A DNA stretch of 49,959 bases from Leifsonia sp. TF02-11 (GTDB lineage: Bacteria; Actinomycetota; Actinomycetes; Actinomycetales; Microbacteriaceae), in the NCBI RefSeq assembly GCF_017565305.1, contig NZ_JAGEKP010000025.1, positions 1 through 49,959 on the forward strand, written 5' to 3'. Numbering within the stretch: position 1 is the first letter of the stretch; every line of letters begins with the position of its first letter. Made by a program: the position numbers and the translations under genes. Under the pieces are notes generated by a model. It was not told the DNA's origin and made no database searches. It was given only the letters and a program-made list of their open reading frames with translations. Shown piece by piece: positions 1 through 49,959 of this stretch.

Positions 1-199
1 TCGTGCTTCCCCGCTCCAAACGTTCTCAGTCCGCTCGACTCCGCCGAGCGATGAGACCCAGCTCCTCTAGCCTTTTCATGCCCGTGGCTCTCCCTCGGAC
101 AAAAGGTCCAGCGCAGTCCGCACCGGCAACGACTATCAGCCGTACCGTGTGGGCCGAATCACGACGACATCGGTGGGCCAACTCAACTTGACAAAGCCA
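1..199 (+). mobile_element. IS21-family element, distal end
   Basis: Positions 174-199 form an imperfect 26-bp inverted repeat (19 of 26 matches) with 49805-49830 at the other window edge. Both repeats have the TG...CA outer bases usual for IS21. The inner part shows no convincing reading frame on either strand, so it is probably the non-coding tail after istB; the istB gene itself is outside the window. The element abuts the 6-bp duplication GCGCGG at 200-205. Family assignment rests on the repeat type, the duplication length and the istA-like start at the other end. Confidence 0.8.
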
Positions 200-205
200 G
201 CGCGG
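200..205. repeat. Target-site duplication, copy 1 (GCGCGG)
   Basis: GCGCGG here is repeated at 49799-49804, directly outside the two ends of the IS21-family element. Six bases lies within the 4-8 bp duplications known for IS21 elements. On the minus strand it encodes Pro-Arg of the Walker A loop. Confidence 0.85.
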
Positions 206-706
206 CCCCCAGATGTCAATGTGCATGTCCTCCCAGGAGCCGTAGAGCGGCTGCCCTGACGCGACAGTGCGCCCGATGGGAACACCGGGCGCGTCGGGCA
301 CGCCGAGGCGCTGAGCCTTCTCCAGAGCGCTCTTGCGGCTGAGGTCCGCGACGTCGCGGCCGCGGCCCAGGTACGCGGCCGATCGGTCGACGCGGGTCCG
401 CCCCTTCCGGTAGCGGGCGATCGCCACAATGATCAGCACGGCGAGGACGAGCACGATCGCCGCGACCACGGCGATGATCCACGTGCCCGACGCCGGCCAC
501 GGCACCTTGCCCATGAGGACCTCGAACGTCAGCGTGAAGGGGTCACTACTGAGAGTGATCCCCGTGTGGTCGAGCTGGTGGCCGAGCCGAACCGCGAGGT
601 TCACCCCGACCACACCGACCATGACGATCACGATGCCGGCGGCGAGCAGAATCGACTCCGCCGACAGGCCGCCCGGGTCGCGGCGGCGGTTGTTCGGCGT
701 GCTCAC
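200..706 (-). pseudogene. VirD4/TraG-type coupling protein, N-terminal part, cut by IS21 element
   Basis: These are the first 169 codons of a type IV coupling protein, the membrane ATPase that passes relaxase-bound DNA to the secretion channel. Two membrane segments are visible at about residues 19-39 and 76-97. The part ends in DIWGPR, the first half of the Walker A loop. The other 432 codons are at 48509-49804. Removing the element and one copy of the 6-bp duplication leaves one open frame of 598 residues with a complete GPRTGKT loop. The GTG start at 706 follows GGAGGAGG and overlaps the upstream stop as GTGA. If translated as it stands, the frame runs into the element and stops at 24-26. 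Confidence 0.9.
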
Positions 707-2277
707 GACACCGCCTCCTCCGGCTCGACGGCGTGCAGGCGCCGGCCGACACGGGATTGCGCGTGCCACCGCTTGTTCGTGTCGTTGGTCGAGCGCTCCG
801 TCTCGGTCAGCTTGACCGTGATCGGGATGCCGGGGCGGCCACCCACCTTGATCAAGAACTTGCCGCGGCCGGGAGGCTCCGTTTCCTTGCCGGTCGTGGC
901 GTCCCACGACGGCGGCGCAGACCAGCCGGTGAGGAGACTCTGCTCCGCCAGCGAGAACGGCACGGCGGTGGTCAGCAGCGGCATCTCCGAGTGCGGAAGG
1001 CCGCCGACCACGACCATGCCGGCACGCTCGACGAACCCGCGCGCCTTCATCCGGTCCTCCTCCGTGGGGAGAGCGTCGAGGTCGCGCATCGTGTGGGTGA
1101 TCATCGCCTGCCCGACACCGAACTGGCGGTTCAGACGGGTGAGCGAGTCGACCCGATCCACCATGCCGCTACCGGAGCGGAGCGCCTGCCACAGCTCGTC
1201 CATGATCACGAAGTAGTGGCGCTGCGGCTCTAGGCCGGCCTCAGCTAGAGCGTTCGCCACGTTCACCGTGGCGAACCCGTTCGACCAGCAGGCAAGCAGG
1301 GTCGCGGCGCGCAGGTCGACGTCGGTCTCTTTTAGCCCGGAAATGTCGTAGACCACCGGACGGTCACGGCGCATCGGATTCGTGGTCGGCCGAGAGAACG
1401 TCTCCCCGAGGCGGCCGCCGCGGGCGAGGCTGATCAGCGATGCTTCCAGCCCGCGGGTCGTGCGCTGGTACTCGGCAAAGTCGCCACGGTCGACGGCGAC
1501 CTCGCGCAGCTCGGCCGGGCCTTCCTGGACAATCGCTAGCAGGTCGGCGAGCACCGGCACCTGGTCGACGAAGCGACGATCCAGGATGCGGAGCGCCTGG
1601 TCGACGATCGACTCCTCGACGTCGGACGGCGGCTGCTTGCGCAGGATCGTCAGCAGGGCAGAGACGATCGTGAGGCGTCGGCCGTGGGCATCCGCCTCAA
1701 CCTCCTCCGCCTCCTTCTCATACCCGGCCTCACGCAGCCGCAGCGCGGCTTCTGTCGACTCGCCAGGGTCTAGAACGTTCAGGTGCCCGCGGCCGCGGCC
1801 CAGGCGGATCACCTGTCCGCCGAGGGCCTCGATCAGGTCAACATAGTCCGGCTTCAAGTCTCCGAGGATGAACGGGATGGAGCCGAAGCCGGCCAAGCCG
1901 GCGGCCATCCGTCGAACCGTCGTCGACTTCCCCAGGCCCGGCAAGCCGAGCACGAACACGCTCGGGTTGCTGATCAGCTTCGCGCGCTGGAACCACGAAA
2001 TCGGGTCCGCGCAGACCGTCGCACCCGTGTAGAGGTGCCGCCCCAGCGGCACGCCCACGAGCGGTGCGCCCGTACCCACCGAGAACGGCCACAGCCCGCA
2101 CACCTGAACGGTGGTGCCGCGGTACTCGACGGGTGCCTGCACGTATCCGGCAGTACCGCGGCCGCGACCGATCCAGCCGCGCCCACTGGGGCGCAGCGGG
2201 CGCGGCTCGGTCGTCGTCTGCGCCTTCTGAGCGGGGCTCTTGGTGCTCTTGCGCTTCTTGTTCGTCGCCATCGTCAT
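703..2277 (-). CDS. VirB4/TraC-like conjugation ATPase
   Basis: Predicted cytoplasmic ATPase that powers the type IV secretion channel during conjugation. About 524 residues. A Walker A loop GLPGLGKST lies near residue 112 and a Walker B strand HYFVIMDELW near residue 350, followed by a conserved stretch ending QAMITHTMRDL. It lacks the long N-terminal domain of classical VirB4; the upstream SCO6880-type protein appears to supply it, the usual actinobacterial arrangement. The ATG at 2277 shares one base with the upstream stop (TGATG) after a GGGAG site; GTG 2280 and ATG 2271 are in-frame alternatives. The downstream overlap with the coupling protein indicates translational coupling. Confidence 0.9.
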   Translation of the reverse strand: MTMATNKKRKSTKSPAQKAQTTTEPRPLRPSGRGWIGRGRGTAGYVQAPVEYRGTTVQVCGLWPFSVGTGAPLVGVPLGRHLYTGATVCADPISWFQRAKLISNPSVFVLGLPGLGKSTTVRRMAAGLAGFGSIPFILGDLKPDYVDLIEALGGQVIRLGRGRGHLNVLDPGESTEAALRLREAGYEKEAEEVEADAHGRRLTIVSALLTILRKQPPSDVEESIVDQALRILDRRFVDQVPVLADLLAIVQEGPAELREVAVDRGDFAEYQRTTRGLEASLISLARGGRLGETFSRPTTNPMRRDRPVVYDISGLKETDVDLRAATLLACWSNGFATVNVANALAEAGLEPQRHYFVIMDELWQALRSGSGMVDRVDSLTRLNRQFGVGQAMITHTMRDLDALPTEEDRMKARGFVERAGMVVVGGLPHSEMPLLTTAVPFSLAEQSLLTGWSAPPSWDATTGKETEPPGRGKFLIKVGGRPGIPITVKLTETERSTNDTNKRWHAQSRVGRRLHAVEPEEAVS

Positions 2278-3788
2278 CACACCCGCTCCCGGAGCGTGGA
2301 GGGAACCTGAACGTGCTTGGTCGGGATCAGCCCCAACGGCAGCGCCATCGCGAAAGCCGAGTCCTGCGACCCGTACACACGGCGCACGCGCAGGCGCGCG
2401 CCGGCCGACAGGTTGTCGATCGCGGCGGCCGCCTCCGGCTCCCTGGCCGGGTCGAGCACCGTCGCGGTGACCAAGATGGCGAAGTTCACCAGTCCGGCGC
2501 CGGATGCCTCCTCCTGCGCGGTCGCGGCCGCGGCGCGCACCGCGAGGGTGTCACGCGCCTGCGGCTTTCGCGTCGCGCTGGCACGGAACTGCGCGGCCGT
2601 CAGGTCGGACTCCACGAGTCCGGCCGCACGGGCCGGATCGATCGGCTTGTAGAGGATCGTCACCCGCTTGCGAGCGATATCCCGATGCGGGGCCAGCAGC
2701 CGGGCGAGAACACCCGACTGCACCGTTCCCCGCGGAGCCTGAGTCATCGCCCAGGTGACCGACGTCGCAGAATCGTGGCGGTAGTCCGACCACGACGCCT
2801 GATGCGCGGTCGGCCCGACGTCCGGCCACGACAGCTCGGGCGTCTCACCTTGGGCGTGCGCTTCGTCGATGAGCTGTGCGGCCGCCGGGTCGTAGGCGAT
2901 CCGGATCGTCTCGCACAACTCCTGCGCCGCGAGGGGGCGAGCGGCACCCGCCCCGGTGGCCTGCAAGTTGCCGGTCAGGCCAGGCAGGCGTGCCGCGAGC
3001 TCGCGCGCCATCTCGTCCGGCTTGCGAGGCTGTGCACCCTTCCGCGGGATCGCGTTGAAGGTCAGGGTCACGAACGCCTTCACCGTCGACGAGCCGGCGG
3101 GGTAGGTGTCGATGACTTCCCGCAGCATCGCCTGGGCGAACTCGGGAGCGTCCGGGTCGAGATTCAGCTCGACCTCGCGGCGCAGGCGGGTGCCGGACTC
3201 CGGGGCCGTCTCGATTACGACCGAAGCGCCCTCGATACCCGGCTCGTCGGCCAGGTGGGACAGCCAGTGACCCCAGTCGGCAACCCAGGTGTCGACCTGC
3301 AACGGATCGACCAGCGACGCGCCGTCAGGCTCGGTCCCGATCACCACGGCGTAGGTCTTGCTGACGGGCGTGTAGACGAGCGCGAACGGACGCCCGTAGG
3401 AGTCCGTGTGCTCGCTGAGCCGCGTCGCTGCCGCAACGCCGGGAAGCTGGTAGGTGCCCCACTCGGTGCGGCCCAGAGGGCCGGACCGGTAGAGGTGCGT
3501 CCCGCGCGAACGGGCGGAGGCCCATCCGATCCGGTTGGAGGCGCGGGAGAGGACGCTGCGCCCATCGGCGTTCTTGAGCACCAGGAGGAGCAGCAGACCG
3601 CCCGCGATCGCCGCGGTGATCAGCGCTGCCAGGATGCCGGCAGACATGAGCGCGATCAGGATCGCGAACAGGGCCACGAACAGCAGGCCCGTACCCACCG
3701 TGCCCAGACCCAGCAGGCCCGGCGACGTCGGACGCCGCCAGTTGCCGTAGGTCCGAGGGCCTTCCTGAGTTGAATCAACGGCCACCAC
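2277..3788 (-). CDS. SCO6880-family conjugation membrane protein
   Basis: 503-residue protein of the family typified by Streptomyces SCO6880, regularly found between the VirB6-like and VirB4-like genes of actinobacterial type IV systems. Two adjacent membrane segments (about residues 30-75) precede a large soluble part that resembles the N-terminal region of VirB4 and has no Walker motif. It probably anchors the ATPase to the channel. The GTG start at 3788 (or 3785) follows GGAGGGAGG and overlaps the end of the upstream gene by 14 bases. The open frame continues 157 codons upstream, but that extension is Arg/Ala/Pro-rich and antisense-like, so it is rejected. Confidence 0.85.
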   Translation of the reverse strand: MVAVDSTQEGPRTYGNWRRPTSPGLLGLGTVGTGLLFVALFAILIALMSAGILAALITAAIAGGLLLLLVLKNADGRSVLSRASNRIGWASARSRGTHLYRSGPLGRTEWGTYQLPGVAAATRLSEHTDSYGRPFALVYTPVSKTYAVVIGTEPDGASLVDPLQVDTWVADWGHWLSHLADEPGIEGASVVIETAPESGTRLRREVELNLDPDAPEFAQAMLREVIDTYPAGSSTVKAFVTLTFNAIPRKGAQPRKPDEMARELAARLPGLTGNLQATGAGAARPLAAQELCETIRIAYDPAAAQLIDEAHAQGETPELSWPDVGPTAHQASWSDYRHDSATSVTWAMTQAPRGTVQSGVLARLLAPHRDIARKRVTILYKPIDPARAAGLVESDLTAAQFRASATRKPQARDTLAVRAAAATAQEEASGAGLVNFAILVTATVLDPAREPEAAAAIDNLSAGARLRVRRVYGSQDSAFAMALPLGLIPTKHVQVPSTLRERV

Positions 3789-5409
3789 TGGGGCCTCCCT
3801 CCGTAGATTGTTCGCCAACGCTCTGAACGGCCTGTGCGGCCTTCTTCGCGCCGTCAGCGACCACGCCGGCCGCTGCCCCCACGCCCATTCCGATCGGCCC
3901 GGCAGCCGCACCCGCGGCCGCACCACCCGCCGCGCCACCCGCAGCAGCACCGCCTCCAGCGGCCGCGCCACCGGCCGCAGCTCCGCCACCGGCCGCAGCT
4001 CCACCACCGGAGCCCGTGGCCGCACCAGTCGACTTCGCTGCACCCGTGGACGCACCACCGCCGCCGCCGGGCTGAGACGTAGGCGCACCGCCGCCGCCGC
4101 GGCTGCCCGAGGGCGATCCGGTCGAGCCGGTCGAACTCGTGCTCCCAGTGCCCCCATCGGAGCCGCTGCTACCGCTACCCGTCCCGAGACGTCCCAGCGC
4201 CGCAGCTCCGGTCGGAAGCGCGGCCATAGCGGCCACGCCCATCGCGCCACCCGCGCCACCAGCCATCGAGCCGACCAGCGGAGTGACGAACCTCATCAGT
4301 GCCGGCATCGCGAACAGCGCGATCACCATCAGCATGAGGCCCGTGAGCACGGCCAGCAGGCCCGTCCCGTCGTCCTTGAACACGTTCGTGCCGACGAGCT
4401 GGAACGCGGCCGCGTACACCAATGCCGCCGCCGGCTTGTAGAGGATGAACGCCAGCAGCCAGCCGACGTTCTTGCGGAACCACGCCTTGCCGGTTTCGAG
4501 ATTCGTGAACGACGCCGACAGCGGCAGGATGCCCGTCAGGATAACGAGCATGCCCCCGCGGGCGACCATGAGCACGATCTGAAACGCCGTCGCGAGGATC
4601 GCGATCAGCCCCAAGATGATGATCAGCAGCGAGCCCAGGCCGCCCGCGGCCGGGTTCGTCGTCAGCGCCAGCAGGTTCAGCACGTTCGTGCCGAAGCACG
4701 TGGACCCGGTCGCGGCCACATCGCAGTCCAGCGACTTGTTGATGATCCACACCGAGAACGAGTCGGACGCCGCGACGAGGAGGCCGACGACGGTCACGCC
4801 GGCACCCGCGACGATGATCAGCGTCACGAGGCTTTTCAGCGTCTCCCGTCCCGGTTCGGCGCGCTGTTCCCACGCCATCCGGGCACCGCCGATGATCACC
4901 GACAGCACGGCCAGCGCGCCCATGTACCACCAGAGCCCCGCCTGCAGAAACGCGACCGCGCCTCCGGCGCCGCTTGGCCCCGAGGCGATGATCGTCGAGA
5001 CGAGCGAACTCGCCCCGCTGATCAGGACCACCGCGCCCAAGATGATGCCGGCGCGGCCGACCGCCGCAATCCCCTGCCCCGATCGCAAGCGAGAAGCCAC
5101 GATCATCCCGAGGATGATCATGGCGATACCGCAGATGGCCAAGGACACCCACGTCACATAGCTGAGCACCGTCGTGATGCCCTCCGAATTCGGAGCCGAC
5201 GACCCCGCGGCGATCGACGAGCTGCCACCCGATCCCGTCAGGTTCGGAGTGCCGATGTTCACCCACACCGTTCCCAGCGAGGCCACCGCCTTACCGAAAG
5301 CCTCCTGGACCGCCTTCGCCATGTTGTCGATCGCATTACCGACCGCGCTGTTCACCCAGTCCTGCACGACGCAGCCGGTGCCGAGGAATCCGCAGTCTTG
5401 TCCAGCCAT
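3775..5409 (-). CDS. VirB6/TrbL-like channel protein
   Basis: 544-residue polytopic membrane protein, presumably the inner-membrane channel component of the conjugation machine. A short N-terminal region with several cysteines is followed by about eight hydrophobic segments between residues 80 and 380. A long Gly/Ala/Ser-rich tail (about 390-520) then leads into a short alanine-rich amphipathic end. The low-complexity tail is typical of actinobacterial TrbL-like proteins. The start at 5409 lies three bases after the upstream stop, inside the single conjugation operon. VirB6/TrbL is inferred from topology and position, not from a catalytic motif. Confidence 0.85.
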   Translation of the reverse strand: MAGQDCGFLGTGCVVQDWVNSAVGNAIDNMAKAVQEAFGKAVASLGTVWVNIGTPNLTGSGGSSSIAAGSSAPNSEGITTVLSYVTWVSLAICGIAMIILGMIVASRLRSGQGIAAVGRAGIILGAVVLISGASSLVSTIIASGPSGAGGAVAFLQAGLWWYMGALAVLSVIIGGARMAWEQRAEPGRETLKSLVTLIIVAGAGVTVVGLLVAASDSFSVWIINKSLDCDVAATGSTCFGTNVLNLLALTTNPAAGGLGSLLIIILGLIAILATAFQIVLMVARGGMLVILTGILPLSASFTNLETGKAWFRKNVGWLLAFILYKPAAALVYAAAFQLVGTNVFKDDGTGLLAVLTGLMLMVIALFAMPALMRFVTPLVGSMAGGAGGAMGVAAMAALPTGAAALGRLGTGSGSSGSDGGTGSTSSTGSTGSPSGSRGGGGAPTSQPGGGGGASTGAAKSTGAATGSGGGAAAGGGAAAGGAAAGGGAAAGGAAGGAAAGAAAGPIGMGVGAAAGVVADGAKKAAQAVQSVGEQSTEGGPSGGR

Positions 5410-5412
5410 TGG

Positions 5413-6159
5413 TCATCCCACCGCCCAGGCCGTGTACCCGGCAAGATTCGGAAGCTGATCAACCTGCGCCGGGTTCTGCGCGGACGAGTCGAGCTTCCAG
5501 TCGCCGCCAGACCAAATGAGCTTCGCGACGAACGACCCAGTGACGATCTGGCCGGAAGTCGTGGCCTGGAAGGCGACGTCGACCTGCGCGTGCTCGCCGT
5601 CGTACGACAGCACGCGGAATCCCGCGATCGACGCTCGAATGCCGGATGGGTTCGCTGCATTGAGCCCGGAGCTGAGCAGGCTGTCCCTGTTCTGGCCGGG
5701 GGCCAGTACGTACGGGAGCCACGTGCTTCGGAGCGACTGATCGAACGACATAATCGCGAAGTTTGCTGAGGCAAACAACGCTCCTTCGGGGGTGTGCTGG
5801 AAGCAGTATCGGTATCCGGACGCGGCCGTGGCACCGGGGCCGGCGGTCTGCGACGTCGGGTAGGCGAGCACATCTTGGTACTTCCATGACGTCTCGGGAG
5901 CCGCGCTGACGGTACCGGAAAGCTGGACCCCACGGAGGCCGCAAACGCTCGAGTCGCCCGACACGGGGCCGGGCGACGAGATGACGCTGGGAGACGTGCT
6001 CGTACTGGACGTGGGAGCCGCGTTAGGGCTCCCCTTGCCCACGTTGACGGCCACGAGGATGATCCCGCACACGACGATCAGCGCGACGACGATTGCGGCG
6101 GCGATGAAGCCCGGACGTGTGAACGGGCTCTGGCTCTCGTTCTGGTTCTCGTCGCTCAC
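5413..6159 (-). CDS. Membrane-anchored conjugation operon protein
   Basis: 248 residues with one membrane segment (about 15-37), a Ser/Thr/Pro-rich linker (about 40-70) and an outer domain with two cysteines (near CGLRG and YRYCFQ) that could form a disulfide. No family is recognised with certainty. The topology (short inside, single anchor, outer domain) is that of VirB8-type assembly proteins, which would fit its place between the pilin-like and VirB6-like genes. This is inference only. The GTG at 6159 is chosen because the sequence before it is not protein-like and GGAGGG lies 10 bases upstream. Confidence 0.75.
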   Translation of the reverse strand: MSDENQNESQSPFTRPGFIAAAIVVALIVVCGIILVAVNVGKGSPNAAPTSSTSTSPSVISSPGPVSGDSSVCGLRGVQLSGTVSAAPETSWKYQDVLAYPTSQTAGPGATAASGYRYCFQHTPEGALFASANFAIMSFDQSLRSTWLPYVLAPGQNRDSLLSSGLNAANPSGIRASIAGFRVLSYDGEHAQVDVAFQATTSGQIVTGSFVAKLIWSGGDWKLDSSAQNPAQVDQLPNLAGYTAWAVG

Positions 6160-6166
6160 GACTACC

Positions 6167-6475
6167 TCACCCTCCTGCGATGGTGCCGATCCACGCGGCA
6201 CCCGCACCGATCACGATCGCGCCGGCCATCGGCCAGAGAATCTTCGGGAGGGCGTCGTGGCCCTCGCCGCGGCGGAAGCTGACCGCGATCAGGATGCCGC
6301 CAACGATGATCGAGCCGCCGACCACCGCGTACCCGATCCACTTCAACCACGCCATGATCGTGGTGATGCCGCCCGTGCCGGGCGGCTGCTGCGGGTTCGG
6401 GTTCGGAATGTCGACCGCCGGGACATGCGCCAGGAAGTCGTTCGCCGCGGTCAGGATGGTGTGCAGCGTGCTCAT
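6167..6475 (-). CDS. Small VirB2/TrbC-like membrane protein
   Basis: 102 residues with two hydrophobic segments (about 42-62 and 80-100) separated by a short charged loop (FRRGEGHDALPK), after a Pro/Asn-rich N-terminal part. Two closely spaced membrane helices in a protein of this size at the head of a type IV operon suggest a pilin-like or channel-lining VirB2/TrbC role. There is no strong sequence signature, so the name is topological. The ATG overlaps the upstream stop by four bases (ATGA). Confidence 0.8.
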   Translation of the reverse strand: MSTLHTILTAANDFLAHVPAVDIPNPNPQQPPGTGGITTIMAWLKWIGYAVVGGSIIVGGILIAVSFRRGEGHDALPKILWPMAGAIVIGAGAAWIGTIAGG

Positions 6476-7104
6476 CGCTGTTCCTTTCGGTAGGTGGTGC
6501 CCGTTGCACCGGGTGTGACCAGCGCGCTCAGCTCATCGACGAGTCGATGAACCTCCCGCGGAGCATCCGCAAGAGCCGGCGGCTCCCCCAGACGCCACGA
6601 TTCGACCCACGGCACGTTCCACGTGCGCGGGACACCGCCGCCGACCACCTGGGCCAGGTCGCGCAGCGGGCGCGGCAGCCGGCCGGGGGCATCAGCGACG
6701 AGAACGAGGCCGAGCAGTTCCACGTGCGGAACGAGGCCGGCCGCCCATTGCGTTGCGGCCGCCTGGGCGGCACGCAGCCCATAAGCGTGGGAGCGGGCGA
6801 CGAGAACGACACGCGCCGGCATCCCCGCTGGGGGACGCGGCCAACCGTGATCGGCAGCAAGCCAGTCAGGCACGAGCGCGGCCAAGCTCGACTCACCAGA
6901 ACCACCGTGCGCTCCGAGCCACCACAGGGGCGCTGTCTGCGGGCGATCGTACGTCGGCAGCTGGTCGACGCGATCCGGGGCCGGAACCCCACGCTGAGGC
7001 CCGACCGGGCCTGTGGGCGGCGCAACAGACGGTGCGCTGGTCGTTGGAGATGCCGGCTCAGGGTCAGTGGGTCGGGATATCCATGGATTAATGCCGTCGC
7101 TCAC
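6472..7104 (-). CDS. DUF6668-like protein, first gene of the conjugation operon
   Basis: 210 residues. A Pro-rich start (about 1-50) is followed by LWWLGAHGGSGESSLAALVPDW, which looks like a degenerate P-loop (GGSGESS, lacking the Lys), then alternating strands and helices of a P-loop fold. This pattern fits proteins annotated DUF6668 in actinobacterial conjugative plasmids (from memory, unverified). Loss of the P-loop lysine argues against ATP hydrolysis and for a structural or regulatory role. The GTG at 7104 follows a purine-rich GGGGGG tract. The operon promoter should lie in the divergent region upstream. Confidence 0.75.
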   Translation of the reverse strand: MSDGINPWISRPTDPEPASPTTSAPSVAPPTGPVGPQRGVPAPDRVDQLPTYDRPQTAPLWWLGAHGGSGESSLAALVPDWLAADHGWPRPPAGMPARVVLVARSHAYGLRAAQAAATQWAAGLVPHVELLGLVLVADAPGRLPRPLRDLAQVVGGGVPRTWNVPWVESWRLGEPPALADAPREVHRLVDELSALVTPGATGTTYRKEQR

Positions 7105-7245
7105 CGTTCCCCCCTCGATAATTGTGTTCGACGTCGCTAACGCGACAAGAATACTCGATCGTTCTACTGGGAGCAACAGCATGCTACAGGGATACACACG
7201 CATAAACAGCGTGCAACAGAGCCACTTTTCGTTTACACTGTCTGC
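7105..7245. promoter_or_regulatory. Divergent promoter region between the two transfer operons
   Basis: This 141-bp AT-richer gap must serve both the minus-strand conjugation operon and the plus-strand operon. GCAACAG occurs at 7173 and 7213, and the palindrome AGCATGCT at 7178-7185. On the plus strand TACACT (7234-7239) is a possible -10 box only seven bases before the ATG at 7246, which has no ribosome site, so that mRNA may be leaderless. Operator function of the repeats is inference. Confidence 0.5.
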
Positions 7246-7521
7246 ATGCGCTTGCGGCTTCCGGTGTTCCCCGTGACGTCAGGGCTTGATGCGCTGTTCA
7301 AGGGGCGCAAGGAGACACTGACCGTCCCAGAGGTTGCAGAGATGCTGGGCCTCACGAAGCCCGGCGTCTACAAGTGGCTCAAAGACGGAGTGATCCCCGG
7401 CTACAAGCTCGGAGCTACATGGTTCATCCTGCGGGATGAACTAAAGGAAGCTCTAGAGCAGGGGGCGAACTCACGGCGGACACAGCCGCCAGCGCGGGGT
7501 GAGGAGCACGAGGAGGGGTAA
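7246..7521 (+). CDS. Excisionase-type helix-turn-helix regulator
   Basis: 91 residues. Residues about 24-68 (ETLTVPEVAEMLGLTKPGVY...) are a MerR/excisionase-type helix-turn-helix of the HTH_17 kind; the tail is charged and Arg/Glu-rich. Sited between two divergent transfer operons, it is a good candidate for their regulator. No ribosome site precedes the ATG and a -10-like TACACT ends seven bases before it, so translation may be leaderless. The stop overlaps the start of the lipoprotein gene by one base (TAATG). Confidence 0.8.
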   Translation: MRLRLPVFPVTSGLDALFKGRKETLTVPEVAEMLGLTKPGVYKWLKDGVIPGYKLGATWFILRDELKEALEQGANSRRTQPPARGEEHEEG

Positions 7522-8075
7522 TGGGGGGAAAGCGCACGCTCGGTCTAGCCGGCGTCGTCTTGGTCACGGTTGCGCTGGCCGGATGCGCCGGTAACAGCGA
7601 ACAGCGACCGACCGAGAGCCCTTCCCCCACACCCTCCGGTGTCTCCATCCCGGACCTGAACACGTTCACACCGGCTCCCCCCGGCACCCAGCTCGACGAC
7701 GAGTCCGGCGGCGGAACCGTCAACCCGAACCCGGCACCCGCCTGGGACGCCACGCAGCGCAGTAGCGCCGTTGCCGCGGCCGAGAAGGCGCTCACGGCGT
7801 TCGCGCGCCCGGACCTCAGTTCCACTGAGTGGTGGGCGGCCCTGTCGCCGCTCCTGACGCCGCAGGCGCAGCAGGACTACCAGTCCGTCGACCCCGCCAA
7901 CATCCCGGCGCACAAGCTCACCGGCAACGGGACCATCGTCGACGACAGCAGCACCTACGCCGTCTCGGTGGACGTTCCCACCGACGCCGGCACCTACACG
8001 ATCATCCTCACGCGACGCGACGGCGCGTCGCCCTGGCTCGCCAGCCGATTCACCCCTCCGGCAGGGACACACTGA
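7521..8075 (+). CDS. Transfer-operon lipoprotein
   Basis: 184 residues. The signal sequence ends in a lipobox (ALAGC), so the mature protein is probably lipid-anchored on the outer face of the membrane. A Pro/Ser/Thr linker is followed by a domain of about 110 residues that could be NTF2-like (helices, then strands around TYAVSVDVPTDAGTYTIILT). Neighbouring genes suggest it assists the hydrolase or channel. No named family is recognised. Confidence 0.75.
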   Translation: MGGKRTLGLAGVVLVTVALAGCAGNSEQRPTESPSPTPSGVSIPDLNTFTPAPPGTQLDDESGGGTVNPNPAPAWDATQRSSAVAAAEKALTAFARPDLSSTEWWAALSPLLTPQAQQDYQSVDPANIPAHKLTGNGTIVDDSSTYAVSVDVPTDAGTYTIILTRRDGASPWLASRFTPPAGTH

Positions 8076-8077
8076 CG

Positions 8078-9136
8078 ATGGATCGCAAGTCTGGGGGGCT
8101 CGTAGCGATCATCACCGTGCCCGTGCTGATCCTCGCCACGGTGTTCGGGATGCTGCTACTCACGTCGTCGGCGTCCGCGAGCTGCAACCCCACCGGGAAC
8201 AGTGCTGCCGCGGTCACCATCGACCCCAAGACGGTGCCCGCCACCACGATCAGCGGCTACGGGCACGACCAGCTCGTGAACGCCGCGTACGTGATCCAGG
8301 CCGGCAAGGATCTCAACCTCAGCTCCCGCGACCAGACCATCGGCGTCATGACGGCGATGGGCGAATCCGGTCTGCGTGTGCTCAACTACGGCGACGCTGT
8401 AGGGCCGGACAGCCGCGGCCTGTTCCAGCAGCGCGCGAACGGGGCATGGGGGTCGCTCAGCGACCGCATGGACCCCTACATCAGCGCAACGAACTTCTTC
8501 AAGAAGCTGGCCACGATCACCGACCGCGACTCCCTCGCGCCCACGATCGCCGCGCACAAGGTCCAGGTCAACGCGGACCCGTACTACTACGCCAAGTACT
8601 GGGACGCCGCCGTGGCCGTCGTCGAAGGGCTCACCGGAGCCAAGCTCGGCCTGAGCACCGGCACCGGCAACCAGGTCTGCTCCGGGGTCGGCACCGGCAC
8701 CGGTACCGTCAGCGCTCAGGGCTGGGCGCTTCCGGCCGCCGGCCCCATCAGCGATCCCTTCGGGATGCGCGTGAACCCGATCAGCGGCGTGTACAAGCTC
8801 CACGCCGGCGTCGATATCGCCGGTGGCTGTGACTCCCCCATCTACGCCGCCCAGACCGGCACCGTCATCGCCACCGGCTTCGGCGTCGGCTACGGCTCCA
8901 ACGGCACGATCGTGATCGACCACGGCGGCGGCGTGCAGACGGTCTACCTGCACATGTACGCCTCCGGCATCCTCGTCCAGGACGGCCAGAAGGTCACCGC
9001 AGGGCAGCAGATCGCCCGTATCGGCTCCTCTGGTGACTCCACCGGCTGTCACCTCCACTTTCAAGTGATGATCAACGGCTCCCCCACCGATCCCGTGGCC
9101 TTCATGAAGACCGTGGGAATCACCATCGGCGGATGA
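8078..9136 (+). CDS. Two-domain peptidoglycan hydrolase (lysozyme-like plus M23)
   Basis: 352 residues, probably opening the cell wall locally for the conjugation channel. An N-terminal membrane anchor or signal (about 8-35) is followed by a lysozyme/transglycosylase-like domain with the probable catalytic Glu in GESGL and the conserved GLFQQR. The C-terminal half is a peptidase M23 domain with the zinc motifs HAGVD and HLHF, so it is probably an endopeptidase. Having both activities in one conjugation protein is known from Gram-positive transfer systems. The ATG lies two bases after the preceding stop. Confidence 0.9.
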   Translation: MDRKSGGLVAIITVPVLILATVFGMLLLTSSASASCNPTGNSAAAVTIDPKTVPATTISGYGHDQLVNAAYVIQAGKDLNLSSRDQTIGVMTAMGESGLRVLNYGDAVGPDSRGLFQQRANGAWGSLSDRMDPYISATNFFKKLATITDRDSLAPTIAAHKVQVNADPYYYAKYWDAAVAVVEGLTGAKLGLSTGTGNQVCSGVGTGTGTVSAQGWALPAAGPISDPFGMRVNPISGVYKLHAGVDIAGGCDSPIYAAQTGTVIATGFGVGYGSNGTIVIDHGGGVQTVYLHMYASGILVQDGQKVTAGQQIARIGSSGDSTGCHLHFQVMINGSPTDPVAFMKTVGITIGG

Positions 9137-9156
9137 GCGGAAGGAGAAACACCCAC

Positions 9157-10488
9157 ATGAGCACGACAACGGAAGCAGCCGCCTGGCCCCGCGCCACCGC
9201 GACCCTCAACGAGGACGGCACCGCCCAGGTATCCATCGGTGGCACCGTCACGGAGGTTGCCGCAGGCGACGTCGACGAGGCGCGCGCTCAGGTCGTCGCG
9301 ATCGTCGCGGCCCGCGCCGAACAGCTAGGCCGGCCGCTGCACGTCCTCACCCGTGACCCCGCCGGGGAATGGCCGCTGATCATCCACCCGGACCAGACCG
9401 TGACCGAGGACGACAGCCGCGAAGCACGACCGCAGGCCCCTGAGCCCGCTGCGGAACCTGCCCCCCAGCAGGCGGAGGCCGACGAGACCGGCGCGGCGTC
9501 GGCCGGCCCCGGCTCATGGGTCACCGCCACGGCCGCCGCGGCGCCGAGGGCAGACCTTCCGACACGTCGAGCCATGCGCCAGTCGTTCCTGGTGCGGGAA
9601 CAGATCGAGGAGCCGGCCACCACCGGGTGGCGCGGCCTGGCAACGCGCGCCGGCATCCGCATGAGCCCCAGCGAGGAGGAGCGCGCAGAGCGCGCCGACG
9701 TGCTCGCCGTCTCCCAGCACTGGCCCGGCCCGCGCACGATCGCGATCGTCAACGGCAAGGGCGGCGCTGGCAAGACCCCCAGCACGGTCCTCCTCTCAGG
9801 CGTGTTCGCCCGCTACGGCGGCGCAGGCGTGCTCGCCTGGGACAACAACCAGACCCGCGGCACGCTCGGCTGGCGGACCGAGCAGGGGCCGCACGAGTCG
9901 ACGTTGCTCGAGTTGTTGCCCCAGGTCGATCGGCTCCTGAGCACCAGCGCCCAGTCCGCCGACCTCGCCCACTACGTGCACCACCAGACCCGCGACCGTT
10001 TCGACGTTCTCCGGTCCAAGCCGATGGCGCTCGCCCAAGAGCAGCGCATCGAGCCCGAGGACGTCGACGCCATCCACGCCGTCGCCAGCAAGTACTACCG
10101 GCTGATCTTCATCGACTCCGGCAACGACGAGTCCGATCCGATGTGGCGGCGGATGATCGATCACGCCGACCAGCTCGTGGTGGCCACCACCACCCGCGAC
10201 GACCACGCCGAGGCCGGCGCGCTTCTCCTGGAAGCGCTGGCCGACCGCGACGAGCGATCCGCTCGGCTGGCCGACAACGCCGTGGTGATCGTCACGCAGG
10301 CCGACCCCAAGGCCACCCCGGCCGACATGCAGCGCGTCGCCGCCGGCTACCGCGACATCACTCGCGAAGCCGTCACGATCCCCTTCGACCAGGCAATGGT
10401 CGACGGCGTGCTGCACTACGGCGCTCTGCGACCCTCGACGCAACGGGCGTGGCTGGCCGCCGCGGCCGCCGTCGCCCGCGGGCTATGA
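9157..10488 (+). CDS. MinD/ParA-like ATPase of the transfer region
   Basis: 443 residues. A long variable N-terminal part (about 1-190, Ala/Pro-rich) precedes a deviant Walker A fold, TIAIVNGKGGAGKTPST (Lys near residue 201), and the nucleotide-binding core with RLIFIDSGNDESDP. The Pro after the Walker Thr is unusual. Related long ParA-like proteins occur in actinobacterial secretion and conjugation loci and probably position the machine or a substrate. The plasmid has a separate canonical ParA at 17524. The start at 9157 follows AAGGAG; an ATG at 9133 overlapping the previous stop is an alternative. Confidence 0.8.
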   Translation: MSTTTEAAAWPRATATLNEDGTAQVSIGGTVTEVAAGDVDEARAQVVAIVAARAEQLGRPLHVLTRDPAGEWPLIIHPDQTVTEDDSREARPQAPEPAAEPAPQQAEADETGAASAGPGSWVTATAAAAPRADLPTRRAMRQSFLVREQIEEPATTGWRGLATRAGIRMSPSEEERAERADVLAVSQHWPGPRTIAIVNGKGGAGKTPSTVLLSGVFARYGGAGVLAWDNNQTRGTLGWRTEQGPHESTLLELLPQVDRLLSTSAQSADLAHYVHHQTRDRFDVLRSKPMALAQEQRIEPEDVDAIHAVASKYYRLIFIDSGNDESDPMWRRMIDHADQLVVATTTRDDHAEAGALLLEALADRDERSARLADNAVVIVTQADPKATPADMQRVAAGYRDITREAVTIPFDQAMVDGVLHYGALRPSTQRAWLAAAAAVARGL

Positions 10489-11399
10489 GCGCCACACAGG
10501 CCCTCCGCGCATCAGAAGCCGTCGCGGACTGGCCCAAAGTCGTCGCCAGCATCCACGGCCCCAGCGACCAGCTCACAGATGCTCCACCGACGTACATCGG
10601 CAGCATCACGATCAACGGCACTGAGCGGCCCTGCGAAGCCACCAGCGTCGAGGAGCTGCGAACCGGCATGATCGCCCGATGCGTAGCGATCGCCATCCGC
10701 TTGCACCGGCCGGTGCGCCTCACCGTCAAGGACAGCAGCCAGACATGGACGCTCGGGGTTCGGCCCGAGGGCATCGTGCAGCTCCTCGATGCCGCCGGCA
10801 CGATCCCGCCGGCAGACGGGCTCACCGTCCACGAGGGACGCTGCCGCATCTGCCGGCGACTCCAACCCGTCACCGAGGCCGTGTGCGTCCAGTGCAAGAC
10901 GCCCGAGCCTCACCGCGTGGAAGCCGACCCCATCGACGTCAAGGCCGTCGTCCCCGACGCCGCGACCACCGTCGAGGAGCTGCCCTTCGTGCGCGCCGTG
11001 GTGGTCCCCGTCGAGGAGCTGGACCACACGGTCATGGCCAAGCCCACTCCCCCGGCCAACACGCGGCCGCGCCTGCGCCTGCGCTTCACCACCCAGGAGT
11101 CGGTCGACACCAGCGAGAGCGTCGTGCTCGGCCGCCATCCCATCGCCGTAGGCGATCGCAAGCCGATCGCCGTCGAGAGCCCCGAGCGGATGCTCTCACG
11201 CACCCACGCCCTCATCGACGTCGACGACGAGGGCCGCATCGTCGTCACCGACTACCACAGCGGCAACGGCATCGAGACGCAGACCGACCCACCCCGCCGG
11301 TTCGAGCCAGGCGTGCCCTACACGATCGAACCCGGCACCAGCCTGCGCATGGGCGACGTCGTATGCACGATCGAGGTCACGCCATCGGAGGCGAAGTGA
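10485..11399 (+). CDS. FHA-domain protein with a zinc-ribbon-like motif
   Basis: 304 residues, overlapping the preceding ATPase gene by four bases (ATGA). Near residue 120 the pattern CRICRR...CVQCK gives two CxxC pairs, a likely zinc ribbon. The C-terminal part is a forkhead-associated domain: VVLGRHP, then SPERMLSRTHALIDV, then SGNGIETQ, the expected GR, SRTH and NG signatures. FHA domains bind phosphothreonine, so the protein may link a host Ser/Thr kinase to the transfer ATPase. That role is inferred. Confidence 0.8.
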   Translation: MSATQALRASEAVADWPKVVASIHGPSDQLTDAPPTYIGSITINGTERPCEATSVEELRTGMIARCVAIAIRLHRPVRLTVKDSSQTWTLGVRPEGIVQLLDAAGTIPPADGLTVHEGRCRICRRLQPVTEAVCVQCKTPEPHRVEADPIDVKAVVPDAATTVEELPFVRAVVVPVEELDHTVMAKPTPPANTRPRLRLRFTTQESVDTSESVVLGRHPIAVGDRKPIAVESPERMLSRTHALIDVDDEGRIVVTDYHSGNGIETQTDPPRRFEPGVPYTIEPGTSLRMGDVVCTIEVTPSEAK

Positions 11400-11692
11400 T
11401 GCAACACGCCCGCGTGGCCTACCAGAATCAGTTTCTTAACGCCCCTAGGCTCACGAACATGACAGCGCAGCGATACCGTGGCGGCCGCCACAGCAAAGGC
11501 GACCGTCAGGCCCTCATCTCGCGTGTAGCTAACCCTCTCGGAGAGGCCGTCCGCGAAGAAGCGGAGGCCCGAGGAATGAGCGTCAACGATTACATCGCGT
11601 CCTTGCTCGCGCGCGAAGTCGGCATGCCCGAATACGCGCCCGCGCTCCCCCCACGTCACGAATACGAGGAGCTGCCCATCACAGCGGCTTAA
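11399..11692 (+). CDS. Small ribbon-helix-helix/Arc-like protein
   Basis: 97 residues. Residues about 45-75 (VREEAEARGMSVNDYIASLL) match the helical core of an Arc/HicB-type ribbon-helix-helix DNA-binding domain; the start is basic. It is the last gene of the plus-strand transfer operon, so it may be a local repressor. The ATG shares one base with the upstream stop and has GGAGG seven bases before it. ATG 11459 would give a 77-residue form. Confidence 0.65.
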   Translation: MQHARVAYQNQFLNAPRLTNMTAQRYRGGRHSKGDRQALISRVANPLGEAVREEAEARGMSVNDYIASLLAREVGMPEYAPALPPRHEYEELPITAA

Positions 11693-11700
11693 CGAGCAAG

Positions 11701-11724
11701 CCCCCGCCTCTTGCGAGACGGGGG
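11701..11724 (+). terminator. Hairpin after the transfer operon
   Basis: CCCCCG (11701-11706) pairs with CGGGGG (11719-11724), with an inner CTC/GAG helix and loop TTGC. It follows the operon stop by eight bases. There is no long T tract. Confidence 0.6.
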
Positions 11725-11740
11725 CCGAAGCTAAGTGCCT

Positions 11741-11802
11741 GATCTGGACTGTTTGGCGACGGAAACAGATCAAGCGATGTGAGGAACCGGTTTGGCGACC
11801 GG
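11741..11802. promoter_or_regulatory. Two hairpins and direct repeats upstream of rep
   Basis: TTTGGCGAC occurs at 11752-11760 and 11791-11799, each inside an inverted repeat: CTGTTT/AAACAG at 11749-11768 (nested in GATCTG/CAGATC) and CCGGT/ACCGG at 11787-11802. Repeats just before a rep gene could be Rep-binding or copy-control sites. Function is inferred from position only. Confidence 0.4.
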
Positions 11803-11825
11803 GGCCTGTTTGTGTCAACCACTAC

Positions 11826-13826
11826 GTGAAAGACGGTGCCATCATAACCCTCGCGACGGATTATGCATATTCCGGCGCTCCTGGCGCGTCGTGGATACTC
11901 ACCGCGGCCATCAGCCCTCGGCCGAGCGTGCGCGTCGCTGTCGTCGACGCCTACGGCGACGTTCAGAACCGCTACCCCTCGCACCGCCGCGTCGACGGCA
12001 AGGAGCCCACGCGCCCGTGGGCGATGTACCTGGCCGACGCCAGCGGACGCTTCCGCTTCCTTGGCTTCGACCTCGACGCCAAGACGCCCGGTGCCGCGGC
12101 CGCGGCAGCTCGTGACGCTGACGTGATCGCCGGCCTCCTCACGGACGCCGGCATTCAGCACGTAGTCTGCGAGTCCGGCCCCTCACACGGCCGCCACGTC
12201 TGGGCCGCTCTCTCCGAGAGCGTCGACGCAGGCACGATCGCCACCCTCGCGCACTTCCTGCGCAACGTGTGCCCAACACTCGACATCGTTCCCCTGACGA
12301 ACCCGCAGACCGGTTGCCTGCGCCCGCCAGGTGCCCCGCACCGCCACGGCGGCCGCTCGACGGTGCTGCGCGGCGACCTCGGGATGCTCACCACCCCCAC
12401 GACCACGGCCGCGCAGGTGCGTGGCCTGGTCGAGGCCCTGGCCAAGCTCAGTAACGGCGCTGAGCCCGCAGGGCGTATCGACCCCAAGCGCCCGATCCCC
12501 GTCGACGAGCACGGCCGCCTGTACCTCCCCGGCCCGCGCCGCGAGCTCACCGCACGCAGCGCCGCCGCACTGCGCGAGGACGCTGCCTCTGGCGACGCCT
12601 CCGCAGTACTCTGGCGCATCCTCGTCGGCGCCGCGGCCGCCAGATGGCGTCACGCCGACGTCGCTGCGCTCGTCGACGACGCACCGGGCCTAGAGCACGT
12701 CCGGTCCTACCGCGATCGCCTACAGCGCCGCCCTCGCGGCCGCGGCGGAGCCGCACACGTCCTCCGCCGGCAATGGGACAAGGCCGTACGGTTCGTGGCC
12801 ACCACAGACCGGCAGGTCGGAGACGACCCCACCTTCGACGCCCGCGCCGACGCGATCGCCGCCCACGTCCGCCACGTCCAGGCGCGAGCGGACGCATCTG
12901 CCGGCCGCTGGGCCCACCGAGGAGGCCCAGCCGACCGCCGCGTGCTCGACGTCCTGTGCATGCTCGCCCTGAAAGCCCTCAGCGCCTCTCTAGAGGCCGA
13001 TACCCGCCGCCTCGCCCTGTTTGCCGGGATCGGCCGGGAGACGGCCAGGACGGCGCTCCTACGGCTCGCCGCGGACGGGTGGGTCGCCCAGACCCGCGCT
13101 GCCGATGGTCCACATGGTGCGCACTGGACCATCGACCCTCAATCGGTTATCCCCAGCTCTGCATCTACAAGTCGGTCACAAGCGGACCCGCGCCCCGCAG
13201 GGGCAGGGTCCGCAGAACGATCCACCCTCCTGGCTACCCTGACCCAGAGAACCCGGGACGCTGCCCACGACCTCTTCACGCTGGGACCGGGGCTCGGCTT
13301 CCACGCGGGGAACATGTACGCCCGCACCACAACGGATCCTCAACCCGTCGACGCGCTCGCTCGTTCCGCAGGATGCACCGTCAACCAGGTGCGGCCGGCC
13401 CTCGATCGGCTCACCCGTGCCGGCGTCCTCGTCCTCACCCGCCACGGATGGCGACGGCGATCGGTGGATTACCGTCGAGCCGCCGCCGTGCAGCTCGACG
13501 TCGACGGCCGACTGCAGGCGCGCGCAGCCCGCTACACGGTCGAGCGCGAGCTGTGGGCGTGGTGGCAGGCCGAGGAGACGTGGATGCGCGCCCCACGCCG
13601 CACCCACCCGAGCCGCCGACCCGGACCCGGCCAGCTCGCACTCCTCCCCGACTTGGGAACAAACGCCTATGGCGCACACCCGCGGGACGCTAACGGTCGA
13701 GCCGACTTCCGGATGGCACGTGCACTGCTGAGCGGCGCGGCTACGGCATCGACGGCGAGCAAAGGCCGCCGAGCGATCGCGCCCGATCCTGTCGACACGA
13801 TGCTGGGAGACGAGCGGATCGCCTGA
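11826..13826 (+). CDS. Plasmid replication protein with AEP (primase-polymerase) domain
   Basis: 666 residues. The N-terminal 200 residues carry the motifs of archaeo-eukaryotic primases: a metal-binding DxD in LGFDLDAK (Asp 82 and 84), an sxH motif in GPSHGRHVW (near residue 121), a later hydrophobic-Asp strand (TLDIVPL), and the RPPGAPHRHGG stretch common in plasmid and phage primases. The middle and C-terminal parts contain winged-helix-like segments (near 395-435 and 510-545) suited to origin binding. It is the only candidate replication initiator here. The GTG at 11826 lacks a good ribosome site, so the exact start is uncertain. Confidence 0.8.
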   Translation: MKDGAIITLATDYAYSGAPGASWILTAAISPRPSVRVAVVDAYGDVQNRYPSHRRVDGKEPTRPWAMYLADASGRFRFLGFDLDAKTPGAAAAAARDADVIAGLLTDAGIQHVVCESGPSHGRHVWAALSESVDAGTIATLAHFLRNVCPTLDIVPLTNPQTGCLRPPGAPHRHGGRSTVLRGDLGMLTTPTTTAAQVRGLVEALAKLSNGAEPAGRIDPKRPIPVDEHGRLYLPGPRRELTARSAAALREDAASGDASAVLWRILVGAAAARWRHADVAALVDDAPGLEHVRSYRDRLQRRPRGRGGAAHVLRRQWDKAVRFVATTDRQVGDDPTFDARADAIAAHVRHVQARADASAGRWAHRGGPADRRVLDVLCMLALKALSASLEADTRRLALFAGIGRETARTALLRLAADGWVAQTRAADGPHGAHWTIDPQSVIPSSASTSRSQADPRPAGAGSAERSTLLATLTQRTRDAAHDLFTLGPGLGFHAGNMYARTTTDPQPVDALARSAGCTVNQVRPALDRLTRAGVLVLTRHGWRRRSVDYRRAAAVQLDVDGRLQARAARYTVERELWAWWQAEETWMRAPRRTHPSRRPGPGQLALLPDLGTNAYGAHPRDANGRADFRMARALLSGAATASTASKGRRAIAPDPVDTMLGDERIA

Positions 13827-13830
13827 GCGA

Positions 13831-13866
13831 GTCGGCCGCCGGCCGACACGAGGGCCGGCGCCCTCG
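13831..13866 (+). terminator. Tandem GC-rich hairpins after rep
   Basis: GTCGGCC/GGCCGAC (13831-13847, loop GCC) is followed by CGAGGGC/GCCCTCG (13849-13866, loop CGGC). They begin five bases after the rep stop and probably terminate rep transcription. The rest of the gap to 13937 holds further small hairpins such as GCGCC-TGC-GGCGC at 13924-13936, and no gene. Confidence 0.5.
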
Positions 13867-13937
13867 CACTCCCCGCGACCCTGCGGGCCGTGAACGACGG
13901 CCGCACGCGGCCGGCTGCTTCTCGCGCCTGCGGCGCT

Positions 13938-14137
13938 CGTTTTCTCGCCGTGAAGCCTGCGGCATTCTACGGGCCTCGTCGTCCGCGCAAGCGGCTGCGC
14001 CGCCGGCTCCTCCGAGACTTTTCGGCCGCGTCGCTGCGCTCCTCACATCGGCCGAAAACTCTCTCCCCCACCGCCCTGCGGGTTGCACTCCCTCCTCTGC
14101 CCTGAATGGCACTTCGTGCCTTCACGGCAAGAAAACG
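13938..14137 (-). other. Structured element, copy 1 (RNA or folded single-strand DNA)
   Basis: A non-coding 200-bp stretch closed by a 17-bp helix (13938-13954 with 14121-14137, one mismatch that is a G-U pair on the minus strand). Inside are GCC-TGC-GGC (13955-13963) and GGCAC-TTC-GTGCC (14108-14120), both abutting the closing helix, GCGGC-TGC-GCCGC (13991-14003), and a 15-bp helix 14014-14028 with 14049-14063. On the minus strand the triloops read GCA or GAA, the GNA class of very stable loops. A second copy at 16053-16246 keeps the layout while changing the paired bases. It precedes the ArdC-like gene. Confidence 0.6.
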
Positions 14138-14158
14138 TGGAGGGGGTCTGAGTGGCCC

Positions 14159-14172
14159 TAATAGTACTAATA
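14159..14172. promoter_or_regulatory. Palindromic operator, site 1
   Basis: TAATAGTACTAATA, near-palindromic member of the TAAYAGTACTRTTA family. It ends 20 bases before the ATG of the ArdC-like gene and 8 bases before its GGAGG. Confidence 0.7.
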
Positions 14173-14192
14173 CCGTCACCGGAGGTAGCGAG

Positions 14193-15077
14193 ATGGCCCG
14201 CAAGATCACCAGCACCAAGAGCGCCGAGGAGCGTCGTGCCGAGGCCGAGGAGCTGCAAGCGACGATCGCGACACAGGTCGAGGCGCTGCGCGAATCCGAG
14301 GCATGGGCGGCCTTCCTGAACTTCGCCCAGTCGTTCCACCGCTACAGCCTGGGAAACCTGCTGCTGATCTTCGCCCAGCGGCCCGAGGCGACCCACGTCG
14401 CCGGATACAGGACCTGGCAGAAGCTCAACCGCCAAGTGCGCAAGGGCGAGCGCGGTATCCGCATCTTTGGCGGCCGCGAGATTCGCGAGACGGTCGAGAA
14501 CGAACGAACCGGCGAGGAAGAAGAACAGCGCCGCGTGCGGTTCTTCCCCGTCTCCGTGTTCGACATGGGACAGACCGACCTCATCGACGAGGAAGCCGGC
14601 GACCCGGCCGACATCGCGCGACCGCTCACCGGAGACGACGCCCGCGGCATCTTCGAGGCCACCGCCGACTACCTCACCGGCACCGGCTGGACCGTCGAGT
14701 GCGAGCCCATCGCGGGAGCTGCCAACGGCTACACCGACCCCGAGGCCCGACGCATCGTCATCGACGCGAACCTGTTTCCCGCCCAGGCAGCCAAGACGGC
14801 CCTGCACGAGGCCGCGCACGCGATCCTGCACGCTGAGGAGGATCAGGCCGAGTACATCGAGCACCGCGGCGTGAAGGAAACCGAAGCCGAGAGCGTCGCC
14901 TACGTCGTCGCCGGCATTCTCGGACTGGACACCAGCGCCTACAGCGTCGGCTACGTCGCCGGGTGGAGCAACTGCGACTCCGACACCATCAAGGCCACCG
15001 CGGCCAACGTCCTGCGCGCCGCGCACACCCTCGCGGACGCGCTCACCGAGCCCGCGGCCGAGCTCGCCACCGCCTGA
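14193..15077 (+). CDS. ardC: ArdC-like antirestriction protein
   Basis: 294 residues. The N-terminal part (about 1-120, including FAQSFHRYSLGNLLLIFAQRP and the GYRTWQKLNRQVRKGE stretch) matches the ArdC N-terminal single-strand-DNA-binding domain. The C-terminal part carries a zinc-metallopeptidase motif HEAAH (His205, Glu206, His209). ArdC proteins protect incoming plasmid DNA from host restriction. GGAGG eight bases before the ATG sets the start, and operator site 1 lies just upstream, so expression is probably tied to the plasmid-wide regulator. The symbol is used in the family sense. Confidence 0.85.
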   Translation: MARKITSTKSAEERRAEAEELQATIATQVEALRESEAWAAFLNFAQSFHRYSLGNLLLIFAQRPEATHVAGYRTWQKLNRQVRKGERGIRIFGGREIRETVENERTGEEEEQRRVRFFPVSVFDMGQTDLIDEEAGDPADIARPLTGDDARGIFEATADYLTGTGWTVECEPIAGAANGYTDPEARRIVIDANLFPAQAAKTALHEAAHAILHAEEDQAEYIEHRGVKETEAESVAYVVAGILGLDTSAYSVGYVAGWSNCDSDTIKATAANVLRAAHTLADALTEPAAELATA

Positions 15078-15080
15078 CCC

Positions 15081-15094
15081 TAATAGTACTGTTG
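15081..15094. promoter_or_regulatory. Palindromic operator, site 2
   Basis: TAATAGTACTGTTG, one half-site fully conserved. It runs directly into the GGAGG of the next gene, whose ATG is 12 bases further on. Confidence 0.65.
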
Positions 15095-15106
15095 GAGGTA
15101 ACTGCA

Positions 15107-15724
15107 ATGACCGGTGAGCCCACCCTGTTCGACCTGGCCGAATTCGAGCGCGAGGCGGTCGCCGCCACCCCCTGGGATGGCGCGCCCCTCAGCTACACGG
15201 CGGACTACTACGAACCCGCCGCCCTGGTCGCCGCGTTCGAGCGCTATTGCGCCGAGCACGGGCACTTCGGCTGCATCCCCCGCAGCCACATGTGGCACCG
15301 CGCCTACTACTTGGACGGCCCGACCGTCACCGAGGGTCACGAGCTGCACATGTTCACCGCGGACGCCTGGTGCCGTGAGGTTGACCACGACCACAGCGCC
15401 GCCCCGCTGCCCGGCGGCGGCCGGTATCAGGCCAACTGCCCGCGCTGCGCCTGGCACGTCATCACCGACAACGAGAGCGCCGCCGTCGAGGCGTGGCACG
15501 ACCACGCCCTCCCCGGATGGCGCGAGCTGCCGATCCTCCCCCGCAAGCTCGCCCGGTTCGAGAACAAGCAGCGGATCGCGGCCGTCGCCGCATGGGTCAC
15601 CGCCACCTATCCGGCCGCCTGGCAGCGGCCCGGCGTCCCGATCCTCACCGAGCGCGGCGAGCACGGACGCCGCCACGTCCCCGGCCGCTCTCCGCTCGGC
15701 GGCTACGACCTCGCCGCCGACTAA
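15107..15724 (+). CDS. Conserved plasmid protein with a CPRC motif
   Basis: 205 residues. A cysteine/histidine-rich middle (ANCPRCAWHV near residue 108, and an earlier HFGCIPRSHMWHRAYY stretch) suggests metal binding; the end is basic (EHGRRHVPGRSPLGGYD). It resembles proteins annotated DUF6349 in actinobacterial plasmids and phages (from memory, unverified). No function can be given. The ATG has GGAGG 11 bases upstream, directly after operator site 2, and the gene sits next to the antirestriction gene. Confidence 0.75.
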   Translation: MTGEPTLFDLAEFEREAVAATPWDGAPLSYTADYYEPAALVAAFERYCAEHGHFGCIPRSHMWHRAYYLDGPTVTEGHELHMFTADAWCREVDHDHSAAPLPGGGRYQANCPRCAWHVITDNESAAVEAWHDHALPGWRELPILPRKLARFENKQRIAAVAAWVTATYPAAWQRPGVPILTERGEHGRRHVPGRSPLGGYDLAAD

Positions 15725-15727
15725 CCC

Positions 15728-15741
15728 CAACACCACTATTG
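15728..15741. promoter_or_regulatory. Palindromic operator, site 3 (degenerate)
   Basis: CAACACCACTATTG keeps about 10 of 14 positions of the operator consensus and again runs into the GGAGG of the next gene. It may be a weak or decayed site. Confidence 0.4.
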
Positions 15742-15749
15742 GAGGACTC

Positions 15750-15959
15750 ATGACCACCGAGACGCACACCACACCCGCATGCATGTTTTGTCACCGGTCG
15801 AGCGTCGTCGAGCTCACGGCCGCGGAAGCCGCCGCGCTGCGCGCGGGCGCGCTGATTCAGGACGCCGCCCCCGCGAGGCCGGCCGCGGAACGCGAGCTGA
15901 TCCGAACCGGCATTCATCCGCAATGCTGGACCGACAATTTCGGCCCCGGCTTCGACTGA
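15750..15959 (+). CDS. Small CxxC protein
   Basis: 69 residues with CMFCHR near residue 11 and HPQCW near residue 56, a spacing that could bind one zinc ion; the middle is an alanine-rich helix. GGAGG five bases before the ATG supports the start. It is the last gene before a long structured non-coding stretch. No family is recognised. Confidence 0.65.
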   Translation: MTTETHTTPACMFCHRSSVVELTAAEAAALRAGALIQDAAPARPAAERELIRTGIHPQCWTDNFGPGFD

Positions 15960-15974
15960 ACACCGTCCAGAGCG

Positions 15975-16028
15975 GTCGGCGCCGGACGGAGCCGGCGCCG
16001 ACAACGGACGGCCGGACGGAGCCGGCCG
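15975..16028. repeat. Two hairpins with identical ACGGAG loops
   Basis: GTCGGCGCCGG/CCGGCGCCGAC (15975-16002) and CGGCCGG/CCGGCCG (16009-16028) are perfect stems of 11 and 7 bp, both with the hexaloop ACGGAG. A GGCC-TTC-GGCC hairpin follows at 16036-16046. They lie between a gene end and the second structured element, so may act partly as a terminator. No gene is seen in 15960-16052. Confidence 0.6.
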
Positions 16029-16052
16029 ACTGTACGGCCTTCGGCCCCTGTC

Positions 16053-16246
16053 TTTTGCCGGGAAGCCTGCGGCATTCTACGGTCGGCGGCCTCCGCGCAA
16101 GCTCCCTGCGGGAGCCAGCTCCGCCGAGATTTTCCGCACGCGGTCGCAAGCTCCCTTATTTCGCGCGGAAATTCTCTCCCCCGCCGCCCTGCGGGTTGCA
16201 CTCCAACCGCTCTCCCTGAACGGCACTACGTGCCTTCCCGGCAAAA
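16053..16246 (-). other. Structured element, copy 2 (RNA or folded single-strand DNA)
   Basis: Same layout as the copy at 13938-14137. The closing helix is TTTTGCCGGGAA/TTCCCGGCAAAA (16053-16064 with 16235-16246, perfect). GCC-TGC-GGC (16065-16073) and GGCAC-TAC-GTGCC (16222-16234) abut it on either side. Further inside are GCTCCC-TGC-GGGAGC (16101-16115) and the long helix 16126-16137 with 16165-16176. Compared with copy 1 the stem bases differ while pairing and TGC loops are kept. CCCTGCGGGTTGCACTCC is identical in both (14074-14091 and 16187-16204). Strand is a guess from the GNA-type loops. Confidence 0.6.
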
Positions 16247-16278
16247 CAACATGAGGGAGAGGGAGAGGGAGAGAAGCG

Positions 16279-16560
16279 ATGAGCACACTCATTACCAACA
16301 CCAGCGACGTCACTCGATTCGCGGCGGTGTTCTCCGCCGGAGACATGGCAGGCGACCTGGGGCCGACCCTGAGCTGCGGCGAGGTCGAGGCCCTGGCGGG
16401 GATGCTTCGAGCGATCGGGGAGCCAGCCAGCGCGGACATGTGGATCGAGGCGCACGCCGCGGGCGACGACGAAGGCGATGCCCACTACCGCTCCCCTGCG
16501 GCCGAGTACGTGGTGCCCATCGACCCGATGGAAGCCCTGCAATGTGACAGCTGCCAGTGA
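16279..16560 (+). CDS. Small protein ending in a DPM...CDSCQ motif
   Basis: 93 residues, acidic, no recognised family. The end, YVVPIDPMEALQCDSCQ, closely matches the end of a 30-residue peptide encoded at 42902-42994 on the same plasmid, so the two-cysteine tail is a real shared module. A GA-rich ribosome site of repeated GGGAGA units precedes the ATG. It lies directly after the second structured element and has no operator palindrome of its own upstream. Confidence 0.7.
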   Translation: MSTLITNTSDVTRFAAVFSAGDMAGDLGPTLSCGEVEALAGMLRAIGEPASADMWIEAHAAGDDEGDAHYRSPAAEYVVPIDPMEALQCDSCQ

Positions 16561-16578
16561 CTTGACCCCCAACGCCGG

Positions 16579-16592
16579 TAATAGTACTATTA
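16579..16592. promoter_or_regulatory. Palindromic operator, site 4 (perfect)
   Basis: TAATAGTACTATTA is a perfect 14-bp palindrome. It is followed by AGAGGTG and a five-codon frame (16596-16613) but no real gene until 16716, so it looks like an orphan site or the remains of a lost gene start. Confidence 0.7.
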
Positions 16593-16674
16593 GAGGTGAA
16601 CGAAGGGCCATAAGTAGCCCAGTCGACATCCACCGGCACGAACCAGCAGGAACATAAAACAGCCCCAACGACCC

Positions 16675-16688
16675 TAACAGTACTATTA
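16675..16688. promoter_or_regulatory. Palindromic operator, site 5
   Basis: TAACAGTACTATTA, 13 of 14 positions symmetric allowing the C/T exchange. It ends 27 bases before the ATG at 16716. Confidence 0.7.
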
Positions 16689-16715
16689 CCGTTAGATCAC
16701 TCCATAGGAGAAGCC

Positions 16716-16952
16716 ATGTCCAAGATCATCGTCACTCGACTCGCAGACCTGCGGATCGGGGACCGCATCCTCAGCCACGGCGGCCGCATCTACCGCACGC
16801 CGCTGCGCGTCACCGACGAGCTGGGGCCGATCGAGTTCGGCTCGCCCGTGCGCGGCGTCCGCGTCGAGAACCCCAACCCGGTCAGCGGCATCGAGTGGGT
16901 GCTGTACCCGCCCCAGATGGACGGCCGAGAGATGGAGGTCGAGCGCTACTAG
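16716..16952 (+). CDS. Small conserved hypothetical protein
   Basis: 78 residues, mostly beta-strand in appearance (KIIVTRLADLRIGDRILSHGGRIYRTPLRV), suggesting a small barrel fold. No family is recognised. A purine-rich AGGAGAAG stretch precedes the ATG and operator site 5 lies upstream. It is the gene immediately before the SSB gene. Confidence 0.65.
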   Translation: MSKIIVTRLADLRIGDRILSHGGRIYRTPLRVTDELGPIEFGSPVRGVRVENPNPVSGIEWVLYPPQMDGREMEVERY

Positions 16953-16974
16953 GTCATTGCAACTCTATAAACCC

Positions 16975-16988
16975 CAACAGTACTGTTA
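16975..16988. promoter_or_regulatory. Palindromic operator, site 6
   Basis: CAACAGTACTGTTA. Here both half-sites carry the alternative base (CAGTACTG), so symmetry is kept by paired change. It ends 29 bases before the SSB start. Confidence 0.7.
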
Positions 16989-17017
16989 GAGGCACCATCA
17001 TTCTGGGAGGAATCGAA

Positions 17018-17404
17018 ATGAGCTACATCACTCGCACTGGAAACCTGGCCGAGACGCCCACGCTCCGGGAGGGGGAGCACGGCCCGTACACCTACGCCCG
17101 CGTCATCGTCAGCGACCGCATCCGTCAGTCGGATGGCTCCTACAGCGACGGTCCGGCCACGGCCTACGACGTCGCCGTGAGCGGCAACCAGGCGCAGAAC
17201 CTCGTGGACGCGGCCGAGGCAGGCGGAAACATCCGCGTTACCTTCTCCGGCGGCTACCGCATCACCGAGTACAAGGGCGAGCAGGGAACCCGGCTTCAGC
17301 ACGAGGTCCGCGCCGACGAAATCGGTGTGAGCCTGCGCGGACAGAGCGTCACCGTCCAGCGCGCGACGGCCGCCGCCGACACCAACGACGACACCCCGTT
17401 CTGA
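17018..17404 (+). CDS. ssb: Single-stranded DNA-binding protein
   Basis: 128 residues with the OB-fold pattern of bacterial SSB: an N-terminal GNLAETPTLRE strand pair, a central ATAYDVAVSGNQAQNL, and GGNIRVTFSGGYRITEYKGE. The acidic tail ends DDTPF, the usual partner-binding tip. It would coat plasmid DNA entering as single strands or during replication. GGGAGG seven bases before the ATG sets the start, and operator site 6 is upstream. Confidence 0.85.
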   Translation: MSYITRTGNLAETPTLREGEHGPYTYARVIVSDRIRQSDGSYSDGPATAYDVAVSGNQAQNLVDAAEAGGNIRVTFSGGYRITEYKGEQGTRLQHEVRADEIGVSLRGQSVTVQRATAAADTNDDTPF

Positions 17405-17411
17405 GTCGAAG

Positions 17412-17448
17412 CAGGGCCGGGGAGCTGCCCGACAGCTCCCCGGCCCTG
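17412..17448 (+). terminator. Strong hairpin after ssb
   Basis: A perfect 16-bp stem (17412-17427 with 17433-17448, sequence CAGGGCCGGGGAGCTG) with loop CCCGA, seven bases after the ssb stop. There is no T tract, which is common for actinobacterial terminators. Confidence 0.75.
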
Positions 17449-17488
17449 TCACGCCACGCGCACACAACGCAGCAGCATGACGTGACGG

Positions 17489-17502
17489 TAACAGTACTAT
17501 TA
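17489..17502. promoter_or_regulatory. Palindromic operator, site 7 (par operon)
   Basis: TAACAGTACTATTA, identical to site 5. It ends 21 bases before the GTG of parA, with TTGGAGG between, and suggests that the partition operon belongs to the same regulon. Confidence 0.7.
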
Positions 17503-17523
17503 GACCCATTGGAGGTAACCAAC

Positions 17524-18321
17524 GTGACCGCTCGAATCTTCGCCCTCTGCAACCAGAAGGGCGGCGTCGGCAAGTCCACGACCACGTTTCACCTGGCGCG
17601 CGCCGCGGTGCGTGCAGGCCGGCGCGTGCTCGCCGTCGACAACGACCCACAAGGCAACCTGACGACGATCGCCGCGGCCGAGGATGTAGGGGAGGACCAG
17701 GCCGGCCTTGCCGACGCGCTCAGCTCGCGCGCACCTGAGACCATCCGCGACGTCATCGTTCCCGGCGTCTGGCCCGGCCTCGACGTCGTGCCCACCAGTG
17801 GCGTCACGCTCGGCTACGTGCGCGACGAACTCGTGATCGCCGGAGCCGGCCGAGAAGGCCGCCTGCGCGAGGCCCTGGCCAGCGTCGTCGACGACTACGA
17901 CCTGATCCTGATCGACTGCGCACCCAGCCTCGACCAGCTCACCATCAACGGCCTGACGGCCGCCGATGCCGTTGTGGTTGTCACCGAATCCAAGCTGTTC
18001 AGCGCCAACGGGCTCGGCCAGCTCCTCGACACGATCGAGAACGTCAGGGCCTACTACAACCCCGGACTGAGCGTCGCGGGCGTCATCGTCAACAAGCACG
18101 AGGAAAAGACCGTCAGCGGCCGCACATGGCTGGACGAGCTGGGACAAGCCATCACGGCCCGAGGGCTGCGGATGCTCTCACCCGTCGTCCCCAAGCGCGT
18201 CGTCATCTCCGACGCGGCCGAGGCCGCACGCGGCCTCGACGAGTGGGGCGGCTCCGAAGCGACAGAACTCGGAGCCATCTACGCCGACCACCTGACTGCG
18301 ATCGAAGGAGCCGCATCATGA
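17524..18321 (+). CDS. parA: ParA partition ATPase
   Basis: 265 residues. Canonical deviant Walker A CNQKGGVGKSTTT (Lys12, Lys17), Walker A' DNDPQGN, and Walker B LILIDCAPSLD mark a type Ia-like ParA without an N-terminal DNA-binding domain. It drives plasmid segregation with the RHH protein downstream, which it overlaps by four bases (ATGA). The GTG start follows GGAGG by eight bases. Operator site 7 lies just upstream. Confidence 0.92.
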   Translation: MTARIFALCNQKGGVGKSTTTFHLARAAVRAGRRVLAVDNDPQGNLTTIAAAEDVGEDQAGLADALSSRAPETIRDVIVPGVWPGLDVVPTSGVTLGYVRDELVIAGAGREGRLREALASVVDDYDLILIDCAPSLDQLTINGLTAADAVVVVTESKLFSANGLGQLLDTIENVRAYYNPGLSVAGVIVNKHEEKTVSGRTWLDELGQAITARGLRMLSPVVPKRVVISDAAEAARGLDEWGGSEATELGAIYADHLTAIEGAAS

Positions 18322-18743
18322 ACCGACCAGCACCACGCAAATCCAGCCTCGCCGGATCGAGCCCCATCACGCCGCCACCCGCGGCCGCGCCGACTGCCGT
18401 CGACGCCACCCGGTGGACGCAAGAACAGCACGAGGACGCCGACCAGGTAGAGCAGACCCGCCAGCTCCAGGCTGCCGAGCGCGCCGCGACGAAGCCCGCG
18501 CCACGCGAGCCGAAGTCACGGGCGAAGGTGTCGTTCTACCAAGACCCCGCCGACACCGACCGCGTGCGCGGCGCGATCCTCTACACGATGACCACTGAGG
18601 GCAGCCGCAACCTCTCGCAGTTCATCCACAAGGCCGTCATGGCCGAGGTCGAGCGCCTGGAAGCCAAGTACAACAACGGGCAGCCGTTCCCGCCCGTGGG
18701 AGCCCGTGAGCTGCCCCAGGGGGCCGCTGCGGCCAACCTGTAG
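18318..18743 (+). CDS. parB: ParB-like ribbon-helix-helix centromere-binding protein
   Basis: 141 residues. A flexible N-terminal part (about 1-70, Pro/Ala/Gln-rich) precedes a ribbon-helix-helix core (about 75-120, KVSFYQDPADTDRVRGAILY and NLSQFIHKAVMAEVERLE). Small RHH partners of ParA bind centromere repeats and often repress their own operon. It is therefore the best candidate to bind the TAAYAGTACTRTTA palindromes, though the sequence does not prove this. Not homologous to the large HTH-type ParB. Confidence 0.8.
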   Translation: MNRPAPRKSSLAGSSPITPPPAAAPTAVDATRWTQEQHEDADQVEQTRQLQAAERAATKPAPREPKSRAKVSFYQDPADTDRVRGAILYTMTTEGSRNLSQFIHKAVMAEVERLEAKYNNGQPFPPVGARELPQGAAAANL

Positions 18744-18778
18744 ACCGTCCTCGAGTATCGATCCGGAAGGACCACACG

Positions 18779-19537
18779 ATGACCACCACACTGCAGGCGG
18801 TCGAGCCTGCCGAGCCCAACCCGGTAGCCGACGCGATCGCCGCACTCACCGCGGCGGCGCGTCAGACGCGCGTGCGCGGCGCCGGCACCGAGCAGGCCAC
18901 CGTCGAGCCCGTCGATTTCGGAGAAATCGCCACCTACGTCCTCACGGCCGTTGCCGCCAACCTGGGCGGCGTTGAGGAGCTGTTGGCCGGCCGGCCCGGA
19001 TCATGGGAAGCCGACTACGTGCGCCAGATCGTCCACAGCACCGCCGGCGACGACGACGCCGAGCTGCTGCGCTACCGCACCGAGCCGGTGCGGCTGCCGT
19101 TCGACGCGGAGGATGTGTTCTACGACTTCGGTCTGGGCGACCTGTACGACGACGAACGCGACGCGGCCGCAGAAGCCACGTTCACCGAGGGGATGACCGA
19201 GGAGCGGGCCGCGGCCGCGCAGCAGCTCGTCGAGGACGTCGAAGCGCTGTTCGCGCGCGACCTGGCCGCGTACGCCGAGGCGTACCTCACGGCAGCCCGC
19301 CAATACCTCACCGAACAAGGGATCACGTGCGGCGTCGAGCTGGTCACCACTCCGGTGGGTGAGATCCCAACCTGGGACGCACTCAGCGACCAGGTGCACG
19401 AGTACGCCCGCGCGAATGCGCCGCTGCCGATGACGGGGGAGGCCCCCGACTACAGCGACGGCACGCCGGCCGACGCCCTGCGCCGTGCCGGCCTCACGTA
19501 CACCGGTCGCGCACGGACGAACGGCGGCACCGCATGA
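18779..19537 (+). CDS. Hypothetical acidic protein
   Basis: 252 residues, strongly acidic, Ala/Glu/Asp-rich and mainly helical, with a central stretch of clustered acids (YDDERDAAAEATFTEGMTEE). It could mimic DNA, as many plasmid anti-defence proteins do, but there is no direct evidence. GGAAGG before the ATG supports the start. It follows parB after 35 bases and overlaps the next gene by four bases, so it is probably in the par operon. Confidence 0.65.
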   Translation: MTTTLQAVEPAEPNPVADAIAALTAAARQTRVRGAGTEQATVEPVDFGEIATYVLTAVAANLGGVEELLAGRPGSWEADYVRQIVHSTAGDDDAELLRYRTEPVRLPFDAEDVFYDFGLGDLYDDERDAAAEATFTEGMTEERAAAAQQLVEDVEALFARDLAAYAEAYLTAARQYLTEQGITCGVELVTTPVGEIPTWDALSDQVHEYARANAPLPMTGEAPDYSDGTPADALRRAGLTYTGRARTNGGTA

Positions 19538-20058
19538 CGAACTCCCGACTGGCAGAGGCCGCCCTTTCCAAGTACCGCTCTGAGCTGGCCGAGATTGAGG
19601 CCAAGCGCGCACAGGAAGCGGCCGAGCAAGAAGAACTCCGCTCCGAATGGTTGGCGCAGGAGACGAGCAAGCTCGCCCCGACGTACACCCGGCTCTTCCT
19701 GGCCAAGATGGGCTTGCCGGCGGACTCCGGATTCGCGGCCGATCTGCTCTGGTACATGCCTCCCACCGCGACTTCCGCGGGCACGTTCGAACGGCGCGGC
19801 GACGGCACAGTGGTCATGACAGGAGGAATTTCTGGTGAAGACGTCCTCCACGCCGACATCGATGCCATCACGATCCGCGCCGCGGTCAACAACCGTTCAG
19901 AGGATGAGAACCCTCTCGAAGTCACGCTCGTCGACGACTCCGGCCTTGGCAACCCGGAGGCCATCCCCTCCCTGTTCGCGCTCGGCCGGCTGATCACCGA
20001 AGCCCGGGAGCGGCTGGAACAACAGGCTACGGAGCGGTCGGCTGGCGACCGAGCCTGA
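19534..20058 (+). CDS. Hypothetical protein with coiled-coil start
   Basis: 174 residues. An N-terminal charged helix of about 45 residues (EIEAKRAQEAAEQEELRSE) probably forms a coiled coil; the remainder is mixed strand and helix and ends in an Arg/Glu-rich helix. It overlaps the upstream gene by four bases. No family is recognised. Confidence 0.65.
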   Translation: MTNSRLAEAALSKYRSELAEIEAKRAQEAAEQEELRSEWLAQETSKLAPTYTRLFLAKMGLPADSGFAADLLWYMPPTATSAGTFERRGDGTVVMTGGISGEDVLHADIDAITIRAAVNNRSEDENPLEVTLVDDSGLGNPEAIPSLFALGRLITEARERLEQQATERSAGDRA

Positions 20059-20068
20059 CAAGGGACTC

Positions 20069-20395
20069 CTATCGCCGCGGGGGAATCGGCGGCCGGTCCC
20101 AACCATCCTCGATCGCGCCCCGCCACACCCATGCCGTACGCACGATGCCGTTGACCGACGTCCAACGGACCTGAACGGCGCGATCCGTCCAGGCGATCGC
20201 CTCGCACTCTGGGCGGATCACCGTCTCCGGGAAACGCACCCACGCCCGCACCGGCCGCGGCTCCGCCGGCCGGTGAATCGGGTGGTGCTCGACGTCGAGC
20301 TCCGCATCGGTCAGACTCACCGGCTGGGCTCGGATCAGAATCTCCTCCACGCCGCGGCCGATCCCCATTTCGGGATATCGGCGGTTCGTGCTCAT
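20069..20395 (-). CDS. Hypothetical protein
   Basis: 108 residues, tryptophan-rich (TDRAVQVRWTSVNGIVRTAWVWRGAIEDGW) with a beta-strand pattern. It resembles small proteins of unknown function on actinobacterial plasmids. It converges on the preceding plus-strand gene with a 10-base gap and diverges from the next gene. Confidence 0.55.
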   Translation of the reverse strand: MSTNRRYPEMGIGRGVEEILIRAQPVSLTDAELDVEHHPIHRPAEPRPVRAWVRFPETVIRPECEAIAWTDRAVQVRWTSVNGIVRTAWVWRGAIEDGWDRPPIPPRR

Positions 20396-20439
20396 GCCCC
20401 CATTAGACCAGAGATTCGAAAGTATGTTCGAATGGATTC

Positions 20440-20778
20440 GTGCGAACGATTCGGGTGGGGGAGAGCGACTGGCTGGTGCTCGACGACGCGATCCAACCGC
20501 GCTTCTTAATCCACCACGGGCCGGCCGTGAACAAGATCACCCGCGAAACGCTGATGATGTACCGCGTCGACCATTGGGTCCTGAAACGTGCTGACCGGTG
20601 GCCATTGGGCTACTACGAAAGCCTCGCTGAGGCACAGGCCGCCGCCGAAGGCGAGCTAGGCACGCCGAAGTTCCTCGTCCCCATCACCGACCCGCACGGG
20701 CAGATCGTGACCCCGGAGGAACAGCGCGAGCGATGGAAGGCTGGCCTCGACCCACGCAGCGGGACGCCGAGGCCGTGA
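20440..20778 (+). CDS. Hypothetical protein
   Basis: 112 residues starting with GTG. A strand-rich first half (WLVLDDAIQPRFLIHHGP) is followed by YYESLAEAQAAAEGELG, a pattern seen in small DUF-type proteins that read out repeats of Tyr-Glu-Ser-Leu-x-Glu-Ala. No assignment is possible. It converges on the minus-strand gene ending at 20782. Confidence 0.55.
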   Translation: MRTIRVGESDWLVLDDAIQPRFLIHHGPAVNKITRETLMMYRVDHWVLKRADRWPLGYYESLAEAQAAAEGELGTPKFLVPITDPHGQIVTPEEQRERWKAGLDPRSGTPRP

Positions 20779-20781
20779 AGC

Positions 20782-21054
20782 TCAGCCGGCCTGGCGACCG
20801 TCTGGATCGAAGGTCGTACCCCCGTCGTTGAGTAGCCGACTCACGTCCGCGTTGAGCGCCATTACCTGTTCCGGATCGTCCACGATCGCATCCACCATGA
20901 GTTCGAGATAGGCGTACGCCTCCGGCGGAGCCGTCGACGTCCCATTTCGCGCGAAGGCGCGCACCAGCTCGCGTATCTCGTTGAGCTGCCACTGCTGCCT
21001 GGCGATCAGCAACGCATCCCGAAGGTGAGGGTTCGCTTCTGGTTCATCGCTCAT
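20782..21054 (-). CDS. Hypothetical helical protein
   Basis: 90 residues from the ATG at 21054, mostly helical (DALLIARQQWQLNEIRELVRAF), no recognised family. The open frame extends 31 codons further upstream, but that stretch is Arg/Pro/Gly-rich and has no ribosome site. Last of three minus-strand genes that begin with the HTH gene at 21837. Confidence 0.55.
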   Translation of the reverse strand: MSDEPEANPHLRDALLIARQQWQLNEIRELVRAFARNGTSTAPPEAYAYLELMVDAIVDDPEQVMALNADVSRLLNDGGTTFDPDGRQAG

Positions 21055-21109
21055 GCCATCGACACTCTCATACCCAGAGCTGACGAGCCCTCCCGCATTA
21101 CCGGGCGGC

Positions 21110-21442
21110 CTACTTCCGGGACGCGACCGGTTCCATGCGGCCGACATGGTAGCCGGCCACCCAGGCGGGTGCGTCCTGGTCGCTCAGCTCTGCCGGAGCG
21201 ACCACCGGTGCACCCTGCCGGGCAGCTCGTCGCCCAGCGTGGAACGGTCGAAACGCATGCAGCCCTCCATCTGGGCGCCGACGCTCAGCGCGATCGCTCA
21301 GGACCATCCACACAACGACACCGATGCCGGCGACGATCACCACGCCGACGATGAACAGCACGGCGTTGTCCACGATGTTGGCCGCCCACTGCGGCAGGGT
21401 GGGCATGGGCCACGGGTCCGGGACCGCTGTGTACCCCCGCAT
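21110..21442 (-). CDS. Single-pass membrane protein
   Basis: 110 residues with one membrane segment (about 21-45, VDNAVLFIVGVVIVAGIGVVVWMVL) followed by a basic stretch and a soluble tail. The ATG at 21442 shares one base with the stop of the HTH gene (TGATG); an ATG five codons earlier is possible. Cotranscription with the regulator is likely. Function unknown. Confidence 0.6.
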   Translation of the reverse strand: MRGYTAVPDPWPMPTLPQWAANIVDNAVLFIVGVVIVAGIGVVVWMVLSDRAERRRPDGGLHAFRPFHAGRRAARQGAPVVAPAELSDQDAPAWVAGYHVGRMEPVASRK

Positions 21443-21837
21443 CAGCGGTGACCCCACGCGGCGCGGATGCCGTCGCGCACATCGTCTGCGGCTCCCAGGG
21501 GCGCTAACGTCGCGTGCGACACCAAGGTGTCACCGTCCCGTTCAAAACGCTTGGCGATGCGTCCCACCTCGCTCTTGCTGAGCCCGGTGCTCGCGGCGAC
21601 GTCGCGGACGCTGTGGCCGTCGACGAGGAGGGCGAACACCGCTTGCTCCTCCACCTGGTCGAGCACGTGGGATGCGATGGACGCCTGCCGGCGCGCGCGG
21701 TCGATTGCGCCTTTACCGTGCTCGCCACGGCCTACTGCGAACGCGGACTGAAAAGGCCCGCGGGCGATCCGCTCCTCAGTGGTGAGCGAGTCATGCCATC
21801 TGAGCCAATCGAGGTATCCGCCGTCTTGCTGTCCCAT
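21442..21837 (-). CDS. Helix-turn-helix regulator
   Basis: 131 residues. The C-terminal half has a helix-turn-helix, FALLVDGHSVRDVAASTGLSKSEVGRIAKRF, of the kind found in resolvases and small regulators. The start codon lies inside one of two identical inverted repeats (GTCCC-N6-GGGAC at 21831-21846 and 21858-21873), a classic position for autoregulation. It probably represses itself and the two downstream small genes. Confidence 0.7.
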   Translation of the reverse strand: MGQQDGGYLDWLRWHDSLTTEERIARGPFQSAFAVGRGEHGKGAIDRARRQASIASHVLDQVEEQAVFALLVDGHSVRDVAASTGLSKSEVGRIAKRFERDGDTLVSHATLAPLGAADDVRDGIRAAWGHR

Positions 21838-21873
21838 GCTTGGGACACTACACCATCGTCCCGACATTGGGAC
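21831..21873. promoter_or_regulatory. Tandem GTCCC-N6-GGGAC operators
   Basis: Two perfect inverted repeats, GTCCC-atgctt-GGGAC and GTCCC-gacatt-GGGAC, have centres 27 bp apart and unrelated six-base spacers. The first covers the start codon of the HTH gene. The arrangement suggests two dimers of that protein binding on nearby faces of the helix. Confidence 0.65.
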
Positions 21874-21942
21874 AGGGGGCAGGTTCAGAAACGATCGTTA
21901 GCGCAAGCGACCCGGCGGGCCATAGCGGTGCCCGACGACCAG

Positions 21943-21969
21943 GCTGGTGCCGCCCGAGATGGCACCAGC
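21943..21969. terminator. Hairpin upstream of the secreted-protein operon
   Basis: GCTGGTGCC (21943-21951) pairs perfectly with GGCACCAGC (21961-21969), followed by TTTGATGTT on the plus strand. It lies 113 bases before the GTG at 22082, so it may be an attenuator or a remnant terminator. Nothing else is evident in 21874-22081. Confidence 0.4.
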
Positions 21970-22081
21970 TTTGATGTTCTCGGATGCTCGTGGAGCTCTC
22001 GCGCTTGGTACTTGCGTCCCCTAGACAGGGCGTTCTAGACTCCGGCTCAGCTTCACGTTCACTGAGGATTGGGGAGATATC

Positions 22082-22438
22082 GTGAAAAAGCGTTCAATCA
22101 TTGGGGTTGCAGGTGCTGCAGCTCTTGTCGCTGCTTCTGTCATTGGATTCAGCGCACCGGCACAGGCATCCATCACTCAGTGCGGCAGTAACCGCGCGTG
22201 CGCCTGGACTGACTCCAGCTATGCCGGAGCCTTCGGATCGTGGACCAGCAGCCAGTCGTCGCTTGCGGGGTTCCACGACGTCATCTCCTCCGTCGCCAAC
22301 AACCGAACTGCCTATATCGGCTGGTTCAGCGACCCCGGTTACTCGGGTTCATTGTTCCAGCAGCCCGGAGGAGCCGCGGGCTTCTTCAATTGGCCTGACT
22401 GGCGTAACGACTCGTTCGACTCCCTCTACTTCTACTGA
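22082..22438 (+). CDS. Secreted I36-family (crystallin-like) small protein
   Basis: 118 residues. A Sec signal ending SAPAQA-S gives a mature part of about 89 residues. This part has two halves resembling the peptidase inhibitor I36 / beta-gamma-crystallin-like repeat (CAWTDSSYAGAFGSW... ISSVANN and IGWFSDPGYSGSLFQ...), and two cysteines close to the N-terminus. Such proteins are exported and can be inhibitors or antimicrobial toxins. GTG start after GGGGAG. First gene of a four-gene operon with a dedicated lipoprotein, adaptor and ABC transporter. Confidence 0.75.
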   Translation: MKKRSIIGVAGAAALVAASVIGFSAPAQASITQCGSNRACAWTDSSYAGAFGSWTSSQSSLAGFHDVISSVANNRTAYIGWFSDPGYSGSLFQQPGGAAGFFNWPDWRNDSFDSLYFY

Positions 22439-23274
22439 TGGCGGGTGGGCGGCTGACAGCGACGACTTCAGCAGCAGCGCTCATCTTCGTCGTTGCATTG
22501 ACCGGGTGTTCGTCCGGGCCGTCGCAAGCGCACGCCAACGTGCGCGCGCAGCTCAATCCGGCGACGGCACAGATTCTGTTGCCGCTTGAGTCATATGCGA
22601 TGAGTTGGGGTGAGGTTCAGACGGTCAACCATGCGAACTCGATTGCGATCGAAAAGTGCATGGCCAACAAGGGGCTGACTTTCCCCCGCGCGTCTCAGGA
22701 TTGGTCGGCGCTCGCGCCTCTACCGGATCGTCGGTATGGGTTATGGGCGCCGGCCGACGCTGAGGCCAATGGGTACGAGCTACCCGAGTCGAGTCAGTCG
22801 AAAGATGTTCAAGCCCAGGAGGATGCGCTCGGTCCCGATTGGTGGCAGGACTATCGGGCGTGCTTCAAATCAACCAAGCAGCTACCCGTGATGGGGGTAA
22901 ACACGTCGCCGGATCAGTCGGTGGTAGATCGCGGGATGAATGAATCGTTCGAGGCTCTTCTTGCCAGCGACGAGTTTAAGTCGGTCCGGGAGAAGTGGCT
23001 CAGCTGCATACAGGACGGGGGCCTGGCGGCCAACAAGGATGCCCGGGTTCTGGTGCCTCAATTCCCTTCCGCTGGAGAAGAGCAGCTCGAGGTCGCTGCA
23101 ATCGACGTACGGTGCAAAGAATCACTCAATTCCGTCCAGACGCTGGCGGACTGGGAAGCGACCAAGCAGGCAGGGTACATCGATGATCACGAGGGCGAAT
23201 TGACGGCCTACCGCGACAAGGTCAAGAAGGTGGTCGCCCAAGCACAGAAATTGGTCACGACCGTTGGCGGGTGA
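22438..23274 (+). CDS. Lipoprotein of the I36/ABC operon
   Basis: 278 residues. The lipobox VALTGC near residue 24 predicts lipid anchoring outside the membrane. The mature part is helical with four further cysteines (KCMANKG, RACFKS, LSCIQDG, VRCKES), which could form two disulfides. No family is recognised. The ATG overlaps the stop of the secreted-protein gene by one base. The role could be immunity or a binding partner in export. Confidence 0.75.
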   Translation: MAGGRLTATTSAAALIFVVALTGCSSGPSQAHANVRAQLNPATAQILLPLESYAMSWGEVQTVNHANSIAIEKCMANKGLTFPRASQDWSALAPLPDRRYGLWAPADAEANGYELPESSQSKDVQAQEDALGPDWWQDYRACFKSTKQLPVMGVNTSPDQSVVDRGMNESFEALLASDEFKSVREKWLSCIQDGGLAANKDARVLVPQFPSAGEEQLEVAAIDVRCKESLNSVQTLADWEATKQAGYIDDHEGELTAYRDKVKKVVAQAQKLVTTVGG

Positions 23275-24361
23275 GCCGCGGCGGCTGCGTCGTTTGGATC
23301 ATCCCTTCCGCGCACTCGCATTTGTCTTAATCACGGTCCTTATCGCGGGTGCGGCATTCCTTCTGGGTATATGGGTGCGTTCGCCGGACTCGGCTGTGCT
23401 TGACGCTCGCGGGACGAATGTGCCCGTATACGCCCCGGTTGAATCCAGGACCGTGACCGCCGACATCCGCATCCAAGGCGAGGTCTCGGGGACACAGGAA
23501 CAGCCGGTGACGGTTGGCCCACCGGCGGGCGCAGAGCGCATCGTTGTCACTTCTGTTTCGGCTAACCCCGGCCCACTTACCAACGGACAGCTTCTTGGTA
23601 CTGTCTCGAACAGACCCGTGTTTCTGTACAGCGTGGATATACCGCTCTTCCGGAACCTGGTCGCTGGAGATACTGGCAGTGACGTCGCCAGCTTGCAAAA
23701 GGCGCTTGGAGTCCCGCAAACGGGGAAGGTCGATAGCGCCACCCTCAGTGCAGTGCGCTCCGCCTACTCAGCCGCAAATGTCGAGCCACCTGGTGGTCGA
23801 TACTCCACGACGATCACCACCGCAGAGTTCTACACCGTTCCAACCTCGCTCGGCGCCCTCTCCTTGGTCTCTGTCGCTCCGGCCGGCACTTCCGTGGACA
23901 ACGATCACCCCTTCGCTGTGCTGGGAATGGGATCCCCCTACGTCAGTGTGCGAGCCAGTGTCAGCGAGGCCGAACAAATCAAACTGAACGACAAGGTGAC
24001 AATCACCGGCTCTGGCGGGAAAAAGGGCACCGGCGCCGTGGCCAAGATCAGTGACTTCCAGTCGAGCCCCACCAGCGGCGGACGGCCACCCGGCCGCGAC
24101 ATCCAAATCAACCTTGATGCCGGCGGAAACCTGACGGCAGGCGACGCCGTCGCAGTCCTCTTCGGCACCGAGTCAAAACCCGACATGGCAGTGCCTACAA
24201 TCGCCATCCGGTCGGACTCTGGCGGTGACTACGTGATCAAGCGCAGCAAATCGGATACTCCTGCGCGCACTCCAATCGTCGTGGTACGAAATGCGGACGG
24301 GTGGACGGCCATCAAAGCTGAGGGCCTCGCAGTCGGGGACGAGATATTGGTGTCCCAATGA
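23264..24361 (+). CDS. Membrane-fusion protein with peptidoglycan-binding domain
   Basis: 365 residues. One N-terminal membrane segment (about 18-38) is followed by a beta-barrel/lipoyl-like adaptor region. A PG_binding_1-type helical module lies at about 131-175 (GDTGSDVASLQKALGVPQTGKVDSATL), then the second half of the adaptor. It is the Gram-positive counterpart of an HlyD/MacA adaptor and would join the ABC transporter to the cell wall. It overlaps the lipoprotein gene by 11 bases (start TTG 23264) and the ABC gene by four. Confidence 0.8.
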   Translation: MAGEPRRLRRLDHPFRALAFVLITVLIAGAAFLLGIWVRSPDSAVLDARGTNVPVYAPVESRTVTADIRIQGEVSGTQEQPVTVGPPAGAERIVVTSVSANPGPLTNGQLLGTVSNRPVFLYSVDIPLFRNLVAGDTGSDVASLQKALGVPQTGKVDSATLSAVRSAYSAANVEPPGGRYSTTITTAEFYTVPTSLGALSLVSVAPAGTSVDNDHPFAVLGMGSPYVSVRASVSEAEQIKLNDKVTITGSGGKKGTGAVAKISDFQSSPTSGGRPPGRDIQINLDAGGNLTAGDAVAVLFGTESKPDMAVPTIAIRSDSGGDYVIKRSKSDTPARTPIVVVRNADGWTAIKAEGLAVGDEILVSQ

Positions 24362-26289
24362 CCGTTTCACCGCCACGGCTCACGCTCAACCATATCCAGC
24401 GCCGTTACGGAGAGTCGCAGCAGTGGTTCGCTGTCCGAGAGGCGTCCTTGGTCGTCGAACCGGGCGAATTCCTCGCGATCGTGGGGCGATCCGGATCGGG
24501 AAAGTCGACACTCCTCAACATCATCGGATTGCTCGACTCACGCTGGGAGGGGAGCTACCACCTCGGCGACATTGACGTTCGCGGTCTGAGCGCAACACAG
24601 ATCGATCACCTGCGCAGCACAACCTACGGATTTATCTTCCAGTCCTCCTACGCCAACCCATACGAAAGCACCGAACGAAACGCGACGCTGGCCCTCGCAA
24701 TTCAAGGAGCACCGCTCCGCGAGCAATCCGAAAAGGTCTCGCGAGCGTTAGAAGCCGTGGGCCTTGATCAAAAGGCCGCTGCACTGGCACGGTCACTCTC
24801 CGGTGGGGAACGTCAAAGACTTGCCATCGCGCGGGCCCTTACAACGAATCCTTCGATCATCGTCGCGGACGAGCCCACCGGAAACCTGGACAGCGAGACC
24901 GGCGATCAAGTGATGGAGGCCCTGCTCGAGCTCAATCGACAGGGAGCAACGGTCATCCTCGTCACCCATGATCCGAGGATTGCCGCCTACGCCGACCGAA
25001 CGGTCCGGATGGCTGACGGTGTTCTAGAGATCACGGGGGCAGAAAATTCTGTTGGCTCGAAACTTGACGGACAGGAACGGCCGTCGCTGGCAGTGACTCC
25101 CTCAAAGGAGCGTCGTGGCACACGGTCACGACGGGCATCGGATCGCCTCACTCGGGCGATCAACAACGTGACGTCTCGACCGCTGCGTTCTGTCGCTCTG
25201 ATTGCGGCCTTCGCTCTCGCATTCGCGGGACTCATCGGCGCGGCCGGCATCGGCGCGACTGCCTCGCAGCAGATCGCCGGACGGCTAACGGCCGCAGCTC
25301 GGGACGAGGTTCGGGTGAACGTACCGGCGGGTACATCAGACGAGGAGGCCGCCGCCTGGCTAGACCGACTCGGGGAGCTCCCACATGTCCGAGAGGTCGG
25401 GCAGGTGGCACCCCTCGACGCCAACACCGCACGGACAAGCCGGTTCGCATTCACTTCGGCCAGCGGTAACTCGCCCTTTCAAGGGAGCACCGTGGCCGTT
25501 GATAGTGGACTCTTCGGGGTGCTGGATATCGGAACGTCCCCCCAGAGCCTGAGCAGGCTCTTCTCATCGACCAAGGAACACGTGGCGCTCGTTGGTGCGG
25601 ACGCGGGCGCACAGCTCGGCCTGTCCGACAGGGGCGGAATTGGAGCTGAGGTCTGGGTCAACGGCGAACCGTATACAGTCGTGGGCACTATCACTGCTGC
25701 GCCTCGGGAACCGAACCTCTTGACGAGTGTTGTCGTACCGTTACCGCCTTTTTCGGCCGGTTCTCGACAAATCGTGGTCCGAACTGATCCTGGCTTTGCC
25801 GGACCCTTAGCCAGCGCGATACCGCTCGCTCTCTCCCCGGCATCCCCCGCAGATATCTCAGTCGAGACCGCTGCCGAGCTACGGAACTTGCGGGTAGGAG
25901 TGCAGACCGACCTCAACGGGTTACTCGCCTCGTTGGCGATCGCGCTTCTGGCCCTCGCCATACTTAGCGGCGCCTCAGCGATGTTCATCTCAGTTCAAGC
26001 ACGCACGCAAGAACTTGCGCTAGCCCGGGCCGTGGGACTGGGACAACGCGGCGTAGCGGCAATCTTTCTCTGGGAAGGCGTCGTTATCGGCCTCGCTGGC
26101 GCACTTGCCGGAATCGCAGGCGGATTAGCAATTTCCGTCGCAGTCGCCGCCGCGCGCGGATGGACCGCGATCGCGCCTTGGGAGACGATCGCGATCGCGC
26201 CGGTAGCCGGCGCCGTCTGTGGGGCTCTCGCGGCCTTCCTTCCCGCCGTACGCGCCGCGCGAATTGACCCCGCCGACGCCATTCGATAA
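24358..26289 (+). CDS. MacB-like ABC transporter, ATPase-permease fusion
   Basis: 643 residues. N-terminal ATPase: Walker A GRSGSGKST (about 43-51), signature LSGGERQRLA, Walker B IIVADEPTGNLDS, and the H-loop VTHD. C-terminal FtsX/MacB permease with a membrane segment near 270-290, a large outer domain (about 295-520) and three segments near the end. This mechanotransmission type does not need a transport channel and usually exports peptides or lipoproteins with an adaptor. It probably works with the upstream genes on the I36-like protein. Confidence 0.88.
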   Translation: MTVSPPRLTLNHIQRRYGESQQWFAVREASLVVEPGEFLAIVGRSGSGKSTLLNIIGLLDSRWEGSYHLGDIDVRGLSATQIDHLRSTTYGFIFQSSYANPYESTERNATLALAIQGAPLREQSEKVSRALEAVGLDQKAAALARSLSGGERQRLAIARALTTNPSIIVADEPTGNLDSETGDQVMEALLELNRQGATVILVTHDPRIAAYADRTVRMADGVLEITGAENSVGSKLDGQERPSLAVTPSKERRGTRSRRASDRLTRAINNVTSRPLRSVALIAAFALAFAGLIGAAGIGATASQQIAGRLTAAARDEVRVNVPAGTSDEEAAAWLDRLGELPHVREVGQVAPLDANTARTSRFAFTSASGNSPFQGSTVAVDSGLFGVLDIGTSPQSLSRLFSSTKEHVALVGADAGAQLGLSDRGGIGAEVWVNGEPYTVVGTITAAPREPNLLTSVVVPLPPFSAGSRQIVVRTDPGFAGPLASAIPLALSPASPADISVETAAELRNLRVGVQTDLNGLLASLAIALLALAILSGASAMFISVQARTQELALARAVGLGQRGVAAIFLWEGVVIGLAGALAGIAGGLAISVAVAAARGWTAIAPWETIAIAPVAGAVCGALAAFLPAVRAARIDPADAIR

Positions 26290-26337
26290 TCGCCCAGAGG
26301 CGTGCCACCTCGCCACCCACAGGACTACCCTCGACGC

Positions 26338-26775
26338 ATGAGCGCGAAAGTTCTCACATCCGAGCTGAGTGAAGCCCACACCGAGCGCGGATCACACGGT
26401 GCACTGCTGTGGATGGTTGGGGCGGCTGCCGCGATCTCCGGAACGATCATTTTTCTGATTCAGGCCGATCGCGCAGGCATTGCAGAGGTCCGTGCTTCTC
26501 AATTTGACCCGGCCGCTGCTTCAGCCGCTGCAGACGCGAGGCTGTGGATGTGCGGAGGGATCCTTCTGGCTGTAGTGGGAATCTGCCTCGTTGGCGGGTA
26601 TCTCGCTTCTCGAATGCGGACGTCGTGGCGGCGTCACCAATGGGCCGCCCGCCAAACCGTGCGCCACATGCCGCCGCGATTTGCTCGACAGCTCCGCCAG
26701 CTGGCCGCTCTTCACGACGAAGGAGTTCTTACTGATGCGGAGTACGAGCAGGGCAAGCGAAAGCTCCTAGAGTAG
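26338..26775 (+). CDS. SHOCT-domain membrane protein
   Basis: 145 residues with two membrane segments (about 22-42 and 70-92) and a C-terminal SHOCT motif (about 118-145, LRQLAALHDEGVLTDAEYEQGKRKLLE), a short helical module found at the ends of many bacterial membrane proteins. It follows the ABC gene by 48 bases and may be part of that operon. Function unknown. Confidence 0.7.
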   Translation: MSAKVLTSELSEAHTERGSHGALLWMVGAAAAISGTIIFLIQADRAGIAEVRASQFDPAAASAAADARLWMCGGILLAVVGICLVGGYLASRMRTSWRRHQWAARQTVRHMPPRFARQLRQLAALHDEGVLTDAEYEQGKRKLLE

Positions 26776-27085
26776 GGCAGCCTTGGCGCAGAGCCTGAAT
26801 CCGACCGCGCTGACACCGAAAGCGATCGTTTCTGGGACGCTGAGGCGATCGCTCTCGTCTGTGACTTTGGTCGCTGTGTGGCGGTGTTCTGTTATCGCTG
26901 CGTGGCGGCATCGCTGGTACGTAAGCGGATCCTTCAGCGGGCGGGTACGACATCTCCGACCGTGCGGGGCAGATGCGGTCGAGGCGTGCGTGGATGGAGG
27001 GCCTGTTGGCGTGCATTCATGAGGCGTGCCATTTGCGTGGGCGTATCGCGCGGCTGAGCCAGGAGGGCGAAGCGTTGCGCATCAC
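26776..27085. other. Gap between the ABC and metal modules
   Basis: About 310 bp with no intact gene. Plus-strand positions 26925-27092 read as an open stretch ending LLACIHEACHLRGRIARLSQEGEALRITY before a stop. It looks like the C-terminal end of a broken protein, but there is no start codon with a ribosome site and the upstream frame is closed. It marks a likely junction where cargo was joined to the plasmid. Confidence 0.3.
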
Positions 27086-27748
27086 CTACTGATCGTGGTC
27101 GCTCCCGTCCTCTAGCACCATTCCAACAGATGTCGCGCAGGCATCGCCTTTCCAAGCCTCCAGCCCTTCACGCAGTGCGAAAACCGCGATGACGAGGCCC
27201 GCGATCGGGTCTGCCCACCACCAGCCGAAGGCGCTGTTCAGAACAAGCCCGATCAGCACCGCTGCTGACAGGTAGGTACAGATCAATGTCTGTTTGGAGT
27301 CGGCAACCGCTGTCGCAGAACCGATTTCCTTCCCAGCGCGACGCTCGGCGAGGGAAAGGAAGGGCATGATCACGACACTGACCGCGGTGAGGATGATCCC
27401 AAACGGTGAGTGTTTTACATTGACAGCTCCGACCAGGGCCAGCAGCGAGCTCACGGTTACGTAGGCCGCGAGCGTGAAGAACGCGACCGCGATGACGCGC
27501 AGCGTGCCCTTCTCCCATCGCTCCGGATCTTTCCGAGTGAATTGCCAGGCGACCGCGACAGCGGAGAGCACCTCGATGGTTGAGTCCAAGCCGAAGCCGA
27601 CGAGTGCGGCTGAGGATGCGGCGCTTCCGGCGGTGATCGCGACGACGGCCTCGATGAGGTTGTACCCGATTGTGATCGATACGATCCATCGGATTCGTCG
27701 ACGCAGAACGCCGCGGCGGGCGTCTGTGAGTGCGGTCGCCGTCGTCAT
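27086..27748 (-). CDS. Cation diffusion facilitator (CDF) metal transporter
   Basis: 220 residues. About six membrane segments, with the CDF metal sites visible as LVGFGLDSTIEVLSA and AVADSKQTLICTYLS. It lacks the usual C-terminal cytoplasmic domain. This short type exports divalent metals (for example cadmium, zinc or cobalt). The ATG at 27748 overlaps the stop of the CmtR-like regulator by four bases, so the sensor controls it. A longer frame to 27778 is rejected because it runs into the regulator's metal-binding tail. Confidence 0.85.
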   Translation of the reverse strand: MTTATALTDARRGVLRRRIRWIVSITIGYNLIEAVVAITAGSAASSAALVGFGLDSTIEVLSAVAVAWQFTRKDPERWEKGTLRVIAVAFFTLAAYVTVSSLLALVGAVNVKHSPFGIILTAVSVVIMPFLSLAERRAGKEIGSATAVADSKQTLICTYLSAAVLIGLVLNSAFGWWWADPIAGLVIAVFALREGLEAWKGDACATSVGMVLEDGSDHDQ

Positions 27749-28089
27749 GTGCAGTTGCACTCCTCGCCCTCGCAGCACCCGGGTTCAACGTAGAGGACCA
27801 CCCGAAGCAGCTCATCCAGTGCAGGGGCGATGTGCCCATCGGCAAGTCGGTACCAGGTGCGTCGGCCATCCGGGATGGCCTCGACCAGGCCGCAGCCGCG
27901 CAGACAGGCCAGCTGATTCGACATCACCTGACGGCTCACGTCCAGGGCGTCCGCGAGGTCAGATGGATAGGCGGGTGCTTCCCGCAGGGCCAGCAGGATA
28001 CCCACTCGTGTGGGGTCGGACAGCGCGTGGCCGAAGCGGGCGAGAGCGGCGGTGTGTGTGATGGTCGCCGCCGGCATGACGATGCTCAT
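27745..28089 (-). CDS. CmtR-type ArsR-family metal sensor
   Basis: 114 residues with a winged helix (SDLADALDVSRQVMSNQLACLRGCGLV). The cysteine pair in LACLRGCG matches the metal ligands of mycobacterial CmtR, a cadmium/lead sensor, and the cysteine-rich tail CCEGEECNC could supply more ligands. It would release its operator on metal binding and allow expression of the CDF pump. The first ATG at 28089 is chosen; ATG 28077 is possible. Confidence 0.85.
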   Translation of the reverse strand: MSIVMPAATITHTAALARFGHALSDPTRVGILLALREAPAYPSDLADALDVSRQVMSNQLACLRGCGLVEAIPDGRRTWYRLADGHIAPALDELLRVVLYVEPGCCEGEECNCT

Positions 28090-28098
28090 TCCACCAAT

Positions 28099-28132
28099 GT
28101 ACAGCGAATGCTGAATTAATGCATCGCTGTAC
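28099..28132. promoter_or_regulatory. Operator of the CmtR-like regulator
   Basis: GTACAGCGA (28099-28107) and TCGCTGTAC (28124-28132) form a perfect 9-bp inverted repeat around an AT-rich centre, ten bases upstream of the regulator start and before the ccsB stop. Typical size and place for an ArsR-family operator. Confidence 0.75.
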
Positions 28133-28154
28133 TGTTGCCCTCCGGGGCTTGGAC

Positions 28155-29150
28155 TTACAGTCCCGAGTAGGTGTGCAGGCCCTTGAAGAAGACATTGACG
28201 ATACCGAAGTTGAACAGCACGGCGGCGAAGCCGATGATCGCGAGCCACGCGGAGCGAGAGCCACGCCAGCCGCGCGTGGCGCGGGCGTGGATGTAGCCGG
28301 CGTAGATCACCCAGATGATGAACGTCCAGACCTCCTTCGTGTCCCAACCCCAGTAGCGACCCCAGGCTGCGGAGGCCCAGATGGCTCCAGCGATGAGCGT
28401 GAACGTCCAGGCGATGAAGCCGACGATGTTGATCCGATAGGCGAGGTTCTCTAGCGCGACCGAGTCTGGCAGGGTAGCCAGGAACCGGAATTGCTGCGGA
28501 AGAAACTCCTTGACCTGGCCTTCACGCCGGTACTGCAGCAGTTGGAGTCCGGATAGCGCGAATCCCAGGGCGAAGAACGCGGTCCCCAGGACGGCGACGA
28601 TGATGTGGATGACCAACCAGTAGGACTGGAGCGCCGGCTGCAGGGGAACGACAGGAACGTAGTACCGCAACAGTGCCACGCCTTGCAGCACAAGCACCAG
28701 GCCGACGATGAACGTGCCAAGGTACTTGATGTCCCACTTGAGGTTGGCGAGCAGGAAGACACCAACGATGACCAACGTGCCGGTCATCGAGAACTCCCAC
28801 ATGTTTGCCCAGGGAACTCGGGCCGCAGCGACGCCGCGCAGCACCGTCGCGATGAGATGGAAGGCGAAGCCCGCGATCGTCAGACCGAATGCCCATCGTG
28901 TGACGCCGCGGGCGGCGCGGGACGGCGCTCCTTTCGATTTGGTCGACTGCTCGCTGGATTCCTCGCCGATGACAACGGTCGTCGGTGGCTGTGTTGCCGC
29001 GATCCGTCGTGCGACCGCGCTGGGGACGGTCGTTGTCGCTTCGGCTCCGCGTCTGGCCAGGTCGATGGAGAAGACCACGAAAGCCGCCGTGTAGAAGCCC
29101 ATCGCGACGTAGAGTGCCACCGTCGAGAGTGCGGAGAGGGTCCCGGTCAT
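28155..29150 (-). CDS. ccsB: CcsB/ResC-like cytochrome c biogenesis protein
   Basis: 331 residues with about eight membrane segments and the haem-handling WWD-type signature WGRYWGWDTKEVW, plus conserved histidines (VIHIIV, YIHAR). CcsB with a CcsA/ResB partner attaches haem to cytochrome c outside the membrane; here no ResB partner is present, so it may serve another haem or thiol task or assist the host system. The ATG overlaps the lspA stop by four bases. Confidence 0.85.
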   Translation of the reverse strand: MTGTLSALSTVALYVAMGFYTAAFVVFSIDLARRGAEATTTVPSAVARRIAATQPPTTVVIGEESSEQSTKSKGAPSRAARGVTRWAFGLTIAGFAFHLIATVLRGVAAARVPWANMWEFSMTGTLVIVGVFLLANLKWDIKYLGTFIVGLVLVLQGVALLRYYVPVVPLQPALQSYWLVIHIIVAVLGTAFFALGFALSGLQLLQYRREGQVKEFLPQQFRFLATLPDSVALENLAYRINIVGFIAWTFTLIAGAIWASAAWGRYWGWDTKEVWTFIIWVIYAGYIHARATRGWRGSRSAWLAIIGFAAVLFNFGIVNVFFKGLHTYSGL

Positions 29151-29722
29151 GCGCCGGTCACCGTGTCGTGAACGGTCGCCGCCGCGACGCCCTGCGCGCG
29201 GCGGTTTTGGACAGTTGCGGCAACTACCGCGGCCGCGATGCCGCCCACAGTGAAGACGTCGGCGAGGTTAAAGATGGCGAACCAGCTGACGGAGAGGTAG
29301 TCGACCACGGCACCGCTGAGGACGCCGTGCTCTCCTCGGAGCGCGCGGTCGACCATGTTGCCCCAGCCGCCACCGGCGGCGATCGCGAGCAGTATTGTCA
29401 CCGTCGGGTTCTCCCGACGAATCACTCGTCGGATGATCCAGGCCGTGAGGACGGTCAGGACGATGAGGATTCCGGCCGCCAACAGGGGGCCGACTCGGGC
29501 GCCGAGCCCGAACGCCGCTCCAGCGTTCAGGACCAGATTGAGATCCAGGCTGGGGATCACCGTCGGCACGGGCTGGCCATACGGGAGTGAAAGGATGGCG
29601 ATGCCCTTGACTGCCTGGTCTACAGCAATCGCGAGAAGGCCTGCGGACAGCGCACGCAACGCCACGCGTCGACGGTCGACGTCTCCAGTGGTCGCCGTCT
29701 CTACGGCTTGTTCGGTCAACAT
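29147..29722 (-). CDS. lspA: Signal peptidase II
   Basis: 191 residues with four membrane segments and the LspA signatures DQAVKG, NAGAAFGLG, GGGWGNMVDRA and VVDYL...WFAIFNLADVF, including both catalytic aspartates (in MVDR and NLAD). It cleaves signal sequences of lipoproteins. A plasmid copy in a metal cargo operon next to a lipoprotein gene suggests a dedicated client. It overlaps the lipoprotein gene upstream by seven bases. Confidence 0.92.
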   Translation of the reverse strand: MLTEQAVETATTGDVDRRRVALRALSAGLLAIAVDQAVKGIAILSLPYGQPVPTVIPSLDLNLVLNAGAAFGLGARVGPLLAAGILIVLTVLTAWIIRRVIRRENPTVTILLAIAAGGGWGNMVDRALRGEHGVLSGAVVDYLSVSWFAIFNLADVFTVGGIAAAVVAATVQNRRAQGVAAATVHDTVTGA

Positions 29723-30141
29723 AGGGTGGTCAGCGCCTTCATCTGTTCGGAGAGCTTCTTGGTGAGCACGTCCGAGCTGGTGCCCGTCGACGACCCGGTG
29801 GATTCCGCTTTCAAGACGGGGATGAGTTTGTCGATGGTGTCGACCACGTTCTGCACGGCAGTCTGCTGCTTCCCCGCGGGCAGTTGATCGGCGATCGGCG
29901 CCAGGATCGTCCGGGCGGCCTTCAGCTGGTCGAGGGCCGCCGCGGGGTCGAGCACCGCGGACTTCAAGGCGGCATCGATGTCGGATGCCACCTTGTCGGT
30001 GATCGGGGTGACCAAGGGGCAGGCGGCGTTCTGCGCTTGCTTGGATACGGTGTCCCCGATCGAGCAGCCGGAGAGCAACAGGGGTGCCGCCAATGCGACC
30101 GCTGTAGCGGCGATGAGGACGGGCCGGTTAGTAGTGGACAT
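29716..30141 (-). CDS. Lipoprotein of the envelope operon
   Basis: 141 residues with a lipobox (LLLSGC) and a helical mature part with cysteines at CPL and at the very C-terminus (TTLC), which could be joined by the DsbA protein encoded upstream. Its gene overlaps lspA, which suggests it is a substrate of that peptidase. No family recognised. Confidence 0.75.
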   Translation of the reverse strand: MSTTNRPVLIAATAVALAAPLLLSGCSIGDTVSKQAQNAACPLVTPITDKVASDIDAALKSAVLDPAAALDQLKAARTILAPIADQLPAGKQQTAVQNVVDTIDKLIPVLKAESTGSSTGTSSDVLTKKLSEQMKALTTLC

Positions 30142-30154
30142 GATTCTTCTCGAT

Positions 30155-30397
30155 TCAGCGGGTTGGTCGATGACGCTTGATGATCCGAATGAGGGTGTCG
30201 ATGTCGTCGCTGAGTGCCTCGAGCTCCACGTCAGAGTCTGCGGGCCTGCGGCGGAGGAGGACCTGGAGCTGGACGGAGGCCGCGGTCGCTGCTTCGATCA
30301 GCTCCCGGTACACGGCTGCCGGGATGGTCTCGTGTGCTTCTGGTGTCCTCCACAGCCGTTGCATCTGGCGGCGGATCCGGCGGTCGCCCAACATCAT
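30155..30397 (-). CDS. Small basic helical protein
   Basis: 80 residues, Arg-rich and helical (IRRQMQRLWRTPEAHETIPAAVYRE), with no signal sequence. It overlaps the end of the DsbA gene (ATGATG) and is followed closely by the lipoprotein gene, so it is part of the operon. Function unknown. Confidence 0.6.
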   Translation of the reverse strand: MMLGDRRIRRQMQRLWRTPEAHETIPAAVYRELIEAATAASVQLQVLLRRRPADSDVELEALSDDIDTLIRIIKRHRPTR

Positions 30398-31089
30398 CGC
30401 CGCCACGCCTTCTCCAGCTCGGCGGCGAATTGCTCTGTGGAGGTCAGCGTGAGCTTCTCGCCGTTCAGGAAGAACGTTGGTGTACCCGCCACACCCAGCT
30501 GGACACCGTCGGTTTGATCCTTCATCACCCGGATCCGGAGTGTCGGGTCGGCGATGTCTTTGTCGTACTGGCGCATGTCCAGGCCGAGCGACTCGGCCAC
30601 AGATCGCAGAACAGTCGACTGGTCATCCTGTCGTTCGGCCCACTGCGTCTGAGTTTGGAAGAGCTTCGAGTACATCTCGGTGAACTTGCCTTGACGGCCG
30701 GCTGCTTCGGCAGCCATCGCCGCGTTCATCGCGTTCTTGTGACTCGGGATGGGGAAGTAGCGAGCGATGAATGTGACACGGTCCTTGTACTGCTCACGCA
30801 GCTGCTCGACCACGGGGTAGGCGGCGCCGCAGGCTTCGCACTCGAAGTCGAGGAATTCCACCACCGTCACCTTGTCCGTCGGCGCCTTCTGCAGGATTCG
30901 GCTGTCGGCTCGCACTACGGCGGGCGCTGCGTCCTGTTTCGATGCCGATTGCGCCCGGCCGACGAGCACGATGACGATCACGACGATGAAGGCGAGCGCG
31001 ATGACGATGGTGTTGGCCCAGAATCGCGCGGAAAGCCGGCGGGTCGGCTGTGGCTTCCGGCGTGGCTGTTTCGGCATGGTGGTACTCAT
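30394..31089 (-). CDS. DsbA-family thiol-disulfide oxidoreductase
   Basis: 231 residues. A membrane anchor (about 23-45) is followed by a thioredoxin fold with active-site CEAC in FLDFECEACGAAYP and the cis-proline loop GVAGTPTFF. It would form or isomerise disulfides in exported proteins outside the membrane. Neighbouring exported proteins with cysteines are likely clients. The gene overlaps the M23 gene upstream by four bases. Confidence 0.88.
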   Translation of the reverse strand: MSTTMPKQPRRKPQPTRRLSARFWANTIVIALAFIVVIVIVLVGRAQSASKQDAAPAVVRADSRILQKAPTDKVTVVEFLDFECEACGAAYPVVEQLREQYKDRVTFIARYFPIPSHKNAMNAAMAAEAAGRQGKFTEMYSKLFQTQTQWAERQDDQSTVLRSVAESLGLDMRQYDKDIADPTLRIRVMKDQTDGVQLGVAGTPTFFLNGEKLTLTSTEQFAAELEKAWRR

Positions 31090-31928
31090 CTCGCTCGTGC
31101 TCGGAGCCAGGAGTACGGGTCGATCGGTGTCTCGCCGTTCGCCCAGATCTCCAGGTGGAGGTGATTGCCGGTGCTGGCGCCCGTCGTGCCGACCCGTCCG
31201 ATGATCTGGCCAGCCGCGATGCGGTCGCCGGCCCGGACCTGCAACGACCCGAACTGCATGTGCGCGTAGAGGCTTGCGAATCGCTCACCATTGACCCGGT
31301 GGTCGATGATCACATTCACGCCGAACCCGACATCGGACTCTTCGGCGGAACGGACCACGCCGTCAGCGATCGCGGCGATCTTGGTGCCGCCGCCGGGGGT
31401 CATGTCCAGGCCCTTGTGGTTGCTGGAGCACCCGGAGCAGGGCGCGGAGCGCGACCCATAGCCGTCGCTGATCGGGACATCGCCGGCGAACGGCCACTGG
31501 ATCGGGCCAAGCGTGTTGCCCACGAGAGTGCCCGCGGGGTCCGTTCGCGCCGCAGCCTTGAGTTCGGCTTCTGAGGTCGCGCTGGGTGCGTCACGATTCA
31601 CCGGAACGGCTGCGCCGCCGGTCTGCCCGATAGCCTGCGGCACACCCGCGACGATGGTGTCGGCCACCGTTTCGAGGGCGCCGTCAGGTTGTACAGCTTC
31701 GGCTGGAACCGAGGTCGCCACGCTCAAAGTCACGGCGAAGACGGCCCCCGCCAGAGGAAGTAGCAGGGAACGGCGGGCAGGCCGACCCTTGGAGCGCGGC
31801 CGGCTGCGGCGTCGCCGTCTTGGGACGCTCCGTTCAGCGGAGAGAGCCTCACGACGTGATCGAGGTTCAGCGGGGGCGGGGGTGAAGGTTGCGCGGCGAA
31901 CCGGCCGCGCGCGGCGGGTGATGAGCAT
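31086..31928 (-). CDS. Peptidase M23 cell-wall hydrolase
   Basis: 280 residues. A basic start (about 1-55) and membrane signal (about 55-80) precede a linker and an M23 LytM-type domain with zinc ligands in NHKGLDMTPG and HLHLEIW, and the conserved YAHM. It probably trims or remodels peptidoglycan. In this operon it may aid assembly of exported metal-handling proteins, by inference. Confidence 0.85.
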   Translation of the reverse strand: MLITRRARPVRRATFTPAPAEPRSRREALSAERSVPRRRRRSRPRSKGRPARRSLLLPLAGAVFAVTLSVATSVPAEAVQPDGALETVADTIVAGVPQAIGQTGGAAVPVNRDAPSATSEAELKAAARTDPAGTLVGNTLGPIQWPFAGDVPISDGYGSRSAPCSGCSSNHKGLDMTPGGGTKIAAIADGVVRSAEESDVGFGVNVIIDHRVNGERFASLYAHMQFGSLQVRAGDRIAAGQIIGRVGTTGASTGNHLHLEIWANGETPIDPYSWLRARAR

Positions 31929-32003
31929 TTAGGGTTTCCGGACTCGGCCCTATGCGGGCACGGACAAGAACGACGAGGGCACCGTGGGTGCGCGAAAGTG
32001 TCG

Positions 32004-32417
32004 TCAGGTCCGGCTTATGGCCAGAGATTCCAGAGAAGGCGCGAGTGGTCGCTCGAGCTGCAATGACGCGCCCAGGCGTCGCACGACGCGCAGAAGAGTC
32101 AGGCGGACGTCTCGTCGCAGCAAACCCACGAACAGGGCTAGAGCTAAGGCGGCCGCAGCAAGTCCGAGGACGCACCCCAGGACCAGCACCTGGTCGTGTG
32201 GGACGCCGTTCTCTGATGAAGCGAGCGCGGCGGCGGCGGCTTTTGCTGCTGCCGGAGCGGCGTTGCCCTCAATGGCGGATGCCGCGGGCCCGGCGGTTTC
32301 GTTGACCGGGTGTGCCGTTTCGAACATGTGCGCCAGCAGCAGAGCGAACACGACGGTGAGCGCTGCGACGGCGAGGACGACCCAGCGTCGGATTCCTCTT
32401 GCACTCAGCGCGTTCAC
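32004..32417 (-). CDS. Small membrane protein (DUF6153-like)
   Basis: 137 residues with two membrane segments (about 12-30 and 76-98), His-containing stretches between them (HMFETAHPV and VPHDQVLVLGCVLG), and a basic tail. The layout resembles proteins named DUF6153 that occur in actinobacterial copper loci (from memory, unverified). It is the first gene of the envelope operon, with the likely promoter in 32418-32574, a gap where I see no other feature. Confidence 0.6.
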   Translation of the reverse strand: MNALSARGIRRWVVLAVAALTVVFALLLAHMFETAHPVNETAGPAASAIEGNAAPAAAKAAAAALASSENGVPHDQVLVLGCVLGLAAAALALALFVGLLRRDVRLTLLRVVRRLGASLQLERPLAPSLESLAISRT

Positions 32418-32574
32418 CTCACCTCCACGGTCACAGTTCGATAACAGCCAGCTTTTGGTGGGAAGCGTAGCAAACGGCTCCTGACTGCCGCATCCGAGTC
32501 GCGTCCGCGATCAGCCGACTCTCAGACGAGGCCCCTACGCTCCGGCAACCATACCGACCAGAAGGGTAAGAACC

Positions 32575-32886
32575 ATGAAATGTCCCGTTGACGGCGAGAC
32601 ACTCCTGCTCTCCGATCGCTCCGGAATCGAGATCGACTACTGTCCCGCCTGCCGAGGCGTTTGGCTGGATCGGGGCGAGCTCGACAAGATCATCGAACGC
32701 TCACTGACCCAGAGCCCATCGACTGGATACGCCGCCCCGGCTGACCCGCAAGGATGGTCGGACCCGAATCGATCCGGACATCACAACAAGAGCGGCCACG
32801 GAAACGCCGGCCACGGTAACTCCGGCCACAACGGCTACGGCAACAAGCGCCGCGGTGGCTGGCTGGGGGATCTCTTCGGCGACTAG
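32575..32886 (+). CDS. zf-TFIIB domain protein
   Basis: 103 residues. The N-terminal half is a TFIIB-like zinc ribbon: MKCPVDG, then YCPACRGVWLDRGELDKI. The C-terminal half is Gly/His/Asn-rich repeats (HHNKSGHGNAGHGNSGHNG), possibly binding metal. The GGGTAAG site before the ATG is weak. It converges with the ArsR-type gene, overlapping at their 3' ends by four bases. Confidence 0.8.
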   Translation: MKCPVDGETLLLSDRSGIEIDYCPACRGVWLDRGELDKIIERSLTQSPSTGYAAPADPQGWSDPNRSGHHNKSGHGNAGHGNSGHNGYGNKRRGGWLGDLFGD

Positions 32887-33197
32887 TCGCCGCCCGGCTG
32901 GGCGTGGCCGAGGTGCAGCAGTGCCTGGTCGAAGAACTCGACGACGTGGTCATCGAACAGCCGGTAGGTGATGGAGCGTCCGTCGCGGTCGCCGATGACG
33001 AGCTTTGCCTGGCGGAGGATGCGCAGGTGGTTCGATAGCGTCGCCTGTCCGATCTCCAGCTCCTCCGCCAAGACGGTCACGCTCGATGGACTCTGCCGAA
33101 GTCTGGCGAGCACGCGCAAGCGCGTCGGCGATGCCAGGCCATGGAAGACCTCCGCCAGCTCGCCGGCGCTCTCGATGTTCAACGTCAATTCGTCCAC
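32883..33197 (-). CDS. ArsR/SmtB-type metal sensor
   Basis: 104 residues: winged helix ELEIGQATLSNHLRILRQAKLV with the wing GDRDGRSITYRLFDDHVVEFFDQALLHLGH. The C-terminal helix contains Asp and His residues (DDHVVEF, HLGH) in the place of the zinc-sensing alpha5 site of SmtB/CzrA. No cysteine is present, favouring zinc, cobalt or nickel. It diverges from the CDF gene, which it probably controls. Confidence 0.85.
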   Translation of the reverse strand: MDELTLNIESAGELAEVFHGLASPTRLRVLARLRQSPSSVTVLAEELEIGQATLSNHLRILRQAKLVIGDRDGRSITYRLFDDHVVEFFDQALLHLGHAQPGGD

Positions 33198-33267
33198 GAC
33201 TCGCTCCTCGATTCTTCATCGTACCGAGAACGGTTCTGATTACGGTTCTCAACTACATTAACTAATT

Positions 33268-33283
33268 TACATATTCGCATGTA
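33268..33283. promoter_or_regulatory. Operator between arsR-type and CDF genes
   Basis: TACAT-attcgc-ATGTA lies in an AT-rich stretch 36 bases before the CDF start and resembles the ATA...T-type imperfect palindromes of SmtB/ArsR regulators. A second repeat, GAGAAC...GTTCTC at 33226-33250, is nearer the sensor gene. Confidence 0.6.
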
Positions 33284-33318
33284 TTGACGTAAAGTGGGTG
33301 ATGGCGAAAGGAGGTCGC

Positions 33319-34254
33319 ATGGATGGCCACGACCATGGCAGCACGATGGAACTCTTCGGCGAGGCCGCCAAACGCCATCGCGTTCGCCTCTCGATCGCGT
33401 TCGGCATCACTTTCGTCATCCTGATTGCCGAGGTCGTCGGCACGGTCCTCACCGGCTCCCTGGCGTTGCTCGTCGACGCCGGCCACATGCTTACCGATAC
33501 TGCCGGGCTGGCGATGGCGTTGGTGGCGTCGTACCTGAGCACCAAACCGGCTACGAACAAGCGCACTTGGGGCTACCGGCGGGCTGAGGTGCTCGCCGCG
33601 ACCGCGCAGGCCGCCGTCCTCCTCGGGGTCGGCGTGTTCGTCTTGATCGAGGGCATTCGGCGGCTGTTCGAGCCGCCGGAGATTCCCTCCACCGAGCTGC
33701 TGGTCTTCGGCATCATCGGCTTGGTCGGCAACATCGCCTCGCTGACCGTGCTGGCCTCCAGCCGAAGCGAGAACTTCAACCTCCGCGCCGCCTTCCTCGA
33801 GGTGATGAACGACGCGCTCGGTTCGGTTGCGGTCATCGTCGCTGCGATCCTGATCGGACTGACCGGATGGGGTGCCGCTGACGCGCTGGCCGGAATGTTC
33901 ATCGGAGTACTGATCCTCCCGCGTGCGTTCAAGTTGCTGCGGGAGACGACCAGCGTGCTGCTGGAATCCACACCGCCCGGCCTCGACCTCGACTCCGTGC
34001 GCAATCACGTCCTGGAGCTGCCGGAGGTAGTCGACATCCACGACCTGCACGCCACGCAGATCGCCACCGGGCTGCCGGTCCTCACCGCACACGTCATCGT
34101 GGAACCCGATACCTTCGAGAACGGGCGTCTGCCCGAGCTCCTGGACAAGCTGCAGGACTGCGTTGCAAGTCACTTCGAGGTCAGTATCGAACACTCCACC
34201 TTCCAGTTCGAGCCCCCGCAGCACAGCCGCCACGAGCATTCCGCACACGAGTAA
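33319..34254 (+). CDS. CDF zinc/cadmium transporter (CzcD/ZitB type)
   Basis: 311 residues with six membrane segments. The two metal motifs are HMLTD (DAGHMLTDTAG) and EVMNDALGS, His/Asp-rich pairs; there are His-rich ends (HDHGS and HSRHEHSAHE) and a cytoplasmic C-terminal domain. Typical proton-driven exporter of zinc and cadmium. The start is the ATG at 33319, with AAAGGAGGT four bases before it; an upstream in-frame ATG at 33301 lacks this. The divergent ArsR-type gene is its likely repressor. Confidence 0.9.
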   Translation: MDGHDHGSTMELFGEAAKRHRVRLSIAFGITFVILIAEVVGTVLTGSLALLVDAGHMLTDTAGLAMALVASYLSTKPATNKRTWGYRRAEVLAATAQAAVLLGVGVFVLIEGIRRLFEPPEIPSTELLVFGIIGLVGNIASLTVLASSRSENFNLRAAFLEVMNDALGSVAVIVAAILIGLTGWGAADALAGMFIGVLILPRAFKLLRETTSVLLESTPPGLDLDSVRNHVLELPEVVDIHDLHATQIATGLPVLTAHVIVEPDTFENGRLPELLDKLQDCVASHFEVSIEHSTFQFEPPQHSRHEHSAHE

Positions 34255-34268
34255 CACAGGGACCATTG

Positions 34269-34904
34269 ATGACTGCCCCCAGCGCCGCCGCCGAGCCCAG
34301 CCGTTTCCTGTGGAGGGTCCTTGCCCTCCTGGGAGTCGTCGCGCTCGCTCTGGTCGCCAACTGCCTGACCGCGCCCCCTGCCGAAGCACACGATGCTCTC
34401 ACTGAATCCAATCCGGCCCAAGGCCAAACCGTCACCGAAAAGCTGGACCAGATCGTGCTGACCTTCAACGAGGCACCGCTGAGCGGCCTCCAGGGCGGCA
34501 TCGTCATCCAGGCCGTCGGTCCGGGCGGCCACGAGGTCACCACCGGCGAACTCCGCATCCAGGACCGGACCCTGTCCCGTGCCGTTCTGATGACCGATCA
34601 AGGCGATTACACAGTGTCCTGGCGCACGGTCTCCGCCGACGGGCATCCGATCGACGGCAGCTACACCTTCAGCTACGCCGGGCCCATCCCGGCCGCTGCC
34701 ACCGCGACCGTGACGCCGACGTCATCGGCAACGCCGACCCCCTCCGTTGTCGCCTCACCAACCAGCCCCCCGACGGCCGCGAACTCGTCCTCCGGGACGC
34801 CGATCGCGCTGGTGGTCGTGATCATCATCGTCGTGCTGATCCTCGCCGGCGGCGGACTCTGGCTCGCCACCGAACTCAACCGGCGACGCGCCAGCAAGGA
34901 ATAG
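34269..34904 (+). CDS. copC: CopC-domain copper-binding protein
   Basis: 211 residues. Signal (about 17-40), then a CopC domain starting AHDALTESNPAQG with the first copper ligand His next to the signal cleavage site, and SADGHPIDGSYTFSY. A Ser/Thr/Pro linker and a C-terminal membrane anchor (about 178-200) follow. It binds copper outside the membrane and delivers it, typically to a CopD-type protein. Start 34269 is 14 bases after the CDF gene. Confidence 0.88.
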   Translation: MTAPSAAAEPSRFLWRVLALLGVVALALVANCLTAPPAEAHDALTESNPAQGQTVTEKLDQIVLTFNEAPLSGLQGGIVIQAVGPGGHEVTTGELRIQDRTLSRAVLMTDQGDYTVSWRTVSADGHPIDGSYTFSYAGPIPAAATATVTPTSSATPTPSVVASPTSPPTAANSSSGTPIALVVVIIIVVLILAGGGLWLATELNRRRASKE

Positions 34905-34909
34905 CTTGC

Positions 34910-35848
34910 TCAGCGGCGATTCAGCCGCAACAGCCAAGCGTTGTACGCATCGAGCTCCGCGTCGCCTTCCACATCTTTCCGGCGGTCGGCGGCCTCCGCT
35001 CGGCGGGTGTCGTCGGACGCCCACGCGAACAACAGGATCAGCACGATAATCAGCGACGGCAGCTCACCATAGGACCACGCCAACGCGCCAGCGATGCGCT
35101 GATCAGCAACAGCGTCAACGCTCCACGCCGCCGGCGGCCGGGCGAAGAAGCCCACCAGCGGTACGGTCGCCATCATCGCGATCACCCCGAAGAACGCATG
35201 AAGGGGCATCTCGATGAACATGTCCAACAGGCGACCGAGATGCGATTGGCGATGTGGCAATGGGTCAGGAGAGATCAGCGGCAGAGTGAAGAGGACGCCC
35301 GCGGCCAAGAACACCACCTCGAGTGAGAGGTGCCCGGCCACGGATCCCAGCAATGTCGACGCGATGCCGCTGAAATAGAGCCCGTAGAACACCATCAGGA
35401 ACAGCGGGACCATGAACCCCGGATGCAACAGCAGACGGGCAAGCCGGGACCTCAGACCGGTGAGAGCCAATCGCCGAACGAGGCGCCAACGCCCCCTCGC
35501 CGGCGCCGCCTTCAGTAGGAGCGTGCCCGGCGCCCCCAAAATCAGCAGCGGCGGGATCGTCATCATCAGGGTGAGCTGCTGAAACATGAACACCGAAAAC
35601 ATCCGATAGCCGTAGCCCTCCAGCCCCGTACCGGTCAATGCGACGAGAACTCCGCAGCCGGTCACGAAGAGAGTGGTGCGCCACCACGGCCATGCAATAC
35701 GCCGGCACGCTAGCAACCAAACGCCCCACCCATAGGCGAGGGCGAGAAGGACGCCTACCACTGGGAGAAGCGGCACCGGTTGCGGAGCCCAGGTTAGGAA
35801 GGCCTCCAAGCCCGGTGGCTCCTCCGGCAAGTACACAGGCCCATCCAT
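34910..35848 (-). CDS. ctaG: CtaG-type copper chaperone/cytochrome oxidase assembly protein
   Basis: 312 residues with about seven membrane segments. YRMFSVFMFQQLTLMMTIPPLLILGAP and the SPDPLPHRQSH stretch are characteristic of the caa3_CtaG family (metal delivery to CuB of cytochrome oxidase). The ATG at 35848 is one base after the stop of the copD gene (TGAGATG). Upstream in-frame codons up to 35932 lie inside copD and are not used. Confidence 0.88.
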   Translation of the reverse strand: MDGPVYLPEEPPGLEAFLTWAPQPVPLLPVVGVLLALAYGWGVWLLACRRIAWPWWRTTLFVTGCGVLVALTGTGLEGYGYRMFSVFMFQQLTLMMTIPPLLILGAPGTLLLKAAPARGRWRLVRRLALTGLRSRLARLLLHPGFMVPLFLMVFYGLYFSGIASTLLGSVAGHLSLEVVFLAAGVLFTLPLISPDPLPHRQSHLGRLLDMFIEMPLHAFFGVIAMMATVPLVGFFARPPAAWSVDAVADQRIAGALAWSYGELPSLIIVLILLFAWASDDTRRAEAADRRKDVEGDAELDAYNAWLLRLNRR

Positions 35849-35849
35849 C

Positions 35850-37760
35850 TCAGGCTCGCTCCGGTCTTGGAGACTCCGGCCGAGCCTCGACCACCCGCTG
35901 ACCCAAAACCAGCAGCAGCACGAACACAGCAATGGCGGCGATCGCCCAGAGCAGCACGGCCGCGATGAGCTGATCGAGCGCGGGAGTCACGCCCAACGCG
36001 GGCAAGGTCACCCCGTACCACGCAGGGAGGATACCTCCGGGGACGAAAGCGACCACGACCGCGAGCAAGCCCACTGCCAGGACCACCGCCATGGCGATCC
36101 CCACCGCCTGCGCCAACAGGCGCTGTCCTTCGCCGAGCGTGCGCAACAGTGACGCAGCGAACAGCGTCGTCACCCCGAACACCAGGACTGTCGTGAGGGT
36201 CCGGCCCACCGGGTCCTGCACCGCCCAACCCAGCCACGGCGATAGAAACACGGTGCCGAGCAGCACAACCAGAGCACAAGCCGACAGCCACGGCGTCCGG
36301 AGCGGCACTGCCATCGCTCGACTTCCTAGTACCCAGCTCGTCCATTCGCGCGTACCGAGGCTGCCGTCCCCCCGAAGTCTCACGACCGTCTGAAGCAAGC
36401 GAATCGGCTGCGCTGCGACAACCAGAATTGCCGAAAGCACACCACCGAGCAGAAGCAGAGTCGTGTACGCCGCAAACGAGAACGTTGCATAAGCCCCGGG
36501 AAGCGAACAGAACGCGAACACGATGACCACGGCACACCCGATCGCGGCGACCATCCGCGATCGGGGCCAGCTGCCGCTTCGACGTGCCGCGATCGCGCCG
36601 TAGAGGTAGGACCCAAAGCCGAGGACTACAACGAGCACCGCTGCGGCGTCGAACACCCACGCGTCCATGAGCCGGGCGATGCCCGGTGCCAACGGTAACC
36701 GGTCACCAGTGAGCTGCTCAGCCTTCGTCGCCAACAGGATCTGACCACCCGGAGTCTCTGTCCGAGAGAGCGTTGCTCCTGTCCCCATCGCGACGCCCAT
36801 AACCACAAGCTCCCAGAGAGCGAGGGAGCCAAAGGCGAGCCGGCGCCGCAGCGCAGGCGCATCCATGGAACCGAACCGTCGAATCACGTAGGTTCGTTGC
36901 GCCCATCCGAACGCCACCAGAAGGAGGAGGGCGACCACCTTCACGGACAGGAGCCGACCGTAGTCCGTGGTCAGGAGCTGTGCTGGATCGCTCAGACGAA
37001 CGAGTGCGCCTGCCAACCCGGAAATGGTCACCGCGCACAACCCCGCCAGTGCGATCGCTGAATAGCGACGCACCAACGCAACAAATGTGCGCCCATCAAC
37101 GGTCGCGACATAGACCACCGCGGCCAGACCACCAACCCACACCGCCGCTCCCGCGACGTGCAGCCACAGCGCAACCGTCGCCGTGACGTGATTTCCAGCC
37201 CCGGCGGCGTGCCCCTGGAGCGCGAGTGGAACCAGCGCAGCGAAAGCCAAGATGGCAGCCGCGGCCACGCCTGCCTGCCCACGGGCCGCGAACGCCACAA
37301 CACTGATCGTCGCAGTCATCAGGATTGTGGCGAACCACCCTTGGCCGACCGCGATCTGTGTGAAGAACTGAGCAAGGCTAGGACCGAGCATGTTCGCCTC
37401 AACCGGCCCCGTCAAGCTGATCGAGGTCATGACCGCAGCAATGCAGCTGGCGACCAGCCAGCAGGCGGAACACCAGGGCGCCGCGTCCAGGAGCCGGTTC
37501 CACGACCGTAATCCGACCGGTACGCAGAAAGCTGCAACGACGAGCACACCGATCGTGGCCGCAGCCGCCAGATCGACGACCACTTTCACAGCCGGCAACC
37601 CATACGTCACCGCCGGCCCCGGATTGAAGATCGACCCATCCGGCTGGACGGTGAGCAATGCCAGCACCAGCGCAGCAGACAACGCTGTAATGGCGAGAGC
37701 GGCAAGCGCAGCGATCGCACCTCGCGTTGGGGCGGATCGCGTCGACGTTGCCCCGGTCAC
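35850..37760 (-). CDS. copD: CopD-type copper transport protein
   Basis: 636 residues, about fourteen membrane segments. The CopD signature HVAGAAVWVGGL lies near residue 200, and histidines sit at membrane edges (ALQGHAAGAGNHVTA). The C-terminal half is a second multi-span domain. CopC and CopD cooperate in copper uptake or allocation to oxidases. The start overlaps the upstream small gene. Common actinobacterial proteins fuse CopD with CtaG; here CtaG is separate. Confidence 0.85.
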   Translation of the reverse strand: MTGATSTRSAPTRGAIAALAALAITALSAALVLALLTVQPDGSIFNPGPAVTYGLPAVKVVVDLAAAATIGVLVVAAFCVPVGLRSWNRLLDAAPWCSACWLVASCIAAVMTSISLTGPVEANMLGPSLAQFFTQIAVGQGWFATILMTATISVVAFAARGQAGVAAAAILAFAALVPLALQGHAAGAGNHVTATVALWLHVAGAAVWVGGLAAVVYVATVDGRTFVALVRRYSAIALAGLCAVTISGLAGALVRLSDPAQLLTTDYGRLLSVKVVALLLLVAFGWAQRTYVIRRFGSMDAPALRRRLAFGSLALWELVVMGVAMGTGATLSRTETPGGQILLATKAEQLTGDRLPLAPGIARLMDAWVFDAAAVLVVVLGFGSYLYGAIAARRSGSWPRSRMVAAIGCAVVIVFAFCSLPGAYATFSFAAYTTLLLLGGVLSAILVVAAQPIRLLQTVVRLRGDGSLGTREWTSWVLGSRAMAVPLRTPWLSACALVVLLGTVFLSPWLGWAVQDPVGRTLTTVLVFGVTTLFAASLLRTLGEGQRLLAQAVGIAMAVVLAVGLLAVVVAFVPGGILPAWYGVTLPALGVTPALDQLIAAVLLWAIAAIAVFVLLLVLGQRVVEARPESPRPERA

Positions 37761-37957
37761 GACGGATCCTGCTCACCGGCCTGCGCGGAACCGGCTGCCG
37801 ACACGCGTTGCGCGCGCTGCCGCTTCTCCTCGCGCGCGTACGCTTCACGTTCACGCCGATCAGCGCGAAATATTGATCGCAGCACGAACCAGAAAACGAG
37901 TCCCACCAACACCGTTGGTGTCAGAGACCACAGAGCATTGGTCCAAAAGTCGTCCAT
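37757..37957 (-). CDS. Small membrane protein of the copper operon
   Basis: 66 residues from ATG 37957 with one membrane segment (about 9-29, WSLTPTVLVGLVFWFVLRSIF), then a charged helix (RADRREREAYAREEKRQRAQ). This form, a hydrophobic anchor with a highly charged tail, is typical of small proteins linked to CtaG/copD clusters. It overlaps copD by four bases. Confidence 0.7.
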   Translation of the reverse strand: MDDFWTNALWSLTPTVLVGLVFWFVLRSIFRADRREREAYAREEKRQRAQRVSAAGSAQAGEQDPS

Positions 37958-38034
37958 CTTCACCTTCACAAACCGTCGAACACACGGCTCGCCGAGCAGG
38001 GCGTGCGCGTGCAAAATCCCGGAACGGACGGTGA

Positions 38035-38394
38035 TCAGATTCGAAGTATGCCCAGCAGTCCCAACAGTGAAGGCGGCGCGGGCGACTCTCGTTGCGGAAT
38101 GGCCACAGCAGCCGGCGTCGGCCGCTCGGTCCTGAATCGGACTTCGACCACGACCAACGAATCATGAATCGGGGTCGCAGCGCCCGCCGTGGCGCACAAC
38201 GCCGCGCAGAATTCGGAATCGCTGTGATTGGAATCCGTGTCGCCGACACTCACTGGCTGTGACCAAGACGTGCCCACGGCTGCGTGTGCTGCATCGGAAG
38301 AGTGGCCGAAGCCGACGCCGGCGATCACCGCGGCGACAAGGACGAGTAGGAAGATGTGCACCACGCGCAGCGTTCTACTCACCTCTACCTCCAT
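38035..38394 (-). CDS. Exported His/Cys-containing small protein
   Basis: 119 residues. An N-terminal membrane segment (about 10-30) precedes a mature part with HSSDAAHAA and CAALCATAG, possible metal ligands. It may be a small membrane-anchored copper-binding partner of the downstream genes. No known family. First gene of the minus-strand copper operon. Confidence 0.6.
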   Translation of the reverse strand: MEVEVSRTLRVVHIFLLVLVAAVIAGVGFGHSSDAAHAAVGTSWSQPVSVGDTDSNHSDSEFCAALCATAGAATPIHDSLVVVEVRFRTERPTPAAVAIPQRESPAPPSLLGLLGILRI

Positions 38395-38515
38395 TTGCTC
38401 GGCTCAGCGTACCCAGTTCAACTGTGAGAGGCCCCTCTCAGAGCCCATCGGTCGCACTTCGTCGGCGCAGCGGCTCCTCTTGCCACCGCGGACCGGCAAA
38501 CGGATGATGTGAACC

Positions 38516-39064
38516 ATGACCGGTCGGGGCTCACTGAGCCCACCCTCGCACGCGCCGACCGACGACGCACGCCGTACGTTATTGGGGCACATCGGTACCC
38601 CCGCTGCGATCTACGGCACGATCGTCTATGCGAGCGTCGTCGCTGCGACTTCGATCGGTCTCAAGGAATCAAGCTCGGCATGGCAAGTGCTCATCTTCGC
38701 CGTCGTCAGCGTCGTCGTGTTCTGGGTCGCTCACGTCTATTCGACTGCGCTCGGTTCCCACGGGCATGCCGACCATCTCCGAGACCGGATAAGAGATTCG
38801 ATCAGACAAGCGCTGAAGGAATCCAGCGGCATGTTGGAGGCAGCCGTCGTCCCATCCATTCCCCTGCTGCTCGCGGCCTTCGGTGTGATGACGACCGACA
38901 CCGGCATATCGATCGCACTCTGGGTCGCCGTCGTCATGCTTGCTCTGCTGGGCTACCTCGTCCTCTGGCTTCGCGCTCGACCATGGTGGGCCTGCATAAC
39001 CGCAGCGCTGATCAGCGCTCTACTCGGCATTCTGGTGATCCTGCTCAAGACGGCACTCTATTGA
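38516..39064 (+). CDS. Membrane protein, four predicted helices
   Basis: 182 residues with four hydrophobic segments (about 28-48, 58-78, 110-130, 135-180 as two). A histidine-containing cytoplasmic loop (HVYSTALGSHGHADHLRD) could bind metal. It diverges from the exported protein gene at 38394. No family recognised. Confidence 0.65.
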   Translation: MTGRGSLSPPSHAPTDDARRTLLGHIGTPAAIYGTIVYASVVAATSIGLKESSSAWQVLIFAVVSVVVFWVAHVYSTALGSHGHADHLRDRIRDSIRQALKESSGMLEAAVVPSIPLLLAAFGVMTTDTGISIALWVAVVMLALLGYLVLWLRARPWWACITAALISALLGILVILLKTALY

Positions 39065-39138
39065 CCAGGAGCCGTGAGTGGTCCCGTCGTGGCCTTGCGT
39101 ATCCGCCGGAAGTCCGCCTCTCAAGGCGCACGGTTTGA

Positions 39139-39780
39139 TCAGCGATCGGCGGCGATGGGGGTGACGACGAACTCGTCGAGGTTGCGCAGCTCGCCGCGGA
39201 CGTGTTCGGTCGCGTGCTCTGCCACGTGCGTGGCGTCGCGGAGGTTTTCGGCGTTCGTCGTGATGACTGCCGAGCCGAGGAGCCGGTGGCCGACCCAGCG
39301 CAGCTTGACGCTCCGGATACCGGTCACGCCCTTCGTGTGCGTCAAGCTGCGCTCGACGCGGTCGATCAGACCCGGGTCGACAGCATCCATCAGGCGCGCC
39401 CCGACGGACTTCGCGGTCCCCCCCAGCAGGATCAGGATCGAGATCGCAATGAGGAGGCCGATGATCGGGTCGGCGATCGGAAACCCGAGAAGGACGCCGA
39501 TTGCGCCGAGCACAACCGACAGCGAGGTGATGCCATCCAGTCGCGCGTGCACACCGTCGGCGACGAGCGCCGCGGAGCCGATCTTCCGGCCAACGCGGTT
39601 CGGTAGATTGCGACAAGCTCGTTGCCGGCGAAGCCGACCAGACCGGCGGCGATCAGCCACCACGCGTTCTCCACCGGGCGCGGATGGACGAACCGGTCGA
39701 TCGCCTCCCACCCGGCGACCACGGCCGACAGTGCGACGACGAAGATGATCAGCTGTCGCCAAACGACGCGGACGAGTTGC
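39139..39780 (-). pseudogene. Broken CDF transporter
   Basis: The C-terminal portion of a CDF pump is readable (GRKIGSAALVADGVHARLDG, LMDAVDPGLIDRV, ALVADGVHARLDG with the metal Asp/His). The part before it (VENAWWLIAAGLVGFAGNELVAIYR) is in another reading frame, so there is a one-base frameshift near 39600. The N-terminal third is missing; the remnant begins with WRQLIIFVVALSAVVAGWE near 39760. The region upstream was probably replaced by the serine-recombinase segment. A long open frame across 39139-40230 exists only by chance. Confidence 0.8.
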
Positions 39781-39943
39781 AATCGCGTGTCCGATAGGCG
39801 GTCGACCAGCGCACAGTCCTCGACTGCTGGGGCCTGCGTGTGTGAACCGCGTCATCACGCGGGAGTGCGGGCGAAGGTCAATGCCCGTTAGACCCGCCCG
39901 ATGAAATGCCCGCTGATGGGACGCTAACTGCAACACTGTTCTC
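39781..39943. other. Gap before the first recombinase
   Basis: 163 bp. AATGCCCG is repeated (near 39881 and 39905) and CCGCGT-catc-ACGCGG forms a small hairpin near 39847. These could belong to a resolution site of the recombinase, but no clear three-subsite res layout is visible. Confidence 0.3.
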
Positions 39944-40513
39944 ATGCTGATCGGATACGGCCGCGTCTCCACCGCCGAACAAGACCTCACCGCGCAACGC
40001 GACGCGCTCAGGGCGCTCGGCGTCGATGTCGAGAACATCCACGTCGACCACGGGCTGACCGGCACCAACCGAGAGCGGCCCGGGCTGCGCGCGGCACTGG
40101 CAGCGGTGCGCTCCGGTGACACCCTCGTGGTCACCAAACTCGACCGGCTCGCCCGCTCCCTACCGGACGCACGCGACATCGCAGCAGAACTCACCCGCAA
40201 AGGCGTCACGCTCAGCCTCGGCGGCAGCATCTACGACCCCACCGACCCGGTAGGCCGGCTCCTGTTCAACGTCCTCGGCATGGTCGCCGAATTCGAAGCC
40301 GACCTCATCCGCATGCGAACCCGCGAAGGAATGGCCGTTGCCCGCGCCAACGGCAGACTGAAAGGTAAGAAGCCGAAACTCTCGTCAGCCCAGCGCAAGC
40401 ACTTACTCGCCCTCCACGCCGCCGGCACTCACACCCAGAGCGAGCTCGCCGAACTGCTGCGCGTCTCCCGCGCGACGATCTACCGAGAACTCCAACGCGA
40501 CCGCGCCAAATAG
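39944..40513 (+). CDS. Small serine recombinase (resolvase/invertase)
   Basis: 189 residues. Catalytic domain begins MLIGYGRVSTAEQDL with the nucleophile Ser in RVST, followed by LVVTKLDRLARS (catalytic Arg motif), GGSIYDPTDPVGRLLF and EFEADLIRMRTREGM. A C-terminal helix-turn-helix (SELAELLRVSRATIYRELQ) binds the site. Probably resolvase of a lost transposon, as no transposase accompanies it. Confidence 0.88.
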   Translation: MLIGYGRVSTAEQDLTAQRDALRALGVDVENIHVDHGLTGTNRERPGLRAALAAVRSGDTLVVTKLDRLARSLPDARDIAAELTRKGVTLSLGGSIYDPTDPVGRLLFNVLGMVAEFEADLIRMRTREGMAVARANGRLKGKKPKLSSAQRKHLLALHAAGTHTQSELAELLRVSRATIYRELQRDRAK

Positions 40514-40719
40514 CGCTGCCAGAAAGCCGCCATTTAGCGCCGCGACTCACAACCAAGCCGCCACCAAGAACCGCCAGAAAACCGCCACACAGCGACCAAA
40601 GTCACAGCCGAGAAATCCCGTCCCGAAACTCAGTCCCGAAACCAATTTGACCCGAAATGCCGCCTATAACGTTTTCGGGATAAGTGATAGAATGGACGGA
40701 ACAGGCGAGAGGAGCCAGC
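40514..40719. other. Gap before the antitoxin gene
   Basis: 206 bp. TCCCGAAAC occurs twice (near 40619 and 40634) with related ACCCGAAAT (near 40651) and inverted TTTCGGGAT (near 40673). These may be operator repeats of the toxin-antitoxin pair; TAGAAT (40687-40692) could be its -10 box. No gene. Confidence 0.35.
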
Positions 40720-40914
40720 ATGGCCCGCAGCACCGCGACGATTCAACCGACTGTCGACGTTGATGGCGAGCTGTCGATGATTGAGAAGGCTCAGCAGCTT
40801 GCCGGTCACTTCCCGGATCACGAAGCGCTTGATCGCGCTCGTCGCATCCTCGACGGTCGTGTGACCGCTGCTGAGGCGTACGTCGAGCTGGACGCGAAGT
40901 ACGCCCAAGGGTGA
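40720..40914 (+). CDS. VbhA-like antitoxin of a Fic protein
   Basis: 64 residues. The stretch QQLAGHFPDHEALDRARRILDGRVTAAEAYVELDAKY aligns by eye with VbhA-type Fic antitoxins, including the ildG...tAAEA...ELdakY end. In VbhA the inhibitory helix reads SxxxEG; here the corresponding Glu is Ala (QQLAG). It overlaps the Fic gene by four bases. GAGAGG precedes the ATG. Confidence 0.75.
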   Translation: MARSTATIQPTVDVDGELSMIEKAQQLAGHFPDHEALDRARRILDGRVTAAEAYVELDAKYAQG

Positions 40915-41690
40915 GTGAGGACGACAAGTACACCTACCCCGACAGCGGGGGAGTGCTCGTCAACTCGAAGGGGATACGCAACGCCGCCCGGCTCGATGCC
41001 GCGATGAACGACTATGCCTCTGTCGCAATGGCGGAGCTGCGCACCGAGCCGACGCCGGATCGGTTGGACTACGACTACCTGCGCCGCATCCATACGCGGC
41101 TGTTCGAGCGCATCGTGCCTGGCATCGCCGGTAAGCTCCGCGACGTCGACGTGCAAGCGACCGGGGTCGGGATCGCGTACTGCCGTCCCGAGTACATCGA
41201 GCCCAACCTCACTCGCCTGTTCGACCAGCTCGACCGCGAGGACTACCTGACGGGGCTGGACGCCGACACGTTCGCTGCGCGGCTCGCAGACCGTTGGGGG
41301 GACCTTTCGGCCATCCATCCCTACCGTGACGGGAACACGCGCAGCCAAAGCCTCTACGTCACCGTGCTCGCTGAGCGAGCCGGGCACCCGATCGACTGGC
41401 GGCGCGTCAACGTGGACGAGCTGCGCACCGCTCGGCTGCGCGCCGTCGTCGGCAACACCAAGCCGCTGGCCGATTATCTCGGTGCCAGGCTCATGAGCTC
41501 CGAAGCTCCACGGCAGAGCCCGTCCCTGTCGAGCACGGCGGGCGTCAGCTCGGCGCTACACGCGAGTTTTCCGCAACCCGCTACTGAAGCCACGCGGAGA
41601 ACGCCGCCGGCAGGCGGCATCCAGGAGCGCGGGAGTGCCCCCCACACGTCCGGAGCTCGGTATGGCATGGATCGAGGGATGGGGCGATGA
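40911..41690 (+). CDS. Fic-domain protein (toxin)
   Basis: 259 residues. The Fic motif is HPYRDGNTRSQS at residues 136-147; canonical HxFx(D/E)GNGRxxR. Catalytic His136 and the Asp-Gly-Asn are kept, but Gly is Thr and the final Arg is Ser. The N-terminal helices and flap (IAGKLRDVDVQ) are present. The end (about 195-259) is low-complexity. AMPylation is the usual activity of the family but the changed motif leaves substrate and reaction open. GTG start. Confidence 0.8.
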   Translation: MSEDDKYTYPDSGGVLVNSKGIRNAARLDAAMNDYASVAMAELRTEPTPDRLDYDYLRRIHTRLFERIVPGIAGKLRDVDVQATGVGIAYCRPEYIEPNLTRLFDQLDREDYLTGLDADTFAARLADRWGDLSAIHPYRDGNTRSQSLYVTVLAERAGHPIDWRRVNVDELRTARLRAVVGNTKPLADYLGARLMSSEAPRQSPSLSSTAGVSSALHASFPQPATEATRRTPPAGGIQERGSAPHTSGARYGMDRGMGR

Positions 41691-42268
41691 GCAACGTTGT
41701 CGGATACGCGCGGGTGTCGCGTCATGACCAGAACCCGGCAGCCCAGGAGGCCGAGCTGCGCGCGGCAGGCGCCGGGCGGGTGTTCGTCGACCACGGCGAG
41801 TCCAGCCGTGTGAAAGACCGCCCGCAGTGGCTCGCATGCCTGGACTACCTGCGCCCCGGCGACACACTGCTGGTGCGCCGGCTCGATCGCCTCGCGGGCA
41901 GCGAGAAGATGGCCATCGAGACGATCACGGACCTGCACGAGCGGGGCGTGAACATCAAGAGCCTCACCGAGCCGGACATCGACACGACAACCCCGATGGG
42001 CCGAGCCCTGTTCGGCATCGTTGCCGTGTTCGCGCAGCTCCGCGTCGACACGATCCGGGAGAACACCGTACGGGGCCTGGCTCACGCGCGCGCTGAGGGT
42101 CGCGTGGGAGGCCGACCCTCGGTGATGACAGCGGAACGGACCGCCGCGGCCGCGCGGATGCGTGAGCAGGGCGACAGCATCGCACAGATCGCGGCCGTGC
42201 TCGGCGTCGGCAAGTCATCCGTCGCGCGCGCGCTTGCGAAGCACGACCAGAGCCAGCCGTCGGCCTGA
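41687..42268 (+). CDS. Small serine recombinase
   Basis: 193 residues: GYARVSRHDQNP with nucleophile Ser, RRLDRLAGSEKMA, PMGRALFGIVAVFAQLRVDTIRENTVRGLA, and a C-terminal helix-turn-helix (DSIAQIAAVLGVGKSSVARALA). It differs clearly from the recombinase at 39944. Overlaps the Fic gene by four bases, an unusual operon partner. Probably a resolvase for plasmid multimers or an element. Confidence 0.85.
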   Translation: MSNVVGYARVSRHDQNPAAQEAELRAAGAGRVFVDHGESSRVKDRPQWLACLDYLRPGDTLLVRRLDRLAGSEKMAIETITDLHERGVNIKSLTEPDIDTTTPMGRALFGIVAVFAQLRVDTIRENTVRGLAHARAEGRVGGRPSVMTAERTAAAARMREQGDSIAQIAAVLGVGKSSVARALAKHDQSQPSA

Positions 42269-42282
42269 AGGAGGTATGGACG

Positions 42283-42690
42283 ATGAGTGAACACCAGGCG
42301 AGCGCCCCATCACAGCTCATCATGGCGGGCGCGTTCATCAAGCGACCTGGCATGTTCCTGGGATTGCCGATCCGGTTCGACCGGGTAACAGCCTTCATCG
42401 CCGGATACACCCTCGCGATCGACCAGGTGCGCGGGGCTCTGTCGCCCAACGACGCCAACCGGTTCCGACCGCTCGGAATCGAGGGACAGTTCCAGGAGCA
42501 ACTACGCGAACAAGGACGGTTGCGGTGGAACCGATGGGATCTGACGATCGCGGCAGAAGCCACCGGCTGGACGGACGACGACCCGCCTCTGATCGAGGAG
42601 TTCACGGAGGAACAGCACCGAGCTGCAATCGCGCATTTAGAGCCGCTTCTAGATCGCATGTTCAGCCTGCCCGAGCAATTCATCCCCTAG
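42283..42690 (+). CDS. Hypothetical protein downstream of the recombinase
   Basis: 135 residues, with patterns IAGYTLAIDQVRGALSP and WNRWDLTIAAEATGWTDDDPPLIEEF. GAAGGAGG precedes the ATG. No family recognised; its place in the Fic/recombinase operon suggests an accessory or immunity-like role but nothing in the sequence proves it. Confidence 0.6.
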   Translation: MSEHQASAPSQLIMAGAFIKRPGMFLGLPIRFDRVTAFIAGYTLAIDQVRGALSPNDANRFRPLGIEGQFQEQLREQGRLRWNRWDLTIAAEATGWTDDDPPLIEEFTEEQHRAAIAHLEPLLDRMFSLPEQFIP

Positions 42691-42716
42691 CCCAAAATCC
42701 CCCAAATCGGAGCTGT

Positions 42717-42905
42717 TCACTGCTCGTCGTTCAGCCACTCTGCGACCTCTGAGCTGAGGTATCGGACGGTGCGGGGAGTGATGCGGATGTAGGCCGGCCC
42801 GATGCCCTGATCCCGTAGGCGGCGCAGGTGCTCGACGTCGACGCCGAGCTGCGCGGCGAGGGCCTTGGGTGTGAGCATCGTGGGCCGCTTCTGGTCGTCG
42901 TTCAC
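42717..42905 (-). CDS. Excisionase-type HTH protein
   Basis: 62 residues with a HTH_17-type fold: MLTPKALAAQLGVDVEHLRR, RITPRTVRYLSSEVAEWL. The GTG start at 42905 overlaps the stop of the 30-residue peptide gene by four bases (GTGA), so it is translationally coupled to that peptide. Longer frames reaching 43211 are read through the peptide gene and the structured region and are rejected. Confidence 0.75.
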   Translation of the reverse strand: MNDDQKRPTMLTPKALAAQLGVDVEHLRRLRDQGIGPAYIRITPRTVRYLSSEVAEWLNDEQ

Positions 42906-42994
42906 TGGCACGAGTCGCATCCCATCTCGTCCATCGGGTCGACGGGTACGGCGTACCCTCCGATGTTCTCGATCTGCTCGGTTTCCCTGTTCAT
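42902..42994 (-). CDS. 30-residue peptide ending in a CDSCQ motif
   Basis: A short gene with AAGG eight bases before its ATG and coupled to the HTH gene. The end YAVPVDPMDEMGCDSCQ matches YVVPIDPMEALQCDSCQ at the end of the 93-residue protein at 16279-16560. The rest (MNRETEQIENIGG) is acidic. Conservation of a tail in two unrelated contexts supports a real product. Function unknown; two cysteines could bind metal or be modified. Confidence 0.65.
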   Translation of the reverse strand: MNRETEQIENIGGYAVPVDPMDEMGCDSCQ

Positions 42995-43106
42995 CGTTCG
43001 GCCTTCCGGTTGTTGTGTGTCCGATTGAAAGTTGGCAGTTCGGCGCTTGCGACGAGCTGGCTGCTTTCAACGGAACACTGGCCGACTTGCACGCAGTGGA
43101 GAGGCG

Positions 43107-43157
43107 GTCAAGGGGAGCCCGTAGGGCTCTCCCGAAGGGACGCGTAGCGCCCTTGAC
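43107..43157 (+). other. Perfect four-way-junction sequence with three GNA-loop arms
   Basis: Fifty-one bases that pair completely: outer helix GTCAAGGG/CCCTTGAC (43107-43114 with 43150-43157), then three directly adjoining hairpins: GAGCCC-GTA-GGGCTC (43115-43129), TCCC-GAA-GGGA (43130-43140) and CGC-GTA-GCG (43141-43149). No base is unpaired except the three triloops, all of the GNA type. It is non-coding. CCCCCGC-AGC-GCGGGGG follows at 43178-43194. Flanking gap 42995-43250 has no other gene. Confidence 0.7.
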
Positions 43158-43168
43158 GGCCTCGTAGC

Positions 43169-43194
43169 GGAGTGCAACCCCCGCAGCGCGGGGG
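43169..43194 (-). repeat. Hairpin plus TTGCACTCC motif (third copy)
   Basis: On the minus strand CCCCCGC-GCT-GCGGGGG is followed by TTGCACTCC, as CCC-TGC-GGG is followed by TTGCACTCC in both structured elements at 14074-14091 and 16187-16204. Stem length and bases differ, the tail is identical. Confidence 0.55.
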
Positions 43195-43198
43195 CATG

Positions 43199-43239
43199 CG
43201 AAAGGCCCCACGCCGCAGAGCGGAACGTGGGGCCTTTCG
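43199..43239 (-). terminator. Terminator hairpin of the gene at 43251
   Basis: CGAAAGGCCCCACG (43199-43212) pairs perfectly with CGTGGGGCCTTTCG (43226-43239), with an inner CCGC-AGA-GCGG hairpin. It starts 12 bases after the stop of the minus-strand gene. Confidence 0.75.
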
Positions 43240-43250
43240 TGAGTGCGTGG

Positions 43251-43622
43251 TCAACCCTGCGAGGACGTCTCCTGCGCTGGTTCGGTGGCCGCCTCGGAGA
43301 CGGGTCGGTTCGCTGGCTTGCGCGTTGCGCGTCGCCGGGTGCGAGCCTTCTTGTCGGGCTCGGAGAACCCGATCTTGCGAAGCTCCTCCGCGGTCCATCC
43401 GGCGCTCACTGCGGCGGAGTAGGCGCGCACGTCGTCGCGCTCTGCGTTGGCGATCCGCTCCGCGATCCTCGCTTGCAGCTCGCTCAGCTCGCGGTCGGTC
43501 TGCTCGCGCACATCGACGAGCGCCTGGCGCGCCTCCGCGACGCTGCGAACGGCGTTGAGCCGGTCGTCCTGTAGACGTCGCGCGCGCTCGATTGCTTCCT
43601 CTGGTGTCAGTTGCGTAGCCAT
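43251..43622 (-). CDS. Coiled-coil protein near the mobilization region
   Basis: 123 residues. Residues about 5-75 are a charged helix suited to a coiled coil (ARRLQDDRLNAVRSVAEARQ..LSELQARIAERIANA), followed by WTAEELRKIGFSEPDKKARTRRR and a basic tail. Similar small proteins sit beside relaxase genes in actinobacterial plasmids. Possible relaxosome helper; no firm family. Confidence 0.6.
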   Translation of the reverse strand: MATQLTPEEAIERARRLQDDRLNAVRSVAEARQALVDVREQTDRELSELQARIAERIANAERDDVRAYSAAVSAGWTAEELRKIGFSEPDKKARTRRRATRKPANRPVSEAATEPAQETSSQG

Positions 43623-43683
43623 GCACTAATGGTACGGAGCTGAGCGCCTCTCGTCGACGCCCATCGACACACTGACAAGCAGC

Positions 43684-43814
43684 CGCGGCGAAGCCGCGAC
43701 CACTCCCGTCTGACGATGTTAGCAAATGCGATTGGAGTCCCGGACGGAGGGACGGAGCAAGCTATACGATCCGGTAGCCGGATCGGGCTTGATCCTCGAC
43801 ACAAGGTCGAGGAT
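43684..43814. other. Candidate oriT, inverted-repeat cluster
   Basis: Upstream of the mobilization genes lie four inverted repeats: CGCGGC-GAA-GCCGCG (43684-43698), GTCCC-N7-GGGAC (43737-43753), GATCCGG-TAG-CCGGATC (43768-43784) and ATCCTCGAC-ACAAG-GTCGAGGAT (43792-43814). Relaxases of this class usually nick beside inverted repeats close to their own gene. No nick site can be named. The gap 43623-43883 has no gene. Confidence 0.45.
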
Positions 43815-43883
43815 GCGGCACACTGGACGTGTGGTCCCCGCGTTAGGCGGGGTCGCTGCGCTGGGCCGAGAGGAGGTGACGGC

Positions 43884-44303
43884 ATGGCCGTTTCTGACAC
43901 CGCGGGGGAGCAGGAGCCGCGCCGCCAGGCACGCCGCCGTCGCGTCGAGGGCGGTCGCCGGCACCGTCATGTCGTCCGCGTCACTCCGGAGGAAGAGGGG
44001 CAGCTCCTCGCGCTCGCCTTGCAGTACAAGGTGAGCGTGCCCAAGCTGCTTGTGGATTCCGCTCTCGCTGGAGGAGCTGCGGCCGCCGCGTCGAATGCGT
44101 CGGTGCGGCATGAGGTCATTGCGCAAATGTTCTCCACGCACCGGCTGCTGGCCACGATTGCGAATAACGTGAACCAGATGGCGAAGGCGACGAACGCGAC
44201 TGGCGACGTGCAGGCTGAGATGGTGGCGACGCTGCGGAAGGTCCGCGAGGTGGCCGATCGGATCGACGCATTCGTCGACGAGCTGAGCGGTGCAGCGTCG
44301 TGA
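43884..44303 (+). CDS. mobC: MobC-like relaxosome accessory protein
   Basis: 139 residues. A basic start (RRQARRRRVEGGRRHRHVVRVTPEEEGQLLALALQYKVSVPKLLVDSAL) has a ribbon-helix-helix look and the C-terminal half is helical (LLATIANNVNQMAKATNATGDV), the bacterial mobilization protein MobC pattern. It would open DNA at oriT for the relaxase, whose gene it overlaps by four bases (GTGA). GAGGAGGT sets the start. Confidence 0.85.
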   Translation: MAVSDTAGEQEPRRQARRRRVEGGRRHRHVVRVTPEEEGQLLALALQYKVSVPKLLVDSALAGGAAAAASNASVRHEVIAQMFSTHRLLATIANNVNQMAKATNATGDVQAEMVATLRKVREVADRIDAFVDELSGAAS

Positions 44304-46024
44304 TGCCGAACGTCGTCCGCGGCGATCGCATGTCGGGACTGATGACGTACCTCACCGGCCCGGGCCGGTCGAACGAGCACACCGAACCGCACCTGGTCGC
44401 GGGCGATCCGGCGCTGATGGCGTGGCACGACGACGCGGAGCTCGGACGCGACGCGGCGCTGTCGATCGCGCGTCACTTGGACAAGCCGCGGGCTGTGTTC
44501 GGTGTCGAGGTTCCGGGCGGTCACGTGTGGCACTGCTCGCTGTCGCTGCGCGCCGACGAAGGGCAGCTCGCGGACGAGCAGTGGGGCGCGATCGCCAACG
44601 ACTTCATCACGGCGATGGAGTTCGACGACAACGAGGGGACGAAGGCGCCGTGCCGGTGGGTTGCCGTCCGTCACGGTGTGTCCTCGAACGGCAACGACCA
44701 CATCCACATCGCTGTGAACCTGGTTCGCGAGGACGGCACCAAGGCATCGATCCACAACGACTTCCACCGCGCCCAGGTCGCGGCCCGAGCGCTTGAAGTG
44801 AAGTACGGATTGGAGCAGCTGGAATCGGTGCGCGCAGAGCGCTCCACACGCGGGTACGACCCGGCCGAGCGGGAGGCTCAGGCACGGTCGCGAGCACGCG
44901 CGAAGTACGAACGCACCCGCCCGCAGTTGGGCGATGACGCCCTACGCTGGGAACATCTGACCGGCCCCGATCGGCAGGCTCGGATCAGCGCCGAGCTGCG
45001 CACCGATCAGCCCCGCTACCTGCTGGCGTTGAAGGTCCGAGGGTGTGCTGGCGCTAGTCGGAGTGAAGCCGAGTTCGTGCGCCGGATGCGGCGTGAAGGG
45101 TTGCTCGTACGCCCTCGCTACGCTGACGGGCGTACTGACGTCGTGACCGGCTACTCGGTGGCCGAACGACCCACGGCCGGGGAACGTCCGATCTGGTACG
45201 GCGGCGGCCACCTTGGCCGCGACCTCACGCTGCCGCGGCTGCGCGACGGGTGGGAGGACACCCCGCAAGGCGCTACCGCGGCGGTGGCCGAATGGAACGC
45301 GGCCAAGCGTGGCCGGCGAGTTGTGGCACCTGGTCGCGAACGGCTGGAGCCGACGAACGATCAAGCACTGCGACACAGCGAGCGACTGGCGCGTACTGTC
45401 GACGAGCTGGCGCGCGTTCCGCTTGACGATCGCGAGACGTGGGCCACGGTGGCACGGCAGACCGCTGGCGCTCTCGCTGCATGGTCGAACGCCGTGGAGG
45501 AGACGCCAGGTGATATCGCTGCGGCCGCTGAGGCGTTGTCTCGATCGGCGCAGACGTATCGACGCACCCCGCCTCCGGCGAAGGCGGGAACGATCGCTAT
45601 TTCCGGGGCTGCGCTGTTCCTGGCAAGCGCGGTACGCGGAGGGCAAGGCACTGTCGGTGAAGCGGCTCTTGTGCGAGAGATGCTGACACTCACCGTTGCC
45701 GTCATGAAGGTGGCGGAGGCCGCACGTCAGGACCGCTACGCGCGTACCGCTCTAGCGGATGCGCGCGACCGATTGGAGCGTGTACACGCAGCGTTGCCGA
45801 CTCCGCCAGCCCGTAGCGTCGGCCAGGCTGCCGTAGTCGAGGAGCAGGGCAGCGTGGCGACAGAGGCTCCCGCGCTCGACGCTGAGACTCGTGCCATGCT
45901 CGACCGGCTGAACGCCGGCCGGAGCGGCACGCCAGGCTCGCCCGTCCCGCGGGAGCTGCGACCCGATGACTCACCAGCTCGCCGGCCGGCACCACGTCCG
46001 GGACGGGACGGGACAGAGCGATGA
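44300..46024 (+). CDS. Relaxase (MobA/VirD2-like nuclease)
   Basis: 574 residues. N-terminal nuclease domain: RHGVSSNGNDHIHIAVNLVRE has the metal-binding HxHxxxN motif (His134, His136, Asn140) and another pair VPGGHVWHCSLSL (His75, His78). A catalytic Tyr is probably in MTYLTG (Tyr17). The C-terminal part is mostly helical and Ala/Arg-rich. It nicks oriT and pilots the strand to the channel. GTG 44300 or ATG 44303. Confidence 0.88.
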   Translation: MMPNVVRGDRMSGLMTYLTGPGRSNEHTEPHLVAGDPALMAWHDDAELGRDAALSIARHLDKPRAVFGVEVPGGHVWHCSLSLRADEGQLADEQWGAIANDFITAMEFDDNEGTKAPCRWVAVRHGVSSNGNDHIHIAVNLVREDGTKASIHNDFHRAQVAARALEVKYGLEQLESVRAERSTRGYDPAEREAQARSRARAKYERTRPQLGDDALRWEHLTGPDRQARISAELRTDQPRYLLALKVRGCAGASRSEAEFVRRMRREGLLVRPRYADGRTDVVTGYSVAERPTAGERPIWYGGGHLGRDLTLPRLRDGWEDTPQGATAAVAEWNAAKRGRRVVAPGRERLEPTNDQALRHSERLARTVDELARVPLDDRETWATVARQTAGALAAWSNAVEETPGDIAAAAEALSRSAQTYRRTPPPAKAGTIAISGAALFLASAVRGGQGTVGEAALVREMLTLTVAVMKVAEAARQDRYARTALADARDRLERVHAALPTPPARSVGQAAVVEEQGSVATEAPALDAETRAMLDRLNAGRSGTPGSPVPRELRPDDSPARRPAPRPGRDGTER

Positions 46025-46836
46025 GTGCCACGGTCGTTTCTATCGACATCGAGCCAGGCGGAATTGACCAGCCCGTAGGCTTCATCGGCCTGGCCGAGGT
46101 TGACGCAGCCGGCGTCGGTGCAGTCCAGCTGCACCGCTTCATGCGACCAGACATTGGTTACTCGTGGGACGACTGGTGCGCCGCTCAGCGCGTCGAGGCG
46201 TGGAAGGTATGGATGGCCCGCAAGAGCGATCAGGTGGAGCCGCCGCTGCACGGCGCGTTCACTCCTGACGAGCTCGCGGAGCTCGTCGACATGAGCGAAA
46301 GCTTCATGCCGGAGCACACGAGGGCTCGACCGCCGTCGCTGCGCGAGGTCTGGTCGACGTTGGAGCCGCGGCTACGCGAGGGTTACACGGCCGCATACGG
46401 CGCGCGATTCGATCGCGCGCAACTACGCCGGCTCCTTGACCTTGCCGCTATCCAACAGCCAAATTTGCGTTGGTTGGATGGCATGGAAGCGATACGACAC
46501 CTAACCCCACAAGAGTGGGGAGTGCCGGGCACCGATACCGACCTGGAGCTGTCGATCGAGGCATTCACAGCCGGGGGAAACACGCTGGATGCGCAGGTGG
46601 TGCGGTACGGGCTCGTAGACCCCACCACGGCGTCCCGCCGGTGGTCGCTCCACGTCGGGCTCGGTGTCGGTAACAAGGCAACCTCCTTCGATGCCGCCGA
46701 GGACGCGCGCCTAAACGCTGTGATCTTCTCTCGCGTGATCGCGGAGCACGGGTCGATCGAAGCAGCCATCAAGGCCTTGGGGCTGCATGTGAAGTCGCAC
46801 AACAAAGTCACGTCGCAACGCGGCGGGCAGGAATAG
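46021..46836 (+). CDS. DnaQ-like exonuclease fold protein (catalytic His changed)
   Basis: 271 residues. VVSIDIEPGG (Asp9, Glu11) looks like exonuclease motif I, AAYGARFDRAQLRRLL like motif II, and SFDAAEDARLNAVIFSRV like motif III. The His of a DEDDh enzyme (HxALxDA) is Phe or Ser here, so it may be inactive or DEDDy-like. Overlaps the relaxase gene by four bases. Family by eye only; an unknown transfer protein is the alternative. Confidence 0.5.
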   Translation: MSATVVSIDIEPGGIDQPVGFIGLAEVDAAGVGAVQLHRFMRPDIGYSWDDWCAAQRVEAWKVWMARKSDQVEPPLHGAFTPDELAELVDMSESFMPEHTRARPPSLREVWSTLEPRLREGYTAAYGARFDRAQLRRLLDLAAIQQPNLRWLDGMEAIRHLTPQEWGVPGTDTDLELSIEAFTAGGNTLDAQVVRYGLVDPTTASRRWSLHVGLGVGNKATSFDAAEDARLNAVIFSRVIAEHGSIEAAIKALGLHVKSHNKVTSQRGGQE

Positions 46837-46851
46837 GAAGGGGGGCCGATC

Positions 46852-47700
46852 ATGGCCGAGGAGAGCGACGGGATCGCGGAGGCGTTCGAGGGACAGCTCC
46901 GTGTGCTGGTGACCGCTGCGGGACAGGTGGGCGAGCGCATCGCCCGAGCACGGGAGGACGCGCTGCGGCGAGCCCAGGCCGCGAGCGAGCGTGAGGCGCG
47001 CGAGCTGCGGACACGGTTCGAGGCCGAGCAGCGCACGGCACGCACCGAGTACGCCGACGTCTACCGGTCGGACTGGTGGGAGCGATCGACGCCCGAGCAG
47101 ATCGGCCGCACGTACCAGACCACCCGCGCGTGGGCGCAGGACGACCCGGAGGCCGCCCGCGCCGAGGAGAGGATGCGCGAGGAGCTGCGCACCCGCTACG
47201 GCGTCGACCCGGCCGACACGGGCGCCGACGCGGCCGCGGTCCGTACTGCCGTGGAGCGCGCCGAACAGGAGCGTGCGCAGGCCGACGCGGAACGACAGCG
47301 CTCTGCGGTCGAGAACGTCGAGGCACAGCAGCTCCTCACCCAGGCGGACCAGCAGGACCGCCTGGCGGAGCAGGAGCGCGCCGCGGCCGAGTACGAGCCC
47401 GACCCGGAGGAGCGTACTCGAGCTCAGGCCGACGCGGACGAGCGCACCGTGAGCGCCGGCGCTGCCCGAGAGGACAGCGCGGCCACCTACGACAGCTCCG
47501 AACGGCGCGCGTCCACCGCGGCGGAGTTGGAGAGCAAGGGCATCGATCAGGAGGTCATCGCGACCCGGATGCGCGCAGACGTCAGCCAGGCGAAGCCGGC
47601 CACCGCCGCTGTGGCCGCTGGCGGTCCGGCCAAGGCACCGAAGGCGCGCAAGGCGCGCGGCCGCGGGGTCCAGGTGCAGCGCAACGAACAGAGCCGCTGA
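46852..47700 (+). CDS. Coiled-coil protein of the mobilization operon
   Basis: 282 residues, almost wholly Ala/Glu/Arg/Gln-rich helix (about 20-70 and 95-215), with the only aromatic part EYADVYRSDWWERSTPEQIGRTYQTTRAW near 70. The end is basic (KAPKARKARGRGVQVQ). Long coiled-coil proteins often accompany relaxases in actinobacterial plasmids. Function unknown. GGAAGGGG precedes the ATG. Confidence 0.7.
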   Translation: MAEESDGIAEAFEGQLRVLVTAAGQVGERIARAREDALRRAQAASEREARELRTRFEAEQRTARTEYADVYRSDWWERSTPEQIGRTYQTTRAWAQDDPEAARAEERMREELRTRYGVDPADTGADAAAVRTAVERAEQERAQADAERQRSAVENVEAQQLLTQADQQDRLAEQERAAAEYEPDPEERTRAQADADERTVSAGAAREDSAATYDSSERRASTAAELESKGIDQEVIATRMRADVSQAKPATAAVAAGGPAKAPKARKARGRGVQVQRNEQSR

Positions 47701-47720
47701 ACCGGACACCGGACAGGGAG

Positions 47721-47749
47721 AAGGGCCGCGCTGAGGGAGCGCGGCCCTT
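47721..47749 (+). terminator. Terminator of the mobilization operon
   Basis: AAGGGCCGCGCT (47721-47732) pairs perfectly with AGCGCGGCCCTT (47738-47749), loop GAGGG, followed by CTTCG. It starts 20 bases after the last gene. Minus-strand transcription arrives from 47820, so it may be bidirectional. Confidence 0.8.
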
Positions 47750-47819
47750 CTTCGTGCCCCGTCGCTGGGGGATCGACGGTGGGTCAATTATTGGGTGACC
47801 GGCCGAGGCGGCAACACCC

Positions 47820-48512
47820 CTAGTCGGCGGTCGCTTCGCGGACGTCGGGGAACAGCCCTTCCGGTGGTCGCTTGTAGGGCAGCGGGTCACCCTTGCTGCA
47901 TTGGTTCTCCGCGGCCATCGCGTCGGCCGGCGCGAACGGCCCCTGCGGGTCCATCAGCACCGCCATGTGCGTGTCAGCGTGGTCACGCCACCACACACTC
48001 ATACCGGTCGAGGGATCGCGGCGCAGGAACTCCCAGGAGCGCCAGAGCGCTTCGAGACGGATCACCGCCTCGTCGTACTTCCACCATTCGGCCGCCCACA
48101 CCCGGTTCTTGCCGTCGATCTTGCGCCGGTACACGCTGCGCAGATACTCACGCAAGAACTCGTCGACGCTGCCGTAGGTCAGGACCGACTCTGCCGCGTC
48201 CGGCACATCCGCCGCGGTGCCCTCGTCGAGCCCGGAATTTTCGAGCTGTGCGGCGATCGCCGCGGCGGCCGCCGTCTCAGCCCGAGCACGAAGCGCGTCC
48301 AGCACATCGTCGGTCAGGGCGTCCTTGACGGCATCGGCGGCGACGGCCGACACTTCCTTGCGCACCAACGACTTGACCGCGGCATCAACCAGCTCGTCGG
48401 CCAGGCCGCCCACGTCGATCCCGAACGCCCGGCCACCGGCCGGAGCTGCCGCAGTCGTCGACGAACTGCCGGCGTCCTGCGGCTCGTAGTCGTCCTCGCC
48501 CCAGTCGCTCAC
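47820..48512 (-). CDS. DUF4913 protein
   Basis: 230 residues. The C-terminal half matches the DUF4913 pattern: EFLREYLRSVYRRKIDGKNRVWAAEWWKYDEAVIRLEALWRSWEFLRRDPSTGMSVWWRDHADTHMAVLMDP. This family is common beside coupling-protein genes on actinobacterial plasmids. Its ATG overlaps the coupling-protein stop by four bases, so it depends on a gene now interrupted. Function unknown. Confidence 0.85.
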   Translation of the reverse strand: MSDWGEDDYEPQDAGSSSTTAAAPAGGRAFGIDVGGLADELVDAAVKSLVRKEVSAVAADAVKDALTDDVLDALRARAETAAAAAIAAQLENSGLDEGTAADVPDAAESVLTYGSVDEFLREYLRSVYRRKIDGKNRVWAAEWWKYDEAVIRLEALWRSWEFLRRDPSTGMSVWWRDHADTHMAVLMDPQGPFAPADAMAAENQCSKGDPLPYKRPPEGLFPDVREATAD

Positions 48513-49804
48513 GATCGCGCCTCACTCCCGATGGTCGCCTCAACGGCGGCGACCTCGTGCTGCGCCTCGCTGATCGTGTGCTGCGCCTGCGGGTCGTGCG
48601 CGGCGATCGACGCCCGCACATCGGCCGCGTGCGGGCCGGTCATCCACGGCTGAGTGCGGATCAGCGTCGGCCGAGAACCCGAGGAAAGCACCACGGCGCG
48701 CCCCTTGGGCAACGCGGCCAGGTCCGCGACGTCCAGGATGCGCTCACGGTGGAGCTGCTGCGACACCGTGCGCTGCCCGCGCCCGCTCGACGTCGACGAG
48801 GAGAGCCGGTCGTAGTCACCGATCACCCGCGAGAGGTCTTCGAGGAAGCCGGCCTCCGAGACGCCACCGCCGTATACCTTCACGTTGGAGGCCGACCACA
48901 GCTTGCGCATCCCGGACTCGCCCCACACTTCCACACCCTGCGACCAGCTCTGCAAGATCGTCATCAGGACGATGCCGCGCGAACCGTAGTGCGAATAGAG
49001 GTTCGGCAGGTCGCGCCAGCGGCAGACGTTCGCCGCCTCGTCCAGGACGCCCAGAAGCGGCGTGCTGAGGCGCCCGCCAGCCGACCGAGCGGCCAGCTCC
49101 TCCGCCGCTTCCACCACGGCGACCGTGAGCGCGGTCACCAGCGGGCCGGCGGTGCCCTGGCCCTCCTTGGAGAGGCTGTAGAGCGTGCCGCCCTCGCGCA
49201 CGAACGCCTCCGGGCTGAACTGCGGCCGCCGATCGCTTGCGTTCCCGCCCAACGGGGTCACCCAGCGGGCGACCTGACGGTTCGTCAGGCACGATGCCAT
49301 CTGCTGGGCGGTGCCGTAGACGCCGCCGCGCTGCTTCTCCGGCGCGTCGATGACGCCGGCCACCTGGTCGGCGGTCAGCGGGAAGCCGTGCTGTCGAAGG
49401 ATCTCCACCGCCGTGTCATCGGCGGGCCGGGTCAACCACGTGTACACGTCCGTGATCGGGCGGCCGTCCAGCGCTGCGGCGAGGAGAAGGCCGGCCAGGA
49501 GGTCTTTGCCGGCCGGATCGAAGTAGGAATCTGTCTTGGCGTCCGCGTCGCGGGAGCCGGAGGCGAAGTGCTGGGCCATCTTGGCGGCGCGTACCTCGTC
49601 GGTGACGTAGCTCAGCGGGTTCCACCACCAGGTGGGCTCCTCCAAAGCGATGCCCTGCGGGTCGAACACCCACACCTGCCCGGCCTTCTCCCGCACGTCG
49701 CGGGTGGCGTCTACGACGTCGCGCTTGTTCGAGGTGACGAGCACCCCGCCGGGAGCGGCCAGGATCGCCGGCACGGCGCGGCTGGTCGTCTTACCGGTGC
49801 GCGG
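48509..49804 (-). pseudogene. VirD4/TraG-type coupling protein, C-terminal part, cut by IS21 element
   Basis: 432 codons that continue the N-terminal part at 200-706 of the plasmid circle. It begins PRTGKTTSRAVPAILAAP (second half of Walker A) and has Walker B LLGVLDEAANVCRW and later coupling-protein signatures (GSRGIVLMTILQSWSQG). No start codon with a ribosome site lies near the break, although a chance frame continues into the element. The protein is therefore split in the ATP-binding loop. Confidence 0.92.
49799..49804. repeat. Target-site duplication, copy 2 (GCGCGG)
   Basis: Identical to 200-205 at the other edge; together they flank the IS21-family element. Confidence 0.85.
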
Positions 49805-49959
49805 TGTTTCTGACAGGTTGAAGTGGCCCAGGCTCGTCACCTCGATTTGGCCCAATGTGGGTCTTGTCGGTGTGGCTGTGACGGTTTGATTTGGCCAACC
49901 CCTGAGCGTGTTCTCGTTCGTATTGGACGAGGAGGGTCAGTTGGGGTCGAGAGTGGATC
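49805..49959 (+). mobile_element. istA: IS21-family element, proximal end with istA start
   Basis: The terminal repeat (49805-49830) begins TGTTTCTGAC and ends GTGGCCCA. TTGGCC repeats follow (near 49847 and 49892), as at the multiple transposase-binding sites of IS21. A TTG start at 49941 with AGGAGG five bases before it begins a frame reading MGSRVD..., as many actinobacterial IstA transposases do; a GTG at 49908 is in frame. The rest of istA and istB lies outside the window. Confidence 0.8.

Follow-up and report, generated by a model that had tools for sequence, protein, structure and literature searches.

A cloverleaf-capped DNA hairpin with a promoter signature, a candidate single-strand promoter of actinobacterial plasmids and chromosomal mobile units

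What role could a fully paired DNA cloverleaf play ahead of the mobilization genes of an actinobacterial plasmid? The question was raised by an earlier note on a window of 49,959 nucleotides from Leifsonia sp. TF02-11 (contig NZ_JAGEKP010000025.1, the whole stretch of DNA analysed here), in which a 51-base cloverleaf with three GNA triloops was proposed to be either a single-strand DNA structure read during transfer (priming site, relaxosome or recombinase target) or a small RNA. To our knowledge, single- to double-strand conversion is poorly known in actinobacterial plasmids and integrative elements. Sequence comparison indicated that the window very probably comes from a Leifsonia plasmid, since a 271-base query covering 42980-43250 was identical in the Leifsonia shinshuensis plasmid NZ_CP043643. 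No gene is annotated at the element in that plasmid, in agreement with the non-coding site described earlier.

The cloverleaf-capped hairpin in the window

The following parts were recognised at the site:

43107-43157, + strand: cloverleaf tip (neck and arms 1-3), from the fold, a strict search and covariance model R1
43087-43177, + strand: whole cloverleaf-capped hairpin, from the predicted fold, limits approximate
43153-43158, + strand: -35-like TTGACG in the 3' strand of the neck, from the sequence and the family analysis
43175-43180, + strand: -10 position, CAACCC, weak, from the predicted fold and the family offset analysis
43178-43194, + strand: second hairpin, CCCCCGC-AGC-GCGGGGG, immediately downstream, from sequence and fold
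43201-43237, no strand assigned: terminator-like inverted repeat AAAGGCCCCACG/CGTGGGGCCTTT, by eye, from sequence and fold

The 8-bp neck (GTCAAGGG/CCCTTGAC) carries three arms of 6, 4 and 3 bp closed by the loops GTA, GAA and GTA, respectively, and no base is unpaired outside the three triloops; sequence and fold were as the earlier note had described them. The interval 43107-43157 that it had delimited holds for the cloverleaf tip and falls short of the rest of the hairpin, which is predicted to run further outward. In the outer stem, GAGGC (43101-43105) pairs with GCCTC (43159-43163) and TTGCAC (43087-43092) pairs with GTGCAA (43172-43177), with an internal loop between the two helices.

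Folded as DNA, the 51-base cloverleaf reached -16.9 kcal/mol (z -4.55), and none of 200 shuffles was as stable; folded as RNA it reached -27.4 (z -3.41), with 1 of 200 shuffles as stable. A strict search limited to Watson-Crick pairs, contiguous arms of 3-9 bp, triloops and a neck of at least 6 bp returned this contiguous four-way junction as the single site in the window, visible from both strands, and returned none in 60 dinucleotide-shuffled windows. When G-T pairs, 1-nt linkers and loops of 3-4 nt were allowed, an equal score was obtained at 18367-18422 on the minus strand of the window and in 3 of 20 shuffles. The general cloverleaf shape is therefore unexceptional in this GC-rich window, its gap-free form being the exceptional feature, and the case for the element rests on its relatives.

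A covarying family with a promoter signature

Distant blastn searches of plasmids using the window stretch as a query gave 24 records at E ≤1, and searches with three other family members gave 23, 18 and 20 records at E ≤0.1; these sets overlap, and not all of the matches reach across the cloverleaf. In most plasmid matches no annotated gene lay beneath the element. A pattern scan of GTDB representatives returned at least 118 loci (8 of them chance by eye), mainly in Actinomycetota, the others coming from Caulobacter, a Myxococcales MAG, Acidobacteria and a few more lineages, where some MAG labels may be wrong. Matches at E ≤0.01 were found in 25 of 119 genomes, the window's own included, six of them weak only; several were chromosomal copies, indicating that the element is not confined to plasmids. 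The family is widespread, mostly in Actinomycetota and also in Caulobacter, and literature searches returned no published description of such a cloverleaf element.

Rows without a fold by eye (L025, L058, L079, L083, L099, L105, L108, L114 and L122), copies lying within 30 nt of the end of a locus and duplicate cores were removed, which reduced 124 rows to 113. Alignment A1 was made of 66 sequences hand-picked from these 113, and 57 copies kept by a thinning script were used for promoter and pairing tests; all copies share ancestry and copy counts are not independent. The search pattern had fixed the neck and arm 3, leaving arm 1, arm 2 and the outer stem free, and it is these free parts that covary strongly across the family. 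Across the 66 sequences, 93.5% of cells were paired as compared to 75.0% in shuffles, and the covariation score was 0.435 as compared to 0.113, values reached by none of 500 shuffles in either case. Fifteen pairs were changed on both sides (reached by 2 of 500 shuffles) and 51 further pair types were counted (reached by 6 of 500), while versions of the structure slid along the alignment scored at most 0.098, a comparison that favours the proposed structure because it was derived from the same alignment. Covarying homologues, whose absence the earlier note had named as evidence against its structure, were thus found. The strict triloop cloverleaf is intact in 61 of the 113 copies; among these, the loop of arm 1 is GNA in 49, TNC in 9 and another triplet in 3, and that of arm 2 is GNA in 52, TNC in 7 and another in 2. 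The window site, itself part of the alignment behind covariance model R1, scored 81.7 bits with this model on the plus strand and 26.2 on the minus strand.

The 3' strand of the neck, CCCTTGAC, contains a -35 sequence. In 30 of the 57 thinned copies, the A and the T of the two key -10 positions were found 16-17 nt after TTGACN; other downstream offsets, not counting the five nearest the peak, gave a mean of 1.9 copies and at most 6, and the mirror flank gave 5 copies at the same offset, with an A/T signal of its own at +6/+7 (17/57). The signature was present at this distance in 18 of 26 plasmid copies (L334 and one of the two copies in L344 excluded), other offsets giving a mean of 0.5 and a maximum of 2. 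The -10 was unconstrained by any search; for the chromosomal copies it is the only part of the signature that counts, because TTGA belonged to the pattern used to fetch them. Examples include TATATT in pRGF00065, TAAACT in Rothia, GACAAT in Cryobacterium, CATCAT on a Leifsonia chromosome, TACACT and TATCAT in Pseudonocardiaceae and GATAAT in Caulobacter.

Predicted pairing was high over most of the spacer and low at +20 to +25: its mean was 0.72 at +16, dropped to 0.20 at +21/+22 and was again 0.40-0.49 at +30 to +41. The first six spacer positions (the pairs next to the neck, helix 1) covary with the upstream flank, and the promoter duplex would therefore be formed within one strand. Computed at the level of the family only, this is the layout of Frpo/ssi, with the -35 in a duplex stem, the -10 at its opening and the correct spacing between them.

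On balance, we lean towards reading the element as a primer site and a promoter of the Frpo/sso type, made of folded single-strand DNA with a cloverleaf cap. When the plus strand is single-stranded, either during rolling-circle replication or as the transferred strand, it would fold back on itself; the -35 (TTGAC) would then be double-stranded within the neck and the spacer within the outer stem, and the -10 would sit where the pairing opens. Host RNA polymerase could then bind the folded element and transcribe into its 5' flank, and the transcript would serve as a primer for second-strand synthesis, possibly also as an early transcript. Several observations speak against this reading. The -10 of the window, CAACCC, is poor: it carries the A without the final T, and it begins with three bases that pair in the predicted fold. 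The A/T signature is also missing in 27 of the 57 copies of the thinned set and in 8 of the 26 from plasmids. The A/T signal of the mirror flank at +6/+7 and, as described below, the 28 related relaxase loci that showed no element and the opposite strand of a transfer gene in Kocuria pCE7 weigh against it as well.

The -35/-10 spacing, taken alone, fits a plain double-stranded promoter as well, and the terminator-like repeat comes next in the window. Both points agree with an ordinary or cruciform-regulated double-stranded promoter that fires downstream and gives a short RNA. We regard such a promoter as unlikely, because it leaves unexplained the unpaired -10 and the pairing of the neck and first spacer positions with the upstream flank; covariation between spacer and flank is not needed by a double-stranded promoter and supports the folded single-strand one. 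As for the short RNA itself, no Rfam 15 family reached the gathering score in the window, and the best low-threshold match had an E value of 0.16 and lay away from the cloverleaf; a search for tRNA and tmRNA genes found none. The earlier suggestion that the cloverleaf is a small RNA lost ground for a further reason: the promoter signature follows the cloverleaf on its 3' side, so that a transcript started there would not contain the structure.

Strand and position of the element on plasmids

The element of the window is surrounded by the following genes and features:

41687-42268, + strand: recombinase (resolvase) family gene, in the recurring Fic-resolvase-element-mob order, coordinates transferred from a related plasmid
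42717-42920, - strand: helix-turn-helix gene directly upstream of the element, annotation of a related plasmid with transferred coordinates
43251-43622, - strand: short hypothetical ORF that separates the element from the mob genes, present likewise in many related plasmids
43623-43883, + strand: conserved oriT-like gap upstream of mobC, from an alignment of eight sequences
43884-44303, + strand: mobC (PF05713), profile match
44300-46024, + strand: MobA/VirD2-like relaxase (PF03432), profile match

The start of mobC (43884) lies 727 bp past the cloverleaf. Twenty-seven plasmid regions were fetched and the model matched all of them, eight (L016-L022 and the window's twin, L024) by construction, their elements being part of A1. 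A MobC or relaxase gene was found in the flank of 14 of the 27 regions, always downstream and on the strand of the element. Together with contigs L085 and L115, the element was on the MobC/relaxase strand at 16 of 16 clear loci, which are related to each other and represent fewer than 16 independent events in about five arrangements; a 17th locus (L349) agreed on the strand, the call being doubtful with 31.8 and 28.1 bits on the two strands. This strand bias is again a property computed for the family and counts in favour of the folded-promoter reading. The recurring gene order was VbhA-Fic, resolvase, element, small reverse ORF, gap, mobC and relaxase, as seen in Miniimonas, Paenarthrobacter, Glutamicibacter, Gulosibacter and Cryobacterium; the window has small extra genes in between, and Cutibacterium pTZC1 has another gene pair instead of VbhA-Fic. 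The mob module of L085, a contig labelled Acidobacteria UBA2994, is very like that of Microbacterium L115, and a binning error is possible.

This association with mob genes could mean that the element is part of the oriT, or a relaxosome or recombinase target: it lies 0.2-0.9 kb upstream of mobC at these loci, always on the same strand, and in several of them a recombinase gene is its nearest upstream neighbour. Relatives of the relaxase were found in 34 of 248 genomes. Only 2 of 30 related relaxase loci showed the element, one of the two being the window; the flanks covered reached no further than 1.5 kb, and among the 28 loci without the element a few start inside the relaxase and may fall short upstream. 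The element therefore looks modular. No comparable upstream structure was recognised in the ten elementless loci that were viewed. In addition, 13 fetched plasmid regions carry the element and show neither MobC nor relaxase in the part fetched, chromosomes carry it too, and mobC is immediately preceded by a conserved gap distinct from the element. This gap (43623-43883) is likely to be the oriT, judging from the eight aligned sequences, in which AGCAAGC (43756-43762) is invariant; it also has several hairpins. Collectively, these data make an oriT or relaxosome role for the cloverleaf very improbable. Of the earlier readings, a single-strand DNA structure connected with transfer, possibly one for priming, agrees best with the data; the relaxosome/oriT reading finds no support and the small-RNA reading is weakened.

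Support for the preferred priming role comes from small plasmids. The 2109-bp plasmid pRGF00065 encodes a Rep_1 initiator (E 1.6e-42), with the element 19 nt after rep and a TTGACG-17-TATATT promoter; the heptamer CTTGATA, which we take to be the nick region of the pC194 type, is found solely on the element's strand, with about 0.26 occurrences expected by chance as estimated from plasmid length. In a 1579-bp Curtobacterium plasmid, the element lies 32 nt after a match to Rep_trans that, at E 1.5e-4, misses the Pfam cut-off. The element is on the rep strand in both of the small plasmids with rolling-circle-type Rep matches, one of these matches being below the cut-off, and the rolling-circle link rests on these two plasmids. 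Related Rep genes are present in 1760 plasmid records. The 3459-bp Rothia plasmid encodes a Replicase-family protein instead of a rolling-circle Rep, indicating that the element is not limited to rolling-circle plasmids.

Two further roles were considered and rejected. A leading-region function, with the folded promoter reading the adjacent upstream genes, did not agree with the orientation of plasmid upstream genes, which by eye was about evenly split. A telomere role, suggested by a match about 0.6 kb from the end of a Streptomyces linear plasmid, was given up because the other fetched copies were internal or on circular records. In Kocuria pCE7, a neighbouring gene with a TraM-recognition domain is on the strand opposite to the element, and the nearest gene 5' of the element (L331, 1018-1440) belongs to the ArdC family and could be read by a folded single-strand promoter.

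Chromosomal copies and comparison with known systems

Four Leifsonia chromosomal regions were inspected: a tyrosine integrase adjoins the element in one and lies about 2.6-3.4 kb away in another, a third has an integrase-like ORF by eye and in the remaining one none was recognised. An integrase relative was found within 3 kb in 10 of 108 loci, with the element on its strand in 9 of the 10. We also noted tRNA genes near some Leifsonia chromosomal copies and related loci. Genes named by eye within 3 kb of the element included XRE-like regulators (15 loci) and a DUF397-like small partner (11 loci), the latter 51 nt from the element in Streptomyces L027, L028 and L062, and in three Streptomyces (L080, L093 and L127) a Vsr-like endonuclease gene was located some 170-240 nt away from it.

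Some chromosomes carry many copies. Streptomyces sp. CB03234 (G119) has 20 units (L238-L257), in each of which a pair of inverted cloverleafs, separated by 0.9-2.3 kb, is enclosed in long inverted repeats, which measured about 430-455 nt in two self-compared units; no convincing gene was found inside the three units viewed, and no transposase was recognised by eye among the inverted pairs listed. The Pseudonocardiaceae genome G128 has ten DUF222 gene units (L219-L228) with an inverted cloverleaf at each end, one end of L228 being degenerate; the arms differ between copies with pairing mostly kept, and an HNH motif was seen by eye. Other DUF222 subfamilies in this genome (L308-L326) are also multicopy, in units of about 1.3-1.5 kb, some with an imperfect palindrome at one side (L318 2339-2393, L312 816-890), and gave no cloverleaf-model match apart from one weak one. 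Two Caulobacter MAGs gave 47 and 39 matches, corresponding to at least 28 and at least 23 distinct places among the matches listed, as one palindrome can match on both strands. In one of them (G123), the 20 copies read (L258-L277) are long palindromes tipped with a cloverleaf, and all sit between called genes; of the 17 flanked by called genes on both sides, 9 are between convergent ones, according to crude gene calls.

Dozens of copies on some chromosomes are not explained by a plasmid priming site, and they keep alive a rival reading in which the element is a selfish or domesticated dispersed palindrome of the MITE/REP type that spreads either as a hairpin of about 130 bp or as the ends of larger units, its presence on plasmids reflecting mere tolerance for insertions. 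The Caulobacter match numbers, a Streptomyces with 40 distinct copies arranged as 20 inverted pairs, a Pseudonocardiaceae genome with 31 matches, the paired inverted copies that flank a DUF222 gene (ten loci) or lie in long inverted repeats (20 Streptomyces loci) and the common unit of about 132 bp in the Leifsonia chromosomal copies all point in this direction. On plasmids, however, a single match is usual, its place and strand with respect to the mob genes recur, and a fixed-offset -10 and spacer covariation would be superfluous for a MITE. Neither candidate mover was general: the Y1/RAYT transposase (PF01797) had a match in 2 of 12 carrier genomes and none in 10, and DUF222 in 6 of 18 and none in 12, the window's own genome being among these 12; 42 other DUF222 loci gave one weak model match. 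We consider a MITE/REP-like palindrome less probable than the folded promoter, and it may be that the priming role and a mobile palindrome are both true.

A broader proposal, which we put forward tentatively as a possibility, is that one ancient cloverleaf-capped single-strand promoter module primes the second strand of plasmids and integrative elements in actinobacteria generally and was also recruited at both ends of chromosomal mobile units (DUF222-HNH, foldback). In such units, the 3' end of each strand would carry its own primer promoter, a layout that recalls the terminal hairpins of parvoviruses. An element that is portable, easily recognised and clear in its predicted strand renders single- to double-strand conversion testable and would explain a recurrent non-coding part of actinobacterial mobile elements, and the multicopy chromosomal forms pose the separate question of how such a structure spreads.

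Similarly to the GTAG-tagged REP/RAYT palindromes (PMC3733652), the element is dispersed, intergenic and palindromic, with GTAG around some loops; unlike them, it is larger and cloverleaf-tipped, GTAG is no conserved tag and 10 of 12 carriers have no Y1 match. One genome in which the cloverleaf ends a multicopy DUF222 unit resembles the DUF222-HNH/REP13E12 repeats (PMC10589994), from which the family differs in that 12 of 18 carriers have no DUF222 match and 1 of 42 other DUF222 loci gave a weak match. The likeness to sso regions (ICEBs1 sso1 and others, PMC4595007) is closer to the priming role: the element is a non-coding region with a conserved, predicted single-strand fold, found on a rolling-circle plasmid and near integrases, its orientation specificity being by inference only. 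The sso of ICEBs1/pBAA1 is described as three stem-loops (PMC4595007), whereas the element, compared by description, is one hairpin with a three-armed cloverleaf cap, a partly fixed sequence and a distribution mainly in Actinomycetota. Frpo/ssi elements consist of folded DNA imitating a duplex promoter complete with -35 and -10, as the element appears to do, and were looked for in the leading regions of plasmids through their resemblance to five known sequences and through a consensus search (PMC11541004); the element differs from them by its cloverleaf cap and its chromosomal copies. If the folded-promoter reading is true, a distinct architecture would be added to the known single-strand promoters.
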